Part shown: positions 1-64,000 of the stretch, piece after piece | Position numbering within the stretch: position 1 is the stretch's first letter | Layout: every line of letters starts with the position of its first letter | From: Knoellia sinensis KCTC 19936 | Lineage (GTDB): Bacteria; Actinomycetota; Actinomycetes; Actinomycetales; Dermatophilaceae | Length of the DNA stretch: 64,000 bases | Reading direction: 5' to 3' | NCBI RefSeq assembly: GCF_000768705.1 | Contig: NZ_AVPJ01000003.1 | Coordinates: forward strand, 248,001 to 312,000 | Made by a program: the position numbers and the translations under genes | The notes under the pieces: model-generated | Told to the model about the DNA's origin: nothing | The model's input: the letters and a program-made list of their open reading frames with translations, nothing else | Databases searched by the model: none

Positions 1-526
1 CCTGCGCGACCCCGAGACGCTCGCCCGCCCGTGGGCCATTCCGGGCACGCCCGGCCTCGAGCACCGCATCGGCGGCATCGAGAAGGCCGACGTCACCGGC
101 AACATCTCCTACGATCCCGACAACCACGACAAGATGACGCGCCTGCGCGCCGCCAAGGTCGCCGGCATCGCGGGCATTCCCGACCTCGCGGTCGAGGACC
201 CGTCGGGTGACGCGCGCGTGCTCATCCTCGGGTGGGGTTCAACCCAGGGACCGATCGCCGCTGCTGTCAGGGCTGTTCGCAACGCCGGCCACTCCGTCGC
301 CAGCGCGCACCTGCGCAACCTCAACCCCTTCCCCGCCAACCTCGGCGAGGTCCTGCGGTCCTACGACCGCGTCGTCGTCCCCGAGATGAACCTTGGCCAG
401 CTGTCGATGCTGCTGCGCGCCGAGTTCCTCGTCGACGTCCGCCCCCACACCTCCGTGCGAGGCCTGCCGTTCTCCACGGTCGATCTCGCCGACGTCATCC
501 TCACCCACCTCGAGGAGCTCAAGTGA
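1..526 (+). CDS. korA: 2-oxoacid:ferredoxin oxidoreductase alpha subunit, C-terminal part
   Basis: The reading frame is open from base 2 and the N-terminus lies outside the window. The visible 174 residues match the C-terminal part of KorA-type alpha subunits, including the 'PWAIPGTPGLEHRIGG' stretch and the later 'GWGSTQG' and 'NPFPANLGEVL' segments of the transketolase C-terminal-like fold. With KorB it decarboxylates 2-oxoglutarate (or another 2-oxoacid) to the acyl-CoA and reduces ferredoxin. Its stop overlaps the korB start (GTGA), so the two subunits are translationally coupled. The exact 2-oxoacid cannot be read from the sequence. Confidence 0.88.
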   Translation, partial: LRDPETLARPWAIPGTPGLEHRIGGIEKADVTGNISYDPDNHDKMTRLRAAKVAGIAGIPDLAVEDPSGDARVLILGWGSTQGPIAAAVRAVRNAGHSVASAHLRNLNPFPANLGEVLRSYDRVVVPEMNLGQLSMLLRAEFLVDVRPHTSVRGLPFSTVDLADVILTHLEELK

Positions 527-1665
527 CCGCCATCGACAACAGCCGCGACGCCCTGAACGCGACGGCTGGTGGAGTCGCCGCGAGCAACGGCGCACCGACG
601 CGCCCGAGCGGACTGGCCGGCATACCTCTGCTTGCTCCGGACGCGGCGAAGCAGACCAAGAAGGAGTTCACCTCCGACCAGGAGGTGCGCTGGTGCCCGG
701 GCTGCGGGGACTACGCGATCCTCGCGGCGGTGCAGTCGTTCCTGCCCGAGCTGGGACTCAAGCGCGAGAACATCACGTTCGTCTCCGGCATTGGTTGCTC
801 GAGCCGCTTCCCCTACTACCTCGACACCTATGGCATGCACTCGATCCACGGGCGTGCACCGTCGATCGCGACCGGCCTCGCCACGTCGCGGCCGGACCAG
901 AACGTGTGGGTCGTGACGGGTGACGGTGACGCGCTGTCGATCGGTGGCAACCACCTCATCCACGCGCTGCGCCGCAACGTCAACATGACGATCCTGCTGT
1001 TCAACAACGAGATCTACGGCCTGACCAAGGGTCAGTACTCCCCCACCTCGCGCGTCGGCCAGGTGACGAAGTCGACGCCGATGGGGTCGGTCGACCAGCC
1101 GTTCAACCCGGTGTCGTTGGCGCTCGGTGCGGAGGCGACCTTCGTCGCGCGCACCACGGACACTGATCGCAAGCACCTCACGGGCATCCTGCAGGCCGCC
1201 GCAGAGCACCGGGGGACCTCGCTCGTCGAGATCTATCAGAACTGCCCGATCTTCAACGACGGCGCGTTCGACCTCATCAAGGACCGCACTCAGCAGGAGG
1301 CGCGGCTCGTGCACCTCCTCGACGGCGAGCCGGTGCAGGTCGGCCCAGAGGACGACCGCAAGACCTTGGTCCGTATGCCGGGTGGTGGCCTCGAGTTCGT
1401 CCCTGCGGCTTCCGCAGAGGGCGCGGATGTCGTCGTGCACGACGCGGGTGCCGACGACCCGAGTCAGGCGTTCGCGTTGTCACGGCTCGACTCCCCCGAG
1501 ATGACGCACGTGCCGATGGGCATCTTCCGATCGGTGTCGCGTCCGACCTATGACGACGGGGTGCGCGCGCAGGTCGAGGCTGCGGTCACCACTGCTGGCG
1601 GTCCGGCGACGGACGACGACCTGGCCGCGCTGCTCCGTGGGCGTGACACCTGGACGGTGGCGTGA
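523..1665 (+). CDS. korB: 2-oxoacid:ferredoxin oxidoreductase beta subunit
   Basis: This is a 380-residue thiamine-diphosphate-binding subunit. Residues 57-64 are WCPGCGDY, which supplies cluster and cofactor ligands. Around residue 133 lies the TPP motif 'GDGDALSIGGNH', followed by 'NNEIYGLTKGQ'. I chose the GTG at 523 because it overlaps the korA stop in a GTGA arrangement; an open frame reaches back to 232 but only as the shadow of korA. The first ~50 residues are a low-complexity extension common in actinobacterial KorB. It forms the alpha-beta complex with the upstream gene. Confidence 0.93.
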   Translation: MTAIDNSRDALNATAGGVAASNGAPTRPSGLAGIPLLAPDAAKQTKKEFTSDQEVRWCPGCGDYAILAAVQSFLPELGLKRENITFVSGIGCSSRFPYYLDTYGMHSIHGRAPSIATGLATSRPDQNVWVVTGDGDALSIGGNHLIHALRRNVNMTILLFNNEIYGLTKGQYSPTSRVGQVTKSTPMGSVDQPFNPVSLALGAEATFVARTTDTDRKHLTGILQAAAEHRGTSLVEIYQNCPIFNDGAFDLIKDRTQQEARLVHLLDGEPVQVGPEDDRKTLVRMPGGGLEFVPAASAEGADVVVHDAGADDPSQAFALSRLDSPEMTHVPMGIFRSVSRPTYDDGVRAQVEAAVTTAGGPATDDDLAALLRGRDTWTVA

Positions 1666-1678
1666 CGTTGGCGTCGAG

Positions 1679-2641
1679 ATGACGCCATTGGACGGCGACC
1701 ACGAAGTCAGGCGCGGGACTGCCTTTGGCTTTGCGGCCTATGGCATCTGGGGCCTGTTCCCGCTCTATTTCCACGCCCTCAAGCCGTCGGGTGCGTTCGA
1801 GATCCTCGCGCACCGGATCCTGTGGACGCTGGCGTTCTGTGCCCTGGTCCTCATGGTGCGCCGGGACTGGGCGTGGCTGCGGACTGTGGTGGCTCGCCCG
1901 CGGCTGCTCGGCGGGCTGACGCTCGCAGCGCTGCTCATCGCGGTCAACTGGGTCATCTATGTGTTGGCCGTCATCACGGGGCGGACGTATGCCGCTGCGC
2001 TGGGCTACTTCCTGAACCCCATCGTGACGGTGGGGCTCGGGGTGGTGGTGCTGCGCGAGCGGCTGCGACCGCTTCAGTGGGCTGCGGTGGCGGTCGCTGC
2101 TGTCGCGGCCGTGTATCTCACCGTTGCCGGCGGCGAGTTCCCGTGGATCGCACTGTCGTTGGCGTTCTCGTTCGCGTTCTACGGGTTGGTCAAGAAGAAG
2201 GTCGGCGCGACGCTCGACGCGATGCACTCGCTGACTGTCGAGACGCTGGTGCTCGCACCCGTGGCCGTCGGGGTGCTGGTGTGGTTGGGCTCGCAGGGCT
2301 CCCTCACCTTCGGCGGCGAGGGCCCGTGGCACACGGGACTGCTCGTGGCCGCTGGCGTGGTGACGGCGATCCCGTTGCTGTTCTTTGCTGCAGCCGCCCG
2401 GCGGGTCCCGCTGGTGACGATCGGTCTCATCCAGTTCATCACGCCGATGCTGCAGCTGGTCATCGGAGTCGTGCTGCTCAGGGAAAACGTGTCGGGCGCC
2501 CTGTGGGTCGGGTTCGGGATCGTCTGGGTGGCGTTGGTGCTGCTGTCCATCGACTCACTCCGCCAGGCTCACCGGACACGCCGCGCCCGCCGCGTGGCCG
2601 AGCGTGACCCCGCCTTCGCCACGACCGAGCCCTGCCCCTGA
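1679..2641 (+). CDS. rarD: RarD-type EamA/DMT family transporter
   Basis: The product is 320 residues and almost entirely hydrophobic, with about ten predicted membrane spans. It begins 'GTAFGFAAYGIWGLFPLYF', the typical RarD opening, and carries 'NWVIYVLAVITGR' and 'AALGYFLNPI' in the first EamA repeat. These are hallmarks of RarD (chloramphenicol-sensitive protein family), an inner-membrane drug/metabolite transporter whose natural substrate is not established. I chose the ATG at 1679, 13 bases after the korB stop; the open frame extends further only inside korB. Confidence 0.88.
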   Translation: MTPLDGDHEVRRGTAFGFAAYGIWGLFPLYFHALKPSGAFEILAHRILWTLAFCALVLMVRRDWAWLRTVVARPRLLGGLTLAALLIAVNWVIYVLAVITGRTYAAALGYFLNPIVTVGLGVVVLRERLRPLQWAAVAVAAVAAVYLTVAGGEFPWIALSLAFSFAFYGLVKKKVGATLDAMHSLTVETLVLAPVAVGVLVWLGSQGSLTFGGEGPWHTGLLVAAGVVTAIPLLFFAAAARRVPLVTIGLIQFITPMLQLVIGVVLLRENVSGALWVGFGIVWVALVLLSIDSLRQAHRTRRARRVAERDPAFATTEPCP

Positions 2642-2660
2642 TGTCAGGCCGTGGCAGCGA

Positions 2661-3149
2661 TCAGACGGTTCCGGTGACGTAGAAGACCCGGCACTGGCCG
2701 CTCGCGGTTTCGGTCACCGCCAGCTCGCGGTAGCGAGAGTCATCGGACAACTCCTGGCTGAGGAAGGGCGTGTCACCGTCGACCGCCCAGTCGCGCTCGC
2801 CTGCCAGCCCCCACATCAGGGCGGCCGGCGACAGTTCCGTAGAACCGAGCTTTTCCGTCACGCCTGCAGACCTGAGGAAATCCGGAATGTCCTGACACCC
2901 CGTGACAAAGGTCAGGTCGAGGGAGACCTCACGGTTGGCGTCAGCCGAGTACCGAACGTCTGACGCGTCGGCCGGGAGGGCAACGTGATTCAGCCGTAGC
3001 GCCTCGTCGAGGGTGATGCCGGTTTGGGAGTCGGGGTACGCCCGTGGATCCGCCGCCCCCGGGACCCCGCACGACACGAGGAGACCCACCAACGCCATCA
3101 GGAGCATCGAGGTCATCAGTGTCGAACCCTTGAACCAGCGTTCAGTCAC
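2661..3149 (-). CDS. putative lipoprotein of unknown function
   Basis: This 162-residue protein has a basic start (R4, K7), a hydrophobic stretch and a lipobox 'LVSC' near residue 27, so it is probably exported and lipid-anchored. The mature part has three further cysteines that could form disulfides and ends '[10 protein letters not shown]'. I do not recognise the family. The GTG start overlaps the stop of the upstream vapC by 8 bases, so it may be cotranscribed with the toxin-antitoxin pair, although the two need not be related in function. Confidence 0.65.
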
Positions 3150-3570
3150 GAGCGGCCTTGGTTCGCCATGGGTCGAGGCAGGCGACGCCCAGCGGTGTGA
3201 AGTGCTTGACGTTGCGGGTCACGACAGTCATCTCGGCTGCCTCAGCGATCGCGGCGATGAGCGCGTCGTCGAAGGGTGCGTGTTCGGGAACCCGGTAGGC
3301 GGCGAGGAGCCGCGCAGCCGCTAGGTCGAACGACAGCACGCGGTCGGCGAACGCCGGCAGGACGTTGCCCTCGAACCAACGGCGCAGCACCGCCCCCTGC
3401 ACCGCGTCGGACCGCTCCTTCGCGACGACTCCTCGTTCGATCTCGGCGATGGTCGTCGCGGCGACGAACTGGTCCGCGATCGGCACAGACACCGCCCAGG
3501 CCTCGACGGCCGGGTGCCTCCCGCGGATACGTAGGGCTGACACCACGTTGGTGTCGAGGACATAACTCAC
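3142..3570 (-). CDS. vapC: PIN-domain toxin, VapC/FitB type
   Basis: This 142-residue PIN-domain protein should be an Mg2+-dependent ribonuclease toxin. It starts 'YVLDTNVV' with the first acidic residue at D6. Further conserved acids are E43/E45 ('AEIERG') and D101/D102 ('FDDALIA'), and the end carries 'TRNVKHF' around residues 118-124, as in FitB-like members. The ATG overlaps the end of the antitoxin gene by four bases (ATGA). The antitoxin is encoded first and should neutralise it and repress the operon. Confidence 0.9.
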
Positions 3571-3794
3571 AGGTCAGCGCTGCGCGCGTTGAGCCCCAGT
3601 CGCTCAGGCTCGAACTCGATCTCCACACCCAGGTCGGTGCTCAGGAGATCCACGATCGTCGGCTCGTCACCCTCAAGGGCGCGGGCCAGCAGTTCGCGAG
3701 CTTCGGCCTCCACCGAGCGGTGGTGCCGCTTGGCGCGCGCCTTGATTGCCGCCTTGGTCCCGGCGGGCAGATTGCGGATGAGGATCTGTTCCAC
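3567..3794 (-). CDS. vapB: FitA/VapB-like ribbon-helix-helix antitoxin
   Basis: This 75-residue protein begins '[21 protein letters not shown]', a ribbon-helix-helix DNA-binding region like FitA/StbC. The C-terminal half ('[15 protein letters not shown]') should wrap the PIN toxin. An ATG-started frame exists from 3839. I prefer the GTG at 3794 because an AGGAGGAG ribosome-binding site lies just upstream and the longer version would translate the palindromic operator. Its stop overlaps the vapC start. Confidence 0.85.
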
Positions 3795-3809
3795 GACAAC
3801 CCCTCCTCC

Positions 3810-3831
3810 TGATATCAGGACAATGATATCA
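3810..3831. promoter_or_regulatory. twin TGATATCA palindrome, candidate operator of vapBC
   Basis: Two identical 8-base palindromes TGATATCA (3810-3817 and 3824-3831) are separated by six bases just upstream of the antitoxin ribosome-binding site. FitA of Neisseria binds an inverted repeat with TGCTATCA/TGATAGCA arms, so similarity to FitAB supports autorepression here. The binding role is inferred. Confidence 0.65.
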
Positions 3832-3863
3832 AGAGGCATTGATTCTGTCCCTGGCCCTCCGCG

Positions 3864-4106
3864 CTACGTGCGGTGCAGACCCTTCTGGACCACTCGTGTG
3901 GTCGATGCCGGGGACGCCGCAAGTTTGTCAACCGGCCGGACAGGCCTGGGCTGAAGGTCGCCCCCGCAGTTCGGGCACCCACCACCCAAGCACGAGTCGA
4001 CGCAGGAAGTGCACCACGTGCACTCGAAGGTGCAGATCATCGCGTCCGGTGACTCCGGCGCAAGGTCGACATCACAGCACTCGCAGTTCGGACGAATCTC
4101 CAGCAC
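3864..4106 (-). CDS. DUF1272 domain-containing small zinc-binding protein
   Basis: This 80-residue cysteine-rich protein begins 'LEIRPNCECCDVDL' and continues with 'CTFECTWCTSC' and 'GGCPNCGGDLQPRP', the full cysteine pattern of the DUF1272 family. It probably binds one or two zinc ions; the family has no established function. The GTG start at 4106 has no ribosome-binding site but a TACCTT -10 element six bases upstream, so the mRNA is probably leaderless. Confidence 0.87.
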   Translation of the reverse strand: MLEIRPNCECCDVDLAPESPDAMICTFECTWCTSCVDSCLGGGCPNCGGDLQPRPVRPVDKLAASPASTTRVVQKGLHRT

Positions 4107-4112
4107 GGCGTC

Positions 4113-4118
4113 AAGGTA
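4113..4118 (-). promoter_or_regulatory. -10 element of leaderless DUF1272 gene
   Basis: On the minus strand TACCTT is followed by six bases and the GTG start. This TANNNT plus 6-7 base spacing recurs before several genes in the window. Confidence 0.5.
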
Positions 4119-4175
4119 TCGGCCGGCCCCGCGTGCTTCGCGACGGCGTGGCTCACCGAGGAACCGCTGACAGGA

Positions 4176-4442
4176 TCACGATGCTGCGTAGCGCTGGCGC
4201 ACAGCCTCACCGCTCGTGCCGATGGCCTCACCGAGTTCACGCCATGAGACGTGAGCTGCGCGCGCTTGCTGAATGGCTTCGGCCAACTCCTTCTCGGCGG
4301 CTGCCCGCCGGAACGCGGCGAGCTTGACTGCCATGAGCGGCGAAAGCGGCGCGTCAAGGTCTCCCGCTTTGGGTTGGTAGTTCTCGAAGACATCCGCCAG
4401 CTGGTCAGCGTGCTCGATGAGATCCTTCAGCGAACGTCGCAT
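4176..4442 (-). CDS. small HTH protein, candidate antitoxin
   Basis: This 88-residue, mostly helical protein has a C-terminal helix-turn-helix-like segment 'SWRELGEAIGTSGEAVRQRY' (about residues 66-85). The N-terminal half is acidic and could bind a partner. It begins four bases after the stop of the upstream 79-residue gene and has a good site (GAGGTGA, four bases before the ATG). The order putative toxin then DNA-binding antitoxin resembles BrnTA or HigBA. The antitoxin role is inferred from size, order and the HTH. Confidence 0.6.
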   Translation of the reverse strand: MRRSLKDLIEHADQLADVFENYQPKAGDLDAPLSPLMAVKLAAFRRAAAEKELAEAIQQARAAHVSWRELGEAIGTSGEAVRQRYAAS

Positions 4443-4446
4443 GGGA

Positions 4447-4686
4447 TCACCTCAGGTACTTGGTTCGGGCAGGGCGCAGGGCGTGCACGACGGCGAGTTC
4501 TCCACCCCACCAGGCGACGACACCGACCTCAACGGGCGCTCCGGTCGCGTCCGGCCCGATGAACATCACCAGGTCGTCGGACTGACTCACGTGGTGGGTG
4601 GCGAATCGGAGCGCGTGGAGCATGTCGGCCTCCGAAGCTCCGTGACGATGGGCTGATTCCAAGATGATGGGCTCGTCGTTGACCAC
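4447..4686 (-). CDS. small protein, candidate toxin partner of the downstream HTH protein
   Basis: This protein has about 79 residues. It contains 'HGASEADMLHALRF', then 'DDLVMFIGPD', 'EVGVVAWW' and 'VVHALRPARTKYL'. The order of an N-terminal helix, four strands and a C-terminal basic R-x-K-Y-L recalls compact BrnT/RelE-fold proteins, but it is shorter than BrnT and I cannot name the family. I prefer the GTG at 4686 because AAGGTGA lies six bases upstream; a GTG at 4692 abuts that site. A strong promoter with an inverted repeat precedes it. Confidence 0.6.
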   Translation of the reverse strand: MVNDEPIILESAHRHGASEADMLHALRFATHHVSQSDDLVMFIGPDATGAPVEVGVVAWWGGELAVVHALRPARTKYLR

Positions 4687-4707
4687 GCCCACTCACCTTC
4701 TTTCGCA

Positions 4708-4736
4708 AAGTTACTTGCGACAAGATTCCTTGTCAA
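4708..4736 (-). promoter_or_regulatory. consensus-like promoter with overlapping inverted repeat
   Basis: On the minus strand TTGACA (4731-4736) and TAACTT (4708-4713) are spaced by exactly 17 bases, the best sigma-70-type promoter I saw. An inverted repeat ACAAG-N4-CTTGT (4720-4733) overlaps the -35 and spacer and is a candidate operator for the HTH protein. Bases 4740-4874, up to the end of the next gene, hold nothing else I recognise. Confidence 0.65.
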
Positions 4737-4874
4737 CGGCACGCCGACACGACGTCAAGCGGCCCGTCGTTGCTCACGAACGGAGGACGCCTATCCCATC
4801 GCAGAGCACCGACAGAAGGTGGCCACGCCGCCCTCTCGCTCCGGCGCAACGACCTCAGTCACATCACGCGCGCG

Positions 4875-5264
4875 TCACTCGACGTCACTCCGGGTGAACG
4901 TGACCGAGTCGTCGCCACCTCCGACGAGATCCCAATCCGGTCCCGATCGCCTCAGCTGCATGAGGAACCCCGCCCCGTCGAGGTCCGGGGAATCCGCAGA
5001 GTCGAGCGTGAAGAACAGGCCCTCGTCACCGACGCGCTCCCAGGTTCCACGGCCGTCCAACTCGGACGCGTCTCCGGCCCCAACCAGGCCCCTGGGGAAG
5101 TCAACGATCTCGAACGAGCCACTCTCCACGATCGTCACCGATGCTCGGTCGTTCGACTGCCACACACCCGGGAGGTCCGCATCGTTTGGCGTTCCCGAGC
5201 AGCCAACCAGCACGAGCAGAAGTCCGACGCCCATGATGCGGAGAGCCGCCGCGAGAAGACCCAT
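4875..5264 (-). CDS. putative lipoprotein
   Basis: This 129-residue protein has an N-terminal hydrophobic segment and lipobox 'LVGC' ending near residue 22. The mature part ('LPGVWQSNDRASVTIVESGSF', then 'GTWERVGDEGLFFTLD') looks like a small beta-rich domain of the kind often found in extracytoplasmic lipoproteins. It starts three bases after the stop of the sugar-lactone oxidase gene and is probably the last gene of that operon. Function unknown. Confidence 0.65.
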   Translation of the reverse strand: MGLLAAALRIMGVGLLLVLVGCSGTPNDADLPGVWQSNDRASVTIVESGSFEIVDFPRGLVGAGDASELDGRGTWERVGDEGLFFTLDSADSPDLDGAGFLMQLRRSGPDWDLVGGGDDSVTFTRSDVE

Positions 5265-5267
5265 GGT

Positions 5268-6596
5268 TCAGGCGCCCAGCACGTGGGTGAGGTGGTCGTT
5301 GGCGAAGCGGCGGTCGGGGTCGACCCGGTCCCGGACTCGCAGCACGTCCCCGAACCTCGGATACAGCCGCGCGAAGTCCTCCGCGCCCAACGTGTGCAGC
5401 TTCCCCCAGTGCGGCCGCCCATCGTGCTCGCGCACGATCGACTCGAACGCCGCAAAGATCCCTCCGTCGTCCATCCGGTGGTACTGCTGCACCGCGACAT
5501 AGGCACTTTCCCGCTCGTATGCCGTCGACAGCCACACGTCGTCGGCTCCGAGTGAGCGGATCTCGGCCGGGAACGGGTAGGCCGTGCCGTGCTTGTCGAT
5601 CCACGCGCGCAGCTCGCCGATGACGGCGGGCAGGGAGGCGAGCGGGACGGCATACTCGCTCTCCTTGAAGCGAACCTTCCGCGAACTGCAGAAGACCTTC
5701 CACGAGACGTCCGTGTGGTCCTTGTTGCCGATCGCCCGGCCGCTGATCTCGTTGATGACGGGGGCCAGACGGGGTGCCGCGGCAGCAAGACGATTGACCG
5801 CCTCCAACGTCCTGTTGCCGAGGAGTTCGTCGTCAAGCCACGCCTGCCAGCGTGGTTGCGACTCCCCTGCGTCAGACGAATCGACCCGCGAATTCCGCTT
5901 CAGGAGAACGCGATCCGAGTGCTTGAACCACAGGACGTCAACATGGTCGTGTTCAGCGACCATCTGCTCATAGTTGGCGAGGACGTCCGACAACCGCGCC
6001 TGCGTCTCCAGCGCACGCAGCCGGAACGCCGGCACGCACTGCAGTTCCACCTCGGTCACGACGCCGAACGCTCCCAGCCCCACCCGTGCCGCTTCGAACA
6101 GCTCGACATCGTGCGCATCATCAACGGACACAACCGATCCATCAGCCAACACGAGAGTCAGCCCCACCACGGCCGAGGCGATGCCCTGATGCCGCACCCC
6201 CGTCCCGTGCGTCCCTGTCGCGATGGCACCCGCGATCGTCTGGCGGTCGATGTCACCGAGATTGGGCAGGGCCAACCCCAGCCCCTCGAGGATGGGGTTG
6301 AGCACGTGCAGCGGGGTGCCGCCGGCGACTCGAACCCGACCGAGCGCTCGGTCGACGTCGAGGATGCCGCTGAGGTGAGTCAGCCGCACATGCGTCCCGT
6401 CGGTGGCGCACAACGGCGTGAACGAGTGCCCCGACCCCACGACCCTGACCTTCTCGCCGCGCGCAGCCGCGCTCACCACAACGTCGGCCACCTCGTCCGA
6501 GCAGCGCGGCTCCACTACGCGCGCCGGCGACGCCGAAGCAGTGCCGGCCCAGTTGGTCCACGTCGGCGTCCGTTCGCGCCCCGTCGTGGTCGTCAT
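5268..6596 (-). CDS. FAD-linked sugar-lactone oxidase (D-arabinono-1,4-lactone oxidase-like)
   Basis: The 442-residue protein has an N-terminal FAD_binding_4 (PCMH-type) domain with 'VRVVGSGHSFTPL' and 'GDIDRQTIAGAIATGTHGTG', and a C-terminal ALO domain ending 'DPDRRFANDHLTHVLG'. Relatives oxidise aldono-1,4-lactones such as gulono- or arabinono-lactone with oxygen or another acceptor. The frame is open to 6839, but the ATG at 6596 overlaps the stop of the upstream gene (ATGA) and gives the normal family length. 'HWGKLHT' near residue 380 lies in the catalytic domain. Substrate is inferred only at family level. Confidence 0.85.
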   Translation of the reverse strand: MTTTTGRERTPTWTNWAGTASASPARVVEPRCSDEVADVVVSAAARGEKVRVVGSGHSFTPLCATDGTHVRLTHLSGILDVDRALGRVRVAGGTPLHVLNPILEGLGLALPNLGDIDRQTIAGAIATGTHGTGVRHQGIASAVVGLTLVLADGSVVSVDDAHDVELFEAARVGLGAFGVVTEVELQCVPAFRLRALETQARLSDVLANYEQMVAEHDHVDVLWFKHSDRVLLKRNSRVDSSDAGESQPRWQAWLDDELLGNRTLEAVNRLAAAAPRLAPVINEISGRAIGNKDHTDVSWKVFCSSRKVRFKESEYAVPLASLPAVIGELRAWIDKHGTAYPFPAEIRSLGADDVWLSTAYERESAYVAVQQYHRMDDGGIFAAFESIVREHDGRPHWGKLHTLGAEDFARLYPRFGDVLRVRDRVDPDRRFANDHLTHVLGA

Positions 6597-7765
6597 CCGA
6601 AGTTCTGCCCTTCTCCGCGATAGCTCGGGACGGTCTCGACGAGACGGCCCTGCTGGACGAGGTGCACGTGGTCGAACCGCTCGAGCAACTCCCCAGCCTT
6701 GGCGCCGCGCATCCACACACGGTCGCCGAGGCGCAGCCGATCCGCGGCTCTGCCCCGCAGGGGAGTCTGCACCTCGCCGGCCCCTTCCGTACGCAGCAGT
6801 GACAGGGCTCGCCCGATCGGGCTGGGAAGCCGGGACCACCCCGGCTCGCCGCTCGCGACATAACCGCCGCCGTATGCCGTGACGATCCCCTTCCCGGGCC
6901 GCCTCACCACCGGGAGCGCAAAGACCATTGCCGGCCGTGGCGTGAAGTCGTCGTAGGCGTCGAAGAGCGCCGGGCCGTAGAGGCCCGAGCCCGCAGCGAA
7001 CTCCGTCAGGGTGTCGGCCGCAGCGAGACGGGAGAGGCTGCCAGTGCCGCCGCCGTTGACGAACTCGAGGTCTGTGAGCGCGCGGACCGCCTCGACCAAG
7101 GGCGCCCGTCGCTCGGCGAGATCGCTCAGGGACCTCTTCTTGAGGGCCGCGAGATGAGGGCCCCGATCGGGCAGCCCGGCGACCTGGGCGTCATAGAACA
7201 TGACGCCCACGACGCGCAGTCCGACGTCCAGAGCCGCCCGCGTCACGGCGAGCGCGTCGGCGGGCGTCCGCAGGGGCGACCGCCGCACCCCGAGGTGCAA
7301 CCGCCCCACCCGCAGCGAGCTGTCGACGTCGAGCGCGACACGCACCCCACTCCGGACGCCCACGACATCGGCCAGGAAGCGCACCTGCTCGACACTGTCG
7401 ATCGTCAACGTGATCTCGTCACGCAGCTGCTCGTCCTCGGCGACGACGCGGATCCACTCGACGTCCACGCTCGGGTAGGCCACGAAGACGTCCGTGAAGC
7501 CCTGGCGAGCGAGCCACACGGCCTCGGGGACGGCATACGCCATGATCCCGGCGAAGCCGGGTCGGTCGAGGACTCGACGCAGCAGCGAGCGGCAGCGCAC
7601 CGACTTGCTCGCGACCCGAATCGGTCGGCCTGCCGCCCGCCGCACGAGGTCATCGGCGTTGACGTCGAACGCGTCAAGATCGACGGTCACCAGGGGCGCC
7701 GGCAACCCGGCGGTCGCGGTCTCGAGCGCGTCGATGTCGACGAACGGTTCGGGTCTGCGACTCAT
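6593..7765 (-). CDS. alanine racemase-like PLP enzyme (amino acid deaminase/aldolase type)
   Basis: This 390-residue protein has an alanine-racemase N-terminal barrel. 'LVTVDLDAFDVNADDLVRRA' leads to 'VASKSVRCR', whose lysine should bind PLP. 'FVNGGGTGSLS' resembles the phosphate-binding glycine segment. The C-terminal beta domain includes 'RLRLGDRVWMRGAKAGEL'. Family members include D-threonine aldolases and D-serine dehydratases; I cannot tell which reaction applies. It overlaps both neighbours by four bases, between a GlxA-type regulator and the lactone oxidase, so these three genes form one operon. Confidence 0.82.
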   Translation of the reverse strand: MSRRPEPFVDIDALETATAGLPAPLVTVDLDAFDVNADDLVRRAAGRPIRVASKSVRCRSLLRRVLDRPGFAGIMAYAVPEAVWLARQGFTDVFVAYPSVDVEWIRVVAEDEQLRDEITLTIDSVEQVRFLADVVGVRSGVRVALDVDSSLRVGRLHLGVRRSPLRTPADALAVTRAALDVGLRVVGVMFYDAQVAGLPDRGPHLAALKKRSLSDLAERRAPLVEAVRALTDLEFVNGGGTGSLSRLAAADTLTEFAAGSGLYGPALFDAYDDFTPRPAMVFALPVVRRPGKGIVTAYGGGYVASGEPGWSRLPSPIGRALSLLRTEGAGEVQTPLRGRAADRLRLGDRVWMRGAKAGELLERFDHVHLVQQGRLVETVPSYRGEGQNFG

Positions 7766-8760
7766 GCGCTCCTGCTCTCGCGGCCGCGGAAGGTGCGGCG
7801 ATAGGCGTGCGGTGACACCCCCAGCGTCGCAGCAGTGTGCTTGCGAAGTGACGCCCCGGTCCCGAATCCGGCCCGTGTCGCAATGACATCGACGGTGAGA
7901 TCGGTTGTCTCGAGCAGGTGCTGGGCGTGACGCACGCGTTGCTGCGTCACCCACGAAGCGGGCGTCAGGCCGGTCTCGTCGCGGAAGCGACGGGCGAACG
8001 TTCGCTCCGACATCCGAGCCCGCCTGGCCAGCACGGGGACCGAGAGGTCCTTGTCCAAGTGGCCCAGGGCCCACGCCCGGACCGTGGAGGTCGAGGCGTC
8101 GTCCACCACCGGGACCGGTCGTTCGATGAACTGTGCCTGCCCACCGTCACGCCACGGCGGGACGACGCAGTAGCGCGCCACGTCGTTGGCCACGACCGCC
8201 CCGTGGTCCCGCCGGAGCAGGTGCAGGCAGAGGTCGACGCCAGCGGACAACCCCGCCGACGTGAGCACATCGCCGTCGTCCGTGAAGAGGACGTCCTCAT
8301 CGAGGTCGACCTGCGGATAGAGCGAGCGGAACGTCTCGGTGTGCTGCCAGTGAGTCGTTGCGCGACGGCCGTCGAGGAACCCGGCGGCAGCCAACACATA
8401 GGCACCGGTGCAGATCGACACAATGCGCGCGTCCTTGCGGCTGCGCCCCAGAGCGATCGCCAGTTCATCCGACACGACCCCGTCGAAGCGCGGACCGGGC
8501 ACGCGAGTGCCCGGCACGATCACCGTGTCGGCCTCCGCAAGAAGAGCCGAATCACCGTGTGGCACAACGGCATACCCCGTCGTTGTTTGAACGGGACCAC
8601 CGTCGAGGGACGCCATTCGCACGTCATAGAGGTGACGCCCCTCGGAGTCCTGGGCAGAGCCGAGGACGGCACTCGGAATCGTCGCGTCGTATCCCACGAG
8701 CGGTTCGAGGAGCAGGACGACGACACGATGCGGTCGGGGCTTTCGGCGAGAGGAGGACAT
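7762..8760 (-). CDS. GlxA family transcriptional regulator (DJ-1/PfpI plus AraC HTH)
   Basis: This is a 332-residue regulator. Residues ~15-170 form a class-I glutamine-amidotransferase-like (DJ-1/PfpI) domain with the nucleophile-elbow segment 'IVSICTGAYVLAAAGFLDGRRAT'. Residues ~225-325 are a double AraC helix-turn-helix ('MSERTFARRFRDETGLTPA', then 'ATRAGFGTGASLRKH'). An in-frame ATG exists at 8778, but it abuts an inverted repeat, so I prefer the ATG at 8760. It leads the operon with the PLP enzyme and oxidase and diverges from an MFS gene, and it probably controls both. Confidence 0.85.
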   Translation of the reverse strand: MSSSRRKPRPHRVVVLLLEPLVGYDATIPSAVLGSAQDSEGRHLYDVRMASLDGGPVQTTTGYAVVPHGDSALLAEADTVIVPGTRVPGPRFDGVVSDELAIALGRSRKDARIVSICTGAYVLAAAGFLDGRRATTHWQHTETFRSLYPQVDLDEDVLFTDDGDVLTSAGLSAGVDLCLHLLRRDHGAVVANDVARYCVVPPWRDGGQAQFIERPVPVVDDASTSTVRAWALGHLDKDLSVPVLARRARMSERTFARRFRDETGLTPASWVTQQRVRHAQHLLETTDLTVDVIATRAGFGTGASLRKHTAATLGVSPHAYRRTFRGRESRSA

Positions 8761-8780
8761 GGCGGAATCTTTGCACATTG

Positions 8781-8794
8781 TGGCATTTCTGCCA
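8781..8794. promoter_or_regulatory. inverted repeat TGGCA-N4-TGCCA between glxA-type gene and MFS gene
   Basis: TGGCATTTCTGCCA is a perfect 5-base-arm inverted repeat in the 71-base divergent intergenic region. It is a candidate operator for the adjacent AraC-type regulator, controlling itself and the MFS transporter. The role is inferred from position only. Confidence 0.45.
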
Positions 8795-8831
8795 CTAGCC
8801 CACTCGGGTCATCGCACGCGAAGATCTCAGG

Positions 8832-10166
8832 GTGACCGACGACCTCACCGCGACCCGCGACACCTTCATCGGCGATCCTCCCCGCCGACCCATCCATCGT
8901 GCGTGGATCGTCGCTGCCGTGACCTTGGGGGCTCTCGTTGCAGCGGCGGCGTTCCGCTCCTCGACCGGCGTGCTTCTCGAGCCGGTGGAGCAGGAGTTCG
9001 GCTGGTCCCGCGCGACGACGTCCGGCGCCGTGAGCCTCAACCTCGTGCTCTACGGCCTGACGGCTCCGTTCGCCGCAGCCCTCATGGAGCGTTGGGGCGT
9101 GCGCCGGATCGTCACCATCGCCCTGATCGCAGTGGGCCTCGCGAGCGCCGCCACGATGTTCATGACCTCGGCGTGGCAACTGTGGCTGCTGTGGGGCTTC
9201 GTCATCGGCATCGGGACCGGCTCGATGGCGCTCGTCTTCGGTGCGATCGTCGCGAACCGGTGGTTCGTCTCGCACCGCGGCCTGGTGATGGGCGTCTTCG
9301 CTGCCGCAAACGCCACCGGCCAGCTGATCTTCCTCCCCGCCATCGCCTGGGCAGCGACCCAGCACGGGTGGCGCTCCGCGGCACTCATCGTGGCCGCGCT
9401 GGCGCTGCTGATCGCCGTCCTCACGGGGCTGTTCCTCGTCGACCGCCCGGCGGACCGCGGTTTGCTGCCCTTCGGGGCAGCCGAGGGGTATGCCGTGGAG
9501 TCGACTTCCGTCACCCGCGATGGTGACGCTCCCACCCAGTCCCCCGCCCGATTGCCCGTGTCGGTGCTGGCGCGGGTGTCGAGGACTTGGACGTTCTGGG
9601 CGCTGATGCTGACCTTCTGGGTGTGCGGATGGTCGACGAACGGCCTCATGCAGACCCACTTCATCCCGGCCGCGCACGACCACGGGATGGGGACCCAGAC
9701 TGCTGCCGGCCTGCTCGCCCTCGTCGGGATCTTCGACATCGCCGGGACCATCGCGTCAGGCTGGCTCACCGACCGGGTCGATTCCCGGATCCTGCTCGCG
9801 ATCTACTACGGCGGGCGCGGGCTGTCGCTGCTGGCGATCGACGCCGTCCTCGGGCCGAATGTCCAGCCGGGCCTGTGGGTGTTCATCGTCTTCTATGGCC
9901 TGGACTGGGTGGCGACCGTGCCGCCGACGGTGGCGTTGTGTCGACAGCACTTCGGTATCGAGGACTCGGGCATCGTCTTCGGCTGGGTCTTCGCGGCGCA
10001 CATGGTTGGTGCCGGCGTCGGGGCGTCGATCGCCGGCTGGGTGCGGACGGAGTCGGGCAGCTACAGCTCGGCGTGGCTGCTGGCGGCGGTGCTGTGCTTC
10101 GCGAGCGTCGTCATCGCCCTCTCCATCCCCAAGCGCGCCAAGGTCCTCTCCCCACAGACCCACTGA
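8832..10166 (+). CDS. MFS transporter, monocarboxylate/oxalate-formate antiporter-like
   Basis: The product is 444 residues with about 12 predicted spans. The N-terminal half has 'GVLLEPVEQEFGWSRATTSGAVS' (an MCT-type N-terminal signature) and the loop 'LMERWGVRRI'. The second half opens after the cytoplasmic linker at ~residue 225 and has 'GWLTDRVDSR'. The likely role is transport of an organic anion or other small metabolite. It is divergent from the GlxA-type regulator operon, suggesting co-regulation. The GTG start lies 71 bases from that regulator's start. Confidence 0.82.
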   Translation: MTDDLTATRDTFIGDPPRRPIHRAWIVAAVTLGALVAAAAFRSSTGVLLEPVEQEFGWSRATTSGAVSLNLVLYGLTAPFAAALMERWGVRRIVTIALIAVGLASAATMFMTSAWQLWLLWGFVIGIGTGSMALVFGAIVANRWFVSHRGLVMGVFAAANATGQLIFLPAIAWAATQHGWRSAALIVAALALLIAVLTGLFLVDRPADRGLLPFGAAEGYAVESTSVTRDGDAPTQSPARLPVSVLARVSRTWTFWALMLTFWVCGWSTNGLMQTHFIPAAHDHGMGTQTAAGLLALVGIFDIAGTIASGWLTDRVDSRILLAIYYGGRGLSLLAIDAVLGPNVQPGLWVFIVFYGLDWVATVPPTVALCRQHFGIEDSGIVFGWVFAAHMVGAGVGASIAGWVRTESGSYSSAWLLAAVLCFASVVIALSIPKRAKVLSPQTH

Positions 10167-10211
10167 TTGCCCACCGCTGCAGCCTTGGCCGTGCGCACCG
10201 GGGCAATCAGT
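10162..10211 (+). terminator. probable transcription terminator after MFS gene
   Basis: ACTGATTGCCC (10162-10172) and GGGCAATCAGT (10201-10211) are a perfect 11-base inverted repeat with a 28-base loop; the left arm includes the MFS stop codon. A second inverted repeat AGAGCCGG/CCGGCTCT (10224-10231, 10256-10263) follows. There is no clear T-run, as is usual at this GC content. Confidence 0.5.
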
Positions 10212-10286
10212 CGGGGTGACCCGAGAGCCGGATTCGGACCTGACCAAACGGCATACCGGCTCTGTGCTCGGTGGGACGATGGGTGG

Positions 10287-12416
10287 ATGAGGCCGACCGT
10301 GGCCGATCGGCTTCGCGCAGGCGGTAGCCGTGTCATCGGACGGGACGACGAGATTCGCCTCGCCCGGGAGTTTCTTCGCGCTGACGGCACCGCGAGCGCC
10401 CTCCACGTCCACGGTCCGGGGGGCGTGGGCAAGACGTGCTTCCTCCGCGAGGTGGAGCGTGTGGCCTACGAGGCCGACCGACCAACGGTCTGGCTCGACT
10501 GCGCGGATCTCGACGGCGGGCAGGACGGGCTGCTCGACGCCCTCGGCACCGACGACCCGACGACGCTGCGGGACACCCTCCCCACCGGTTCCGTCGTCTT
10601 CATCGACCGCTTCGAGGTCGTGCGCACGCTTGAGCCCTGGTTCTGGAGCGACGTCGTGCCTTCCCTGCCGACGGACACCCGCGTCATCATCGCCTCGCGA
10701 CACCGTCCCCGTGAGATCGACGTTCGGCTGCGGGTCGCCGGTGTCGTCGACGTCCTTCCCCTGCGCAACCTTGACCGGATGGCTGCCGCCGATCTCCTGC
10801 ACTCTCGCGGGGTGCCGGGCTTTGTCGACGTCGAACCCATCGTCACTTCGACGTACGGGCATCCGCTGGCCCTCGTCATCGCGGCCGACGCCTACGTGAG
10901 CGCCCTGCATGACGGCGATGGCACCCCGACCCCACCCGACGCGGATCCGTCGGGGACGATCCCAGAACTCACCCTTCCCACCGGTGACGCGGCTGATGTC
11001 CACCTCGACCCAGCCGGCCAGCTGCTCCGGGCCTTCGTCGACGACGTGGAGGACCCTCTCCACCGGCACGCCCTCAACGCGGCCGCCCACGCCCGGCGCG
11101 TCGACCGGAGCCTGCTTCGCCGGGTGCTCCAGGTCGACTCGGTCACGGCCGACGACGTGTTGCAGTGGTTGCGTGATCGCCCCTACGCGGAGCTCCACCC
11201 CGACGGGCTCGCCCTGCACGACATCGTCAGGGACGCCCTCGACTTTGACCTCCGATGGCGCGACCCGGAGGCCTATCGCAGTCTCCATGCCGCATTGCGC
11301 AAGGCCATCGGGAGTCGGTTCCAGCACGGTGACGACGTGATGCGGCAACGCGCAGCGACCGACCTCGTCTACCTCAGCCGTCCTCATCCCGCAGCCCGAC
11401 TGGCCATGGACTTCTCGTCGCTCGGTCACTCCAGCATGCGTCCGGTGCGCCCTGACGAACACGACGCCGTGCTCGCGATGGTCACCGCCGTCGAAGGACC
11501 GGCCCGTGCCGCCGGACGCCGCGCGTGGCTCGCGGCGCAGCCGGGGAGCCACTTCGCCATCGACGACGACGAGGGCACCCTCATCGGCTGCGCCGCGTTG
11601 ATCCGCCTCGACCTCGCATCCGAGTCCGAGCGACAGGCCGACCCTGTGACCGCGGCCGCGTGGTCCACCATCAAGGCGTTGCGGCCGCCGGAGCCGGGCG
11701 AGCGGGTCCTCTACGAGATCGCCGTGAGTGCCGACCGGAGCCACCAGGGCACGGTCATCGACGTCATGTCCATCGAGTCCCTCAAGGAGTGGAGCACGCC
11801 GGGCCTGGGTTGGGTGGTCACCGCCACGACCCGGATCGACGAATGGAGCACGGTCCTCGCGTTCGTGGGGATGTCCGAGATCGCCACGCAACCCCTTGCC
11901 GACGGTCGGACCGCGAGCATCTGGGCACGCGACTTCGGCCGGAGCCCGTTTGCGGTCTGGAGCGCCGAGATGGCGATCCGGGAGACCGACGAGTCCGGTG
12001 CTGTCGGCCCGTTTGCCGCCCCCATCGCGTGGTCACGTTCCGACTTCGACACCCACGTGCGCCAAGCATTGCGTGACCTCGACACCCCACATTCGCTGGT
12101 CAGCAACCCCCTGACCCATTCCTCACTCGTACCCCGCGAGACCGCCGATCCCGACCGCCCGGCGGCTCTGCGCGAGGCGATCATCGACGCGGTTGCGGTG
12201 GTCGAGGACGACCCCGCGACAGAGCGTGCTGCGCGCGCAGTGGACCGGACCTTCGTGCGCCGCGCACCCACCCATGAGGCCGCTGCTGAAGTTCTCGGTA
12301 TGCCGTTCAGCACGTATCGCCGTCACCTCACCAAGGGCATCGATCGGGTCATTGAGGTCCTGTGGGGGTGGGAGATCCACGGCGACCGCCAGGTCACGCG
12401 AGCCCGGGTGGAGTGA
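10287..12416 (+). CDS. STAND-like ATPase fused to GNAT-like and HTH regions
   Basis: This is a 709-residue multidomain protein. Residues 43-50 (GPGGVGKT) are a Walker A loop, and 'VVFIDRFEV' (~110) is a Walker-B-like strand followed by 'VIIASRHRPREI'. Winged-helix-like and helical regions follow (~245-370). Residues ~385-580 look like an atypical acetyltransferase fold ('MRPVRPDEHDAVLAMV', 'VLYEIAVSADRSHQG'). The C-terminus has an HTH-like segment 'HEAAAEVLGMPFSTYRRHLT'. The ATG at 10287 gives the conserved-looking N-terminus 'VIGRDDEIRLA'. It is probably a regulator that senses a ligand through ATP-dependent assembly, possibly controlling the next two genes. Confidence 0.65.
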   Translation: MRPTVADRLRAGGSRVIGRDDEIRLAREFLRADGTASALHVHGPGGVGKTCFLREVERVAYEADRPTVWLDCADLDGGQDGLLDALGTDDPTTLRDTLPTGSVVFIDRFEVVRTLEPWFWSDVVPSLPTDTRVIIASRHRPREIDVRLRVAGVVDVLPLRNLDRMAAADLLHSRGVPGFVDVEPIVTSTYGHPLALVIAADAYVSALHDGDGTPTPPDADPSGTIPELTLPTGDAADVHLDPAGQLLRAFVDDVEDPLHRHALNAAAHARRVDRSLLRRVLQVDSVTADDVLQWLRDRPYAELHPDGLALHDIVRDALDFDLRWRDPEAYRSLHAALRKAIGSRFQHGDDVMRQRAATDLVYLSRPHPAARLAMDFSSLGHSSMRPVRPDEHDAVLAMVTAVEGPARAAGRRAWLAAQPGSHFAIDDDEGTLIGCAALIRLDLASESERQADPVTAAAWSTIKALRPPEPGERVLYEIAVSADRSHQGTVIDVMSIESLKEWSTPGLGWVVTATTRIDEWSTVLAFVGMSEIATQPLADGRTASIWARDFGRSPFAVWSAEMAIRETDESGAVGPFAAPIAWSRSDFDTHVRQALRDLDTPHSLVSNPLTHSSLVPRETADPDRPAALREAIIDAVAVVEDDPATERAARAVDRTFVRRAPTHEAAAEVLGMPFSTYRRHLTKGIDRVIEVLWGWEIHGDRQVTRARVE

Positions 12417-12453
12417 GCACAGGTCGTGGAGCGCAGGGAGTCGGCCTGAGCAC

Positions 12454-12501
12454 GTGAGCACCAGATGGTCTGTCCAGTGAGCACCCGACAGGAGGACTGT
12501 C
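12454..12501. promoter_or_regulatory. repeat-rich leader before FAD oxidoreductase gene
   Basis: GTGAGCACC occurs twice (12454-12462 and 12477-12485), followed by the inverted repeat GACAG-N5-CTGTC (12487-12501). This lies in the 114-base gap between the ATPase-HTH gene and the FAD enzyme and could be a binding site for the HTH protein. Inference only. Confidence 0.35.
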
Positions 12502-12530
12502 TGAGGCGAACCGCGACGAGAGGACCTGCC

Positions 12531-14117
12531 ATGTTCGCCACCCCCGCGTTCCCGACGCACGACCCAGATCACGGTGCACCGATTCACCCGCGGCACCTGG
12601 GCACCGTGCTCGTCCTTGGCGGGAGCATCGCTGGGCTTCTCGCCGCCGCTGCGGTGGCGCCGTTCGCGGATCGAGTCGTCGTCGTCGAACGCGACCCGCT
12701 CCCCGATCAGCCCGGTCCCCGCCCCGGCACACCTCAGGCCCAGCAGAGCCACGCCCTGCTCGCCTCTGGATGTGCCGCCATCGACGAACTCCTGCCGGGC
12801 GCGAGCCATGACCTCGTCGTGCTGGGAGCACACAAGGGCGACAGCGCCGCGGAGGTCCACACCTTCGCCGGCGGCGGGCGCCTGACCGCCACCGTGGCTG
12901 GCGCTGACAGCCTCGCAGTCTCGCGGCTGATGCTCGAGGCCTACCTGCGATCTCGTGTCCGCGAACTCGCCGTGGTCACCCTTCTCGACAACACGGACGT
13001 TCGCGGGCTGCGCGGCGAGCTCACGATGGGACGACCCCGGGTGTCCGGCGCGCACATTCACGATCCCGGTGATCAGGAGGGCGAGGACGAATCCCTCGAC
13101 GCCGACCTGGTCGTGGACGCCACGGGAAGCCCGGGACGGGCCGCCGCATGGTTCGCGCGCGAGGGTTGGGATGTCCCGGAGCACGAAGCCTTCGCCGTGG
13201 GTGTCCGCTGCGCAACCACACACCTTGCCCGCTCATCCGGCGATGTCGGGGGCCGCACAGGCGTGCTGTCCCTGGCGACGCGGCAGACCCCACGCCAAGG
13301 CCTCGCACTCGCCCAGGAGGACGGGGCCTGGACCCTCACCCTGACCAGCTACGAGGACCGCCCGCCACCCGCCGATCCAGAGGGGTTCCGCGCCTTCGGA
13401 CACTCCGTCGATGCCCCCGAGATCGGAGAGCTCCTCGACACACATGAGGTCTTGGAGCCGCCGCGGCCGTATCGCCTCCCGCACAGCACCCGACGTCGGA
13501 TCGAGCGAACGACACTGCCGTCCGGGTACGCCGTCATCGGGGATGCCCTCTGCAGCCTCGACCCCAACTTCCGTCAGGGCATGAGCGTCGCGGCACTCCA
13601 GGCCGTCGCCCTGCACGACGAGCTCGCCCAGTCGGGGGCTCGAGACAAGCGGGTGGACGCCTACCATCGCCGCGCCGTAGCCATCGTCGACCAGGCATGG
13701 GACATGGTCGTGACAGCCGTCCATGGCATCCGCGGCACAGGTGAGGGCCGGAGCGAGAAGGCGTTCGTCAGCTACGTCGCCGCGGTCCAACACGGTGCCA
13801 GATCGGACCCCGAACTCGCGCGGGCGTTCCTGCGCGTCGTCAACATGCTCGACCCTCCGCAGGCCCTCATGCGCCCGGGCATCGTCGTGCGGGTGGCGGG
13901 CGCGGCGGCCCATCTCCCACCCACGCACCTGCCGTCGGTCCATCTCCCGGTCCACCTGCCCAAGGTTCCCCTGCCGGAGGTTCACCTCCCATCGCCCCCT
14001 CTCCCAGAAATCCTCATGCCCGTGCAGATCGCGGCACGGAGGACGAAGGCGAGGCGAGCGGCCCGCAAGGGTGGGCGGACGGCATACAAGATCAAGGATC
14101 AGGGGTCGGTGTCATGA
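12531..14117 (+). CDS. FAD-dependent oxidoreductase/monooxygenase with H-L-P repeat tail
   Basis: This is a 528-residue flavoprotein. A dinucleotide-binding loop 'VLVLGGSIAGLLAAA' lies near residue 27, and the FAD 'GDALCSLDPNFRQGMSVA' motif near residue 340 is typical of PHBH-type monooxygenase/hydroxylase folds. Residues ~459-493 are a low-complexity tail of H-L-P and P-L-P repeats, followed by a Lys/Arg-rich end. The ATG at 12531 follows GAGAGGAC with five bases between. It overlaps the next gene by four bases (ATGA). Substrate unknown; the basic tail could contact the membrane or nucleic acid. Confidence 0.72.
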   Translation: MFATPAFPTHDPDHGAPIHPRHLGTVLVLGGSIAGLLAAAAVAPFADRVVVVERDPLPDQPGPRPGTPQAQQSHALLASGCAAIDELLPGASHDLVVLGAHKGDSAAEVHTFAGGGRLTATVAGADSLAVSRLMLEAYLRSRVRELAVVTLLDNTDVRGLRGELTMGRPRVSGAHIHDPGDQEGEDESLDADLVVDATGSPGRAAAWFAREGWDVPEHEAFAVGVRCATTHLARSSGDVGGRTGVLSLATRQTPRQGLALAQEDGAWTLTLTSYEDRPPPADPEGFRAFGHSVDAPEIGELLDTHEVLEPPRPYRLPHSTRRRIERTTLPSGYAVIGDALCSLDPNFRQGMSVAALQAVALHDELAQSGARDKRVDAYHRRAVAIVDQAWDMVVTAVHGIRGTGEGRSEKAFVSYVAAVQHGARSDPELARAFLRVVNMLDPPQALMRPGIVVRVAGAAAHLPPTHLPSVHLPVHLPKVPLPEVHLPSPPLPEILMPVQIAARRTKARRAARKGGRTAYKIKDQGSVS

Positions 14118-15007
14118 CAGATCTCGTCACGCCCGCGCCGCGCTCCCCAGAGAAGGCTCCGGCCTACTACCCGGCACCGGTGAGGGTGGTCTTCGGGATC
14201 GCCGAAAGATGGGCGCCCGCGGTCGGCGCGCGTCTCGCGCACAGCGTGGCGGGCAATCCGCCTCGACCGCCCGAACGGGTGCGGGCACGACGGCCGGAGG
14301 GTTTCACGCCGGGTCGTGCCGTCAGCGTCTCGGTCGAAGGTGGTCGCGTCGCCGCGTGGGAGTGGGGTGCCGGAGACCGCACGGTCTACCTGACACACGG
14401 CGCGCTCGGATGGGGCCACCAGTTCGCATGGTTCGTCGGACCACTCGCCGAACGAGGCTTCCGTGTGGTCACCTTCGACTGGTTGGGTCACGGTGAGTCG
14501 GCCCGCGTCCCGCGGCGGATGGGCGGGTTCGAGGCCGCCACGAAATGGACCCAGCTTCTCGACGCTCTGGGACCGGCATATGCCGTCGTCGCTCACTCGG
14601 TCGGTGCGCTGCCGACCTACCACGCGCTCGGGCACGGACTCAGCGTGGATAAGTGCGTCCTCCTCGCCCCACGCGCCACCATCAACACCGCAGTCGAGGG
14701 GATGACCCGTCAGATCGGCGCCGGTCCCAAGGTCCTCGCGCGGCTCCTGTCGGCCATCGGCAAAGAGCGCAACGTGTCCCTGGGTGACTTCGATGGTCCG
14801 GCCCAGGCCCATGAGTGGATCGACATCGATGCGCTCATCGTTCACGGACGTCACGACGCCGAGGTTCCTGTCCACGAAGGAGTCGCAGTCGCGCACGCGT
14901 GGCACGGCAGCCACCTCTCGATCATTGAGCGTGAACTCGGCCACCGCTCCATCCTGCGCGACCCCGAGGTCATCGCGTCCGTCGTCGAGTTCCTGGAGGA
15001 CGACTGA
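14114..15007 (+). CDS. alpha/beta hydrolase
   Basis: This 297-residue hydrolase has 'VYLTHGALGWGHQF' (oxyanion region), a nucleophile elbow 'VAHSVGALP' (Ser near residue 162), 'LIVHGRHDAEVP' with the likely catalytic Asp, and 'LGHRS' with the catalytic His. The elbow is A-H-S-V-G instead of the usual G-x-S-x-G. It is translationally coupled to the FAD oxidoreductase, so the two may act on the same metabolite. Substrate unknown. Confidence 0.78.
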   Translation: MTDLVTPAPRSPEKAPAYYPAPVRVVFGIAERWAPAVGARLAHSVAGNPPRPPERVRARRPEGFTPGRAVSVSVEGGRVAAWEWGAGDRTVYLTHGALGWGHQFAWFVGPLAERGFRVVTFDWLGHGESARVPRRMGGFEAATKWTQLLDALGPAYAVVAHSVGALPTYHALGHGLSVDKCVLLAPRATINTAVEGMTRQIGAGPKVLARLLSAIGKERNVSLGDFDGPAQAHEWIDIDALIVHGRHDAEVPVHEGVAVAHAWHGSHLSIIERELGHRSILRDPEVIASVVEFLEDD

Positions 15008-15130
15008 GTGCGATGGCCATGGACCCACTGATGGCCCCGCACCGCACCGGCCTCACGTGTTGGCCGTCTCGCTTGTCTCGCCTGATGGTCAGCCTGTCCC
15101 TGTTGCTGTTGTCGGGGTTTGCTTGTCCTC

Positions 15131-16669
15131 ATGTCCATCCCTGTGCACGCTGGACCGGGCAACGGCTCGGAGCACCTGAGAGCGGTGCTGCGAGCTCCCG
15201 TCTACGAAGCTGCGGTGGTGAGCCCGCTCGAGCCCATGGAGTCACTCTCGGCACGCCTCGACAACACCGTCTCGGTGAAGCGAGAGGACCGGCAGCCCAT
15301 CCACTCCTTCAAGATCCGGGGTGCCTACACGCGGATGCGGGCGCTCGGAGACGAGGAACGCGCGCGCGGGGTCATCACGGCGTCGGCCGGCAACCACGCC
15401 CAGGGCGTCGCCCTCTCGGCGTCCCTCCTCGGCGTTCACGCCGTCGTCGTCATGCCCGTGACCACGGCTCCCATCAAGGTCGGCGCGGTCCGCGGCCACG
15501 GAGCCGAGGTTCTCCTCGTCGGGGACACCTTCGACACCGCCAAGGCAGAGGCTCTGCGACTGGCCGACGAACGGGGTCTGACCTACGTCGCCCCCTTCGA
15601 CGATCCCCTCGTCATCGCCGGGCAGGGCACGATCGGCCTCGAGCTGATCCAGCAGGACGCCCACCTCGACCGGGTCTTTGTGCCCGTCGGGGGCGGTGGT
15701 CTCGCCGCCGGAGTCGCCGTTCTCATCAAGAACCTCATGCCGGCCATCAAGGTCATCGGTGTCGAGCCGGCCGACGCGGCGTGCCTCACCGCCGCTCTGG
15801 GTGCCGGCGAGCCCATGGAGCTGCCGGAGGTCAGCCGCTTCGCCGAGGGGGTCGCCGTCAAGCGGATCGGAGACCTCACGTTCGACCTCTGTCGGCGCTA
15901 CCTCGACGACGTGATCACCGTTGATTCCGACGAGATCTGCGCGGCTGTCAAGGACATCTTCGAGGACGTCCGCGCTGTCGCCGAGCCGGCAGGTGCCGTG
16001 GCGCTCGCAGGACTGAAGAAGTACGCGGAAGCACACGGCATACAGGGAGAAAGGTTGGCGCACATCCTCTCCGGTGCCAACGTCCCCTTCGACACGCTGC
16101 GCTACATCAGCGAGCGGGCCGAGATCGGCGAGCACCGTGAGGCGCTGTTCGGTGTGACGATCCCCGACCGCGCTGGCGCCTTCCTCGCGTTCGTCGACGT
16201 CCTGGCCGGCCGCTCGGTCACGGAGTTCAACTACCGCAGTGACGGCTCCGATCGGGCCCGCATCTTCGTCGGTGTCCAGCTCACCGGCGGTGCGGCCGAG
16301 GGGCGCGAGATCCACGAGAACCTCACCGCCGCGGGCTACGAGTCCGTTGACCTGTCGACCGACGACACCGCCAAGACGCACGTGCGCTACATGATCGGCG
16401 GCCGCTCCCCCGGCGTCGACGAGGAGGTCTACAGCTTCGAGTTTCCCGAGCACCCGGGGGCACTGAGCCGGTTCCTCACCGAACTCGGGACACGCTGGAA
16501 CATCACGATGTTCCACTACCGCAGCCACGGAACCGACTACGGGCGCGTGCTGTGCGCGTTCGAGGGCGTGGCCGGCGACGAGGACTTCGCGGCCCACGTG
16601 ACGACGCTCGGCTACCCCTGCCAGGACGTGTCAGCGTCCCCGGCTCTGGAGTACTTCCTCCTCCGCTGA
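15131..16669 (+). CDS. ilvA: threonine ammonia-lyase, biosynthetic
   Basis: This 512-residue PLP enzyme deaminates threonine to 2-oxobutyrate, the first step to isoleucine. 'SFKIRGAY' carries the PLP lysine K61, and 'PVGGGGLAAG' near residue 185 binds the PLP phosphate. From ~residue 335 two ACT-like regulatory domains follow ('FGVTIPDRAGAFLAFVDVL' and 'FEFPEHPGALSRFLTELG'), so feedback control by isoleucine is expected. The length equals the long E. coli-type IlvA. The ATG at 15131 has no obvious ribosome-binding site; a TTG at 15119 is also in frame. Bases 15008-15130 hold no gene I can support. Confidence 0.93.
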   Translation: MSIPVHAGPGNGSEHLRAVLRAPVYEAAVVSPLEPMESLSARLDNTVSVKREDRQPIHSFKIRGAYTRMRALGDEERARGVITASAGNHAQGVALSASLLGVHAVVVMPVTTAPIKVGAVRGHGAEVLLVGDTFDTAKAEALRLADERGLTYVAPFDDPLVIAGQGTIGLELIQQDAHLDRVFVPVGGGGLAAGVAVLIKNLMPAIKVIGVEPADAACLTAALGAGEPMELPEVSRFAEGVAVKRIGDLTFDLCRRYLDDVITVDSDEICAAVKDIFEDVRAVAEPAGAVALAGLKKYAEAHGIQGERLAHILSGANVPFDTLRYISERAEIGEHREALFGVTIPDRAGAFLAFVDVLAGRSVTEFNYRSDGSDRARIFVGVQLTGGAAEGREIHENLTAAGYESVDLSTDDTAKTHVRYMIGGRSPGVDEEVYSFEFPEHPGALSRFLTELGTRWNITMFHYRSHGTDYGRVLCAFEGVAGDEDFAAHVTTLGYPCQDVSASPALEYFLLR

Positions 16670-16686
16670 CGCCCACCATCGTCGTG

Positions 16687-16730
16687 GTGTCCAGTCAGGC
16701 GCGCGCCAGAGCCCGGGCCTGACTGGACAC
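16687..16730. terminator. bidirectional terminator between ilvA and the nuo-linked operon
   Basis: GTGTCCAGTCAGGC (16687-16700) and its exact complement (16717-16730) form a 14-base perfect stem with a 16-base GC-rich loop, between two convergent genes. It probably ends both ilvA and the long minus-strand operon. Confidence 0.8.
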
Positions 16731-16745
16731 TGGGCGCAAGGGCGT

Positions 16746-17390
16746 TCAGAGCAGGTCGAGCGCGTGCGCGACCGCGGCCGGCGGACTCGCCAGCACCGGC
16801 GTCACCACCTCGGCAAGGAGGTCGAGAGCACCCATCATGCTGGCCTGAGCCAACACGACGACATCGGCCCTCATCGCCATGGAACGCGCCGACGCGGCAA
16901 CGACAGCGAGGTATGCCGCGTGGTCACCTGCCTCGAAATGCGCCCATGCGCCCTCGGCCACCTCCACGACGACGTCGATCTCACGGTCCGCGGCAGCAGC
17001 CTCCTCACGGAGGAGTTCCACGGTCGGCTGGACGGTGGACTCGAGCGCCGCGACGACACCAACGCGGGAGCCCTGAGCAACCGCGCGTCTGGCCATCGGT
17101 CGGTCGACACGCAGCACTGAACCCGAGAACACCTGTGGCCCCACGGATTCCGCGACCCCACCGATCGTCGAACACGTGCAGACGATGACCTCCGCGCCCC
17201 CGTCGGCCAAGTTCTTCACCTGTCGGGCGACGAGCTCGGCTACATCCTGCGGGTCACCCGCCCGAGCCGTCGCCAACGCGCCCTCGTCGACGAGATGGAG
17301 CGCCTTCACCGCCGCGTCGGCACCGCGGGTGAGACGGTCGAAGGTCGGGACGTGGACCGGAGAGGTGTGCAGGTAGCCGATCGTGCCCAT
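16746..17390 (-). CDS. aspartate/glutamate racemase family protein
   Basis: This protein has 214 residues. It contains 'EVIVCTCSTIGGVAE' with the first catalytic cysteine region, and 'SRVGVVAALESTVQPTVELL', typical of the Asp/Glu/hydantoin racemase superfamily. The expected second active-site cysteine near the C-terminal half appears replaced ('VVVLAQASMMGAL' has no Cys), so racemase activity is uncertain. The ATG at 17390 lies seven bases beyond the polyprenyl synthase stop, so it is probably the last gene of the nuo operon. Confidence 0.7.
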   Translation of the reverse strand: MGTIGYLHTSPVHVPTFDRLTRGADAAVKALHLVDEGALATARAGDPQDVAELVARQVKNLADGGAEVIVCTCSTIGGVAESVGPQVFSGSVLRVDRPMARRAVAQGSRVGVVAALESTVQPTVELLREEAAAADREIDVVVEVAEGAWAHFEAGDHAAYLAVVAASARSMAMRADVVVLAQASMMGALDLLAEVVTPVLASPPAAVAHALDLL

Positions 17391-17397
17391 CGATCGG

Positions 17398-18384
17398 TCA
17401 GGAGGCGCGGTGCGTGACCGAGGTGGCGAGTGCGAGGAGGGCTGTCTTTGCCTCGCTGTCCGGGAGCTCGACGAGAGCAGCCTGGGCTTCCTCGCCGACG
17501 GCGCGGGTCTCCTGGCGGGCCCGGTCAAGCGCAGGGTGGGCGCGCAACAGTTCCAGCGCCTCGCCGAGTTCGGCGTCCCCCGAGAGATCCGAGTTCAAGA
17601 GTTCATGGAGGCGGGCGTCGTCCGGTGACGTCGAGGCAAGGGCGTGCAGCACCGCCAACGTCCGCTTGCCCTCGCGCAGGTCGATGCCCGGCGTCTTGCC
17701 GAGTTCCTCGGCCGAGGACTCGATGTCGATGAGGTCGTCGGCGAGCTGGAAGGCCATGCCGAGTCGCTCGCCATAAACCCGCATCGTCTCGACGACCTCG
17801 GTCGAGCAACCCGAGAACATCGCGCCGTAGCGAGCCGCCGTCGCGATGAGGACTCCGGTCTTGTCCTGAAGCACGCGGAGGTAGTAGGCCCCCGCGTCCT
17901 CGCCCTCCGGCGCCTGTCGGTCGTCGCGGATCTGGCCCGTGCAGAGTCGGATGAAGGTCTCGGCTTGGATGCGGACGGCCTCCGGGCCCAGCTCGGAGAC
18001 CAGCGCGGACGCGTGGCCGAAGAGCAAGTCACCCACGAGGATGGCCGTGGAGTTGTCGTATGCCGTGTTGGCCGTCGGTGTGCCTCGCCGCAGTTCTGCC
18101 TCGTCCATGACGTCGTCGTGATACAGCGACGCGAGGTGGGTCAGTTCAACGGCCGCGGCCGCCGTGATGACGTCGTCGTTGATGCCGTCACCGAGTTCGG
18201 CCGCCAGGATCGTGAGCATCGGCCTGAAGCGCTTGCCACCGGCACGCAGCAGGTGGACGTTGGCCTCGGCGATGAACGGGTCCTCGTGGTCGATGCGCTC
18301 CTCGATGAGGGCCTCGACCCGAGCGAGTCCGTCCGTGAGGCGTTCCTGCAACCCTGCCGACACCTCCGGGAGGGCGAGGGTCAC
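17398..18384 (-). CDS. polyprenyl diphosphate synthase (menaquinone side chain)
   Basis: This is a 328-residue trans-isoprenyl diphosphate synthase. The first Asp-rich motif is DDVMD (residues 90-94, preceded by 'LTHLASLYH') and the second is DDLID (216-220, in 'FQLADDLID'). 'GGKRFRP' (49-55) binds the diphosphate. It should build the C40-C45 or similar chain for menaquinone. The GTG start overlaps the nuoN stop (GTGA), so it is made with complex I. Chain length cannot be read with certainty; small residues before the first motif would allow a long product. Confidence 0.88.
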   Translation of the reverse strand: MTLALPEVSAGLQERLTDGLARVEALIEERIDHEDPFIAEANVHLLRAGGKRFRPMLTILAAELGDGINDDVITAAAAVELTHLASLYHDDVMDEAELRRGTPTANTAYDNSTAILVGDLLFGHASALVSELGPEAVRIQAETFIRLCTGQIRDDRQAPEGEDAGAYYLRVLQDKTGVLIATAARYGAMFSGCSTEVVETMRVYGERLGMAFQLADDLIDIESSAEELGKTPGIDLREGKRTLAVLHALASTSPDDARLHELLNSDLSGDAELGEALELLRAHPALDRARQETRAVGEEAQAALVELPDSEAKTALLALATSVTHRAS

Positions 18385-19961
18385 AGGAGGAACTTCGAGA
18401 CGTCTTCGGCCAGCTGGAGGACCGGGCCCGGGACCACGCCGAGGATGACGGTGCCGACAGCCCCGACGGTGATGGCGATGGTCGAGGCGATCGACGGGGT
18501 CAGCGCGACGACGTCGTCACCGGTGGGCTCGGTGAAGTACATGAGCACGATGAGCCGGAAGTAGACGAAGGCCGTGACTGCCGAGGCGAGCACACCGACG
18601 ACGACCATGAGGATGCCCGCGAGCCCACCGTGTGCCACCGCCGGAGCGAACGCCGCGAACTTCGCCGTGAAGCCCGACGTCAGCGGGATGCCGGCAAAGG
18701 CGAGGAGCAGGAGCACGAAGATGCCCGCGATGACCGGGTGCTTGCGACCCAGACCCGCCCACTGCGACAGGTGCGTCGCCTCGGAGCCGCCGGAGCGCAC
18801 GAGCGCGATGATCGCGAACGCGGCGATGGTCGCGAGTCCGTAGGCGACGAGATAGAACAAGACGCCCGACACGCCTGTGCTGTCGAAGGCCAGGACGCCG
18901 ACGAGGATGAAGCCCGCATGGGCGATCGACGAGTAGGCGAGCAGTCGCTTCATGTCGGTCTGCGTCACGGACAGGACGGCGCCGACCACCATCGTCAGCA
19001 CAGCAATGGCGGCAACACCGAGGCGCCACTCGAGACGCGAGGCCTCGACGCCGACGTAGGCCAGGCGCAGGATCGCACCGAAGGCGGCCACCTTGGTCGC
19101 CGCAGCCATGAAGCCCGTGACCGGGGTCGGCGCGCCTTGGTAGGCGTCCGGGGTCCACGAGTGGAACGGCACCGCGCCGACCTTGAAGAGCAGACCAATG
19201 AGCGCGAGGACGACACCGGGGAGGAGCAGGCCCTCATAGGCGCTGTTCCCGGCCCGGATCGCGGCCGCGATGGCCCCGAGGTCGGAGGAACCGGCGTACC
19301 CATAGAGCAGTGCGGCACCGAAGAGGAAGAACGCCGACGAGAACGCCCCGAGCAGGAAGTACTTGAGCGAGGCCTCCTGCGAGAGGAGACGTCGGCGTCG
19401 GGCCAAACCGGTCAGCACGTAGAGCGGCAGCGACAGCACCTCGAGCGCGACGAACATCGTGATGAGGTCGTTCGAGGCGACGAACATGAGCATGCCGAAC
19501 ACCGCGAAGAGCGTCAGCGGGAACGCCTCGGACGTCGCGAAGCCGGCCCGCTCGGCAGCGGCCTCGGCCGGCGAACCCGGAGTCGCCGCACCCATCGGGG
19601 TGAAGGCATCGGCCGACCGACCGCCGAAGCGCTCGGACATCGTCAGCACCCCGAGGATCGCGAAGATCAGGAGCGTGCCCTGGAGGAACAGCGCCGGTCC
19701 GTCGATGGCGAGGGATCCGCCGAGGGTCACCGCATGGTGGTTCACGGAGATCAGGACGAGCACGACGAACGCCGCGATCAGGCCGACGAGCGTGAGCCCG
19801 ACCTGGATCGTGTGGCGCGCGAGCCGTGGTGCGAACGCCTCGACGAGGACGCCCACGAGGGCGGTGCCCACGACGATGAGCATCGGCGCGACGGCGGCGT
19901 AGTCGACCTTGACGGCCTCGAAGGCCATGGGGGCGATCGACGGCATGAGGGCGGCGGTCAC
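18381..19961 (-). CDS. nuoN: NADH-quinone oxidoreductase subunit N
   Basis: This 526-residue membrane subunit is an antiporter-like proton channel of complex I. About 14 spans are visible. The conserved 'PFHSWTPDAYQGAPTPVTGFMAAATKVAAF' region near residue 270 carries the channel lysines, and 'LLAYSSIAHAGFILVG' follows. A hydrophilic insertion of ~30 residues after span 3 ('AFTPMGAATPGSPAEAAAE') is typical of actinobacterial NuoN. The GTG start overlaps the nuoM stop. Confidence 0.95.
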   Translation of the reverse strand: MTAALMPSIAPMAFEAVKVDYAAVAPMLIVVGTALVGVLVEAFAPRLARHTIQVGLTLVGLIAAFVVLVLISVNHHAVTLGGSLAIDGPALFLQGTLLIFAILGVLTMSERFGGRSADAFTPMGAATPGSPAEAAAERAGFATSEAFPLTLFAVFGMLMFVASNDLITMFVALEVLSLPLYVLTGLARRRRLLSQEASLKYFLLGAFSSAFFLFGAALLYGYAGSSDLGAIAAAIRAGNSAYEGLLLPGVVLALIGLLFKVGAVPFHSWTPDAYQGAPTPVTGFMAAATKVAAFGAILRLAYVGVEASRLEWRLGVAAIAVLTMVVGAVLSVTQTDMKRLLAYSSIAHAGFILVGVLAFDSTGVSGVLFYLVAYGLATIAAFAIIALVRSGGSEATHLSQWAGLGRKHPVIAGIFVLLLLAFAGIPLTSGFTAKFAAFAPAVAHGGLAGILMVVVGVLASAVTAFVYFRLIVLMYFTEPTGDDVVALTPSIASTIAITVGAVGTVILGVVPGPVLQLAEDVSKFLL

Positions 19962-21496
19962 TGGGCACTCCCGGTGGCGTGGGTCGGCGCCGGATCTGTG
20001 GCACCGACGAGCTGGAGCGTCTGCTCCACGGCGGGGTTGACGAGGTCGAGAACGGGCTTCGGATAGAACCCGAGCAGGATGAACGACGCGATGATCGGCG
20101 CGATGACGAGCTTCTCGCGCAGGCCGAGGTCACGCGGCTCACTGCCCTCGACGAAGGTCGGTCGAGGTCCGGTGAAGACCCGCTGGTAGGTCAGCAGGAT
20201 GTAGAGCGCGGCGAGCACGATGCCGACCGTCGCGATGGCGGCAGCCCACTTGTAGCGCTGGAACGTGCCGGCGAGGACGAGGAACTCCGACACATAGGAC
20301 GACAGCCCCGGCAGGGCCAACGACGACAGGCCCGCCACGAGGAACGACCCGGCCAGGACCGGCGTCACCCGCTGCCAGCCGCCATAGTCCGCGATCCGTT
20401 GCGAGCCGTGGCGCGCGATGAGGAACCCGGCGAGCAGGAAGAGCCCGGCCGTCGCGAACCCGTGGTTGACCATGTAGAGCGCGGACCCGGCACCGGCCGT
20501 CGACGTCATCGCGAAGATGCCCATGACGATGAAGCCGAAGTGGCTGATCGACGTGAACGCGATGAGGCGCATGATGTCGCGCGACCCGATGGCGAGCAGC
20601 GCGCCGTAGATCACCGAGATGACCGCCAGCGTGATGACGACCGGCGTCGCCCACTTCGACGCCTCCGGGAAGAACCCGAGGCAGAAGCGCAGCATGCCGA
20701 AGGTGCCGACCTTGTCGAGGACGCCGACGAGGAGCACGGCCGTGGCCGGGCGCGACTCGGCGGCCGCATCCGGCAGCCACGTGTGGACCGGCCACATCGG
20801 CGCCTTGATGGCGAACGCGATGAAGAAGCCGAGGAACATCCAGCGCTGCGCCGCGGTGGAGCCACCGACCTGGCCCTCGAGGGACTCGTAGAGGAAGCCC
20901 TGTTCTCCGCCGGGTCCGTAGAAGTAGAGCGCGATGACGGCGACGAGCATGATGAGCCCGCCGACGAGCGAGAAGAGGATGAACTTCACGGCGGCGTACT
21001 GGCGCCGCGGCCCGCCGAAGAGTCCGATCAGGAAGTAGACCGGGATGAGCATGGCCTCGAAGAAGACGTAGAAGAGGAACACGTCACGGGCCGCGAACAC
21101 ACCCACCATGAAGGTGAGCAGCACGAGCATGAGCGCGAAGTAGGTCTTCTCCCGCTGCGGGTCGGCGTCCTCACCCAAGTCGTTCCACGCTGCGAGGAGG
21201 CAGATCGGCGTGAGGATCGTGGCCATGACGATGAGCGACAGGGCGATGCCGTCGACGCCGAGGGCGTAGGACACCCCGAACTGCGGGATCCACGAGTGCG
21301 TCTCGGTGAGCTGGTAGCGGTCGCCGCCGTTGTCGAACCGGGCCCACGCGACGAGGGCCAGCGCGAGGGTCAGGAGCGAGGTCGCCAGGGCGATCGGCTT
21401 GGCCAGTCGCGACGACGTGGCGGGCAGGAGCCAGACCACCGCCGCGCCGACGAGCGGCACGACCAGCATGAGCGTGAGCAAGGGCAGGCCGGACAT
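19958..21496 (-). CDS. nuoM: NADH-quinone oxidoreductase subunit M
   Basis: This 512-residue antiporter-like subunit carries 'LSLIVMATILTPICLLAAW', 'FFEAMLIPVYFLIG' (with the conserved Glu), 'PMWPVHTWLPDAAAESR' and 'AFTSISHFGFIVMGIF'. I chose the ATG at 21496, which shares one base with the nuoL stop (TGATG); a GTG at 21511 is also in frame. The gene overlaps nuoN by four bases. Confidence 0.95.
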   Translation of the reverse strand: MSGLPLLTLMLVVPLVGAAVVWLLPATSSRLAKPIALATSLLTLALALVAWARFDNGGDRYQLTETHSWIPQFGVSYALGVDGIALSLIVMATILTPICLLAAWNDLGEDADPQREKTYFALMLVLLTFMVGVFAARDVFLFYVFFEAMLIPVYFLIGLFGGPRRQYAAVKFILFSLVGGLIMLVAVIALYFYGPGGEQGFLYESLEGQVGGSTAAQRWMFLGFFIAFAIKAPMWPVHTWLPDAAAESRPATAVLLVGVLDKVGTFGMLRFCLGFFPEASKWATPVVITLAVISVIYGALLAIGSRDIMRLIAFTSISHFGFIVMGIFAMTSTAGAGSALYMVNHGFATAGLFLLAGFLIARHGSQRIADYGGWQRVTPVLAGSFLVAGLSSLALPGLSSYVSEFLVLAGTFQRYKWAAAIATVGIVLAALYILLTYQRVFTGPRPTFVEGSEPRDLGLREKLVIAPIIASFILLGFYPKPVLDLVNPAVEQTLQLVGATDPAPTHATGSAQ

Positions 21497-23448
21497 CAGT
21501 TCATCACCCACAGTGCTCCGAGGACGGCGACGACACCGGTGAGCATCGTCAGTGCATACGACCGGGCGTAGCCGGTCTGGAGGCGGCGCAGTCGCGAGGA
21601 CAGCCCGCCGATGGACGCGGCGATCGAGCCGGCGACCCCATCGACACCCTTGCCGTCGGTGAAGACGAGCGCGCGGGTGAGGTGGATCCCGGGTCGCATG
21701 AAGAGACCCTCGTTGATGGCGTCCTGGTAGAGATCGGCTCGGGCGGCCTGCGTGACCAAGGACCCGCGCGGTGCCGTCACCGGGACTGCGTCACGCACAT
21801 ACAACATCCACGCGTAGAACGCACCGCCGGCGACCAGCAGCAGCGTGAGCCCGATGATGACGGGGACCGCGAGCACCGGGTGCTCGTCACCGTGTCCGCC
21901 GACGAGCGGCTCGAGCCAGTGCGTGAACGTGTCGCCGAAGGACAGGACGAGGCCGAGGAGACCCGACCCGACCGCAAGGACGATCATCGGCACGGTCATG
22001 GTCAGCGGGGACTCGTGCGGGTGCACGCCGCGCTCTGCGTCCTCGTGCTCATCGACCCAGCGCTCCTTGCCGTGGAACGTCATGAAGAAGAGGCGGGACA
22101 TGTAGAACGCGGTGATTCCGGCGCCGAGCATCGCGATGCCACCGAAGACCCACGGCCGCCAGCCCTCGCCGATGAACGCGGACTCGATGATCCCGTCCTT
22201 GGACCAGTAGCCCGAGAACGGCGGGACACCGAGGATGGCGAGCCAGCCGAGGCCGAACGTGATCCACGTGATCTTCATGTACTTCGACAGTCCGCCGAAG
22301 CCACGCATGTCAACGCGGTCCTTCATGCCGTGCATGACCGAGCCGGCGCCCAAGAACATCCCGGCCTTGAAGAAGCCGTGGGTGATGAGGTGGAAGATCG
22401 CGAACGCGTAGCCGACCGGGCCGAGGCCTGCGGCGAGCATCATGTAGCCGATCTGGCTCATGGTCGAGGCCGCGAGGGCCTTCTTGATGTCGTCCTTGGC
22501 GCAACCGACGATCGCCCCGTAGAGGAGCGTGATCGCACCGACGATGGCGACGGCGAGCTGCGCATTGGGAGCGGCGTTGAAGATCGCGTGCGACCGGACG
22601 ATGAGGTAGACGCCGGCGGTGACCATGGTCGCCGCGTGGATGAGCGCAGACACCGGCGTCGGGCCGGCCATGGCGTCACCGAGCCAGGACTGGAGCGGGA
22701 ACTGCGCCGACTTGGCGCAGGCACCGATGAGGAGCAGCAGCCCCAGCGCGGTCATCGCCGTCGAGCCCGCCTCGGGCGCAGCCGCGTGGACGGTGGCGAA
22801 GTCGACCGACCCGAAGGTGAAGAACATGAACATGATCGCGATCGACATGCCGACGTCACCGACGCGGTTGACGAAGAACGCCTTGTTGGCCGCGGTCGCG
22901 TAGGCCGGGTTGTGGTTCCAGAAGCCGATGAGGAGATAGGACGCGAGACCCACGCCCTCCCAGCCGACGAACAGCAGGAGGTAGGAGTCGGCGAGCACCA
23001 GCAGCAGCATCGACGCGACGAAGAGGTTGAGGTACGCGAAGAACTTCCGGCGATCGACGTCGTGCTCCATGTAGCCGATGGAGTAGACGTGGATGAGCGA
23101 GCCGACGAACGTGATGAGCAGGACGAACGCGACCGACAGCTGGTCGATCAGCAGCCCCGTCTCGAGCTGGAACTGGCCGGCCGGCACCCAGTTCCATCCG
23201 CCCACGTGCGCAGGGCGCTCTTCGGCGCCCCGCCCGATCATGGCAATCCAGATGACGAAGCCGAGGACGAAGCTTCCCCACGACAGTGCGGTCGCGAGCA
23301 GGTGGCCCCACGCGTCCGTGGCCTTGCCTCCGAGAAGGAGGATCGCTGCACCCAGGAGCGGGAGCAGGACGAGAAGCCACGCGTATGCCGTGATGCCGGT
23401 GGCCGCGGCCACCTCACCTTCCGCGGCGAGCAGTGCGTATGTGTTCAC
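21496..23448 (-). CDS. nuoL: NADH-quinone oxidoreductase subunit L
   Basis: This 650-residue subunit is the distal proton-pumping antiporter-like protein, with the long lateral helix at its C-terminus. Visible landmarks are '[26 protein letters not shown]', '[20 protein letters not shown]', '[23 protein letters not shown]' and '[16 protein letters not shown]'. The GTG start lies 12 bases after the nuoK stop. Length is normal for the family. Confidence 0.96.
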
Positions 23449-23460
23449 GAGTGCGGCCCC

Positions 23461-23760
23461 TTAGAGCTTCAACAGGTTGGCATCGTCGACCGAGGCCGAG
23501 CGGCGGGCACGGAAGATCGCCATGATGATGGCGAGACCGACGACGACCTCGGCCGCGGCGACCACCATGACGAACAGGGCGATGACCTGCCCGTCGAGGT
23601 TGCCGTGCATGCGGGCGAAGGTGACGAACGCGAGGTTGGCGGCGTTGAGCATCAGCTCGACGCCCATGAAGACGACGATCGCGTTGCGCCGGGTCAGGAC
23701 GGTGGCACCACCGATGACGAAGAGCAGCGTCGCGAGGTAGATGTAGTTGATCAGGCTCAC
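23461..23760 (-). CDS. nuoK: NADH-quinone oxidoreductase subunit K
   Basis: This 99-residue protein has three predicted spans. It carries the conserved membrane glutamate in '[16 protein letters not shown]' and a second in '[17 protein letters not shown]', both part of the proton path near the quinone site. The GTG start overlaps the nuoJ stop by four bases (GTGA). Confidence 0.96.
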
Positions 23761-24653
23761 GACTGACCCTCCTGGTCGGTCTCGGCCTCGGTGGCCTGGT
23801 CGCGGCGAGTGCTCTCGTCGGTGCGGGCAGCACCGTCCGTGCGGGCGGCTGCACCGTCACCATCGTTGAGAGCGTCGGGTGACCACGCGGCGCTGCCGAC
23901 CTCGCGCTCGATCTCCTGCTCGGCCTCAACCCACGGGGTGGCCGAACCGACCTGGCCGCGGGCGGTGAGGACACGAGAGACGGACAGTTCGCTCGGGGAA
24001 CCGTCGGGCAGGAGTGCCGGCGTGTCGACGGCGTTGTGGCGGGCGTAGACGCCGGGCACCGGGAGGCCAGCGAGGTTCTCGCCGGAGCGGATCCTGCGCT
24101 CGCTCCAGGTGCGCTGGTCGGGCTTGCTGCCGATGCGCTCACGGTGCGCCAGCACCATCGCGGCAAGGGCGGCGGTGATGAGCAGCGCCGACGTCGTCTC
24201 GAAGACCCACACGTAGCGGCCGAAGATCAGTTCAGCGACACCGGAGACGTTGCCGGTCTCCGCGTTGACCGCCTTGAGCCTGTCCGCGGGGGCATCGCCG
24301 ATCGTGATCCGTCCGAGCGCCGCGGCGAGGAAGACGCCGAGGCCCAGCGAGAGCACGACGGTCGCGGCGCGCTGCCCCTTGAGGGTCTCGATGATGCTGT
24401 CCGAGGAGTCGACGCCGACGAGCATGACGACGAAGAGGAAGAGCATCATCACGGCGCCGGTGTAGACGAAGATCTGGATGACGCCGAGGAAGTCCGCGTC
24501 CTGGGCGAGGTAGAACACGCCGAGGATGATCATCGTCAGGGCCATGCCGAGGGCTGCGTGAACGGCCTTGCGGGCGAAGATGAGCGCGAGTGCGCCGGCG
24601 ATGGCGATCGGTGCGCAGATCCAGAAGAGGACTGCTTCTCCGGTCCCGGTCAT
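23757..24653 (-). CDS. nuoJ: NADH-quinone oxidoreductase subunit J with long hydrophilic tail
   Basis: This 298-residue protein has five spans in the first ~170 residues, with '[28 protein letters not shown]', the conserved pi-bulge helix region of NuoJ. The remaining ~125 residues are charged and poor in hydrophobics ('[15 protein letters not shown]' onward), ending in Asp/Glu/Ala/Thr-rich sequence. Long C-terminal tails are common on actinobacterial NuoJ. The ATG overlaps the nuoI stop by four bases. Confidence 0.95.
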
Positions 24654-25258
24654 GCCTTGGCCTCCTGCTCATCCGTGACGTGGTGCGCCTCGACCCATTC
24701 CTTCTGGGTGGGCGTCGCGCCCGAGACCTTGCCGAGGTAGTAGTCGCGCTCCTCCATCCCGTGCACCATCGGGTGCGGGGCAGCGACCATGCCGCCCTGG
24801 AGCGGAGCGAGCAGCTGCTCCTTGGTGAAGATGAGGTCGGCGCGGTTGTTGTCGGCCAGTTCGTACTCGTTGGTCATCGTCAGCGCGCGCGTCGGGCAGG
24901 CCTCGATGCACAGCCCACAGAAGATGCAGCGCAGGTAGTTGATCTGGTAGACGCGGCCGTAGCGCTCACCGGGGCTGAAGCGCTGCCCGGCTGCGTCGTC
25001 ATTGTTGGCACCTTCGACGAGGATCGCGTCGGCCGGGCAGGCCCAGGCACAGAGCTCGCAGCCGACGCACTTCTCGAGACCGTCGGGGTGACGGTTGAGC
25101 TGGTGCCGGCCGTGGAATCGCTGGGCGGTGGGGCGCTTCTCCTCGGGGTACTCGGTCGTGGCGACCTTGCGGAACATCGTCGCGAAGGTCACCCCGAACC
25201 CACCCACGGGAGCGAAGAGGTCGGAGAAGAATCCGCCCTTCTGAGACTTTTCAGCCAC
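24650..25258 (-). CDS. nuoI: NADH-quinone oxidoreductase subunit I (two 4Fe-4S clusters)
   Basis: This 202-residue ferredoxin-like subunit carries electrons to NuoB. The two clusters are bound by C64-x2-C67-x2-C70-x3-C74 ('[12 protein letters not shown]') and C111-x2-C114-x2-C117-x3-C121 ('[12 protein letters not shown]'). The open frame runs to 25399, but the GTG at 25258 ([10 protein letters not shown]) gives the family N-terminus; the start lies 8 bases inside the nuoH end. It overlaps nuoJ by four bases. Confidence 0.95.
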
Positions 25259-26705
25259 GAGTGGCCTCCTTGTCGGATGAAGCGGTGTCGGAGCCGGCCT
25301 CGCGGACGGGGTCGGCCTCGGGAAGTGCGGGTGCGCCGACGCGAGCGGTCTCGCGCAGTGTCTGGCCCGGCAGCGGCGGGACGACGAACCCTCCCGCATA
25401 CGGGTCGATCTCTTCCGGCGGAGCCGCCGCCGCTGCAGCTTCCCTGGCCAGAGCGCGGTTGTCCCACCACCAGCCGAAGATCAGCGCGGCGACGGCCACG
25501 AGCGCCACGATGGCGAGCGACGACACCGGGAACCGGCGGCCCGCGATCTCGAGCGCAGCGTCACCGAACCAGCCGTTCTGCGCGCCACGGAAGAACGCGA
25601 CCAGCACGACCCAGCCGAGCGTGGCCGGGATGAGGAACTTCCAGCCGAAGCGCATGAACTGGTCGTAGCGCGTGCGAGGCAGCGAACCACGCAGCCAGAC
25701 GAAGACGAACATGAACATCCAGAGCTTGATGGTGAACCAGAGCAGGCCCCACCAGCCCTCGTTGAACATGCCGTCGTTGATGGCGGCAATGCCGGGAGGT
25801 GCCTGCCATCCGCCGAGGAACATCGTCGTGGCGAGCGCGGCGACGGTGAACATGTTGATGTATTCACCGAGGAAGAACATGGCGAAGCGCATCGAGCCGT
25901 ACTCGGTGTGGAAGCCACCGGTGAGCTCACCCTCACCCTCGGCGAGGTCGAACGGCAAACGGTTGGTCTCGCCGACCATCGTGATGACGTAGACGAAGAA
26001 GCTGAAGAACGCCGGGATGATGTACCAGACGTTGGACTGCGCGCCGACGATCTGCGAGGTCGACATCGAGCCGCTGTAGAGGAAGACGGCGACGAGCGAC
26101 AGTCCCATCGCGATCTCGTAGGAGATCATCTGCGCCGACGAGCGGAGTCCACCCATGAGCGGGTAGGGCGAGCCCGAGGACCAGCCGGCGAGCACGACGC
26201 CATAGATGCCGATTCCCGCGATGGCGAGCACGAACAACACCGCGATCGACGAGTCGGCGAGCTGGAGAGGCGTGCGATGCCCGAACATGCTCACCTCACC
26301 GGCGAGCGGGATGATCGCAAACCCGATGAAGCACATCGTCGCCGTGATGAGCGGCGCCAGGGTGAAGACGAACTTGTCCGCCTTGGCGGGCGTGTTGTCC
26401 TCCTTGAGCATCGACTTCATGCCATCGGCCAGGGTCTGGAGCAGACCGAACGGGCCGTTGCGGTTGGGGCCCGGTCGCTGCTGCATGCGGCCGATCACGC
26501 GGCGCTCGAACCAGATGACGAGCAGCGTCGAGAGCAGCAGGTAGACGAAGATCAGCAGCGCCTTGACGAGCGAGAGCCACCACGGGGTGTCGGAGAAGTC
26601 CGCCCTCGGGTTGTCCTTGCCTTCGGCAGGAAGCGCCTGTATGCCGGCCAGTGCAGTGTCCGCGAACGTCGCCGTCGCGTGTTGCAGAGTCAGAAGAGTG
26701 CTCAT
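25251..26705 (-). CDS. nuoH: NADH-quinone oxidoreductase subunit H
   Basis: This 484-residue subunit forms much of the quinone chamber. Landmarks are '[33 protein letters not shown]', '[30 protein letters not shown]' and '[34 protein letters not shown]'. The last ~75 residues are a hydrophilic Ala/Glu/Pro-rich tail absent from the E. coli protein. The ATG shares one base with the nuoG stop. Confidence 0.96.
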
Positions 26706-29185
26706 CAGGAATCCACCTTGGTGACGGAGACGCGGATGCCCGGGGCGTCGCCGAGGGTGCTCCGCAGGTCACACCCGTCGGAGTTCGTCGGGAGCCAGAC
26801 GACATGGTCGGCCATCTGGACGATCGCCACGGGGACGGTGACGGTGACGTTGCCGGCCACGACGTTGACGACGTCGCCGGCAGCGACGCCGAGCGACTCC
26901 GCGGTCGCGGCCGAGACCTTTGCCGCGGCCTTGGGCGCGGTTCCGGCCAGGAACGGCTCGCCGTCCTGGAGGGAGCCCTGGTCGAGCAGGTGGCGCCAGG
27001 TCGCGAGGACCAGGTGACCGTCCTCGGCGCTCGGCACCTCGCCGGCCTCCACGGTGGGAGCCGAGACGCGCTCGCCCGTGTCCGGGCCAAGACGCTCCAT
27101 CTCCGCGCGGACCTCGGCGACCGTCCGGCAGCCCAGGAACTCGCCCATCTCGTCGGCGAGCATGTCCAGGGCGCGGTGGTCACTGACGTAGCCGGTCTCG
27201 AGGGCACGCTCGAAGGTGCGGACGCGTCCCTCCCAGTCGACGAAGGTTCCGGCCTTCTCGGCGTGGACCGCCACGGGCAGGACGACGTCGGCCACGGCAG
27301 TCACGGCGGACTCACGAACCTCGAGCGACACGACGAAGGGTGCATCGAAGGCGGCAGCGGCGCTGGCACGACCGAAGTCGAGTGGATCGACGCCACCCAC
27401 GACGAGTGCTCCGATGTCACCGGTGCGGGCTGCTTCGAGGATCGCCGCACCGTCACGCCCGGCAACGTCCGGAAGACCGATGACGCCCCAGGCCGAGGCG
27501 ACCTCGGCGCGAGCCGTGGCATCGGCGACCGAGCGTCCTCCCGGGAGGAGGCCAGGCAGCGCTCCGGCTTCCAGCGCACCGCGTTCACCCGCACGACGCG
27601 GGATCCAGGCGAGGCGTGCACCGGTGGTCTCGGCGAGTCGAGCGGCCGCACTGAGCGCGCCGGGAACGGTCGCGAGGCGCTCGCCGACGAGGATGATCGC
27701 CCCTTCAGCGCGCAGTGCCTCGGCGGCGTCCCGCACGGTGTCGGGGCCTTCGCCCGCCGCACCGCTGGCGGAGCCGAGCGCGAGCGCGTCGAGCACCTCG
27801 GGCTCGGTCCCCGGAGCGGTGGGGATGAGGTGACCGGAGACCTTGGCGAGCCCGCGAGTCGCGACGGGCGACACGGCATACACGGCCGTCTTGTTCTTGC
27901 GCGACGCCTTGCGAAGACGAAGGAAGACGATCGGGCTCTCGTCCTCGGGCTCGAAGCCCGCGAGGACAACGGTCTTGGCCTTCTCGAGGTCGTCGTAGGT
28001 GACTGATCCACCCTGGGGGCCGGTGCCGACGACGTGCGATGCGAGGAACTCGGCCTCCTCGGCCGAGTGCGGGCGCGAGCGGAAGTCGATGTCGTTGGTG
28101 CCGAGCACGGCGCGCGCGAACTTGCCGTAGGCGTAGGCGTCCTCGGCGCTGACCCGGCCACCGACGAGCACACCGACACCGTGGGCGCCGCGGAGGCCCC
28201 TGGCGGCGAACTCGAGAGCCTCGCGCCACGAGACGACCCGGAGGTCGCCGTTGTCGCGAATCATCGGGAGCTCGAGTCGATCCGGCGTCGTGGCGTACTG
28301 GAAGGCCCAGCGGCCCTTGTCGCAGTTCCACTCCTCGTTGACCGCCGGGTCGTTGGCCGCCATGCGGCGCAGGACCGAGCCACGACGGTGGTCGGTGCGC
28401 GTCGCACAGCCTGCGGCGCAGTGCTCGCAGACGCTCGGGGTGGAGACGAGGTCGAACGGACGGGCACGGAAGCGGTAGGCCGCGCCGGTGAGCGCACCGA
28501 CCGGGCAGATCTGGACCGTGTTGCCCGAGAAGTAGGACTCGAAGGGCTTCTCCTCGTAGATGCCGACCTGCTGGAGGGCGCCGCGCTCGACGAGGGCGAT
28601 GAACGGGTCACCCGCGACCTGCTCGGAGAAGCGCGTGCAACGCGCACAGAGGACGCAGCGCTCGCGGTCGAGGAGGACCTGGCTCGAGATGTTGATGGGC
28701 TTCGGGTAGGTCCGCTTGATGTCGTCGAAGCGGCTCACCGGGCGGCCGTTGCTCATCGCCTGGTTCTGCAGGGGGCACTCGCCACCCTTGTCGCAGACCG
28801 GGCAGTCGAGCGGGTGGTTGATGAGGAGCAGCTCCATGACACCCTGCTGCGCCTTGTCCGCCACCGGCGAGCTGTGCTGGGTCTTGACCTCCATGCCGGG
28901 CGAGACCGCCATGGTGCACGAGGCCTGGGGCTTCGGCATGGGGCGGAGCTGGCCGTCGGGGCCGGGCGTCGCGACCTCGACGAGGCACTGGCGGCAGGCG
29001 CCGACCGGCTCGAGGAGCGGGTGGTCGCAGAAGCGCGGGATCTCGATCCCCGCCTCTTCGGCGGCGCGGATGACGAGGGTGTTCTTGGGAACGGACACGT
29101 CGATGCCGTCGATGGTGAGATCCACCATCTCGACGGCGGGCTTCTCGTCCACCGTCTTGGTCTTGTCGTTCGAGGTCACAGTCAT
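26705..29185 (-). CDS. nuoG: NADH-quinone oxidoreductase subunit G
   Basis: This 826-residue iron-sulfur subunit has an N-terminal 2Fe-2S domain (cysteines in '[18 protein letters not shown]'), a His-Cys3 cluster ('[17 protein letters not shown]'), a 4Fe-4S motif ('[11 protein letters not shown]') and a further 4Fe-4S site ('[10 protein letters not shown]'). A molybdopterin-oxidoreductase-like domain follows, without a cofactor expected. The ATG at 29185 overlaps the nuoF stop. The frame extends to 29434 only antiparallel to the nuoF end. Confidence 0.95.
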
Positions 29186-30495
29186 GCGGTCACTCGGTCC
29201 TTGTGGAAGAGCGTGGACTCTTTCCGGTCGAAGGGGCAGTGGCCCTGCGTGAGGTGCGCGATGTATTCGTCGCGGAAGTACTGGATCGAGCTCGTGATCG
29301 GGCTCGTCGCTCCATCGCCGAGCGCACAGAAGCTGCGGCCCAGGATGTTGTCGCAGATGTCGAGGAGCTTGTCGAGGTCCTCCTCGGACCCCTGCCCGTG
29401 CTCGAGCCGACCGAGGATCTGCTTGAGCCACCACGTGCCCTCACGGCACGGGGTGCACTTGCCGCAGGACTCGTGCTTGTAGAAGTCGGTCCAGCGGTCG
29501 ACGGCGCGCACGACACAGGTCGTCTCGTCGAAGATCTGCAGGGCGCGGGTGCCGAGCATGGACCCCGCCGCCGCGACGGACTCGAAGTCCAGCGGGGTGT
29601 CGAGGTGCTCGGCCGTGAAGAGCGGCGTCGACGAGCCACCGGGCGTCCAGAACTTCAGCGCCTTGTTCTCGTCGCGCATGCCACCGGCCATGTCGAGCAG
29701 CTCGCGCAGCGTGATACCGAGGGGTGCTTCGTACTGGCCGGGGTTCTTGACGTGACCCGACAGGCTGAAGATGCCGAAGCCCTGGGACTTCTCGGTGCCC
29801 ATGTCACCGAACCAGTCTGAGCCGTGGAGCAGGATCGGCGGGACCGACGCAATGGACTCGACGTTGTTGACGACCGTCGGGCGCGCGTAGAGACCGGCAA
29901 CAGCAGGGAACGGCGGCTTGAGGCGCGGTTGGCCGCGGCGGCCTTCGAGGCTGTCGAGGAGCGCGGTCTCCTCACCACAGATGTAGGCGCCGGCGCCGGC
30001 GTGCACGGTGACGTCGAGGTCGAAGCCCGACCCGTGGATGTTCTTGCCCAGGTGACCGGCGGCGTAGGCCTCCTCGACCGCACGCAGCAGTCGGCGGTAG
30101 ACGTGGACGACCTCACCGCGGAGGTAGATGAAGGCGTGGTTGCAGCCGATCGCGAAGGACGTGATCGCCACGCCCTCGATGAGGAACTGCGGCGCCGCCA
30201 TCATGAGCGGGATGTCCTTGCACGTGCCCGGCTCCGACTCGTCGGCGTTGACCACGAGGTAGCGGGGGCCACCGTCCGGCGGGGGCAGGAAGCCCCACTT
30301 CATGCCCGTGGGGAAGCCGGCGCCGCCACGGCCACGCAGGCCGGAGTCCTTGGTCATCTGGACCAGATCAGCCGGGGCCATACCGAGCGCCTTCTTGAGC
30401 GCCTGGTAGCCCTCGTTGCGCTCGTAGGTCTCGAGCGTCCAGCTCTGCGGGTCGTCCCAGAACTTCGTGAGGATCGGCGTCAGCGTGGTGCTCAT
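29182..30495 (-). CDS. nuoF: NADH-quinone oxidoreductase subunit F (NADH/FMN site)
   Basis: This 437-residue subunit oxidises NADH. '[16 protein letters not shown]' binds NADH/FMN, '[13 protein letters not shown]' and '[30 protein letters not shown]' are further FMN/NADH loops, and '[13 protein letters not shown]' with a later Cys ('SFCALGD') binds a 4Fe-4S cluster. The ATG overlaps the nuoE stop by four bases. Confidence 0.96.
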
Positions 30496-31943
30496 GCTTC
30501 GTCGCCCTTCTTCTTGCGGTCGAGCGCATTGGTGAAGCCGGCCGCCGCGGCCGACTCCTCGTCACGGAACCACACTTCGGCCTTGGTGCGGCCGTACCAC
30601 GGCGACTTCGGCGTGTGGAAGAGCATCGAGTTGGCGTTGCCCTTGATGTCCCAGCCGTCGGGACCCGAGCCGTCGGGTCCGGCTTCCACCGTGCCGGCGC
30701 CGAAGGAGGACGTCGAGAAGCCGGCCGGCGCAGCACCGTCGGTCTGCACGACGGGTCCAGTGGACGTGGGCGACGCGGGTGTCCCGGTCGGCGCCGCGTC
30801 ACCCGAGGGCTCTGCCTCCGCAGTGGAGGAGCCGTCGTCAAAGAGCGTCACGGGGGTGGGCTCCGCGGGCGCGCTCGAGGCGGCCTTGTCGTCAGCCTTG
30901 CCCTCGGCCGCCTTGTCGTCAGCCTTGCCATCGGCCTTGTCGTCAGCCTTGTCCCGGGCCCCGGCTTCCGCAGGTGCCTTGTCGTCGGCCTTACCCGCAG
31001 CCTTGTCGTCGGCCTTGGTGGGGGTCGTCTCGGTCGCTGCGGCAGAGCCGGGCTTGCTGGCGGACGAGTGCTCGTCGCCGGTCTTGGGCTCACCGGCCTT
31101 GGGCTCACCGGCCTTGGGCTCACCGGCCTTGGGCTCACCGGCCTTGGGCTCGGACTCACCCTTCGCGGGCGCGGCCGGGCTTGCGTCCGCACCGTTGGTC
31201 GCCCCGGCAGCCGCATCCGCGGACGCAGCGCCAGCGGGAGCCTCCCAACCGTTCTCCTTGGCGACCTCGAGGCCGCGGACCGACGCCGGTCCCGCCCCGA
31301 CGCCCTCGTCCGCAAGACCGTCCGGGAAGCCCGCGAGGACGCGCGACATCTGCTTGAACGTGCACACGCTGTTGGGGCCACGGGTCGGCTTGACCGGGGC
31401 ACCCGAGCGCAGGTCGTCGACGAGCTGGTTCGTGGACTCCGGCGTCTGGTTGTCGAAGAACTCCCAGTTGGCCATGACGACGGGTGCGTAGTCGCACGCC
31501 GCATTGCACTCGATGCGCTCGAGGGTGACCTTGCCGTCGGCCGTGGTCTCGTCGTGACCGATGCCCAGGTGCTGGGAGACCGACTCCCAGATCTCGTCGC
31601 CACCCATGACGGCGCACAGCGTGTTGGTGCAGACCCCGACGGTGTATTCGCCGTTGGGGTGGCGCTTGTATTGCGTGTAGAACGTCGCCACACCCGAGAC
31701 CTCGGCGCGGCTCAGCTCCAGGACCTCGGCGCAGAAGTCGATGCCGCGACCGGTGACGTAGCCGTCGACCGACTGCACGAGGTGCAGCAGGGGCAGGAGC
31801 GCCGAGCGTTTCTGCGGGTAGCGCGAGATGACCTCGGTCGCGTCCGCATGCATCGACGCAAGGACGTCAGCGGCATACGGCTCCTTGGACTCGGCCGGCA
31901 CCGTGAGGTGACCGGCCGCTGTCTGCAATCCGTAGTGCTCCAT
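30492..31943 (-). CDS. nuoE: NADH-quinone oxidoreductase subunit E with repeat linker and C-terminal sunset-like domain
   Basis: Residues 1-~235 are a complete NuoE: thioredoxin-like, with 2Fe-2S ligands C105, C110, C146 and C150. Unlike typical NuoE (about 160-270 residues) this protein is 483 long. Residues ~236-430 are a disordered-looking Ala/Lys/Asp/Glu/Pro linker with five GEPKA-type repeats (about 264-288) and many KADDKA-type repeats (about 310-356). Residues 431-476 ('WDIKGNANSMLFHTPKSPWY', then 'GRTKAEVWFRDEESAAAAGF') match the small domain known as 'sunset'. It overlaps nuoF and shares one base with the nuoD stop. Confidence 0.93.
   Translation of the reverse strand: MEHYGLQTAAGHLTVPAESKEPYAADVLASMHADATEVISRYPQKRSALLPLLHLVQSVDGYVTGRGIDFCAEVLELSRAEVSGVATFYTQYKRHPNGEYTVGVCTNTLCAVMGGDEIWESVSQHLGIGHDETTADGKVTLERIECNAACDYAPVVMANWEFFDNQTPESTNQLVDDLRSGAPVKPTRGPNSVCTFKQMSRVLAGFPDGLADEGVGAGPASVRGLEVAKENGWEAPAGAASADAAAGATNGADASPAAPAKGESEPKAGEPKAGEPKAGEPKAGEPKTGDEHSSASKPGSAAATETTPTKADDKAAGKADDKAPAEAGARDKADDKADGKADDKAAEGKADDKAASSAPAEPTPVTLFDDGSSTAEAEPSGDAAPTGTPASPTSTGPVVQTDGAAPAGFSTSSFGAGTVEAGPDGSGPDGWDIKGNANSMLFHTPKSPWYGRTKAEVWFRDEESAAAAGFTNALDRKKKGDEA
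31081..31155. repeat. 15-base tandem repeat inside nuoE
   Basis: Five copies of GCCTTGGGCTCACCG (first and last degenerate) run head to tail. On the minus strand they encode the pentapeptide repeat K-A-G-E-P. The unit is a multiple of three, so copy-number change would not break the gene. Confidence 0.9.
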
Positions 31944-33370
31944 CAGCGGTCCACGCCTCCCATCACCGGGTCGATGGACGCGACGGCAACGATGACGTCG
32001 GCCACCTGACCCCCCTCGGACAAGGCCGCAACGGCCTGCAGGTTGTTGAAGCTCGGGTCGCGGAAGTGCGCCCGGTAGGGGCGCGTGCCACCGTCGGAGA
32101 CGACGTGGCAGCCGAGCTCACCCTTGGGCGACTCGACCGCGACGTAGGCCTGACCGGCCGGGACCCGGAAGCCCTCGGTGACGAGCTTGAAGTGGTGGAT
32201 CAGGGACTCCATCGAGGTGCCCATGATCTCGCGGATGTGGTCGAGGCTGTTGCCCTGGCCGTCGCTGCCGACCGACAGCTGCGCCGGCCACGCGATCTTC
32301 TTGTCCTCGATCATGACCGGGCCGTTGACCTTCTTGAGCCGCTCGACGCACTGCTCGACGATCCGGAGCGACTGATACATCTCGTCGAGACGGATCCGGA
32401 TGCGGTCGTACGCGTCGGCGTTGGTGCGCGTCACGACCTCGAAGTCATAGGTCTCGTAGCCGCAGTAGGGCTGGCTCTTGCGCAGGTCGTGCGGGAGGCC
32501 GGTCGAGCGGAGCATCGGCCCAGTGATCCCCAGAGCCATGCAGCCTGCGAGGTCGAGGTAGCCGACGTTGACGGTGCGGCCCTTGAGGATCGGGTTCTCG
32601 TTGAGGAGCAGCTCGAGCTCACGCAGTCCCTTGCGCAGCTCACCGACAGTGCTGGAGACGAGGTCGAGGCACCCGTGCGGGAGATCCTGCGCCACACCGC
32701 CGGGGCGGATGTAGGCGTTGTTCATGCGCAGGCCGGTGACGGCCTCGAAGATCCGCAGGATGCGCTCGCGCTCCCGGAAGCCCACGGTCATGACGGTCGT
32801 CGCGCCGAGCTCCATGCCACCGGTGCCGAGGCACACGAGGTGGGAGTTGATCCGGGTCAGCTCCATCATGAGGACGCGGATGATGCTCGCGCGCTCCGGG
32901 ATCTGGTCCTCGATGCCGAGGAGTCGCTCGATGCCCAGGCAGTAGGTCGCCTCCTGGAACATCGGCGTGAGGTAGTCCATGCGCGTGCAGAAGGTCACGC
33001 CCTGCACCCAGTTGCGGAACTCCATGTTCTTCTCGATGCCGGTGTGCAGGTAGCCGATGCCCGCGCGGGCCTCGGTCACCGTCTCACCGTCGAGCTCGAG
33101 GATGAGGCGGAGCACGCCGTGCGTCGACGGGTGCTGCGGCCCCATGTTGACGACGATGCGCTCCTCGTGGAGGGCGGTCGCCTCGTCGACGAGGTCGCCC
33201 CAGTCGCCGCCGGAGGCGTTGAAGACGCGAGCGCCTTCCTCGCGGTCGGCGTCCGTCGTCGCGTACGGATCGGCCTGACCGTCGCCGAGTGCCGAGTGCA
33301 GGCCGGGGCTCTGCTGGTCCGCCGGGATGTCCTCGTAGACCGTGTCGGCTGCGTTCTTTTGAGTGGCCAT
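31943..33370 (-). CDS. nuoD: NADH-quinone oxidoreductase subunit D
   Basis: This 475-residue 49-kDa-type subunit holds the quinone site. '[20 protein letters not shown]' carries the quinone-binding His, with '[16 protein letters not shown]', '[18 protein letters not shown]' and the ending '[35 protein letters not shown]'-type tail (last Asp/Arg conserved). The ATG at 33370 shares one base with the nuoC stop. An N-terminal extension of ~70 residues precedes the conserved core. Confidence 0.95.
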
Positions 33371-34182
33371 CAGTTGTACGACCTCCGCTCGTCGGGCGGG
33401 GGTACGACCCCACCCTTGTATTCCACGGGGATGCCACCCAGCGGATAGTCCTTGCGCTGGGGGTGCCCCGGCCAGTCGTCCGGCATGAGGATCCGGGTCA
33501 GCGCCGGGTGACCCTCGAAGACGATGCCGAACATGTCCCAGGTCTCGCGCTCGTGCCAGTCGGCGCCGGGCCACGTCTCGACGACCGACGGGATGGTCGG
33601 GTCGGATTCGGGGGCGCTCACCTCGAGCCGCACGCGGCGGTTGTGGGTGATCGACAGCAGGTGGTAGACCGCGTGCAGTTCACGCCCGGCCTCGTTGGGG
33701 AAGTGCACGCCCGAGACGCCGGTGCACATCTCGAACCGCAGGGCCGGGTCGTCGCGCAGGGCGCGGGCGACGGTCGGCAGGGCCTCGCGGGCGACGTGGA
33801 GGGTCAGCTCACCGCGGTCGACGACGACCCGCTCGATCGCAGCATCAAAGGCACTGGATGCCGTGCCGTCAGAGTTCAGAGCGGTCTCGAGGGTGCCCGT
33901 CAGCTCGTCGAAGTAGCTGCCATAGGGCTTCTCGGCGGCGCCGGGGAAGAGGATCGGGGTGCGCAGGCCGCCGTAGCCGGTCGTGTCGCCGCCCTTGGTG
34001 GGGCCGAACATGCCGCGACGCTCGCCGATCTGGACGGGCGACGTGTCACCTGCGGCGTTGGCCGCGGCGAGGTCGAGGTCCGTGGCGTGCAGGTTGCCGG
34101 AATCCACGGTCGGTTCCGGTGGGGTGGCCTTCGGCTCCTCGGGCGCCTTCTCGGCAGACTTCTCAGTGGGCTTGTCGCTCAT
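33370..34182 (-). CDS. nuoC: NADH-quinone oxidoreductase subunit C
   Basis: This 270-residue 30-kDa-type subunit ends with the signature '[27 protein letters not shown]' and '[12 protein letters not shown]'. The first ~60 residues are a variable Lys/Glu/Pro-rich extension usual in actinobacteria. The ATG overlaps the nuoB stop by four bases. It bridges NuoB and NuoD in the peripheral arm. Confidence 0.95.
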
Positions 34183-34775
34183 GCGAGGAGGTTCTTCCCG
34201 GGCGTGGCGGTGAGGGCGCCGTGGTCGTGGGTCGGCGGCATGAGATGCGTCGGGGTGGCGCGGAGTGCGGCCTCCTCGGCAGCGCGAGCCGCGGCGACAC
34301 GGTTGACGCCCAGCTTCGAGTTCTGGATCTGGTCGTGCAGCTCGATGATCGCGTTGAGCAGCATCTCGGGCCTCGGCGGACAGCCCGGGAGATAGATGTC
34401 GACCGGGATGATGTGGTCAACGCCCTGGACGATCGCGTAGTTGTTGAACATGCCGCCGGAGCTGGCGCAGACGCCCATCGAGATGACCCACTTGGGGTTG
34501 GGCATCTGGTCGTAGACCTGACGGACGACCGGCGCCATCTTGTTGGACACGCGCCCGGCGACGATCATCAGGTCCGCCTGACGGGGGGTCGCCGAGAAGC
34601 GCTCCATGCCGAAGCGGGCAATGTCGTAGTCCGGCGTACCCACGGCCATCATCTCGATGGCGCAGCAGGCCAGGCCGAACGTCGCCGGCCAGATCGAGGC
34701 CTTGCGCATGTAGCCGACGACGTTTTCGAGCGTCGTCAGGACGAAGCCAGCAGGCAGCTTCTCCTCGAGTCCCAT
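34179..34775 (-). CDS. nuoB: NADH-quinone oxidoreductase subunit B (cluster N2)
   Basis: This 198-residue PSST-type subunit binds the terminal 4Fe-4S cluster N2 through C37, C38, C103 ('[10 protein letters not shown]') and C132 ('PGCPPRPE'). It passes electrons to menaquinone. Length and motifs are normal; the last ~35 residues are a variable tail. It is separated from nuoA by an unusual 85-base spacer with tandem repeats, the only sizeable gap in the nuo operon. Confidence 0.96.
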
Positions 34776-34796
34776 CAGAGACCCCTTCCAGTCAGT

Positions 34797-34850
34797 TCAG
34801 TCAAAGCACACGGCTCAGTCAAAGCACACGGCTCAGGCAGAGCACAGGGC
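34797..34850. repeat. 18-base tandem repeat in the nuoA-nuoB spacer
   Basis: Two exact copies of an 18-base unit (TCAGTCAAAGCACACGGC, 34797-34814 and 34815-34832) and a third with three or so changes (34833-34850) fill the spacer between nuoA and nuoB. Every other nuo junction is tightly overlapped or within 12 bases, so this insertion stands out. Confidence 0.85.
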
Positions 34851-34860
34851 ACGGAGATCA

Positions 34861-35223
34861 TCAGTCCCACTCGAGTCCCCCGCGCTTCCACACATAGGCG
34901 TAGGCGACGAACACGGTGAGGATGAACAGCACCATCTCGACAAGCGCGAAGAGGCCGAGCTGGTCGAAGGCGACGGCGAACGGGTAGAGGAACACCGACT
35001 CGATGTCGAAGATGATGAAGAGCATCGCCGTGAGGAAGTACTTGATCGGCACGCGACCACCGCCGTGGGCGCGCGGCGTCGGCTGGATGCCGCACTCGTA
35101 GGGCTCGGACTTCGCGCGGTTGTAGCGCTTGGGTCCGACGACGAGGCTCGTACCCACCGACAGCGCTGCGAAGCCGAAGCCGAGCGCGAGGAGGAAGAGG
35201 ATCGGGACGTAGGGGTTGCTCAT
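34861..35223 (-). CDS. nuoA: NADH-quinone oxidoreductase subunit A
   Basis: This 120-residue subunit has three spans. It carries 'SEPYECGIQPT' (the conserved loop near the quinone cavity), 'RVPIKYFLTAMLFIIFDIESVFLYPFA' and 'FVAYAYVWKRGGLEW'. The ATG overlaps the stop of the upstream reductase gene (ATGA), so the reductase and complex I are translationally coupled. Confidence 0.96.
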   Translation of the reverse strand: MSNPYVPILFLLALGFGFAALSVGTSLVVGPKRYNRAKSEPYECGIQPTPRAHGGGRVPIKYFLTAMLFIIFDIESVFLYPFAVAFDQLGLFALVEMVLFILTVFVAYAYVWKRGGLEWD

Positions 35224-36524
35224 CGCTGATCAACTCCCCTTTCGTTGCCAGGGTGTGCGGCGGCGCTGGTCACGCGCCCCATCGTAGAGGTCGTGACGCA
35301 GGTCTCAAGAGCGGCACGGTTCGGCGTGGTGAGGCGCCGGAGGACAAGCTTCATGAGGGCCTCCCGCGGGAGCGCCCACGTCGTGACGGCTCGCGTCACC
35401 GACGGACGTTCGAGGAGGCTGGTTGCGGTGCGTGCGAACCGGCGGTGAGAGCCCAGCGCGTCACGCACAACCGTGTCGTATGCCGTGAGCTCACCTTCGC
35501 GTTCCGCTGCGGTCCCGAGTGCGAGGGCTCGGTCCACCGCGGCCGCCGCGAGGCGCGCGGAGATGAGGGCCGACGCGACGCCTTCACCGGTCCAGGGGTT
35601 CGCGAGACCCGCCGCGTCGCCGAGGCGAAGCACACCGTTCTCGTGCCGTGGAGTGAGGTGTGACCCCGTGGCCAACCGGCCACCCTCGATCGGGCCGGTC
35701 ATCGTCGCCGCGCTGAGTTCCCAGTTGCCGGGAAGCGCCCGGAGCCACTGCTCGAGGACGAAGGCGCACTTCTCGGTCGTGGCACTCGTGTCGCTGGCCA
35801 GGGCACCGACCCCAACCGTGACGTGGCCGTCGCCGCGACCCACGATCCAGCCGTGACCGGGGAGGGTCGCGCCGTCGGCGTCCGCGAGGCGGAGCCAGGA
35901 CTCCACGTGGTCGTCGGTGCCGCGCGGGCTCGCGAAGTCCGCCGTCACCGCGACCGCACCCTCCGACTTTGTGCCCGACTGGGACACCCCCTCCCCCGAC
36001 TTTGTGCCCCACTGGGACAGGCCCAGACCGGACGCGTCGATGACGACACCTGCCTCAATGCGGCTGTCGCGGCCATTTGCCCCGCGTAGCGACACCCCGC
36101 TGACGCGACCCGACTCGTCGGTCGCGAAGCCCGTGACCTCGGAACCGAAGCTGATGTGCACGCCGCGACTCACGGCATACGCGGAAAGGGTCTGGGCCAG
36201 AGCGGAACGCGAGCGGACGAGGCCGTGGACTGGTCGCCCGTCGACGTCGGGCCAGGCCAGCGCGAGGCGCATGCCGCCACCGACGAAGCGGACTCCCGTC
36301 GTGCGGTGCCAGGTGTCGGTCTCCGAGGCGGGGAGGCCCAGGGTCGCGAGCTCGGAGACTGCCGTCGGCGTGAGGGCCTCTGCCGAGTCGGAACCGGAGT
36401 GGTCGGCCGCGCGTTCAAGGACGAGGACGTCGTGTCCGGCTGCGCTCAGGTGTGCCGCAGCAGCGGAACCGGCCGGGCCGGCTCCGATGACGACGACGTC
36501 TGCACGCGCAGTGGCGAGGGTCAC
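35220..36524 (-). CDS. geranylgeranyl reductase family FAD-dependent protein
   Basis: The product is about 434 residues. 'ADVVVIGAGPAGSAAAAHLSAAG' is the FAD loop; 'GLRNP..'-type second FAD motif appears as 'GDAAGLANPWTGEGVASAL'. Family members reduce isoprenoid double bonds, for example in menaquinone tails. It is the first gene of the nuo operon and diverges from nothing; menG lies upstream on the same strand. I prefer the GTG at 36524, seven bases after AAGG, to the GTG at 36530. About 20 residues (SQWGTKSG and a near repeat) are encoded by a DNA repeat inserted after the 'VVIDASGLG' strand. Confidence 0.8.
   Translation of the reverse strand: MTLATARADVVVIGAGPAGSAAAAHLSAAGHDVLVLERAADHSGSDSAEALTPTAVSELATLGLPASETDTWHRTTGVRFVGGGMRLALAWPDVDGRPVHGLVRSRSALAQTLSAYAVSRGVHISFGSEVTGFATDESGRVSGVSLRGANGRDSRIEAGVVIDASGLGLSQWGTKSGEGVSQSGTKSEGAVAVTADFASPRGTDDHVESWLRLADADGATLPGHGWIVGRGDGHVTVGVGALASDTSATTEKCAFVLEQWLRALPGNWELSAATMTGPIEGGRLATGSHLTPRHENGVLRLGDAAGLANPWTGEGVASALISARLAAAAVDRALALGTAAEREGELTAYDTVVRDALGSHRRFARTATSLLERPSVTRAVTTWALPREALMKLVLRRLTTPNRAALETCVTTSTMGRVTSAAAHPGNERGVDQR
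35963..36018. repeat. two tandem half-copies of the GACTTTGTGCCC repeat inside the reductase gene
   Basis: CCGACTTTGTGCCCGACTGG begins at 35963 and CCGACTTTGTGCCCCACTGG at 35996, a 33-base (11-codon) period. The core is shared with the palindromic repeat inside menD at 42464. They lie in frame and add repeated SQ-x-GTKS peptides to the protein. Confidence 0.85.
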
Positions 36525-36539
36525 GAACACACCTTGCTT

Positions 36540-36553
36540 GTGAAAGTCTTCAC
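36540..36553. promoter_or_regulatory. inverted repeat upstream of the nuo-linked operon
   Basis: GTGAA-N4-TTCAC lies about 16 bases upstream of the reductase start, in the 105-base gap before menG. A sequence similar to half of a DtxR/IdeR iron box (GGCGAACCTAA, 36600-36610) lies further upstream. Either could regulate the respiratory operon; both are weak inferences. Confidence 0.3.
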
Positions 36554-36629
36554 GAATACCCGGCCTACTCTATGCAGCCGATTTCGCGCCTCTCACTAAG
36601 GCGAACCTAAGTCGCGAGTCGGGGATCCG

Positions 36630-37325
36630 TCAGCCGAGCTTCGTGGCCCGGTGCAGGGCGACGATCCCGCCCGACAGGTTGCGCCAGGCCACGTCGTTCC
36701 AACCCGCCTCGGCCACGCGGAGGGCAAGGGCGCGCTGGTCGGGCCAGGCCTGGATCGACTCGGCGAGGTAGACGTAGGACTCCGGGTTGGAGCTCACCTT
36801 GCGGGCGACGCGGGGCAGCGCCTCCATGAGGTACTCGCTGTAGACCTTGCGGAACGCCCCGTTGACCGGCTGGCTGAACTCGCAGATCACGAGGCGCCCA
36901 CCGGGCTTGGTCACTCGGGCGAACTCGCGCAGGGCCGCGTCGACGTCGGCGACGTTGCGCAGCCCGAACGACATGGTCACGGCGTCGAACGAGTTGTCGA
37001 CGAACGGCAGTTGCATCGCGTCCGCCGCCGTGAAGCCGAGGTCGTCGCGGCGCTTCTTGCCCACCCGCAGCATCCCGAGCGAGAAGTCGGCCGGCACGAC
37101 GTGTACGCCCTTGTCGGCGAACGGCTCGCTCGACGTGCCCGTCCCGGCGGCGATGTCGAGGACCCGCTCCCCCGGCTTGGCGTCGACGGCCTTGAGGACG
37201 GCGCGGCGCCAGAGGCGGTCCTGGCCGAGGGACAACACGTCGTTGGTGACGTCGTACCTCTCGGCGACGTCGTCGAACATGGCAGCGACGTCACGGGGCT
37301 GCTTGTCGAGGGAGGCGCGGCTCAT
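36630..37325 (-). CDS. menG: demethylmenaquinone methyltransferase
   Basis: This 231-residue SAM-dependent enzyme performs the last step of menaquinone synthesis. It has '[24 protein letters not shown]' (UbiE/MenG signature 1), the SAM loop '[16 protein letters not shown]' and '[13 protein letters not shown]' (near signature 2). The ATG at 37325 follows a GAGAGGATGG stretch. It is divergent from menF with 72 bases between starts. Confidence 0.93.
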
Positions 37326-37384
37326 GTCGCCATCCTCTCACCGCGCCTGGGCGGTTCAGTGCGGGCCACCGGTCGTCTCGGGGT

Positions 37385-37390
37385 TACGCT
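37385..37390 (+). promoter_or_regulatory. -10 element of leaderless menF
   Basis: TACGCT lies seven bases before the ATG at 37398 (four before the in-frame GTG at 37395), with no ribosome-binding site between, so the transcript probably begins at the start codon. Confidence 0.5.
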
Positions 37391-37397
37391 CAGCGTG

Positions 37398-38693
37398 ATG
37401 ACGTCCCTGCCCACGTCCGAGTCGGACATCGCACACCTCGCGCCCCTCGTCACCCGCACCGTCGCGCTGTCCCCGGAGGACGGCACGGCCCTGCTGGGCC
37501 TGCTGCCCGCGACGAGCCCGCGCGACGCACTGTCATGGGTTCGACGAGGCGAGGGCCTGGTCGGCTGGGGCCGTGCCGCCTCGGTGACAACCCATGGGGC
37601 TGCCCGCTTCGAGGAACTCGAGTCCTGGTGGCGCGACGTGTCCTCGTCCGCGGTCGTGCGCGACGAGGTCGACCTGCCCGGCACCGGCCCGGTCGCCTTC
37701 GGCGCCATCTCGTATGCCGCTGACTCGCCTTCCGGCGCGACTCTCGTCGTGCCTTCGGTCGTCGTCGGGCGTCGAGGTGACCAGTGGTGGGTGACGACGA
37801 CCTCTCCTGACGCCCTGCCCGGGAGTGCGGACCCTGTCGCTCATGACGACGTCGCGTCACCGGGCGAGGTGGCCTTCGCCGACGGTTCGCTGTCACCGAC
37901 GGAGTGGGCCGGTGCTGTCGCCGAGGCGGTGTCGCGGATCCAGGCGGGCGCCTTGGACAAGGTGGTGCTCGCGCGCGACCTCGACGTGCAGACGTCGGCA
38001 CCGATCGACGTGCGGTGGCTGCTGGGGCGTCTCGCCGAGAACTACGAGTCGACGTGGGTCTTCGCCGTTGACGGTCTGGTCGGCGCGACGCCGGAGATGC
38101 TGGTGCGCCGCGAGAAGGGCCTCGTCACCTCGCGCGTGTTGGCGGGGACGATCCAACGCACTGGGGACGACGAGCACGACCTCGCTCTGGCCGGTTCCCT
38201 GGCCCGCTCGTCGAAGGACCTCGAGGAGCACGAGTACGCGGTGCGCTCCGTGGCCGACGCGCTTGCCCCGCACTGCTCCTCGATGAACGTGCCCGAGGCC
38301 CCCTTCGTCCTGCACCTGTCCAACGTCATGCACCTTGCGACGGACGTGGCCGGGGTGCTCACCGACGAGACGTCGTCACTGGCGCTCGCAGCCTCGCTGC
38401 ACCCGAGCGCCGCGGTGTGCGGGACGCCGACTCCGGTGGCCGATGCGCTCATCTCCGAACTCGAGCACATGGACCGTGGCCGCTATGCCGGACCGGTCGG
38501 GTGGATGGACGCCCGCGGCGACGGCGAGTGGGGAATTGCCTTGCGTTCAGGGTCGATTCACCATGACGACGCGCAGCGCATGACGCTCTATGCCGGGTGC
38601 GGCATCGTCGCAGGCTCGGTCCCCGAGGCCGAAGTGGCCGAGTCCGACGCCAAGCTCATCCCCATGCGCGACGCCCTCACCGCGCGTCCCTAA
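37398..38693 (+). CDS. menF: isochorismate synthase
   Basis: This 431-residue chorismate-utilising enzyme has 'ALDKVVLARDLDV', 'LVGATPEMLVRREKGLVTSRVLAGT' and 'HPSAAVCGTPTPVADALISELE' with the conserved catalytic region, then 'RGRYAGPVGWMDA' and 'YAGCGIVAGSVPEAEVAESDAKL'. It converts chorismate to isochorismate, first in the menaquinone ring pathway (a siderophore role is possible but menD, menC, menE and menB are nearby). The start is the ATG at 37398; the frame is open far upstream antisense to menG. Confidence 0.9.
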   Translation: MTSLPTSESDIAHLAPLVTRTVALSPEDGTALLGLLPATSPRDALSWVRRGEGLVGWGRAASVTTHGAARFEELESWWRDVSSSAVVRDEVDLPGTGPVAFGAISYAADSPSGATLVVPSVVVGRRGDQWWVTTTSPDALPGSADPVAHDDVASPGEVAFADGSLSPTEWAGAVAEAVSRIQAGALDKVVLARDLDVQTSAPIDVRWLLGRLAENYESTWVFAVDGLVGATPEMLVRREKGLVTSRVLAGTIQRTGDDEHDLALAGSLARSSKDLEEHEYAVRSVADALAPHCSSMNVPEAPFVLHLSNVMHLATDVAGVLTDETSSLALAASLHPSAAVCGTPTPVADALISELEHMDRGRYAGPVGWMDARGDGEWGIALRSGSIHHDDAQRMTLYAGCGIVAGSVPEAEVAESDAKLIPMRDALTARP

Positions 38694-38777
38694 CTCACCC
38701 AATAGGACGGTTCGGCACACACCCTCCCGTCCCGAACTCACCGAATTCCTCGGTTCGGAACACACCCTCCCGTATGC
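38692..38777. repeat. two 43-base direct repeats after menF
   Basis: Units begin at 38692 and 38735. Both contain AACTCACC, CGGTTCGG and ACACACCCTCCCGT at the same offsets. The first overlaps the menF stop; the second runs into a GTATGCC motif. A degenerate third (around 38800) may exist. They lie in the 158-base gap before the SanA-like gene. Confidence 0.75.
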
Positions 38778-38851
38778 CGTCCGCCCGCCTCCCGTGCGTT
38801 TCCCACCCAATTCCACGCTTCCCAACAGGCGCGCGAGGCACACTTCACCGC

Positions 38852-39520
38852 GTGAAGAGACTGTGGGAACGACGCTGGGTTCGCGCCTTGACCGTGCCGG
38901 TCGTGCTGGGACTGCTGGGCGTGCTCGGCCCCTGGCTCTGGGTGTCGATCGCTTCGGCTGACCGGGTGCACGAGGTCGCTGAGGCTCCCGAGGCACCAGT
39001 CGCTCTCGTGCTCGGGGCGGGCATCAGCCCAAGCGGTGAGCCGACGCCCTACCTCAAGGCGCGACTCGACGCCGCCAAGGAGCTCCACGACGCGGGCAAG
39101 GTCCGCGTCCTCCTCGTCTCTGGCGACAACCGCACCCACGCCTACGACGAGCCCACGGCGATGCGCGACTACCTCGTGGCGGCCGGTGTGCCTACAGAGG
39201 CGGTGGTCATGGACTTCGCCGGCCGCGACACCTACGACTCGTGCCAGCGCGCCCATCGCATCTTCGGCGTGGACGACGTGACGGTGGTCTCGCAGCGCTA
39301 TCACGTGGGCCGCGCGGTGGCCCTGTGTCGGGCAGCGGGAATGGCCACCCAGGGTGTGGGCGACACGACGGTCCAGGGCCGCTTCCCGCGTGACTGGCAG
39401 GTCGGCGTGGTTCGCGAGAAGGTCGCCAACATCAAGGCCGTCGTTGACGTCGTCAGCGGCCGCGACCCGGTGCTCGGGCAGCAGGAGCCGGGCGTCCGCG
39501 ACGCCCTCGCCAGTTCCTGA
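38852..39520 (+). CDS. SanA/YdcF-like (DUF218) membrane-anchored protein
   Basis: The product is 222 residues with one N-terminal membrane segment (~10-32), then a DUF218 domain: 'VALVLGAGISPSGEPTPYLKARL', 'LLVSGDNRTHAYDEPTAMRDYLVAAGVP', 'DFAGRDTYDSCQRA' and 'VVSQRYHVGRAVALCRAAG'. This is the SanA arrangement (vancomycin high-temperature exclusion family), linked to envelope integrity in enterobacteria; the reaction is unknown. GTG start at 38852; the longer open frame is unsupported. Confidence 0.85.
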   Translation: MKRLWERRWVRALTVPVVLGLLGVLGPWLWVSIASADRVHEVAEAPEAPVALVLGAGISPSGEPTPYLKARLDAAKELHDAGKVRVLLVSGDNRTHAYDEPTAMRDYLVAAGVPTEAVVMDFAGRDTYDSCQRAHRIFGVDDVTVVSQRYHVGRAVALCRAAGMATQGVGDTTVQGRFPRDWQVGVVREKVANIKAVVDVVSGRDPVLGQQEPGVRDALASS

Positions 39521-39677
39521 CGTCGGAGCCGGGCACAGTGCGCGGCAAACGCACCTCCCAGCCGGGTCCCTGAGCACGACGTCGTATGCCGTCCGCCCCT
39601 TTGCCGCCCACCGTGCCCGGTCGCTACCCCTAGGAATCCCCTCGGCGCGACGAACACCTACCGCGTCCGCTACCGGA

Positions 39678-40058
39678 TCAGCCGACGGTCAGGCCGACGG
39701 CGTCACGTGCGGCCTTGACACGGCGCGCCGTCGACCCTGCGCCTCCGACCTCCGGCACAGGACGCGACCTCACGGTGACGACGTCCTCGGCCCTGTAGGT
39801 CCAGTTGCGCACCCAACCCCTGCGCACCACCTTGTCGCCGTCGATGAGCAATCCGACGAAGGGCGCACGTGCCAGCAGGCCCGCGTTCGCGGCGGACCAC
39901 ACCCAGAACATCCAGTCCGGGTCGGACGACGCATCCATCTCCGGATCGAGGAAGCCCATGACCCCGGCGATCAGGAAGCTCGCGAGGATGCCGACCACCA
40001 GGGCCAGGTAGCCGGTCCCTCGCAGCAGCAGGCGACCGCTCGGAGCCACCCCGTCCAT
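39678..40058 (-). CDS. small membrane protein with PH-like C-terminus
   Basis: This 126-residue protein has two predicted membrane spans (about residues 12-35 and 48-66), then a short beta-rich part 'LLIDGDKVVRRGWVRNWTYRAEDVVTV' that resembles the bacterial PH-like domains seen in small actinobacterial membrane proteins. The ATG at 40058 shares one base with the stop of the upstream reductase gene; a longer frame to 40115 would overlap it. Function unknown. Bases 39521-39677 between this and the convergent SanA-like gene show a GTATGCC motif but no clear gene. Confidence 0.6.
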   Translation of the reverse strand: MDGVAPSGRLLLRGTGYLALVVGILASFLIAGVMGFLDPEMDASSDPDWMFWVWSAANAGLLARAPFVGLLIDGDKVVRRGWVRNWTYRAEDVVTVRSRPVPEVGGAGSTARRVKAARDAVGLTVG

Positions 40059-41290
40059 CAGGTGAAGGGAGGGCGGTGGTCCATCGCAATGGAGCGTCGT
40101 CCGGCCCAACGCCACACGCGCGCAGCACGGTCGCGGTCATCGTCGGTCACAAAGTTGCCCATCCAGCGCAACGCCAGGGTCATCGCGAAGTCAGAGCGCA
40201 TCCCGATCGGGCCGAGAGCAGGCAGCACGCGCGGCACGGTGGCGATGCCGGCAAGTCGACGGGCGACCGAGAACGCCTCCCCGTAGTGCTCCTTGAGCAG
40301 CGCCGGCCACGACACCGACAGGTCGGTGTCGAGCAGGTCGACCACGAGTCGCCCGGTCTCGAGTCCGTAGTCGATGCCCTCGCCATTGAGCGGGTTGATG
40401 CACGCGGCCGCGTCGCCGATGAGTGCCCAGTTGGCCCCAGCGACACCACTGACGGCCCCACCCATCGGCAGGAGGGCACTCGTAGCCATCCGTGCCTCAC
40501 CGCGCAGCCCGAAGTCGTGACGGACCTCCTCGACGTAGCGGGCCATGAGCGGCTTGACCGCCACCTCGGCCGGGCGCTTCGTCGTCGCCAGCGTCCCGGC
40601 GCCCACGTTCACCTGTCCCCCGCCGAGCGGGAAGATCCAGCCATAGCCAGACAGGATCTCGCCCTCCTCGCCGCGCAACTCGAGGTGCGAGCTGATCCAC
40701 GGGTCATCCGAGCGGTCGGAGTCGACGTAGCACCGTCCAGCCACCGCATAGACGGTGTCCTTGTGCCACTCGCGCCCGAGAACCTTGCCCAGTCCCGAGC
40801 GCACACCGTCGGCCACCACGAGGCGCTCGCACTCGATCTCGAACGTCTCACCATCACGCTGGAAGGTCACCCCTCGAACTCGGCCGCCCTCGACGCGCGC
40901 ATCCACGGCCTTGGCTCCCTCGACCCCGACGGCGCCTGACTTGAGCGCCACCGTGCGGAGGTGGTCGTCGAGTTCGGTCCGCGCCACTGCGGAGCCCCAG
41001 CTGGGCAGCGACCCGCCGGGCCAGGGCAGTTCGAGCACCTGCCCGAAGCCGTGCGCCCGCAGCCCCTGGTTGACCGTGTGCCCGCGCACCCACTCCTCGA
41101 GGCCCAGGCGCTGGAGTTCGGCGATCGCGCGCGGAGTCAGCCCGTCGCCGCAGGTCTTGTCGCGCGGGAAGATGGCCGCATCGGCCAGGACCACGTCGCG
41201 CCCGCCTCGTGCCGCCCAGGCCGCTGCTGCAGAGCCGGCCGGGCCGGCCCCAACGACGAGGACATCAGTACGCGCGGGGGTCGTGGTCAC
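40058..41290 (-). CDS. geranylgeranyl reductase family protein, MenJ-like
   Basis: This 410-residue flavoprotein has 'DVLVVGAGPAGSAAAAWAARGG', the family-typical 'FPRDKTCGDGLTPRAI', and a second FAD motif 'GDAAACINPLNGEGIDYGLETGRL'. In Mycobacterium, MenJ of this type saturates one isoprene unit of menaquinone, and it is also encoded near menG. Location between menF and menD supports the same role. The GTG at 41290 gives the normal N-terminus; the open frame upstream overlaps menD. Compared with the other reductase at 35220 it keeps the canonical KTCGDGLTP motif, so it is the better MenJ candidate. Confidence 0.85.
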   Translation of the reverse strand: MTTTPARTDVLVVGAGPAGSAAAAWAARGGRDVVLADAAIFPRDKTCGDGLTPRAIAELQRLGLEEWVRGHTVNQGLRAHGFGQVLELPWPGGSLPSWGSAVARTELDDHLRTVALKSGAVGVEGAKAVDARVEGGRVRGVTFQRDGETFEIECERLVVADGVRSGLGKVLGREWHKDTVYAVAGRCYVDSDRSDDPWISSHLELRGEEGEILSGYGWIFPLGGGQVNVGAGTLATTKRPAEVAVKPLMARYVEEVRHDFGLRGEARMATSALLPMGGAVSGVAGANWALIGDAAACINPLNGEGIDYGLETGRLVVDLLDTDLSVSWPALLKEHYGEAFSVARRLAGIATVPRVLPALGPIGMRSDFAMTLALRWMGNFVTDDDRDRAARVWRWAGRRSIAMDHRPPFT

Positions 41291-41315
41291 TGGCCCATTC
41301 TCGCAAGGGGTCCGC

Positions 41316-43103
41316 TCAGCCCGAAATCGCCAGTGCAGCGCGCGCGACTTCGCGGAGCCGCTCGTGCGCGCCCCGGTGCGATTCGGCGTCGACCGGCACC
41401 TCGACGACGGTGATCCCGGCCGGCTTCGCGGACAACGCTTCGGCTGCCGCTTCACGCGTCTCGGCAAGAACGTGGCGTATGCCGTGTGCTCGGCACAGTG
41501 CCCCGAAGTCCGTTCCGGTCGGGGTGCCGAAAATGCGGGTGAAGTCGTCGGCCCGCTCGGGGGCCCCGTGCTCAAGGGTCCGGAAGATGCCTCCGCCCCC
41601 GTCGTTGGTGACGAGGATCGTGAGGTCCGGGTGCGGCTCGTCAGGGCCGACGGCGAGGGCGTTGGAGTCGTGGAGGAAGGTCAGGTCTCCCACCCAGGCG
41701 TAGCTGGGCGCATCTGTCGTCAGGGCCAGTCCGATGGCCGTGGACAGGCAGCCGTCGATGCCGGCCAGGCCTCGGTTGGCCGCGACCGTCAAGGGGGCCG
41801 ACCGGGGGGTCAAGCCGAGGTCGAGGTCGCGCACGGGGTTCGACGACCCGACGAAGAGCTGGGCGCCATCGGGCAGGGACTCCCCCACCACCGAGGCGAC
41901 CGCGAGCCCGGTCCCCCATGGCGCTGCATCCTTCTGAACTGCCTCTGCCACAAGCGATCCGGCATCCCGCCAAGACGTGGCCCACGACTCGTCGACGACG
42001 ACGTCACCCGTCGCGCGACCGATCAACTCGGTCAGCTCACCCACGCGTGAAACCACGTGACTGGGATCTGCCCAGTCAGGACCCGCCGGATGGACGTGGA
42101 CCTCGACGCCCTCCGCGCGCAGCAGGCCGCCGACCGCGCGAGAAAGGGTGACCCGACCGGCAACGACGATTCGGTCTGGCAGGTGGGCTCCAACCCATTC
42201 ACGGTCTGTGAGGAGCAGAGGCCCATGCGGGATGACCAAGGATCTGTCGTGGTCGCCCACGGGCTCCGCGATGACAGGGAAGCCCTGGGCTCGAGCCCAC
42301 GCGACAACCTGGCTCGAGCGAACGGACGAGAAGGTGAGGTCACCGACGACGACCAGGGTCCGCGGCACATCGGCGATCGATTCCGCGCCGCTGAACCATC
42401 CATCCCCTGGCACCTGCACCCACGGCGCCCCGTCAGCCCGCCCCTCATGAACCCCGGATCCATCCCGACTTTGTGCCCCAACGGGACGCGTCGAGCGGGC
42501 CGAAGGCCCCGCGGACGTGCCCCGTTGGGGCACAAAGTCGGGGGTGAGGGGGTCGCGGAAGCCGACGTTGAGGTGGACCGGACCACCGGCACCGGCGAGC
42601 GACCCGCCCATCAGGTCGCCGAGGGCGGCGGAGAGTGCGCGGCATACGGAAGTGCGGTGGAAGGCACCCACCGACTCGACGGACTCCGGCGCGGGCAGGT
42701 CCACCGACCACCGCACGGCTCCGCCGAAAATGCCCGGCTGCACCGTGGTCTGGTTGGCCCCGGTCCCGCGCAACTCCGCTGGACGATCCGCTGACAGCAC
42801 GATGAGAGGCACGCCAGTGTGGTGCGCCTCGAGCACCGCGGGATGCAGGTTCGCCACCGCAGTGCCCGACGTCGTGATCACGGGGACCGGCGTGCCAGAA
42901 CCCTTCGCCAGGCCCAGCGCCAGGAACCCGGCCGTCCGCTCATCGACCCGCACGTGGAGGCGGAGGCGACCTTCCCGCTCGGCCTGTTGCACGGCATACG
43001 CCAAAGGAGCCGAACGCGAACCCGGAGCGAGGACGACCTCGCGAACGCCACCGCGGATCAACTCGTCCACGAGGACGTGAGCGAGCGCGGTGGACGGATT
43101 CAT
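41316..43103 (-). CDS. menD: 2-succinyl-5-enolpyruvyl-6-hydroxy-3-cyclohexene-1-carboxylate synthase
   Basis: This 595-residue ThDP enzyme joins isochorismate and 2-oxoglutarate. 'VVLAPGSRSAPLAYAV', 'VRVDERTAGFLALGLAKGSG' (with the catalytic Glu), 'ITTSGTAVANLHPAVLEAH', and the C-terminal ThDP/Mg motif region 'WVGDLTFLHDSNAL' with 'LVTNDGGGGIF' are all present. Residues ~187-213 are encoded by a palindromic DNA element inserted in frame between the N-terminal and central domains. The ATG shares one base with the stop of the DUF3817 gene. Confidence 0.93.
   Translation of the reverse strand: MNPSTALAHVLVDELIRGGVREVVLAPGSRSAPLAYAVQQAEREGRLRLHVRVDERTAGFLALGLAKGSGTPVPVITTSGTAVANLHPAVLEAHHTGVPLIVLSADRPAELRGTGANQTTVQPGIFGGAVRWSVDLPAPESVESVGAFHRTSVCRALSAALGDLMGGSLAGAGGPVHLNVGFRDPLTPDFVPQRGTSAGPSARSTRPVGAQSRDGSGVHEGRADGAPWVQVPGDGWFSGAESIADVPRTLVVVGDLTFSSVRSSQVVAWARAQGFPVIAEPVGDHDRSLVIPHGPLLLTDREWVGAHLPDRIVVAGRVTLSRAVGGLLRAEGVEVHVHPAGPDWADPSHVVSRVGELTELIGRATGDVVVDESWATSWRDAGSLVAEAVQKDAAPWGTGLAVASVVGESLPDGAQLFVGSSNPVRDLDLGLTPRSAPLTVAANRGLAGIDGCLSTAIGLALTTDAPSYAWVGDLTFLHDSNALAVGPDEPHPDLTILVTNDGGGGIFRTLEHGAPERADDFTRIFGTPTGTDFGALCRAHGIRHVLAETREAAAEALSAKPAGITVVEVPVDAESHRGAHERLREVARAALAISG
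42464..42542. repeat. 79-base palindromic element inserted in frame in menD
   Basis: The outer arms (42464-42485 and 42521-42542) are a perfect 22-base inverted repeat beginning CCCGACTTTGTGCCCC. The 35-base middle holds a smaller imperfect hairpin (GCGGGCC-GAA-GGCCCCGC). The menD frame passes through without a stop. Related half copies are at 35963-36018. Confidence 0.9.
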
Positions 43104-43579
43104 CAGCTACCCGACGCGGGAGGTCCAACGAAGAGTGCGGCCCCCGTCAGCCCGGCCACCGCGACCACGCCGACGACCGCCGCGAGCGCGGGGTTGCGGG
43201 TCAGCCACGCGAGCAGCCGCTCGGGCAGCGAAGACGGAGACTCCCCACCGACGGCGAAGCGCCAGGGGCCTTCGAGCTGCCCGGCGGACTCGGCACTGCG
43301 GTCGAACAGGATCGTCGCGAACGGCGGCACCGCGCTGACGAGCGACATCAGGCCAGTGCGCAGCGACCACTTCTGGTTGACCCACGTCGCGATGGCGACG
43401 AGGCCGTAGGCAATGAAGACGACTCCGTGGAGCATCCCGAAGATCCGGACACCGAGTTCGGTCGTCTCGGTGACGTACTTGAGGAACATGCCGAAGAGCA
43501 GAAGGGCCCACGTGATCGCCTCGGCGACGGCCACGCGGCGGAAGAGCAGTTTGGGAGTCACGAGTCGCGATTCTGCCAC
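43103..43579 (-). CDS. DUF3817 family membrane protein
   Basis: This protein has 158 residues. Three or four predicted spans cover residues ~10-105, with 'AVAEAITWALLLFGMFLKY' and 'GMLHGVVFIAYGLVAI', the typical DUF3817 pattern (an HxxxF/Y region in span 2). A last hydrophobic segment ends the protein. A GTG at 43579 has GGAG five bases upstream; a second GTG at 43561 overlaps the upstream stop. Coupled to menD by TGATG. Function unknown. Confidence 0.8.
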   Translation of the reverse strand: MAESRLVTPKLLFRRVAVAEAITWALLLFGMFLKYVTETTELGVRIFGMLHGVVFIAYGLVAIATWVNQKWSLRTGLMSLVSAVPPFATILFDRSAESAGQLEGPWRFAVGGESPSSLPERLLAWLTRNPALAAVVGVVAVAGLTGAALFVGPPASGS

Positions 43580-44769
43580 CGTCGCTCCGACCGGAACTCA
43601 CGCACCACGGGCGTCGACCCCGCTGCAGGGGTGAGCGCGACCCCGAGCCCCGCCGTCCATGTCCGCAGCGCGACGTCGCCGGAGCGCTCGGCTCGACCGG
43701 CTGTCTCGCCGTAGGCCACGAGGCCATGGGCGCCCGCGCTCCCGGGCGCTGCCGCCTTCACCGTCGTCCAGTTGCGGCGGTGTGGTGGAGGTGCCACGTC
43801 GAGCATCGGCACCGCGTCCGTTGCGTGCTGCAGAGAGAGAACCGACGTGGAGTCGGGGATGGGGAAGGCGTCGATCGGCGATCCTGCCGTGAGCACGTGC
43901 GTGACCCGATGATTGCGCGCGAACTCGGGATCGGACGCCAGGGCGGCAGCCACGATCCCACCCTGGCTGTGACCGACGATGACGACGCGGTCGCGCGGTC
44001 CGGCGCGACCGGCCTGAGCCAGCGACAGCGCCTTCGCCGCAGCGATCTTGGACGCACTGGTCGCCCGCAGCATCAACGACACGTTCGCCGGCCAGTCCAT
44101 GGGAATCTCACCACCCCGCGCCCACCCATCCACGCCTTCGCTGTGCGTCCCCGGCACTTGCAGCACCCAGGTCGTCGTCCCGTCAGCAGCAGGAACCTCG
44201 ATGACGCGCACCCGCCCATCGGCACCCAGCGATTCCACCCCGGCGAGCAGGGAGGTGGTGGAGGTCGGATCGGGAACCCGCGCCAACGGCTCGGCACGCG
44301 CCACACGGACATCCCAGCCGGTGCCCTCGTCGAGCAACCCGAACGCCTGCCCGGTGACCTCCGTGACGAGCCACGCAGTCGTCATCGCTTGCGCGTGAAG
44401 TCCGGCCACCAGACCGCCCACCGTCTCCTCGGCCCACGCGTAGGAGCGGGCGGCACTCGACAGCGTGTCAGCGAGTTCACGCATCCGCTCCACGACGCCG
44501 CGGCTGTCGGAGATCGTTCCCCGCAACTCTCGTCGCGCCTGGCTGACGAGTGGCAGGAGATCGAGCGGTGCGCCCAGGATGCCTGGCCCCTGAGCCCATT
44601 CGGCTCCCAGACCCTGGGTCGCACGGCTGGCGATGATGACCTGGGCATCCTGGGGCGTCGACTCCGAGATGGCGTCTGCTCCCATGCGCATCCCTGCGGC
44701 CGCACGCTGGAGGTCCTCCACGGCCACCTCAACGCCACCCTCGCCGCCCGTGACGACGAGGTCGCTCAT
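43558..44769 (-). CDS. alpha/beta hydrolase with WXG100-like N-terminal region
   Basis: This protein has 403 residues. The first ~130 residues are helical and resemble a WXG100-type hairpin ('EWAQGPGILGAPLDLLPLV' in the turn region), followed by a lipase-like domain with 'VVIVGHSQGGIVAAALA' (G-x-S-x-G) and 'HVLTAGSPIDAFPIP'. No signal peptide is seen. It is coupled to the 80-residue helical protein upstream (ATGA) and overlaps the DUF3817 gene. Similar actinobacterial gene pairs may be type VII substrates, but no ESX machinery is in this window. Confidence 0.7.
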   Translation of the reverse strand: MSDLVVTGGEGGVEVAVEDLQRAAAGMRMGADAISESTPQDAQVIIASRATQGLGAEWAQGPGILGAPLDLLPLVSQARRELRGTISDSRGVVERMRELADTLSSAARSYAWAEETVGGLVAGLHAQAMTTAWLVTEVTGQAFGLLDEGTGWDVRVARAEPLARVPDPTSTTSLLAGVESLGADGRVRVIEVPAADGTTTWVLQVPGTHSEGVDGWARGGEIPMDWPANVSLMLRATSASKIAAAKALSLAQAGRAGPRDRVVIVGHSQGGIVAAALASDPEFARNHRVTHVLTAGSPIDAFPIPDSTSVLSLQHATDAVPMLDVAPPPHRRNWTTVKAAAPGSAGAHGLVAYGETAGRAERSGDVALRTWTAGLGVALTPAAGSTPVVREFRSERRWQNRDS

Positions 44770-45008
44770 GCCGCGCGCTCCGCCTCGGATGCCACCCGGT
44801 CGAGCAGGTCAGCGACCGCGTCCTCACGCTCTGCGAGCTCTCGCAGCTCTCGAACGCGTCGGGAGATGAGCCGCCTGAACTCCTCCGCTGACGACGACCG
44901 CCAACTCAGCTCCGACACCCCCACCAGCAGTCTCAACTCGGCTCGGGTCGCCTCGGCAGCCAGCCGCCACCGCCCGGCCCTGACTCTCAGTTCCTCTGCG
45001 CCATTCAT
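44766..45008 (-). CDS. small WXG100-like helical protein
   Basis: This 80-residue, fully helical protein has a central 'SELSWRSSSAEEFRRL', i.e. W-x-S in place of the W-x-G turn of WXG100 proteins. Helices on both sides are rich in Arg, Glu and Ala. It overlaps the hydrolase start by four bases and probably pairs with its N-terminal region. Identity is inferred from size, W-x-S turn and coupling. Bases 45009-45131 hold a DnaA-box-like site and no gene. Confidence 0.55.
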   Translation of the reverse strand: MNGAEELRVRAGRWRLAAEATRAELRLLVGVSELSWRSSSAEEFRRLISRRVRELRELAEREDAVADLLDRVASEAERAA

Positions 45009-45089
45009 GCGAACATCCCACTCGCACAGCGCTATTCACGTCCACCCGCACCAGACGATCTGTGGACGGCAGGCCTCATCAGGGACACC

Positions 45090-45098
45090 TGTGGACAA
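45090..45098. promoter_or_regulatory. DnaA-box-like 9-mer
   Basis: TGTGGACAA (complement TTGTCCACA, the actinobacterial DnaA box) lies between genes upstream of the WXG-like protein. It is part of the 13-mer CCTGTGGACAACG, also found at 54685-54697. Confidence 0.4.
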
Positions 45099-45131
45099 CG
45101 CCGGCGCCCTCAAGCCCTCCAGGTCGGCCTG

Positions 45132-45635
45132 TCAGGAGTGGCCGGGATCGAGCCCCAAGGAGGCGAGCGCCTTCCGAGCGATGTCGTAGGGGTCACCCTC
45201 GGTGGACACGGTCACACCGTGCTCGTCGGCACCGAGCGGCTCCAGCGCCGAGACGTCGTCCTTCAGATGCTGAGCCCCCTCGGCCCCGACCCGGTTTCGC
45301 AGCGTCGCCCGGTTCGCCGTCACGTGGCAGAAGCGCACGTGCGGCCGCCCCTTCCGAAGGGCGTCCCGATCCCTGCGCCGCAGCGCCGGACAGCAGAGGA
45401 CGGCATCACGGCCGGTCGACTCGTATCCGTCGATCCACGACCCGACGACCTTGAGCCAGTTGTCCATACCCGCGTCGTCGAGCGTCCCCGCCCGATAGGC
45501 CTCGCGGTCGGCCGGCTCGAAGAAGGCCTCGCCCTCGATGAAGTCCCACGATGTCTCCGCCGCGATGGCCCGCCCGACCGAGGTCTTCCCAGAGCCGGAG
45601 ACACCCATCACGACAATCACGTCACTGGTGTCCAT
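45132..45635 (-). CDS. gntK: gluconokinase, GntK type
   Basis: This 167-residue P-loop kinase has Walker A 'MGVSGSGKTSVG' (residues 10-21) and 'DFIEGEAFF' (GntK usually has EGDxxHP here; this one has EGEAFFEP). It also has 'LDDAGMDNWL' and 'VLCCPALRRRDRDALRKG' (normally CSALKRxYRDxLR), and should phosphorylate gluconate to 6-phosphogluconate. The substrate loop deviates, so another small sugar acid is possible. Leaderless ATG start with TAGCCT six bases upstream. Confidence 0.8.
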   Translation of the reverse strand: MDTSDVIVVMGVSGSGKTSVGRAIAAETSWDFIEGEAFFEPADREAYRAGTLDDAGMDNWLKVVGSWIDGYESTGRDAVLCCPALRRRDRDALRKGRPHVRFCHVTANRATLRNRVGAEGAQHLKDDVSALEPLGADEHGVTVSTEGDPYDIARKALASLGLDPGHS

Positions 45636-45641
45636 GCTTCG

Positions 45642-45647
45642 AGGCTA
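45642..45647 (-). promoter_or_regulatory. -10 element of leaderless gntK
   Basis: TAGCCT on the minus strand, six bases before the ATG at 45635, no ribosome-binding site. Confidence 0.5.
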
Positions 45648-45668
45648 CGCCCGCTGGGTTGTGAGGGC

Positions 45669-45706
45669 GAGTGCCAAAGGAGTCACCACTGACGCCTCTG
45701 GCACTC
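45669..45706. repeat. 17-base inverted repeat between gntK and mtr
   Basis: GAGTGCCAAAGGAGTCA (45669-45685), four bases, then TGACGCCTCTGGCACTC (45690-45706); arms match at 15 of 17 positions. It lies between divergent leaderless promoters and could be an operator, a hairpin or an interspersed repeat. Confidence 0.75.
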
Positions 45707-45738
45707 ACGGCGGGTCCGACGGCCGGGACCACACGGCA

Positions 45739-45744
45739 TACGCT
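45739..45744 (+). promoter_or_regulatory. -10 element of leaderless mtr
   Basis: TACGCT is six bases before the ATG at 45751 and overlaps a GGCATAC motif (45735-45741). Confidence 0.5.
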
Positions 45745-45750
45745 GAATTC

Positions 45751-47175
45751 ATGGCGCGTCACCACGACCTCATCATCATCGGCACAGGGTCGGGCAACTC
45801 GCTCATCACGCCCGAACTCGAGGGGCTCGACATCGCGATCGTCGAGGAGGGCACCTTCGGCGGCACCTGCCTCAACGTCGGCTGCATCCCGACGAAGATG
45901 CTCGTCCTGCCCGCCGACCGTGTCGTGGACGCGCACGAGGCCGAAAGGCTCGGCGTCACCATCGGCGGCGACGTGACCGTCGACTGGCCTGCGATTCGCG
46001 ACCGTATCTTCACCGACCGCATCGACCTCATCGCAGCTGGCGGCGAGGACTACCGACGTGGTCAGAACTTCGTGACCGTGTATGCCGTCCGCGCCCGTTT
46101 CGTCGGTCCGCGTCGGCTGGCGCTGGAGTCGGGTGAGGCGATCACCGCGGACCGCATCGTCGTCGCGGCCGGATCGCGTGCCGACCTGCTCGACGTCGAC
46201 GGTCTCGACCAGGCGGACCCGGCGCGCGGCGTCCACACGAGTGACACCGTCATGCGCATGGACGAGTTGCCTCGCCGGATGGCCATCGTGGGCGGCGGGT
46301 TCGTGGCGTGCGAGTTCGCCCACGTCTTCAGCGCTCTCGGCGTCGAGGTGACCCAGATCCAGCGGTCGGGCGCGCTGCTGCGAAGCGAGGAGGCCGAGAT
46401 CTCGCAGCGCTACACGGAGTTGGCGCACGGCCGTCACGACCTCCGGCTCGACACACAGGTCGAGTCGGCCACCCGCGACTCCGCGACCGGCGCGTGGACG
46501 CTCGCGCTCAAGGGTCGTGATGGCGCCACGGACGTCGAGGTGGACACCGTGCTCGTGGCCGTGGGCCGCACGCCCAACGGGCCCCGGCTCGAGGTCGAGG
46601 CCGGCGGCATCGAGGTGGACGAGGACAGGGTGGTCATCGTGGACGCGCAGCAGCGCACGACTGCCGAGGGCGTCTGGGCCCTGGGCGACGTCGCGAACCC
46701 CTGGCAGCTCAAGCACGTCGCCAACCACGAGGCCCGGGTCGTCGCCCACAACCTCGCAGTCGACACGGGGCGCCACGCGGACGCCGATGCCAAGCCGGTC
46801 GAGGCCGACCACCGCTACGTCCCGCACGCGGTGTTCGGTCATCCGCAGGTCGCCGCGTTCGGACCGACCCGGGCCGAGCTCGACGCGGCGGGGACCGACC
46901 ACGTGAGCTACACGCAGTCGTTCGGCGACACGGCATACGGATGGGCGTTGGAGGACACGACCGGCATCCTGACGATCCACGCGGACCCGGCCACCGGGCT
47001 CATTCTCGCTGCGCACTGCATGGGCCCGCACGCCTCCACGCTGATCCAGCCGCTCATCCAGGCGGCGTCCTTCGGGCAGAAGGCTCGTGACGTCGCACGT
47101 GGTCAGTACTGGATTCACCCCGCACTCGCCGAGGTGGTCGAGAACGCCCTCCTCGGCCTCGACCTCACCGACTGA
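45751..47175 (+). CDS. mtr: mycothione reductase
   Basis: This 474-residue pyridine-nucleotide disulfide oxidoreductase has 'LIIIGTGSGNSLI' (FAD loop; the SGN variant is typical of mycothione reductases), redox cysteines C40 and C45 in 'GGTCLNVGCIPTK', 'AIVGGGFVACEFAHVFSALG' (NADPH site), 'GVWALGDVAN' and the catalytic H456/E461 pair ('HPALAEVVE'). It recycles oxidised mycothiol, the actinobacterial thiol. ATG start at 45751; the longer frame is antisense to gntK. Confidence 0.94.
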   Translation: MARHHDLIIIGTGSGNSLITPELEGLDIAIVEEGTFGGTCLNVGCIPTKMLVLPADRVVDAHEAERLGVTIGGDVTVDWPAIRDRIFTDRIDLIAAGGEDYRRGQNFVTVYAVRARFVGPRRLALESGEAITADRIVVAAGSRADLLDVDGLDQADPARGVHTSDTVMRMDELPRRMAIVGGGFVACEFAHVFSALGVEVTQIQRSGALLRSEEAEISQRYTELAHGRHDLRLDTQVESATRDSATGAWTLALKGRDGATDVEVDTVLVAVGRTPNGPRLEVEAGGIEVDEDRVVIVDAQQRTTAEGVWALGDVANPWQLKHVANHEARVVAHNLAVDTGRHADADAKPVEADHRYVPHAVFGHPQVAAFGPTRAELDAAGTDHVSYTQSFGDTAYGWALEDTTGILTIHADPATGLILAAHCMGPHASTLIQPLIQAASFGQKARDVARGQYWIHPALAEVVENALLGLDLTD

Positions 47176-47183
47176 CCCTCCGG

Positions 47184-48470
47184 TCAGGGCGTGGGGCTGC
47201 GGGCGTCGTATCGCAGGAACCCGGGTGTGACCCGCGCGAGCACGAACATCGCTGCGACACAGGCCAACCCGCCAACGACAGCCATCATGCCCTCACCGAT
47301 TCCCTCGGCAACGAACCCGCCGAGGAACTCACCCAACCGCGGTCCGCCCGCCACGACGACGATGAACACGCCCTGAAGGCGTCCGCGCAGGTGGTCCGGT
47401 GTCGCCGACTGCAGGATCGTCGTCCGGAACACCGCACTCACCGAGTCGGCCCCACCGGCGATCGCCATCGCGGCGAGCCCCACCCAGAGCGCCTGCTCGC
47501 GCGTGAGCACCTCCCCCGCTGCGAGCATCGCGGCACCGAGTCCGGCGATCGCGGCACCCCACCCGACGATCGAGATGAGGATCGCGCGGCCCTGGTGGAT
47601 CACCGTGCCCAGCCGACCGGAGAAGAACATCGCCCCGATCCCACCTACCGCGGCCGCCGCGGTGAGCGCGCCGACCGTGGTCGCGCCCCCGCCGAAGATC
47701 ACGGCACCTGCCGCCGGGAAGAGCACGCGCGGCTGGGCCAGCACCATCGCGCAGATGTCGGCGATGAACGTCATGCGCACATTGGGGCGCGTCGCGAGGA
47801 ACGCGAAGCCGTCGAGAACCGACCGTATGCCGGGTGCTCGCCTCGACGGCTCGCTCTCACCTTGGTCGCCGGATTCCGGTGGAAGAGAGGGCAATCGGGC
47901 CAATCCCCACAGCGCCGCCGTCGTGATGAGGGCGTCGACGGTGTAGGCCGTCCTGAAGCCACCCCAGTCGACGAGGACGCCGGCGAGCAACGGGCCGATG
48001 GTCATCGACGCGTTCATCGCGAACACCGACAGGGCGTTGGCCGCCGGCAACTGGTCGCGTCGCAGGATGCGCGGATAGATGGACGTGCGTGCCGGGCTGG
48101 CCACCGCGAAGGCGGCGTTCCACGCTGCGACGAGGACATAGAGCACCCACACCTGGGTGTTCCCCACCCACGCCTGGAGGGCGCAGAGCACCGAGACGAC
48201 GAACGCCACTGACTGCGCAATGAGTCCGACGATGCGCCGGTCGAAGTGGTCGACCAAGGTCCCGCCATAGAGCCCCATCACGACCAGGGGGATCAGCGCA
48301 CACAGCCCCACGATGCCCACTGACGCCGTCGACCGCGTCAGGTCGTAGACCTGCAGGCCGATGGCGACCACCGCGAGCTGGGATCCGACGTTCGAGAGGG
48401 TGAAGCCGGCATACAGGCGTCGATAGTCCGCATTGCTCCGCAACGGTTCGAGGTCGAGGAGCAGCGGCAC
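47184..48470 (-). CDS. MFS transporter, EntS-like (MFS_3)
   Basis: This 428-residue exporter has about 11-12 spans. It begins 'LEPLRSNADYRRLYAGFTLSNVGSQLAVVAIGLQVYDLT', the standard start of EntS-like exporters, with 'YGGTLVDHFDRR' after span 2 and 'FLATRPNVRMTFIADICAM' mid-protein. A siderophore or drug could be the substrate; no siderophore genes are near. Leaderless GTG start. It converges on mtr with 8 bases between stops. Confidence 0.83.
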   Translation of the reverse strand: MPLLLDLEPLRSNADYRRLYAGFTLSNVGSQLAVVAIGLQVYDLTRSTASVGIVGLCALIPLVVMGLYGGTLVDHFDRRIVGLIAQSVAFVVSVLCALQAWVGNTQVWVLYVLVAAWNAAFAVASPARTSIYPRILRRDQLPAANALSVFAMNASMTIGPLLAGVLVDWGGFRTAYTVDALITTAALWGLARLPSLPPESGDQGESEPSRRAPGIRSVLDGFAFLATRPNVRMTFIADICAMVLAQPRVLFPAAGAVIFGGGATTVGALTAAAAVGGIGAMFFSGRLGTVIHQGRAILISIVGWGAAIAGLGAAMLAAGEVLTREQALWVGLAAMAIAGGADSVSAVFRTTILQSATPDHLRGRLQGVFIVVVAGGPRLGEFLGGFVAEGIGEGMMAVVGGLACVAAMFVLARVTPGFLRYDARSPTP

Positions 48471-48476
48471 CCTGTG

Positions 48477-48482
48477 ACCTTA
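48477..48482 (-). promoter_or_regulatory. -10 element of leaderless MFS gene
   Basis: TAAGGT on the minus strand, six bases before the GTG at 48470. Confidence 0.45.
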
Positions 48483-49211
48483 TGGTGAGCGGCGGGTGAG
48501 GCAGTACACACGCCCCACGGGGTCACGCATGACCGTCCATTCGTCGGGATTCGGCTCACCGACGAAGGTGGCGCCCGCGGCTTCGTGGGTGACGCGGCTT
48601 GCGCCGCGGTCGTGGCACGCGAAGTCGACGTGCGCCCCCACCTCGCCCGTCACGGTGTCGAGTCGTTGGAGGAGCAGACCGATGGGTATGCCGTCCGGCC
48701 GAGCGAGTCGCTCGAACTCTCGTCCCGCAGGGCGACGGTTCCAGCCCGTCAGCTTCTCCCAGAAGGAGCACTCCTGGTCGAAGAGCGTGGAGGGGATGTC
48801 GAGGCAGACCTGATCGAGGAGGTCGGGTTCGCCGATGCGGATCTGGGTGGTCGGCGACCCAGCGTGTGCCCACGACGTGATGCAGAACGTGAAGCCGCCC
48901 GGTGAACGCATGACGATCACGGTCCCGTCGGGGTAGCGATGCACGACTGTCGCACCGAGCCGTGCCGCTTCGGCGGCGCCAGCGCCGACGTCATCCACGT
49001 CCAGGTCGAGGTGCACCCCGCCACCGCTGAAGACGCGCTGGACCTTGACCCACGGGTCGCCACCTTCGGGGATCAGCGTCGCGAACTCTTCCCGCTCGCC
49101 GCGCCTGGTCGAGATTCGGGTCCGAGTGACGTTCTGCCAGAAGGCTTCCGATGCGTCAGCATCACCCTCGACCGTGTCGAGGAACGCCCATATCCACTTG
49201 ATGCCGATCAT
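48480..49211 (-). CDS. VOC (glyoxalase-like) family protein, two domains
   Basis: This 243-residue protein has two glyoxalase/bleomycin-resistance-like repeats: residues ~5-120 (starting 'KWIWAFLDTVEGDADASEAFW', ending 'VIVMRSPGGFTFCI') and ~130-240 ('QVCLDIPSTLFDQECSFWEKLTGW', ending 'TVMRDPVGRVYCLT'). The proteins bind small molecules, often with metal; function unknown. The ATG overlaps the menC stop by four bases. The stop lies over the promoter of the next gene. Confidence 0.78.
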   Translation of the reverse strand: MIGIKWIWAFLDTVEGDADASEAFWQNVTRTRISTRRGEREEFATLIPEGGDPWVKVQRVFSGGGVHLDLDVDDVGAGAAEAARLGATVVHRYPDGTVIVMRSPGGFTFCITSWAHAGSPTTQIRIGEPDLLDQVCLDIPSTLFDQECSFWEKLTGWNRRPAGREFERLARPDGIPIGLLLQRLDTVTGEVGAHVDFACHDRGASRVTHEAAGATFVGEPNPDEWTVMRDPVGRVYCLTRRSP

Positions 49212-50191
49212 GCTTCTTTCCAGCAGGACGCGACTCGCTCGCGCCACCACTGGATGCGGTCGGGCGAGGCGGCAAATCGGTCGAGGAGCGCGGGGTCGGG
49301 CGTGACACGGCGCACGGGGAGCGCACCACCGACTGGCACGAGCGAGTCGGTCGTGACGTCCCCCTCGAGCAAGGCAACCGTGCCGAGACCGCAGGCGTGG
49401 TCGAGCTGCGGAAGTGCCGCTGCGAGGGCGACGCACGCCGCCATTCCCACGCTCGTGTCAAGCGCCGACGAGACCACGGCAGGGAGCCCACACTGCTCGA
49501 CGACGTCGAGCGCTCGTCGGACTCCCCCGAGGGGTGCGGCCTTGATGACGATGAGGTCGGCCGCGTCGAGGTCGCGCACCCGCATCGGGTCCTCGGCCTT
49601 GCGGATCGACTCGTCCGCCGCCACAGGGACGTCGATCCCGTTGCGTGCCAAGGCGATTCGCAGATCGCGCAACTCCTCGACCGTGGCGCACGGCTGCTCC
49701 GCGTACTCGATGTCATATGCCGCGAGTCGCCCAAGAACGTCCGTCGCCGTGTCGACGTCCCACGCCCCGTTGGCGTCGACCCGGACCCGAGCGGAAGGTC
49801 CCATCGCGTCGCGAACCGCAGCGACACGGCATACGTCATCGTCTGTCGTCTGTCCGCGTTCGGCGACCTTGACCTTGGCGGTCGTCGCACCCGAGAAGCG
49901 TTGCAGGACACCGGAGACGGCGTGGGGGTCAACAGCCGGCACGGTGGCGTTGACGGGGACTGACTCGCGAACGGGCTCGGGCCATCCCTCCCACGCGGCC
50001 TCGACCGCCGCGGCGAGCCAGCGGCTGGCCTCGGGCGGGGCGTATTCGAGGAAGGCGCCGAACTCCCCCCAGCCTGTCGGCCCTTGGACGAGCGCAACCT
50101 CGCGCTCGGTCACGCCACGGAACTTCACCCGCATCGGGATCGAGACGACCCGCAGGCTGTCGAGGAGGTCGGTCAGACTGGGTGTGCTCAT
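49208..50191 (-). CDS. menC: o-succinylbenzoate synthase
   Basis: This 327-residue enolase-superfamily enzyme dehydrates SHCHC to o-succinylbenzoate. 'TTAKVKVAE' has the catalytic Lys pair; metal ligands are in 'VRVDANGAWDVDTA' (Asp), 'IEYAEQPC' (Glu) and 'VPVAADESIR' (Asp); 'LIVIKAAPLGG' has the second catalytic Lys. The short N-terminal domain ('RGVTEREVALVQGPTGWGEF') fits actinobacterial MenC. The ATG overlaps the stop of the VOC gene upstream. Confidence 0.93.
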   Translation of the reverse strand: MSTPSLTDLLDSLRVVSIPMRVKFRGVTEREVALVQGPTGWGEFGAFLEYAPPEASRWLAAAVEAAWEGWPEPVRESVPVNATVPAVDPHAVSGVLQRFSGATTAKVKVAERGQTTDDDVCRVAAVRDAMGPSARVRVDANGAWDVDTATDVLGRLAAYDIEYAEQPCATVEELRDLRIALARNGIDVPVAADESIRKAEDPMRVRDLDAADLIVIKAAPLGGVRRALDVVEQCGLPAVVSSALDTSVGMAACVALAAALPQLDHACGLGTVALLEGDVTTDSLVPVGGALPVRRVTPDPALLDRFAASPDRIQWWRERVASCWKEA

Positions 50192-50592
50192 CGGTCGCGC
50201 GACGAGAGGACGCAGAACTCGTTGCCCTCCGGATCGGCGAGCACGGTCCAGGTGACGTCCGCCGGTTGTCCGACATCGACGCGAGTCGCACCTCGTTCGA
50301 GCAGGGAGGCAATCTCCGCGTCGCGGTCCTGGGTGGTGTGGGGGGCGAGATCGATGTGCAGGCGGTTCTTGATCGTCTTGGCCTCCTCGACGCGGACGAA
50401 GACCAGCTCCTGCGGTTGGCGGCGCCACTCCTCGAGCGTGTCGATGGGGTCCTCGGTCGCCTCTGGTGGCGAGACGACGACCTCCTCGTCGTCCTCGTAG
50501 CCGATCTTCCAGCCCAACGTCTCCGCCCACCAGCGTGCTTGGGCTGCGTTGTCGTGGCAGTCGATGACGGTCGTGTACCAAAGCAGGGCCAT
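50188..50592 (-). CDS. VOC family protein, single domain
   Basis: This 134-residue glyoxalase-like protein has 'TTVIDCHDNAAQARWWAETLGW' and 'LHIDLAPHTTQDRDAEIASLLERGATRV', ending 'VLADPEGNEFCVL', the standard pattern of the Glyoxalase_6/VOC group in actinobacteria. It is cotranslated with menC and the second VOC gene. Function unknown. Leaderless ATG start (TAGGTT seven bases upstream). Confidence 0.85.
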   Translation of the reverse strand: MALLWYTTVIDCHDNAAQARWWAETLGWKIGYEDDEEVVVSPPEATEDPIDTLEEWRRQPQELVFVRVEEAKTIKNRLHIDLAPHTTQDRDAEIASLLERGATRVDVGQPADVTWTVLADPEGNEFCVLSSRDR

Positions 50593-50599
50593 ACGCCCG

Positions 50600-50605
50600 A
50601 ACCTA
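50600..50605 (-). promoter_or_regulatory. -10 element of the VOC-menC operon
   Basis: TAGGTT on the minus strand, seven bases before the ATG at 50592. Confidence 0.5.
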
Positions 50606-50696
50606 CTCGGGCGCCTGGACGGCGGAGCCGAGGGTTTGGGCCGTTCGCGTCATGCCGCACGAGACGCTCCGACGGCATCATGGAGGGATGCAGACC

Positions 50697-50933
50697 ATGA
50701 TCAGCATCGACTCAGCCCTCCTCAAGCAGGCACGTGGCTATGCCAAGCGGACCGGGCTCACCTGGAACGACTTCGCCGAGCAGGCGCTGCGTTCGCACTT
50801 GGAGACCGTCGATCCCGACGGCAAGGTCGAGACAGGCGCTGGCGAGGAACCGGGCGAGAAGACCCGCTTCGTCGTGGTTCCCGACGAACTGATCGAGGCC
50901 GAGGGCGACGCTGACTACATCTGGACGCGCTGA
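50697..50933 (+). CDS. ribbon-helix-helix protein, orphan antitoxin-like
   Basis: This 78-residue protein has an N-terminal RHH region ('ISIDSALLKQARGYAKRTGL', then 'TWNDFAEQALRSHLE') like VapB antitoxins. The acidic C-terminal half ('DELIEAEGDADYIWTR') could bind a toxin, but no toxin gene adjoins; the next gene is convergent. I chose the ATG at 50697 because GGAGGG lies nine bases upstream; ATGs at 50652 and 50688 have poorer spacing. Confidence 0.65.
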   Translation: MISIDSALLKQARGYAKRTGLTWNDFAEQALRSHLETVDPDGKVETGAGEEPGEKTRFVVVPDELIEAEGDADYIWTR

Positions 50934-50940
50934 CAGACGG

Positions 50941-51828
50941 CTACCCATCGGTGGCAACAGGCTGCTCAGGAGTCATCGCGCGAAGGTGAAGTGCTGCGTC
51001 ACGCGTTGAAACAATCGCCTCTCGGAACGAGCCGACCAGGTAGTTGCCGGATCCCAGCACCAAGACGTCCAGCTGCAGCCGATCCCACCCTCGGAGGAGC
51101 GGCGTCTGGGGCGCAACCGCGCGGGCCACGGCTTGAACCTTGTCGTGGGGAGCCGATCGGAGGTTGAAGAGAGTTCGCAGCAGCGTTGTGGGAACGATGC
51201 GCCCCTGACCCACGAGGTCGTTGGCCTTCGCCGCAGCGGTCAGCGTCGCGCACGCCATCGCCTCGTCAGGCAGGCTGCCACGCAGGAGCGCGGGTTGTGC
51301 TGCCACCGCTGTCGCCAGGAGGCGCCGCGAAGCGGTCAACACCTCCGTGCCGAAGAGGAGCTCCGAGACCCGCGTCAGTTCGTGGTCGATGCGAGCCACA
51401 CGTTCACGGAGTTCTGGCGGGACTCGGCTGAGGTCGATTTCCTCGTGGGGCAGGGCGTGGGCGTCGAGCGCAGTCAGGCGGTCCTCACCACCGACGAGGA
51501 GGGAGAGCCAACTCAGGATCTGCTCGTGCTTGGCCGGCGTGGGAGGAGGCGGCGGCGTGGGCGGCACCACGGGGCGTCCCCGACCGAGCTCCCTCGCGGT
51601 GTGCTCGAAGCCGCTCCCCTCGACCGGCCGCTTGCGGACGTTGACGACCTCGTTGTCGATGACAACGAGGTGAAGCAGGTCTCCGAGATTGCTGTTGCCC
51701 GGACCGCCGTAGTGGCGGTCATCCGGCTCGCCATAGGGGTAGTCGTCGAAGCCAGGCTCGCCCCTGCCTGCACCCCAATGCGGCTCGGGGTTTGGGTCCC
51801 GGTCGAAGCTCAGGATGTTGTCGTTCAT
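50941..51828 (-). CDS. hypothetical protein with proline-rich linker
   Basis: This 295-residue protein is not one I recognise. Residues 1-~45 are Gly/Pro/Asp-rich and tyrosine-containing; ~85-100 hold a poly-Pro stretch ('PPTPPPPPTP'). From ~100 on it is helical ('HEQILSWLSLLVGGEDRLTAL', 'PPELRERVARIDHELTRVSELLF') and ends with 'LQLDVLVLGSGNYLVGSFREAIV'. No signal peptide or membrane span. Coding is supported by the ATG start, length and GC-rich third positions. Bases 51829-51964 hold a DnaA box and the next operator. Confidence 0.6.
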   Translation of the reverse strand: MNDNILSFDRDPNPEPHWGAGRGEPGFDDYPYGEPDDRHYGGPGNSNLGDLLHLVVIDNEVVNVRKRPVEGSGFEHTARELGRGRPVVPPTPPPPPTPAKHEQILSWLSLLVGGEDRLTALDAHALPHEEIDLSRVPPELRERVARIDHELTRVSELLFGTEVLTASRRLLATAVAAQPALLRGSLPDEAMACATLTAAAKANDLVGQGRIVPTTLLRTLFNLRSAPHDKVQAVARAVAPQTPLLRGWDRLQLDVLVLGSGNYLVGSFREAIVSTRDAALHLRAMTPEQPVATDG

Positions 51829-51914
51829 GCGTTCCAGCCTCCGGTTCGAGTCGGACGGCCACCATGCCGCCCCGGGTTCGAACGGTGCCAGAAGACCGCG
51901 AGACGCCCGGCGAG

Positions 51915-51923
51915 TTATCCACA
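51915..51923. promoter_or_regulatory. perfect DnaA box
   Basis: TTATCCACA, the canonical 9-mer, lies in the divergent gap 41 bases before the vapB start. It is isolated, so it is not an origin. Confidence 0.45.
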
Positions 51924-51929
51924 GGCCAT

Positions 51930-51956
51930 TGCATCATGATGCGCGACCATGATGCA
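51930..51956. promoter_or_regulatory. palindromic operator candidate of the second vapBC
   Basis: GCATCATGATGC (51931-51942) is a perfect 12-base palindrome, and TGCATCATG (51930-51938) is repeated inverted as CATGATGCA (51948-51956), eight bases before the vapB ATG. This is the expected layout for RHH antitoxin autorepression; it differs from the first vapBC operator. Confidence 0.65.
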
Positions 51957-51964
51957 CTGATGCC

Positions 51965-52207
51965 ATGCGCACGACAGTGACCATCGCCGACGACGTCCTC
52001 AGGGAAGCTCGCCTCGAGGCGGCGCGCACCAACCAGAGCGTGAGCAGCGTTCTCGAGGCGGCGTTGCGAGAACATCTGGTGCGCACCCAGTCGGCGGCGC
52101 GGGTGGACTTTGTCCTCCCCACCTTCGGCGGCGGCGGTCTGCTCATCGACATCCTCGACAAGGAGGCGTTGGCCGAGGCCCTCGGAGACAACGAGCCCAT
52201 CGCATGA
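51965..52207 (+). CDS. vapB: VapB-type ribbon-helix-helix antitoxin
   Basis: This 80-residue protein has an N-terminal RHH ('RTTVTIADDVLREARLEAA', 'NQSVSSVLEAALREHL') and a C-terminal toxin-binding tail with 'FVLPTFGGGGLLIDILDKEAL', a glycine-rich pattern common in actinobacterial VapB. The stop overlaps the vapC start by four bases (ATGA). The palindrome just upstream should be its binding site. Confidence 0.85.
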   Translation: MRTTVTIADDVLREARLEAARTNQSVSSVLEAALREHLVRTQSAARVDFVLPTFGGGGLLIDILDKEALAEALGDNEPIA

Positions 52208-52665
52208 TCGTTTTCGACGTCAATGTCTTCGTCTACGCCATCGACAATGTGTCAACGCACCATGCGGAAGCGCGAGACGTCCTCCAGAGCAGCCTCGGTG
52301 GCTCGGAGACCGTCGCGATCCTGGAACCGACCCTGGTCAGCATGGCCCGGATCGTCACCCATCACAGGCTCATGGCGACCCCGTTGAGCCCTGAGGACGC
52401 GCTGGAGTTCTGCGAGGCCGTCCGCGGTGCACCGGCGGCGCTCCCATCTCCCCCGACTCCGAGGGCATGGGGCTACTTCCACGACCTGGTGACTCGGCTC
52501 GGCATGAGGGGTTCCGACCTCAGCGACGTGTGGCTGGCCGCACAGGCTCAAGCTCTGGGCGCGCGCTTCGTGACCTTCGACCGCGGCTTCAGGCGCTTCG
52601 CCGAGCTGGACGTCAGGATCCTCGGCACGCGACCGGCAGGCCCGGCGTTAGGCTCCGACGCGTGA
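52204..52665 (+). CDS. vapC: VapC-type PIN-domain toxin
   Basis: This 153-residue predicted Mg2+-dependent ribonuclease has PIN acids D5 ('VFDVNVFVYA'), E41 ('ILEPTLVSM'), D105/D108 ('SDLSDVWLAAQA') and D126 ('TFDRGFRRF'). It is coupled to its antitoxin. Its stop overlaps the GTG of menB (GTGA), so transcription from the vapBC promoter may also feed menB. Confidence 0.87.
   Translation: MIVFDVNVFVYAIDNVSTHHAEARDVLQSSLGGSETVAILEPTLVSMARIVTHHRLMATPLSPEDALEFCEAVRGAPAALPSPPTPRAWGYFHDLVTRLGMRGSDLSDVWLAAQAQALGARFVTFDRGFRRFAELDVRILGTRPAGPALGSDA
52649..52654 (+). promoter_or_regulatory. -10 element of leaderless menB, inside vapC end
   Basis: TAGGCT lies seven bases before the menB GTG at 52662, within the last codons of vapC, with no ribosome-binding site. 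Confidence 0.45.
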
Positions 52666-53606
52666 GTGCGATCAGTGGCGTGAGTGAGACGTTCGACCCG
52701 GCTGCGTGGGACGAGGTGGAGGGCTTCGACTTCACCGACATCACCTACCACCGGGCCAAGGGCCTCGGCGCCGTGCGCATCGCATTCGACCGGCCCGACG
52801 TGCTCAATGCCTTCCGGCCGCACACCGTCGACGAGCTCTACCGCGCGCTCGACCACGCGCGGCGCACCCCCGACGTCGGCGTCGTCCTCGTCACCGGCAA
52901 CGGACCTTCCCCGCGTGAGGGGTCATCCAAGGAGACGCAGGGCTGGGCGTTCTGCACCGGCGGCGACCAGCGCATCCGCGGTCGCTCGGGCTACCAGTAC
53001 GCCGACGGCCTCACCGCCGACACGGTCGATGAGCGCCGGGTCAAGGCCGAGGGCGGACGCCTCCACATCCTCGAGGTGCAGCGCCTCATCCGCACGATGC
53101 CCAAGGTCGTCATCTGCCTCGTCAACGGCTGGGCTGCCGGCGGTGGCCACTCGCTGCACGTCGTCTGCGACATGACGATGGCCTCGCGTGAGCACGCCCG
53201 CTTCAAGCAGACCGACGCGGACGTGGGCTCGTTCGACGGCGGCTACGGCAGCGCGTACCTCGCCAAGATGGTCGGCCAGAAGTTCGCCCGCGAGATCTTC
53301 TTCCTCGGGCGCACCTACTCCGCTGACGACATGCACCGCATGGGCGCAGTCAACATCGTCAGCGACCACGCCGAGCTCGAGTCCGACGCCCTCCAGGTCG
53401 CTCGCGAGATCATGGCGAAGTCGCCACAGGCGCAGCGCATGCTCAAGTTCTCGTTCAACCTGCTCGACGACGGGCTCATGGGCCAGCAGGTCTTCGCTGG
53501 TGAGGCGACGCGCCTCGCCTACATGACCGATGAGGCCGTCGAGGGTCGCGACCAGTTCCTCGAGAAGCGCGACCCCGACTGGTCCCCCTTCCCCTGGTAC
53601 TTCTGA
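52662..53606 (+). CDS. menB: 1,4-dihydroxy-2-naphthoyl-CoA synthase
   Basis: This 314-residue crotonase-fold enzyme closes the second ring of menaquinone. It has 'DITYHRAKGLGAVRIAFDRPDVLNAFRPHTVDELY', 'FCTGGDQRIRG', 'NGWAAGGGHSLHVVCDMTMAS' (oxyanion), 'TDADVGSFDGGYGSAYLAK' with the catalytic Asp and the C-terminal 'EKRDPDWSPFPWYF', all typical of MenB. Start GTG at 52662; a GTG at 52680 is the alternative. Confidence 0.95.
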   Translation: MSAISGVSETFDPAAWDEVEGFDFTDITYHRAKGLGAVRIAFDRPDVLNAFRPHTVDELYRALDHARRTPDVGVVLVTGNGPSPREGSSKETQGWAFCTGGDQRIRGRSGYQYADGLTADTVDERRVKAEGGRLHILEVQRLIRTMPKVVICLVNGWAAGGGHSLHVVCDMTMASREHARFKQTDADVGSFDGGYGSAYLAKMVGQKFAREIFFLGRTYSADDMHRMGAVNIVSDHAELESDALQVAREIMAKSPQAQRMLKFSFNLLDDGLMGQQVFAGEATRLAYMTDEAVEGRDQFLEKRDPDWSPFPWYF

Positions 53607-53619
53607 CGGAGAATCTCGT

Positions 53620-53963
53620 ATGCCGTCCGCTCACCTTCCCGAGACCGACCTCCGCCGGGTGGAGCAGTTCTGCCGAGCGATGTGGCCCGAGAAGTTCGTC
53701 GATCAAGTGCAGGCGGAGTACCACGTCCGCGGTCGCACGGTCACGCTGTGTGAGCGGCGAGCCCGTGAGACGGGACTGGCGACTGGGTCCAGGAGACGTT
53801 CGCCCAGTTGCGTTTCCGCCCGGACGCGGGCGACTGGACCCTCCATTGGTCCGACCGCAATTCACGCTGGCACGAGTACCACGAGGGCAACATTTTCATC
53901 GGCACCACGGCCCAACTCCTCGCCGAGATCGACGAGGACCCCACCAGCATCTTCATAGGCTGA
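53620..53963 (+). pseudogene. DUF3024-like gene broken by a one-base frameshift
   Basis: The frame opens at ATG 53620 (GGAG eight bases upstream) with 'ETDLRRVEQFCRAMWPEKF', then loses homology after 'TLCERRARE'. The downstream half continues in the next frame as 'GDWVQETFAQLRFRPDAGDW', 'TLHWSDRNSRWHEYHEG' and 'LLAEIDEDPTSIFIG', which is the DUF3024 C-terminal pattern. Adding one base near 53770 (for example GAGACG to GAGGACG) restores a 114-residue protein. It may be a real pseudogene or a sequencing error. Confidence 0.75.
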
Positions 53964-53969
53964 GAGAAC

Positions 53970-54611
53970 TCAGCCTTCATCGCCCTCGACCACGTCGAGA
54001 AGCAACTTGTCCGCGATGTCCACCTGGAACCAGTGGCGCGGGTTACGTACGCACTGGGCGGCAGACTCGCGCTCATCCACGACCCTCCTGCCGTTCTCGC
54101 CGGTGTGCCACGCAGTCGCCATATTGAAGAACTTCAAGCGACCTCCGCACCGCACGCAGGTTCCCTTGAGGCGCAGGAGCGCCAACTGCCCGTGACCCCG
54201 TCGGTTCGTGACACCGGCAAGCACTGGGAGAAACGGCACCTTCGAAAAGTGCATCAGCCGATGCTTGGCAAGCCGCCTGAGCGACCACAGGACGGTGCTG
54301 AGCATGAGAAGAAGGGCGAGCAGGGCCAACGCACCGAACGCTTGGAGGACTACGGTGGCGCTGACCGCATCGCCCAGACCGTCCGGTCTGGCTCGCCAGA
54401 GACGGCGGACGCCCTCGGCGCCGACAAGCAGGCTCCCGATGCTCATGAGACTCGCAACCACCGAGAGCAACTGGTCCGTCGCGGGGAGGAGTCGCGCCTT
54501 GCGGACGGTGTAGGTCTGCGCCTCCTCGGCCGGTCCCCCGATCGTCGTCGGCCCGTTGAAGATTCCGCCGATGAAGCCGTCGACCTGGATCGTCTGATTG
54601 ATGTCACGCAT
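53970..54611 (-). CDS. membrane protein with C-terminal zinc-ribbon-like part
   Basis: The product is about 213 residues. The first 20 residues are 'MRDINQTIQVDGFIGGIFNG'; two spans follow at ~45-68 and ~85-108. After a basic segment comes 'LKGTCVRCGGRLKFF' and a later 'CVRNPRHWF', which could bind zinc. I do not know the family; glycine-rich 'GPTTIGG' near residue 20 suggests a beta-type oligomerisation start. The frame is open to 54821, but the ATG at 54611 has a GGGG-rich site and gives a sensible N-terminus. It converges on the broken DUF3024 gene. Confidence 0.6.
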   Translation of the reverse strand: MRDINQTIQVDGFIGGIFNGPTTIGGPAEEAQTYTVRKARLLPATDQLLSVVASLMSIGSLLVGAEGVRRLWRARPDGLGDAVSATVVLQAFGALALLALLLMLSTVLWSLRRLAKHRLMHFSKVPFLPVLAGVTNRRGHGQLALLRLKGTCVRCGGRLKFFNMATAWHTGENGRRVVDERESAAQCVRNPRHWFQVDIADKLLLDVVEGDEG

Positions 54612-54686
54612 TGCCCCTGCTCCCCTGCTCTCGTTCGAGTGATGCCATACAGGTTGCCTGAGGGCACTGACAGTCCGGCGAGTCCC

Positions 54687-54695
54687 TGTGGACAA
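54687..54695. promoter_or_regulatory. DnaA-box-like 9-mer upstream of radC
   Basis: TGTGGACAA lies 39 bases before the radC start and shares the 13-mer CCTGTGGACAACG with the site at 45090. Confidence 0.4.
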
Positions 54696-54722
54696 CGGAA
54701 CATGCCGAAGCCTCTCAACGCC

Positions 54723-54728
54723 TAGCGT
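54723..54728 (+). promoter_or_regulatory. -10 element of leaderless radC
   Basis: TAGCGT, six bases before the GTG at 54735; no ribosome-binding site. Confidence 0.5.
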
Positions 54729-54734
54729 CGACCC

Positions 54735-55382
54735 GTGAGCACATCCCAAGATCAACCCCGGGAACGGCTGATGTCTCTGGGTGCGGTGGCGCTCTCGGAT
54801 GCCGAGCTTGTGGCGATTCACCTCGGGACGGGTAGGCAGGGCGAGAGTGTGTTGGGGCTGGCGCGCACGCTCCTCGTGGAATGGGGCGGCGTGGGAGGTC
54901 TCGCGCGCGCGGACGTCGACGAACTCGCCCGAACGCCCGGCGTCGGCCCGGCGAAAGCCTGTCGGCTCGTCGCAGCATTCGCCTTGGCCGGACGGGTCAC
55001 GCCGCCCGAGGGAGTCGTAGTGCGCACGTCGGCCGACATTGCTGACCTAGCCATCCCGCGGATCGGTCTCGCCCGGACCGAGCAGGTCCTGGCAATTCTG
55101 CTCGATGGTTCTCATCGCGTATGCCGCGTGCTCACGGTCGCGGCCGGGGGTGCTACGTCCAGCGTGGTTCCGGTCCGTGAGGTGTTGTCACTGGCACTCC
55201 GTCACGATTCGGTGGCGATCGCCCTTGCTCACAACCACCCGAGCGGCTCGGTCAGCCCGAGCCTTGAGGATGTGGCCGTGACCGATCGCCTGAGACGGGC
55301 AGCGGGTGAGGTGGGAGTCCGGTTCCTCGACCATGTCGTGGTTGCCGGCGACCAATGGCGCAGCATCACCGCAGCGAGCTGA
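54735..55382 (+). CDS. radC: RadC/JAB-domain protein
   Basis: This 215-residue protein has an N-terminal UPF0758 helix-hairpin region ('RERLMSLGAVALSDAELVAIHLGTG', 'LARTPGVGPAKACRLVAA') and a JAMM metal site: H166, H168 and D179 in 'AHNHPSGSVSPSLEDV'. RadC was named for DNA repair, but its function is unsettled; JAB proteins of this type often accompany mobile or defence regions. Its end overlaps the convergent hsdS end by 17 bases. Confidence 0.88.
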   Translation: MSTSQDQPRERLMSLGAVALSDAELVAIHLGTGRQGESVLGLARTLLVEWGGVGGLARADVDELARTPGVGPAKACRLVAAFALAGRVTPPEGVVVRTSADIADLAIPRIGLARTEQVLAILLDGSHRVCRVLTVAAGGATSSVVPVREVLSLALRHDSVAIALAHNHPSGSVSPSLEDVAVTDRLRRAAGEVGVRFLDHVVVAGDQWRSITAAS

Positions 55383-56511
55383 ACACCTCGTTCCGCGCCG
55401 CCGGGAGTAATGCAGACCCGAGAACGTCACGTCGGCTTCGAATCGACGTCAAGGAAGAGTGCACGCGGGCGACCCTCGCGACCTGCTCCTGGACTTCGGG
55501 GGTGGGCACCGGGATCTGAATCCGCGAGAAGGTTGCCAGGCTCAGTGTTCGATTTCGATCAGCCGACCCTGGGGATGCTTCCTGGAGTTGATGCAGGCCC
55601 TCTCCGCTGACCAGGAAGAGCCTCACCCACTCGAGTAGAACGTCCGTCCCCAGCAGGCGGTACTGGAGGAACCGGTTGCTGGCGATTCTCGAACTGTCCT
55701 CGGCCTTCGTGGTCGTGACGGCGCCTTCCCATGCCTTGATGTTGCTCACCAGGAGGCGATCCGGAACAAGGTGGAAGTACCGGAGCTTCGAGAGACCCTC
55801 TCGGGTCGTCGCTGGGTACCGAATCATGCCGCGCCCGAACCCCCGCACGCCCACGGGCAAGTAACTGGCTCCGTCCTCATGATCAAACCAAGGACGATCG
55901 ATTTCCAGTAGGTCAGCGGCGGCCCGTCGCGGTGCCTTGGCCGCGCTCGCAACTGCTCCCTCGACGAGGTCTGCGACTCGGCGTGCTGACTTGGCGTCAA
56001 CCTCACTTCGCGCACGACTCGCCGACTCCACACGTTCGAGGTGGGTGGCGATGCGACACTGCTCCACGATCGGCGGCAGCGGCACCTCGATCGCCTCGAA
56101 ATTCTTGATGGACAACGTTCGGTTCCGATCGGCCGAGCCTGGGGAAGCGGCGCCCAACCTCGCGATGCCCTCTTCCGACAGGAGCCAAGATGCGACAAAG
56201 CGCAGGTCAACATTGTGGTCTCGGGTCGCATAGGTAAGGAAGCGATTGGAGGCGATCCTGCCGGACTCATCGTTGGGCGTGACCGCCACCGCTCCTTCCC
56301 ATCCCTTGATATTGCTGACCACAAGTCGATCGCGCTCAAGCTCGAAGAAGCGCAGTTTGCCCAGATCTGCACCCAACACAGGGTCGTACTGAAACAGGCC
56401 CCGGCCGAAGCCCCTGACGCCGATTGGTGTGTACGTGGCGGCGAGGTCAACCTCAACGGGTTGGCGCTGAAGTTCGAGGATCTCCCCTATACGCGCCTTG
56501 CGAACCTTCAC
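55366..56511 (-). CDS. hsdS: type I restriction-modification specificity subunit
   Basis: This 381-residue protein has two target-recognition domains that are close copies of each other, offset by exactly 190 residues. GVRGFGRG occurs at 31-38 and 221-228, SRIASNRFL or GRIASNRFL at 84-92 and 274-282, and ASPGSADRNRTLS at 122-134 and 312-324. Helical spacers follow each. It sets the DNA target of the HsdM/HsdR complex. Two nearly identical TRDs predict a nearly palindromic bipartite site. It is coupled to hsdM by ATGA. Confidence 0.9.
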   Translation of the reverse strand: MKVRKARIGEILELQRQPVEVDLAATYTPIGVRGFGRGLFQYDPVLGADLGKLRFFELERDRLVVSNIKGWEGAVAVTPNDESGRIASNRFLTYATRDHNVDLRFVASWLLSEEGIARLGAASPGSADRNRTLSIKNFEAIEVPLPPIVEQCRIATHLERVESASRARSEVDAKSARRVADLVEGAVASAAKAPRRAAADLLEIDRPWFDHEDGASYLPVGVRGFGRGMIRYPATTREGLSKLRYFHLVPDRLLVSNIKAWEGAVTTTKAEDSSRIASNRFLQYRLLGTDVLLEWVRLFLVSGEGLHQLQEASPGSADRNRTLSLATFSRIQIPVPTPEVQEQVARVARVHSSLTSIRSRRDVLGSALLPAARNEVFSSLR

Positions 56512-58010
56512 GCGGAGAAGTCCTTGATCTCGCGCTGGAGTTCCTCAAGCAGCGCCAGCAGCTCGTGCTCGGTGTCGACGAGCTCTGCAACCAACTCAGC
56601 CGGAGGTCGATGCGTCAGGTCGTCGGGCCGGTGCGGGTTGCGCAGATCGAGGTTGTAGCCGCTCTCGACGACGTCAGCGACAGCGACCTTCCACGCCTGA
56701 TCGGTCTCGACGCGCCCCTCACGCGAACTGCCGCCCCACCAGGCCTCGCATGGCCCGAACTCCTCGTGCGTCATCGGCTTGGTCTTGGTGTAGTTCTTCC
56801 GTCCCTCCGGGAGCGGGTGCTCGTAGAACCAGATGTGGTCGGCCTGCTTGCCCTTCTCGAAGAAGAGGACGTTGCTGGGGATCAGCGTGTACGGCGCGAA
56901 GACCCCGTTGGGCAGTCGCAGCACCGTGTGCAGGTTGAACTTCGACAGCAGGTCGGCCTTGATCCGACCCCCGATGCCCTGGTCGAAGAGCACCGAGTTG
57001 GGGACGACGATCCCGCACCTTCCGTTGCGCTTCTCGAGCCGCGCCATGACCGCTTGGAGGAAGAGCCACACGGTTTCCGCCGTGCGCATCCCGGACGGGA
57101 AGTTGTCCTGGACACCCTTCTCCTCTTCACCACCGAAGGGTGGGTTGGTGAGGATCACGTCCACCCCGTCGCGACGCATATCGGCAACGGTGCTCGTCAG
57201 CGCATTCGTCTGCACGGCCTTGGCGTCGTCGACCCCATGCAGGAGGAAGTTCATCTCGGCCAGAAGGAACGGCATCGACTTCTTCTCGACGCCGCGGATC
57301 GAACCCTTGACCTTCTCCCGCTGCTTGGCTGTGGCCGCCTGAGCCAGCATGTGTTCGAAGGCCTCGACGAGGAACCCACCAGTGCCCATCGCTGGATCCA
57401 TGACGACCTCGCCGACCTGCGGGTCGACCCGGTCAGTGATGAACCGCACTAACGGACGCGGGGTGTAGAACTCGCCAGAGTCGCCGGCGGCGTCCCGCAT
57501 CTCCTTGAGCATCGACTCGTAGAGGTGGGCCATCGTGTGCAGGTCGTCCGCGTTCGCGAAGTCGACCCTGCTCAACTGGTCGACGAGGTCCTTGAGGAGG
57601 TGGCCGCTCATCATCCGGTTCTCGACGTTCTTGAAGATCGCGGCCAAGGTGTCACGCTGGTCGCCGGCACGGCCCGACCCGCGCAGCTCCTTGAGATGCG
57701 GGAGCAACTGGTCGTTGACGAAGTCCCTGAGAGGTTCGCCAGTCAGATGATTCTGGCCTTCGGCCCATTGGGACCAGCGGTAGCGCCCCTCGATCGCGGG
57801 ACGGTACGCGCCGTCGAGCAGAGCGCGCTCTTGTTCCACTTCATCGAACGCCCTGAGAAAGAGCAGCCATGCGAGCTGGGGCAGCCGGTCGAGCTCACCG
57901 TTGAGTCCAGCGTCCTTGCGCATGATGTTGCGCGACTCCTTGATGACGCCCTGGAGGCGCGCGCGTGTCGTCGGGGGCTGAGCTGCCTTCTTCGCGCGAG
58001 GTGGGGTCAC
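56508..58010 (-). CDS. hsdM: type I restriction-modification DNA methyltransferase subunit
   Basis: This 500-residue N6-adenine methyltransferase has an N-terminal HsdM helical domain ('LNGELDRLPQLAWLLFLRAFDEVE'), 'DSGEFYTPRPLVRFI', the SAM motif 'DPAMGTGGFL' from residue ~205 and the catalytic NPPF at ~288-291. The end is a coiled-coil segment ('ELVDTEHELLALLEELQREI') that docks HsdS. It overlaps abiEii upstream and hsdS downstream by four bases each. Confidence 0.95.
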   Translation of the reverse strand: MTPPRAKKAAQPPTTRARLQGVIKESRNIMRKDAGLNGELDRLPQLAWLLFLRAFDEVEQERALLDGAYRPAIEGRYRWSQWAEGQNHLTGEPLRDFVNDQLLPHLKELRGSGRAGDQRDTLAAIFKNVENRMMSGHLLKDLVDQLSRVDFANADDLHTMAHLYESMLKEMRDAAGDSGEFYTPRPLVRFITDRVDPQVGEVVMDPAMGTGGFLVEAFEHMLAQAATAKQREKVKGSIRGVEKKSMPFLLAEMNFLLHGVDDAKAVQTNALTSTVADMRRDGVDVILTNPPFGGEEEKGVQDNFPSGMRTAETVWLFLQAVMARLEKRNGRCGIVVPNSVLFDQGIGGRIKADLLSKFNLHTVLRLPNGVFAPYTLIPSNVLFFEKGKQADHIWFYEHPLPEGRKNYTKTKPMTHEEFGPCEAWWGGSSREGRVETDQAWKVAVADVVESGYNLDLRNPHRPDDLTHRPPAELVAELVDTEHELLALLEELQREIKDFSA

Positions 58011-58870
58011 GAGGTGGTCCGTTCTGTCAGCGCTGCAGCGTGAACCGCCGCGACGAGGTCGTATGCCGCATCGGTCGCGCCGGCGGTGAGGTCAAGATCT
58101 GCCGCAAAGGCGGCATACGGCTGTGTCCAGTCACCAGGGGGCAAGGGCAGCGGCGATCCGGGAGGGGAACCGTCGCGTTCCTGTGACACGATCCTGATTC
58201 GCTCGCCGAGCCGCGATCCGTCGGTCAGCAGCCCCGCCTCGATGAGCAGGACGAGGTCCACGAGATCCTTGACCCGGGAGGACGGCCGGTCGTGGGCATA
58301 GATGCGTGAGTACGCGTGGAACTTCTCGGCCGCATGCTGGTAGACGTCCACCGCCTCGACGGTGACTGGTTCAAGCCCCGGAATCGCCACCGGTGCGGGA
58401 ATGACCATGCGCTCGGTCGCCCCGCGCACCTCGTCGAGCTGCCCGATGAGGTCAACCTTGACACGCTCGAACTCCGCCCCCTCCAAGAACGCCAGCACGT
58501 CGACGCGCCATGCCTGAGCGGGAGCGTCCTCACCGCGCAAGAGCACCGCCTTGCCCACGCGGAACGAGAAGCCGTCCTCGATCTCTCCCTGTTCGAGGAG
58601 TTCATCAAAGTCGTCGCGCAGCGTGGCTTGGTCGCGAGTCAACGCGATTCTGCCCACGAGATCGATGTCCTTCGTGGCACGAGCGCTGGTCGCGAGGCGC
58701 ACCTCGAGGCAATACCCACCCTTGAGCACGAGACCCGCAGGCCCGAGGCGTGCGAGGAGTCGTTGGAACACCAGGGCTCGGCGGAGTCGGTTCGCATCGA
58801 CGCCGCGATCAGAGGCAGCGAGTCGGATCCGATCGCCGAAGGACCGGTGACGAGCGTTGCCCTGGGTCAC
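58007..58870 (-). CDS. abiEii: AbiEii nucleotidyltransferase toxin
   Basis: This 287-residue protein has a nucleotidyltransferase core: 'LVLKGGYCLEVRL' (residues ~47-59) and 'ATKDIDL' with D68 and D70. 'RVDVLAF' follows, then 'AAEKFHAYSRIY' and 'RVKDLVDLVLLI', the conserved AbiEii C-terminal helices. In type IV toxin-antitoxin systems AbiEii stalls growth, giving abortive phage defence. Here it is coupled on both sides: ATGA with abiEi and ATGA with hsdM. Confidence 0.9.
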   Translation of the reverse strand: MTQGNARHRSFGDRIRLAASDRGVDANRLRRALVFQRLLARLGPAGLVLKGGYCLEVRLATSARATKDIDLVGRIALTRDQATLRDDFDELLEQGEIEDGFSFRVGKAVLLRGEDAPAQAWRVDVLAFLEGAEFERVKVDLIGQLDEVRGATERMVIPAPVAIPGLEPVTVEAVDVYQHAAEKFHAYSRIYAHDRPSSRVKDLVDLVLLIEAGLLTDGSRLGERIRIVSQERDGSPPGSPLPLPPGDWTQPYAAFAADLDLTAGATDAAYDLVAAVHAAALTERTTS

Positions 58871-59463
58871 TTGGCCTCCACCCTGGCGAGGGCGCGCTCA
58901 AGCCTAAGAGCAGCCCGATCCGACGAACTCGTTGCTCGTCGGAGGAGACGACGACGTGTCGTGAGCGCACGCTCGAGCGCATCGGCAACCGCGGCGTCGA
59001 CGAGCTCCTGCGAGACATCGCCTTGCGACACATCGAGGATCGTGCGCTCGGGCGTGGTGACGCGCCACGCCCCTCGAGATTCGATGTCGGCGCTCGTCAG
59101 CTCACCGACATGAGCCACCACGGCGTCGTCCACTGCGCGAAAGCCCGATGGCACCGTCAGGTGGATTCGGGACGGATTCGCGTCCGACAGTTCGTGGACC
59201 ACCAGCGCCGAGTCATGCGACACCACCCCACGATTCCCGCTCCACAGGGTCCACCGGGCAAACGAGTCGTCCGGACTGCTCGGCCAGCCGGGCAGGCGGA
59301 AGAGCCCCCGATCCACGCGAACCCAGTTGCCGTGATCCGCGTGATACTTCTGTGCCTGGTAGCTGTAGCCGAGGTCTAGCGCCTGTGCCGCGGTGAAATA
59401 GCCCGCTTGCGTGAAGGCGATCTCGTGGAGCTGGCGACGCAGATCCTGACTCGGCCCGGGCAT
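58867..59463 (-). CDS. abiEi: AbiEi antitoxin and transcriptional autoregulator
   Basis: This 198-residue protein has an N-terminal winged helix ('LHEIAFTQAGYFTAAQALDLGYS', 'WVRVDRGLFRLPGW') and a C-terminal AbiEi_4-like antitoxin domain ('VVSHDSALVVHELSDANPSRIHLTVP', 'VTTPERTILDV'). AbiEi proteins bind repeats at their promoter and repress it. It is the first gene of the abiEi-abiEii-hsdM-hsdS unit, so it may control all four. Leaderless ATG with TAAAGT six bases upstream. Confidence 0.88.
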   Translation of the reverse strand: MPGPSQDLRRQLHEIAFTQAGYFTAAQALDLGYSYQAQKYHADHGNWVRVDRGLFRLPGWPSSPDDSFARWTLWSGNRGVVSHDSALVVHELSDANPSRIHLTVPSGFRAVDDAVVAHVGELTSADIESRGAWRVTTPERTILDVSQGDVSQELVDAAVADALERALTTRRRLLRRATSSSDRAALRLERALARVEAK

Positions 59464-59526
59464 GATCGAACTTTAGCAGGCTCTCTAACCTCAATGAAAC
59501 CTTTAGTTTTACGGGATTCAGTTCCG
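59464..59526 (-). promoter_or_regulatory. AT-rich promoter region of abiE-hsdMS with direct repeats
   Basis: The 63-base gap after hsdR is far poorer in GC than its surroundings. The -10 TAAAGT is at 59470-59475 (minus strand), with a weak -35 about 17 bases upstream. On the plus strand CTTTAG occurs at 59471 and 59501, and AACCT at 59487 and 59498; these are candidate AbiEi sites. Confidence 0.55.
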
Positions 59527-61953
59527 TCAAGATACAGATTTGTCAGAGTAGATCCACTCCTGAACCTCGTTGATGACAGAGCCCAGCGTGACACCTCCAC
59601 CCAGCGTGCTCACGATGTCACGGGGCGAACCCAGGTCGGAGATCGGTGGCAGGCGCACCACCTCCGGCGAGGTGATCTCGTCAACGCCATGGACGGCATA
59701 CCGATCAAGAAGTGCGTTCAGCACGGCTCGCGCTGTCTCGGACCGTGCCTCCATGTCGACGTGGTGGGCCTCGCGAGCACGCCGCACTCTCTCGGCACGG
59801 GTCCGCGCAGGCACGTTCCAGGCCACCTGCATGAGGACGTCCAGCGGATCGACCCCATCCTCTCCCGTGGGGCTGAGGTCGGAGAGGTCGATGTCGGCCG
59901 CCTTGAGCTCAGCGAGCACCTCTTGCCGAGAAGGCTGTCGCGCCCAGCGGTCCGCCAAAGCGTGTGGACCGCTGGCCAGCTGGCGCACCCGCCCGGCCAC
60001 ATACTCGCCGTACTCCGTGAGGACCAGCTTGCCCGTGGACGTGTCGGGGACCTGGACGGCCTCGGCAACCACAAAGAAGTGCCCATCGTCCACCGTGAGC
60101 TTCTCGGGCCTCTGGTGTCCTGCCCCATCCGGAGGGGACACCTCGTCCTCGCCTACGGGATCCGTCACCGTGAATGGCGGCGCAGGGTCGGCGACGGTCG
60201 ACGGCGACGGGTCGGTCGGATCGCCCCCGGTGTCCTCGTCTTCAGCGCCCGGGTCATCGTCCTCGGTGTTGTCAACGACCCACGAAGGGAAGCCGTCGAA
60301 GTCCGGATCGGCGAAGTGGCTGGTCGCACCGACAAAGTCGACGATCTCGAAGGACGCCTTGCCCTTGTCCGGGTACAGGCGAGTTCCACGCCCGATGATC
60401 TGCTTGAACTCGACCGCCGACCCCACCGGTCGGAACAGCACGACGTACTTGAGGTCCTCGATGTCAACACCGGTCGACAGCAGCCGTGATGTCGTTGCGA
60501 CGACGGGCGAAGTCCGTTCGGGATCCGAGAAGGCCTCGAGAAGGCGGACCTTCTCACCCTCCGCGCCGACGATGCGCACCACCCACTCCGGATCCGCCGC
60601 CACGAGAGTGGGATTCGCGTTGACCATGGCTCGGCGCATGTCGTCGGCGTGCTGCTGATCGACGCAGAAGATGATCATCCTTGCGGTCGGGTCCCGTCTC
60701 AGAATCCTCGACAGGAACGACGCGACCAGGTCCGTCCGCATCAGCAGGCGAACGACTCGCTCGAAGTCTCGAGTGGAGTAGCGCCCCTCGGGAATCTCCC
60801 GACCGAAGCGGTCGAGCTGTCCCGGATCCGGTTCCCACCCTTCGGTGTCCGGGCTGAGCAAGACTCGCCGCACTCGATAGGGCGCGAGGAAGCCGTCCTC
60901 GATCCCCTGGCGCAGGGAATAGGTGAAGACCGGTTCACCGAAATATCTGAAGGTGTCGACGGTGTCGCCCTGCTTTGGCGTTGCGGTCAGCCCGACCTGA
61001 ACGGCAGAGTCGAAGTGCTCAAGGATCTGACGCCACGACGAGTTCTCGGCTGCGCTACCGCGGTGGCATTCATCAACGATGACAACGTCGAAGAAGTCCG
61101 ACGGGTAGTCCCGGAAGAGCTTCCCCTCATCGTCACCACCGGCCAGGGCTTGATAGGTCGCGAAGTAGATCTCCCGGGAACGGTTGGCACCACCCGCGAC
61201 CCGCCACAGCGGATCGGCTCCGAACGCCACCGTGAAGTCCTTGCGCCTCGGCTGTTCAACGAGAGCATCGCGATCGGCGAGGTAGAGCACCCTGTGGTTG
61301 CGCCCGGGGTTGACGATCCGCGCGTGGGCGCGCAACTTCTGGACCAACTGCATCGCCGTGAACGTCTTGCCCGTGCCAGTCGCCATGAGCAGCAGAATGC
61401 GACGCTCGCCCCGCGCGATCGCGGACAGCACGCGATGAACCGCCACCGTCTGGTACCACCGGGGTTCAATGACGTCGCCAGATGCCGTGCGCTTGATCCG
61501 GTTGAACGGCTGCTGCAGCAGTTCCGCTCCATCCTTGTCGAGACCATGGGCACTCGCGTACCGGCTCCAGGCCTCGGCGGGCGTCATGAACGAGTCAACG
61601 ACGCGCTCCGTGCCTGCCAGAAGATCGCGCTCGATGATCTCCTTCCCGTTGCTCGCGTAGGCAATCGGGACGTCGAGTTGCTCTGCGTAGCGCACCGCCT
61701 GCTGCACTCCATCCGCGGCGGATCGGTAGGCCCGCTTGGCTTCCACGACCGCAACTGGGAGGCCAGACACGACCTCGAGGACGTAGTCGACGCGACCTGC
61801 TCCGAGCTCCCGCTCAACACCGCTGCCCGACACCACTCGCATAGCCGTCACGGGGTACTCCGGCCGAATGAGTTCGTCCGCCCATCCCACCTTCGCGAGC
61901 GCAGGCAGGATCACATCACGGCACGTGTCCCTCTCCGGCGGCCCCTGCAGCAT
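59527..61953 (-). CDS. hsdR: type I restriction enzyme subunit R, EcoEI-like
   Basis: This 808-residue endonuclease/translocase has a PD-(D/E)xK nuclease (D56, E71-x-K73 in 'VAVVEAKRA'), Walker A 'MATGTGKT' (190-197), DECH (294-297), 'VGLTATPKQGDT' and helicase motif VI region 'FKQIIGRGTRLYPDKGK'. An acidic Asp/Glu/Pro-rich linker (~555-620) precedes the C-terminal domain (EcoEI_R_C type). It cuts unmodified DNA with HsdM and HsdS. The ATG start is leaderless. It is separated from abiEi by 63 bases, so it has its own promoter. Confidence 0.95.
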   Translation of the reverse strand: MLQGPPERDTCRDVILPALAKVGWADELIRPEYPVTAMRVVSGSGVERELGAGRVDYVLEVVSGLPVAVVEAKRAYRSAADGVQQAVRYAEQLDVPIAYASNGKEIIERDLLAGTERVVDSFMTPAEAWSRYASAHGLDKDGAELLQQPFNRIKRTASGDVIEPRWYQTVAVHRVLSAIARGERRILLLMATGTGKTFTAMQLVQKLRAHARIVNPGRNHRVLYLADRDALVEQPRRKDFTVAFGADPLWRVAGGANRSREIYFATYQALAGGDDEGKLFRDYPSDFFDVVIVDECHRGSAAENSSWRQILEHFDSAVQVGLTATPKQGDTVDTFRYFGEPVFTYSLRQGIEDGFLAPYRVRRVLLSPDTEGWEPDPGQLDRFGREIPEGRYSTRDFERVVRLLMRTDLVASFLSRILRRDPTARMIIFCVDQQHADDMRRAMVNANPTLVAADPEWVVRIVGAEGEKVRLLEAFSDPERTSPVVATTSRLLSTGVDIEDLKYVVLFRPVGSAVEFKQIIGRGTRLYPDKGKASFEIVDFVGATSHFADPDFDGFPSWVVDNTEDDDPGAEDEDTGGDPTDPSPSTVADPAPPFTVTDPVGEDEVSPPDGAGHQRPEKLTVDDGHFFVVAEAVQVPDTSTGKLVLTEYGEYVAGRVRQLASGPHALADRWARQPSRQEVLAELKAADIDLSDLSPTGEDGVDPLDVLMQVAWNVPARTRAERVRRAREAHHVDMEARSETARAVLNALLDRYAVHGVDEITSPEVVRLPPISDLGSPRDIVSTLGGGVTLGSVINEVQEWIYSDKSVS

Positions 61954-61959
61954 GCCGCA

Positions 61960-61965
61960 AACCTA
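61960..61965 (-). promoter_or_regulatory. -10 element of leaderless hsdR
   Basis: TAGGTT on the minus strand, six bases before the ATG at 61953. Confidence 0.5.
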
Positions 61966-61993
61966 CTGTCCATGGCAGACGCTCGCTCGGCGA

Positions 61994-62449
61994 TCAGCCG
62001 GAGCCGCCGATGTCGACCTCGTAGGCCTCATAGATCAGGTCCGCCCCACGCTGACGGTGTCGAATGATCCGCCCGACCAGGGCCGTCGCTGCTTCCCGGT
62101 GTGCCGCAACGGCTTCCGCGCTCTCAAGCCCCGCCTCGCGCTCTCCCAACAACCGCTGCACGACCTCGACGAAATCCAGGTGCTCGTCCATCTGGACCTT
62201 TGCGACCGACGCCAGCCGGGGAGCCCGCGCGACCGCGTCGGCATACAACCCACCCGGAGCTTCGGTCAGCGAACGGTGGTCCCGAAGGTCGTGCTCCAAC
62301 TCGGTCAACGCCGCCCGCACCCGCCGCCGCCACAACGCCCCCAACCCCACGGGTAGCGCGAGGGCCGCGTCGAGTGCCGCCATCGACTCACCCAGCTCGG
62401 CACGGTGAGCCCGCAACTTGTCCAGGTATGCCGCGAACTCGGGGTCCAT
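61994..62449 (-). CDS. hypothetical helical protein
   Basis: This 151-residue protein is strongly helical ('FAAYLDKLRAHRAELGESMAALDAALAL', 'RRRVRAALTELEHDLRDHRSL', 'MDEHLDFVEVVQRLLGEREAGLESA'). It has no membrane span and no motif I recognise. The ATG at 62449 gives a sensible start; the open frame upstream is antisense to menE. It marks the right edge of the defence region. Confidence 0.6.
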   Translation of the reverse strand: MDPEFAAYLDKLRAHRAELGESMAALDAALALPVGLGALWRRRVRAALTELEHDLRDHRSLTEAPGGLYADAVARAPRLASVAKVQMDEHLDFVEVVQRLLGEREAGLESAEAVAAHREAATALVGRIIRHRQRGADLIYEAYEVDIGGSG

Positions 62450-62482
62450 CCGCCCATCATCCTCACGATCGCGCGCGCTGCC

Positions 62483-62488
62483 TAGAGT
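62483..62488 (+). promoter_or_regulatory. -10 element of leaderless menE
   Basis: TAGAGT, six bases before the ATG at 62495; no ribosome-binding site. Confidence 0.55.
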
Positions 62489-62494
62489 TGCCGC

Positions 62495-63694
62495 ATGAGG
62501 ATCGAACCGCTCGCCGTGCCGACGGGCCCGCGCGTTCTCGAGATCCTCCCGCGTCTCGCGCTCGCCCTCGAGGGTGGTCACCCCATTGCCCCGTATGCCG
62601 TGGGCTCCCCTCCCCCGGACCTCATACCTCACGACGTGCTTGAGTCCACCGACGTCCCCGAAGACCTCGCCGTCGTTGTCGGGACATCGGGTTCGACGGG
62701 CACGCCGAAGCGGGCGATGCTCACGGCGGGCAACCTCAGGAGCAGCATCGACGCCACCCATTCACGCCTCGGCGGTCCTGGTCAGTGGCTCCTCACGATG
62801 CCTGCCCACCACATCGCCGGGCTCCAAGTGCTGCTCCGGTCCCTTGTCGCGGGCACCACGCCGCACGTCATGGACACCAGTGACGGCTTCACACCTGCGG
62901 CGTTCACCAGCGCGGTCGACGAGATGTGGACCGCGCCGAGTCGGGCCGGTGGAGCGGGAGGTGAGCGGACGGCATACGTCTCCGTCGTTCCGACCCAACT
63001 CGTTCGGCTGCTCGGCGACCCCGACGCGACCGAACGCCTCGGGCGCTTCACCGGCGTCCTCATTGGCGGTGCCGCCACGCACCCCGACCTCCTCAGCCGC
63101 GCGGCCGATGCCGGCGTCACGGCCGTCACGACCTACGGGATGAGCGAGACCGCTGGCGGGTGCGTCTACTCCGGCAGCCCCCTCGACGGCACGAGCGTGT
63201 CGTTCGACAGCGACGGCCGAATCCACCTGAGCGGTCCGACCATCGCCCACGGCTACCTCGGCGACCCCGACCGCACCCGCGCGGCGTTCCCCGAGCCAGA
63301 GGTGTTCCGGACCGACGACATCGGGCACCTTGACGAGGACGGGCTCCTCCACGTCGACGGACGCATTGACGACCTCATCAACACCGGCGGGCTCAAGGTC
63401 GCCCCGCGCCTCGTGGAGGAAGCCGTCACGCGTCTCGAGGGCATCGCCGAGGCGGTCGCCGTCGGCATCCCCGACCCGGAGTGGGGCGAGGCCGTCGCAG
63501 TCGCCCTCGTCCGGACTGCATCGCGCCCCAACCACCCACTCACGGTGAGCGACCTGCGCCGCCAGTTGGACGGCATACTCGCGAAACACGCCCTTCCCCG
63601 AGCGCTCCTGGAGGTCGAGGCGATCCCCAGCCGCGGGCCCGGGAAGCCGGACCGTGTCGCGGTGAAAGCGCTCTTCACGACCGTGGGAGAATAG
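62495..63694 (+). CDS. menE: o-succinylbenzoate-CoA ligase
   Basis: This 399-residue AMP-forming ligase activates o-succinylbenzoate with ATP and CoA. The P-loop 'VVGTSGSTGTPKRAML' lies near residues 61-76, with 'TTYGMSETAGGCVYSG', 'RTDDIGHLDEDGLLHVDGRIDDLINTGGLKVAP' and the C-terminal 'PSRGPGKPDRVAV' (catalytic Lys region). It is shorter than the usual ~450-500 residues, as is common for actinobacterial MenE. PLDc_N-type and menA genes follow closely. Confidence 0.92.
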   Translation: MRIEPLAVPTGPRVLEILPRLALALEGGHPIAPYAVGSPPPDLIPHDVLESTDVPEDLAVVVGTSGSTGTPKRAMLTAGNLRSSIDATHSRLGGPGQWLLTMPAHHIAGLQVLLRSLVAGTTPHVMDTSDGFTPAAFTSAVDEMWTAPSRAGGAGGERTAYVSVVPTQLVRLLGDPDATERLGRFTGVLIGGAATHPDLLSRAADAGVTAVTTYGMSETAGGCVYSGSPLDGTSVSFDSDGRIHLSGPTIAHGYLGDPDRTRAAFPEPEVFRTDDIGHLDEDGLLHVDGRIDDLINTGGLKVAPRLVEEAVTRLEGIAEAVAVGIPDPEWGEAVAVALVRTASRPNHPLTVSDLRRQLDGILAKHALPRALLEVEAIPSRGPGKPDRVAVKALFTTVGE

Positions 63695-63698
63695 GCAC

Positions 63699-63950
63699 GT
63701 GCTCCGTTTCCTGCCCGTGCTCATCGCTGTTGCGTTGTCGATCTACTGCGTCGTCGACTGCATCCAGAGCGACGAGCACCGCGTCCGGGGCCTGCCCAAG
63801 CTCGTGTGGGTCTTCGTCATCCTGCTGTTCCCGTTCGCCGGGTCAGTCGCGTGGCTCTTCGCCGGCCGCCCCAAGGCTAGCCCGCCGCCGCCACGCCGCC
63901 CGATGCCGCGCGGCCCCGATGACGACCCCGACTTCCTCAAAGGACTCTAG
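63699..63950 (+). CDS. small PLDc_N-type membrane protein
   Basis: This 83-residue protein has two spans ('FLPVLIAVALSIYCVVDCIQS' and 'LVWVFVILLFPFAGSVAWLFAGRP'), the PLDc_N pattern found in small membrane proteins and cardiolipin synthase N-termini. A Pro/Arg/Asp-rich tail follows. It starts five bases after menE (GTG) and lies just before menA, an arrangement common in actinobacterial men clusters. Function unknown. Confidence 0.82.
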   Translation: MLRFLPVLIAVALSIYCVVDCIQSDEHRVRGLPKLVWVFVILLFPFAGSVAWLFAGRPKASPPPPRRPMPRGPDDDPDFLKGL

Positions 63951-63962
63951 GCACCAACGCCC

Positions 63963-64000
63963 ATGGCCACGTACCAAGAGTGGGTCGCCGGTGCGCGCCC
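63963..64000 (+). CDS. menA: 1,4-dihydroxy-2-naphthoate polyprenyltransferase, N-terminal fragment
   Basis: Only 12 codons are inside the window: M-A-T-Y-Q-E-W-V-A-G-A-R. This matches the MenA opening (W-x-x-G-A-R-P), and position right after menE fits. MenA attaches the polyprenyl tail to DHNA at the membrane. Call rests on few residues plus context. Confidence 0.7.
   Translation, partial: MATYQEWVAGAR

Follow-up and report, generated by a model that had tools for sequence, protein, structure and literature searches.

Bacterial genomes commonly carry REP-like repeats, whose only established dedicated partner is, to our knowledge, an HUH (Y1) protein. In the REPIN/RAYT system, inverted doublets of about 20 nt form hairpins, occur in many copies per genome, lie mostly outside genes, and have a cognate gene situated between two inverted units (PMC2817692, PMC3116915). 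The CGTC repeats, which include Rickettsia RPE-4 and RPE-6, carry a CGTC tag, a stem of 8-9 bp and a loop of 4-5 nt; they are head-to-head dimers, some of them in frame in genes, and are reported to have no association with transposase genes (PMC3733652). AbiEi-type proteins are autoregulators, and AbiEi of S. agalactiae and Rv2827c of M. tuberculosis bind 23-bp inverted repeats, neither binding those of the other (PMC7319586).

The locus compared here with these systems lies in Knoellia sinensis KCTC 19936, in a window, meaning the whole analyzed stretch of 64,000 nucleotides (contig NZ_AVPJ01000003.1, positions 248,001 to 312,000). The gene menD (41316-43103, minus strand; NCBIfam TIGR00173, E 3e-113) was aligned with six Knoellia orthologues, and its reading frame stays open through a palindrome in which the 22 bases at 42464-42485 are perfectly inverted at 42521-42542, with a further hairpin inside. 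The palindrome is in frame at about residues 188-213, and its RNA fold reached -70.7 kcal/mol, compared with a shuffled mean of -34.67 (z -9.9; 0/200 shuffles as good). Sequence, fold and translation thus confirmed the original prediction of a perfect 22-base inverted repeat with an inner hairpin that leaves the frame of menD unbroken. With the unit limits derived from 62 aligned K. sinensis elements, the element resolves into a left 22-nt unit (42466-42487, plus strand, CGACTTTGTGCCCCAACGGGAC), a right inverted unit differing from it by one letter (42519-42540, minus strand), and, between them, a 31-nt spacer of the long class (42488-42518), whose inner hairpin is GGGCCGAAGGCCC. Since the unit border was taken from this alignment, the outermost two base pairs of the palindrome (42464-42465 and 42541-42542) fall outside the family consensus. 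The core GACTTTGTGCCCC, with up to two mismatches, occurs at six places in the window, compared with 1.32 expected.

Two of the copies lie in frame in a gene for a geranylgeranyl-reductase-like (MenJ-like) FAD enzyme (35220-36530, minus strand), which matched TIGR02032 with E 6.8e-44 and 150.7 bits, a score under the model cut-off of 158.8. The core matches define one half unit at 35964-35985 (CGACTTTGTGCCCGACTGGGAC) and another at 35997-36018 (CGACTTTGTGCCCCACTGGGAC), 33 nt from the first and likewise on the plus strand. The predicted spacing of 33 bases between the core copies (35965 and 35998) and their orientation opposite to the gene were borne out, one of the copies having a single mismatch (CCCG for CCCC), and their assignment as half units of the family of the menD element is supported. 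A shorter related peptide is present in the reductases of K. flava and K. locipacati (two of the four Knoellia orthologues aligned there), and it is doubled in K. sinensis.

A search of the K. sinensis genome (3,987,063 bases in 61 contigs) found the 14-mer CGACTTTGTGCCCC, with at most one mismatch, at 145 places, compared with a single place for the pattern read backwards; the element is therefore not confined to menD. The genome contains 76 inverted pairs of the 22-nt unit, the commonest own spelling being CGACTTTGTGCCCCAWTGGGAC. This genome-wide family supports the earlier proposal of a dispersed small hairpin repeat that is able to sit in frame in genes. We aligned 62 distinct pairs from the analyzed parts of the genome, picked by the pattern GAC[TC][TG]NNTGC[CG]C together with at least 17/22 matching arm letters, and obtained as the unit of the main K. 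sinensis dialect a 22-nt arm of the form C-GACTTTGTGCCC-S-NN-TGGGAC. Its border is sharp, as the C that adjoins GAC on the outer side pairs in 62/62 elements and the position beyond it in 34/62. The two arms of one element agree at each of the variable positions 13, 14, and 15 in 61/62 cases, with 33.9, 39.6, and 32.6 expected. From GAC to GTC, 129 of 132 elements from nine genomes measure either 59-63 nt or, in a second length class, 71-75 nt; the other three are longer composites. Half units and tandem arrays are also present, such as an array with a 54-nt period on contig C61, and same-type spacers recur at many places. Pairing drops from the second position outside GAC, and the empty sites in other species, which are about 20% apart in DNA, are too diverged for a clean target-site duplication to be read. 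A reading of the element as an uptake sequence was rejected, because the units are nearly always paired and few, and a different octamer fits that role better.

The distribution among relatives was determined with the degenerate head pattern GACTKNNTGCSC N28-58 followed by its inverse. Pairs were found in 9/9 Knoellia genomes, with 76 in K. sinensis and 51, 40, 30, 29, 27, 24, 23, and 21 in the others (control pattern, 0). Outside the genus, 8/177 genomes of the family gave matches, namely G204 and G213 with eight pairs each, G211 and G214 with two each, and four genomes with single matches; four of the eight genomes are convincing. The single matches were rejected: the arms in G034 and G043 show little agreement outside the pattern letters, G134 has a perfect palindrome without a close partner, and that of G202 is imperfect. 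The family initially seemed private to the species, as exact pairs in its own dialect were found in 1/117 genomes (K. sinensis itself) and in none in a second search of genome contigs, from which the K. sinensis record was possibly left out; the degenerate head pattern overturned this. A covariance model (R1), by which 8/9 genomes scored, was also set aside, as it scored none in G001, where the pattern finds 29 pairs, and gave the K. remsis menD palindrome only 22.8 bits. Because this model rests mainly on pairing, the pair counts were taken from the pattern search.

The spelling of the inner half of the unit differs by genome, with TTCGTGCCC..ACGGAC in HTCC2649, TTCTTGCCC..TGGGAC in K. subterranea, and GATTGCGCAGGAGCGAC among those of G004. 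In MenD, an insert occurs at the same point in K. flava, K. aerolata, and K. remsis, and none is present in K. subterranea, K. locipacati, and HTCC2649. By eye, the K. remsis insert is a near-perfect palindrome in another spelling, whose arm shares 19/21 letters with the partner unit of G003 (partner genes are described below); the arm of the K. flava insert best matches the second G004 unit (17/21), and the K. aerolata insert is decayed. The K. sinensis peptide itself is not carried by any of the ten aligned MenD orthologues (six from Knoellia and four others), so the refuting condition named originally, the same peptide in many genera, was not seen among them. In an unbiased 160 kb of K. sinensis, 2/10 elements (3/11 including a truncated one) have an orthologous counterpart in HTCC2649, and the remaining ones face no family element there. 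At the shared place L079/L119 the spacer and a variable GAA are kept while both arms are rewritten to the dialect of the other genome, which is the sole clear case of its kind. We dropped the broader idea that shared places generally contain old elements rewritten on the spot. Among ten rows of shared places, the spacer of the orthologue was the best match in one and tied in another; given this and the few counterparts, descent is not demonstrated for most of the shared places.

The elements are concentrated at gene ends. Of 62 in K. sinensis, 25 lie between convergent, 25 between tandem, and four between divergent genes, and eight overlap a predicted gene, these counts resting on crude codon-based gene calls, which missed menD at first. 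Among 50 elements beside a gene end, 42 sit 0-25 nt behind the stop codon (control placements, 506/2855), and convergent gaps hold 25/54 of the elements outside predicted genes versus 597/3794 control placements. In HTCC2649, 20/35 elements are convergent and 26/29 are within 25 nt behind a stop. The original prediction that the repeat targets solvent-exposed loops consequently does not describe the usual site, which is the gene end. Intragenic elements were settled by translation and family models, which placed a minority of copies in frame, in menD and in genes for a DnaE-type polymerase, TreY, an MFS transporter, and an AMP-ligase. Our impression from the sequences is that these copies tend to fall in linkers or loops of the proteins. 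In the DnaE-type gene, K. sinensis, HTCC2649, and K. subterranea have an element at the same place, and its spelling is in each case the local one. The position of the element is that of an mRNA 3′ end, and a G+C-rich hairpin behind a gene is a trait of intrinsic terminators that the elements share; since a run of at least four T within 12 nt follows only 1/124 element ends, they do not qualify as intrinsic terminators of the classical kind. The same regions also contain gene-end hairpins whose sequence is unlike that of the family.

The Y1 transposase domain (PF01797), which occurs in RAYT, was detected in 0/9 Knoellia genomes, with the control detected in 8/14 named genomes. A looser cut-off applied to the K. 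sinensis genome alone still returned none (control, 10/14). With PF01797 absent in 9/9 Knoellia, assignment to RAYT/REP proper was rejected. On contig C5, a stretch without gene calls that is flanked by two half-unit arrays was found to contain a 351-aa reading frame (C5:77158-78210), hereafter the partner gene, and a second homologue lies on C59. Close homologues with 48-100% identity are present in 9/9 Knoellia at 12 loci, one or two per genome, and matches at E 1e-5 number 2-9 in each of the nine. At every one of these 12 loci units adjoin the partner gene, in 11/12 on both sides and in the remaining one, the K. subterranea locus at a contig end, on a single side. The flanking units are mostly tandem and face each other, with some complete dimers; one G008 copy of the gene is divided between two frames. 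At 17 distant relatives examined in the same way, no paired arrays of such CGACT-type units were seen.

Outside Knoellia, the elements of G213 and G204 had been found before the protein search, which then placed the G213 homologue between two of them, with its 3′ end entering one, and located the G204 homologue some 100 bp away from a previously found element. A close homologue (>240 bits) occurs in 9/25 chosen genomes of the family, at ten loci, and such units or another inverted repeat stand at both gene ends in 9/10, the remaining locus being at the end of a contig. In several genomes, e.g., G213, G211, G214, and G039, the frame extends at its 3′ end into the repeat. When the 350-bp flanks were compared, an exact inverted repeat of at least 15 nt was shared by 14/20 close homologues, 10/27 distant ones, and 0/147 control genes; at 13 nt or more, the numbers were 14, 16, and 2. 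One of the 6/20 close homologues without a long exact inverted repeat has a cut flank. Across species, 17/20 partner loci fall into three sets with shared neighbors (K. sinensis C5 on one side only), and the other three have no match; within one set, the gene is in opposite orientation in different species. The partner gene is thus largely resident, yet at three different places.

A first structure model of the partner protein from 11 sequences was poor (pLDDT 55.9) and was discarded, and a model with 48 homologues reached pLDDT 93.7 and pTM 0.91. Residues 1-193 of this model aligned with AbiEi (6y8q; Z 8.3, rmsd 6.1, 178 aligned), and residues 198-309 with the homing endonuclease I-Bth0305I (3r3p; Z 7.9, rmsd 3.0, 96 aligned) and with Vsr (1cw0; Z 7.4, rmsd 3.2, 109 aligned). 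Identity in these structural matches is 10-18%, and Z values of 7-8 can reflect common arrangements. The top Foldseek match was Rv2827c (E 3.3e-4). PADLOC AbiEi models matched 46/48 members, and Pfam assigned AbiEi_4 to 15, DUF559 to four, and MTES_1575 to two of the 48; no close homologue in A2 matched any Pfam nuclease family, NCBIfam models matched 0/11 close homologues, and the PDB sequence search returned 0. Residues D156, E201, Q219, D234, E245, D247, G248, and K251 are invariant in 48/48 members, including an E, D, E-x-D-G-x-x-K pattern in the Vsr-like half. The dN/dS of the partner was 0.12-0.41 over nine pairs, with dS near saturation. The model and these residues indicate that the protein of about 350 aa is probably composed of an AbiEi-type, putatively DNA-binding half and a Vsr/PD-(D/E)XK-like putative nuclease half. 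The selective binding of 23-bp repeats by AbiEi and Rv2827c fits both the 22-nt unit and a dialect-specific recognition.

The dialects of the elements and the partner loci were compared across the genomes. With ties shared, 129.3/185 dispersed elements best match a unit at a partner gene of their own genome (label shuffle, 0/20,000). This test was run without one G004 element that flanks a partner gene, and with it (186 elements) the outcome was the same. By genome, the matches were 57.5/62 in K. sinensis, 30.5/35 in HTCC2649, 11/12 in G001, 10/13 in G008, and 6/6 in G213; they were lower in G005 (5.8/12), G004 (4.5/13), and G204 (4/7), and failed in G006 (0/11), G002 (0/12), and G003 (0/2). 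The G005 score is halved by ties, because its unit as typed is identical to the K. sinensis C59 unit. Similarity of the partner proteins also correlated with that of the units (r 0.44, 15 units; 0/10,000). A strict forward prediction in a second genus gave a weak result, in that the partner unit of G200/G199 led to two dispersed pairs in G200, counted besides the flank of the partner gene itself, none in G199, and one in G198. One of the G200 pairs was inspected and lies in a gap between convergent reading frames, which end 7 and 15 nt away from it.

We consider it fairly probable that these elements are a REPIN-like population with a non-HUH nuclease as partner, which would move them. Comparison of the genomes shows the association of the partner gene with the repeats; the same comparison brings out the family and its dialects, the gene-end placement, the turnover, the lack of Y1 genes, the bracketing, and, in most genomes, the dialect match. 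An element of two inverted 22-nt units round a short spacer would form a long hairpin, and the gene of its cognate partner would lie at another place in the genome, framed by inverted copies of the unit. The AbiEi-like half may bind the 22-nt units, the nuclease half may nick or cut at the units or within the hairpin once it is extruded, after which the dimer may be copied or moved through repair or re-insertion. New copies would survive chiefly just behind stops, where a hairpin is nearly harmless or provides an mRNA 3′ end; survival in frame within a gene, as in menD, would be rare. The gene of the partner would mostly stay at its locus and diverge together with its units, giving each lineage a dialect.

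A rival reading, which we regard as unlikely, takes the dimers as host binding sites of an AbiEi-like regulator or nucleoid protein that mark gene ends; the nuclease domain would have another role, the sites would have spread by selection, and the dialects would follow the changing specificity of the regulator. The binding of 23-bp inverted repeats by AbiEi-type autoregulators agrees with it (PMC7319586), as do the flanking of the partner gene by units, as operators would flank it, the very strong gene-end placement, and L079/L119, where the arms switched dialect around a kept spacer and GAA. However, the units stand on both sides of the gene and not at its promoter alone, and catalytic-type residues invariant in 48/48 members would be superfluous in a pure regulator. 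Half copies and in-frame inserts, as in menD, TreY, and the DnaE-type gene, would be odd as regulatory sites. Since same-type spacers recur at many places and 8/10 unbiased elements lack a counterpart in the sister species, copying and loss fit better than selection site by site.

The placement right behind stops, often between convergent genes, the very stable hairpin, and the presence in the same regions of other gene-end hairpins of unlike sequence would also suit ordinary terminators or mRNA 3′ ends duplicated through recombination, with the bracketing of the nuclease a coincidence. This seems very improbable, as a hairpin needs no sharply bounded 22-nt unit with conserved letters, at least four T follow only 1/124 element ends, and coincidence sits poorly with the bracketing (14/20 versus 0/147) and the dialect shuffle (0/20,000). 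We likewise give hardly any credence to a MITE, i.e., a deletion derivative of an IS with 22-bp terminal repeats, whose conventional transposase is yet to be seen. Two inverted terminal units round a short interior have the right form, and the three types of partner locus imply that the gene moved or was duplicated at least a few times. Nevertheless, the AbiEi-nuclease is the sole gene found between units (the transposase search covered PF01797), no target duplication was seen, and 17/20 loci have neighbors common to other species, unlike a freely hopping IS. The REPIN-like population with a nuclease partner is the reading that we retain.

If this reading is true, a second, unrelated nuclease would make the pairing of a repeat with a resident cognate nuclease a recurring solution, and the AbiEi-Vsr arrangement would provide a natural control for what such a partnership is for. 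As the species have dialects with matching proteins, recognition is directly testable by swapping. The repeats are also a possible substrate for the AbiEi-nuclease relatives of obscure role that are common in these genomes, and the family explains odd in-frame inserts in conserved enzymes, e.g., MenD and the DnaE-type polymerase. More tentatively, and with a chance that we put somewhat short of even, AbiEi-Vsr proteins may form a large unrecognized actinobacterial class, independent of HUH-based REP/RAYT, in which the bracketing repeat of each subfamily spawns gene-end dimers; on this view, each of the many unlike gene-end palindromes of these genomes would represent the population of a different member of the class. 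In agreement with the original prediction, no description of such a family, nor of an AbiEi-nuclease tied to repeats, was found in the open-access literature, covered mostly as titles and openings of abstracts. The main text on the CGTC repeats (PMC3733652) contains no word beginning with Janibacter, Intrasporang, Streptomyces, Mycobacteri, or Actinobacteria.

The Rickettsia palindromic element had been proposed as the known analogue. The in-frame insertion stood, and the head-to-head dimers and the lack of association with transposase genes are further shared traits with the CGTC repeats, whereas tag, stem, and loop differ and intragenic copies are a minority in K. sinensis. Because a dedicated protein gene framed by units exists, REPIN with RAYT is the better analogue. 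The N-terminal half of the partner has a predicted AbiEi fold, as in the antitoxins AbiEi and Rv2827c, but is joined to a nuclease-like half, and the repeats are dispersed over the genome beyond the gene itself. The C-terminal half aligns in the model with the Vsr-type fold of Vsr and I-Bth0305I, from which it differs in being joined to an AbiEi-like half. With REPIN/RAYT, the elements share the inverted doublets of about 20 nt, the hairpins, the many copies per genome, the mostly extragenic location, and a cognate gene between two inverted units, here encoding an unrelated protein. In contrast to GTAG, the outer tag in Knoellia is CGACT, its outer C being found in 62/62 K. sinensis and 35/35 HTCC2649 pairs, with its GAC part of the pattern by which pairs were picked; Y1/PF01797 is lacking in all nine Knoellia, the AbiEi-Vsr-like partner has an unrelated fold, and the system is actinobacterial. 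It would work in the manner of REPIN with RAYT, yet tag and partner both differ, which places it outside that system.

The partner gene, which encodes the AbiEi-like and Vsr/PD-(D/E)XK-like protein and is framed by inverted units, differed in orientation between species at one conserved locus, facing opposite ways relative to the common neighboring genes (L339, L340, and L344-L347 versus L314, L319, L341, and L342), as if it had been inverted via recombination between the flanking units. The second partner copy of the Knoellia genome G008 (G008:C4:51634-52550; L320, L327) was broken across two frames, and most of the G008 elements examined still fitted the unit of this copy, which suggests a decayed partner whose element population was left over.

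Units and dimers were also found in arrays. A unit array with a 54-nt period was located in K. sinensis (G000:C61:46673-47058; L109) between two genes judged by eye to be glnK-like and glnD-like, and four complete dimers were contained within about 650 bp in Knoellia HTCC2649 (G007:C1:4117406-4118053; L228). The compared regions held other palindromes as well, such as GACCAATAGG..CCTATTGGTC (G007:C1:1013639 and 1043794; G000:C33:55113 and 72649). Several distant AbiEi-nuclease genes (L331, L366, L368) were flanked by long inverted repeats of quite different sequence.

The octamer CGGCATAC (GTATGCCG) was counted in 224 kb of K. sinensis, comprising the window and a further 160 kb, as well as in 230 kb of HTCC2649. 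There were 157 copies in the former, compared with 6.8 expected from tetranucleotides, and 160 in the latter, with an approximately even strand split in each region (21 and 23 in the window). The octamer was preceded by A in 93 of the 157 K. sinensis copies. It was also present as inverted pairs in gene-end hairpins.

Among 26 named loci of 10-18 kb each (taken from the range L134 to L206), the octamer was present at 3-20 copies in 21 and once in an Arthrobacter locus, with none in the loci of Arsenicicoccus piscis, Nostocoides sp. F2B08, and two Cellulomonas. No description of it was found in the literature searched. The octamer resembles a DNA uptake sequence.
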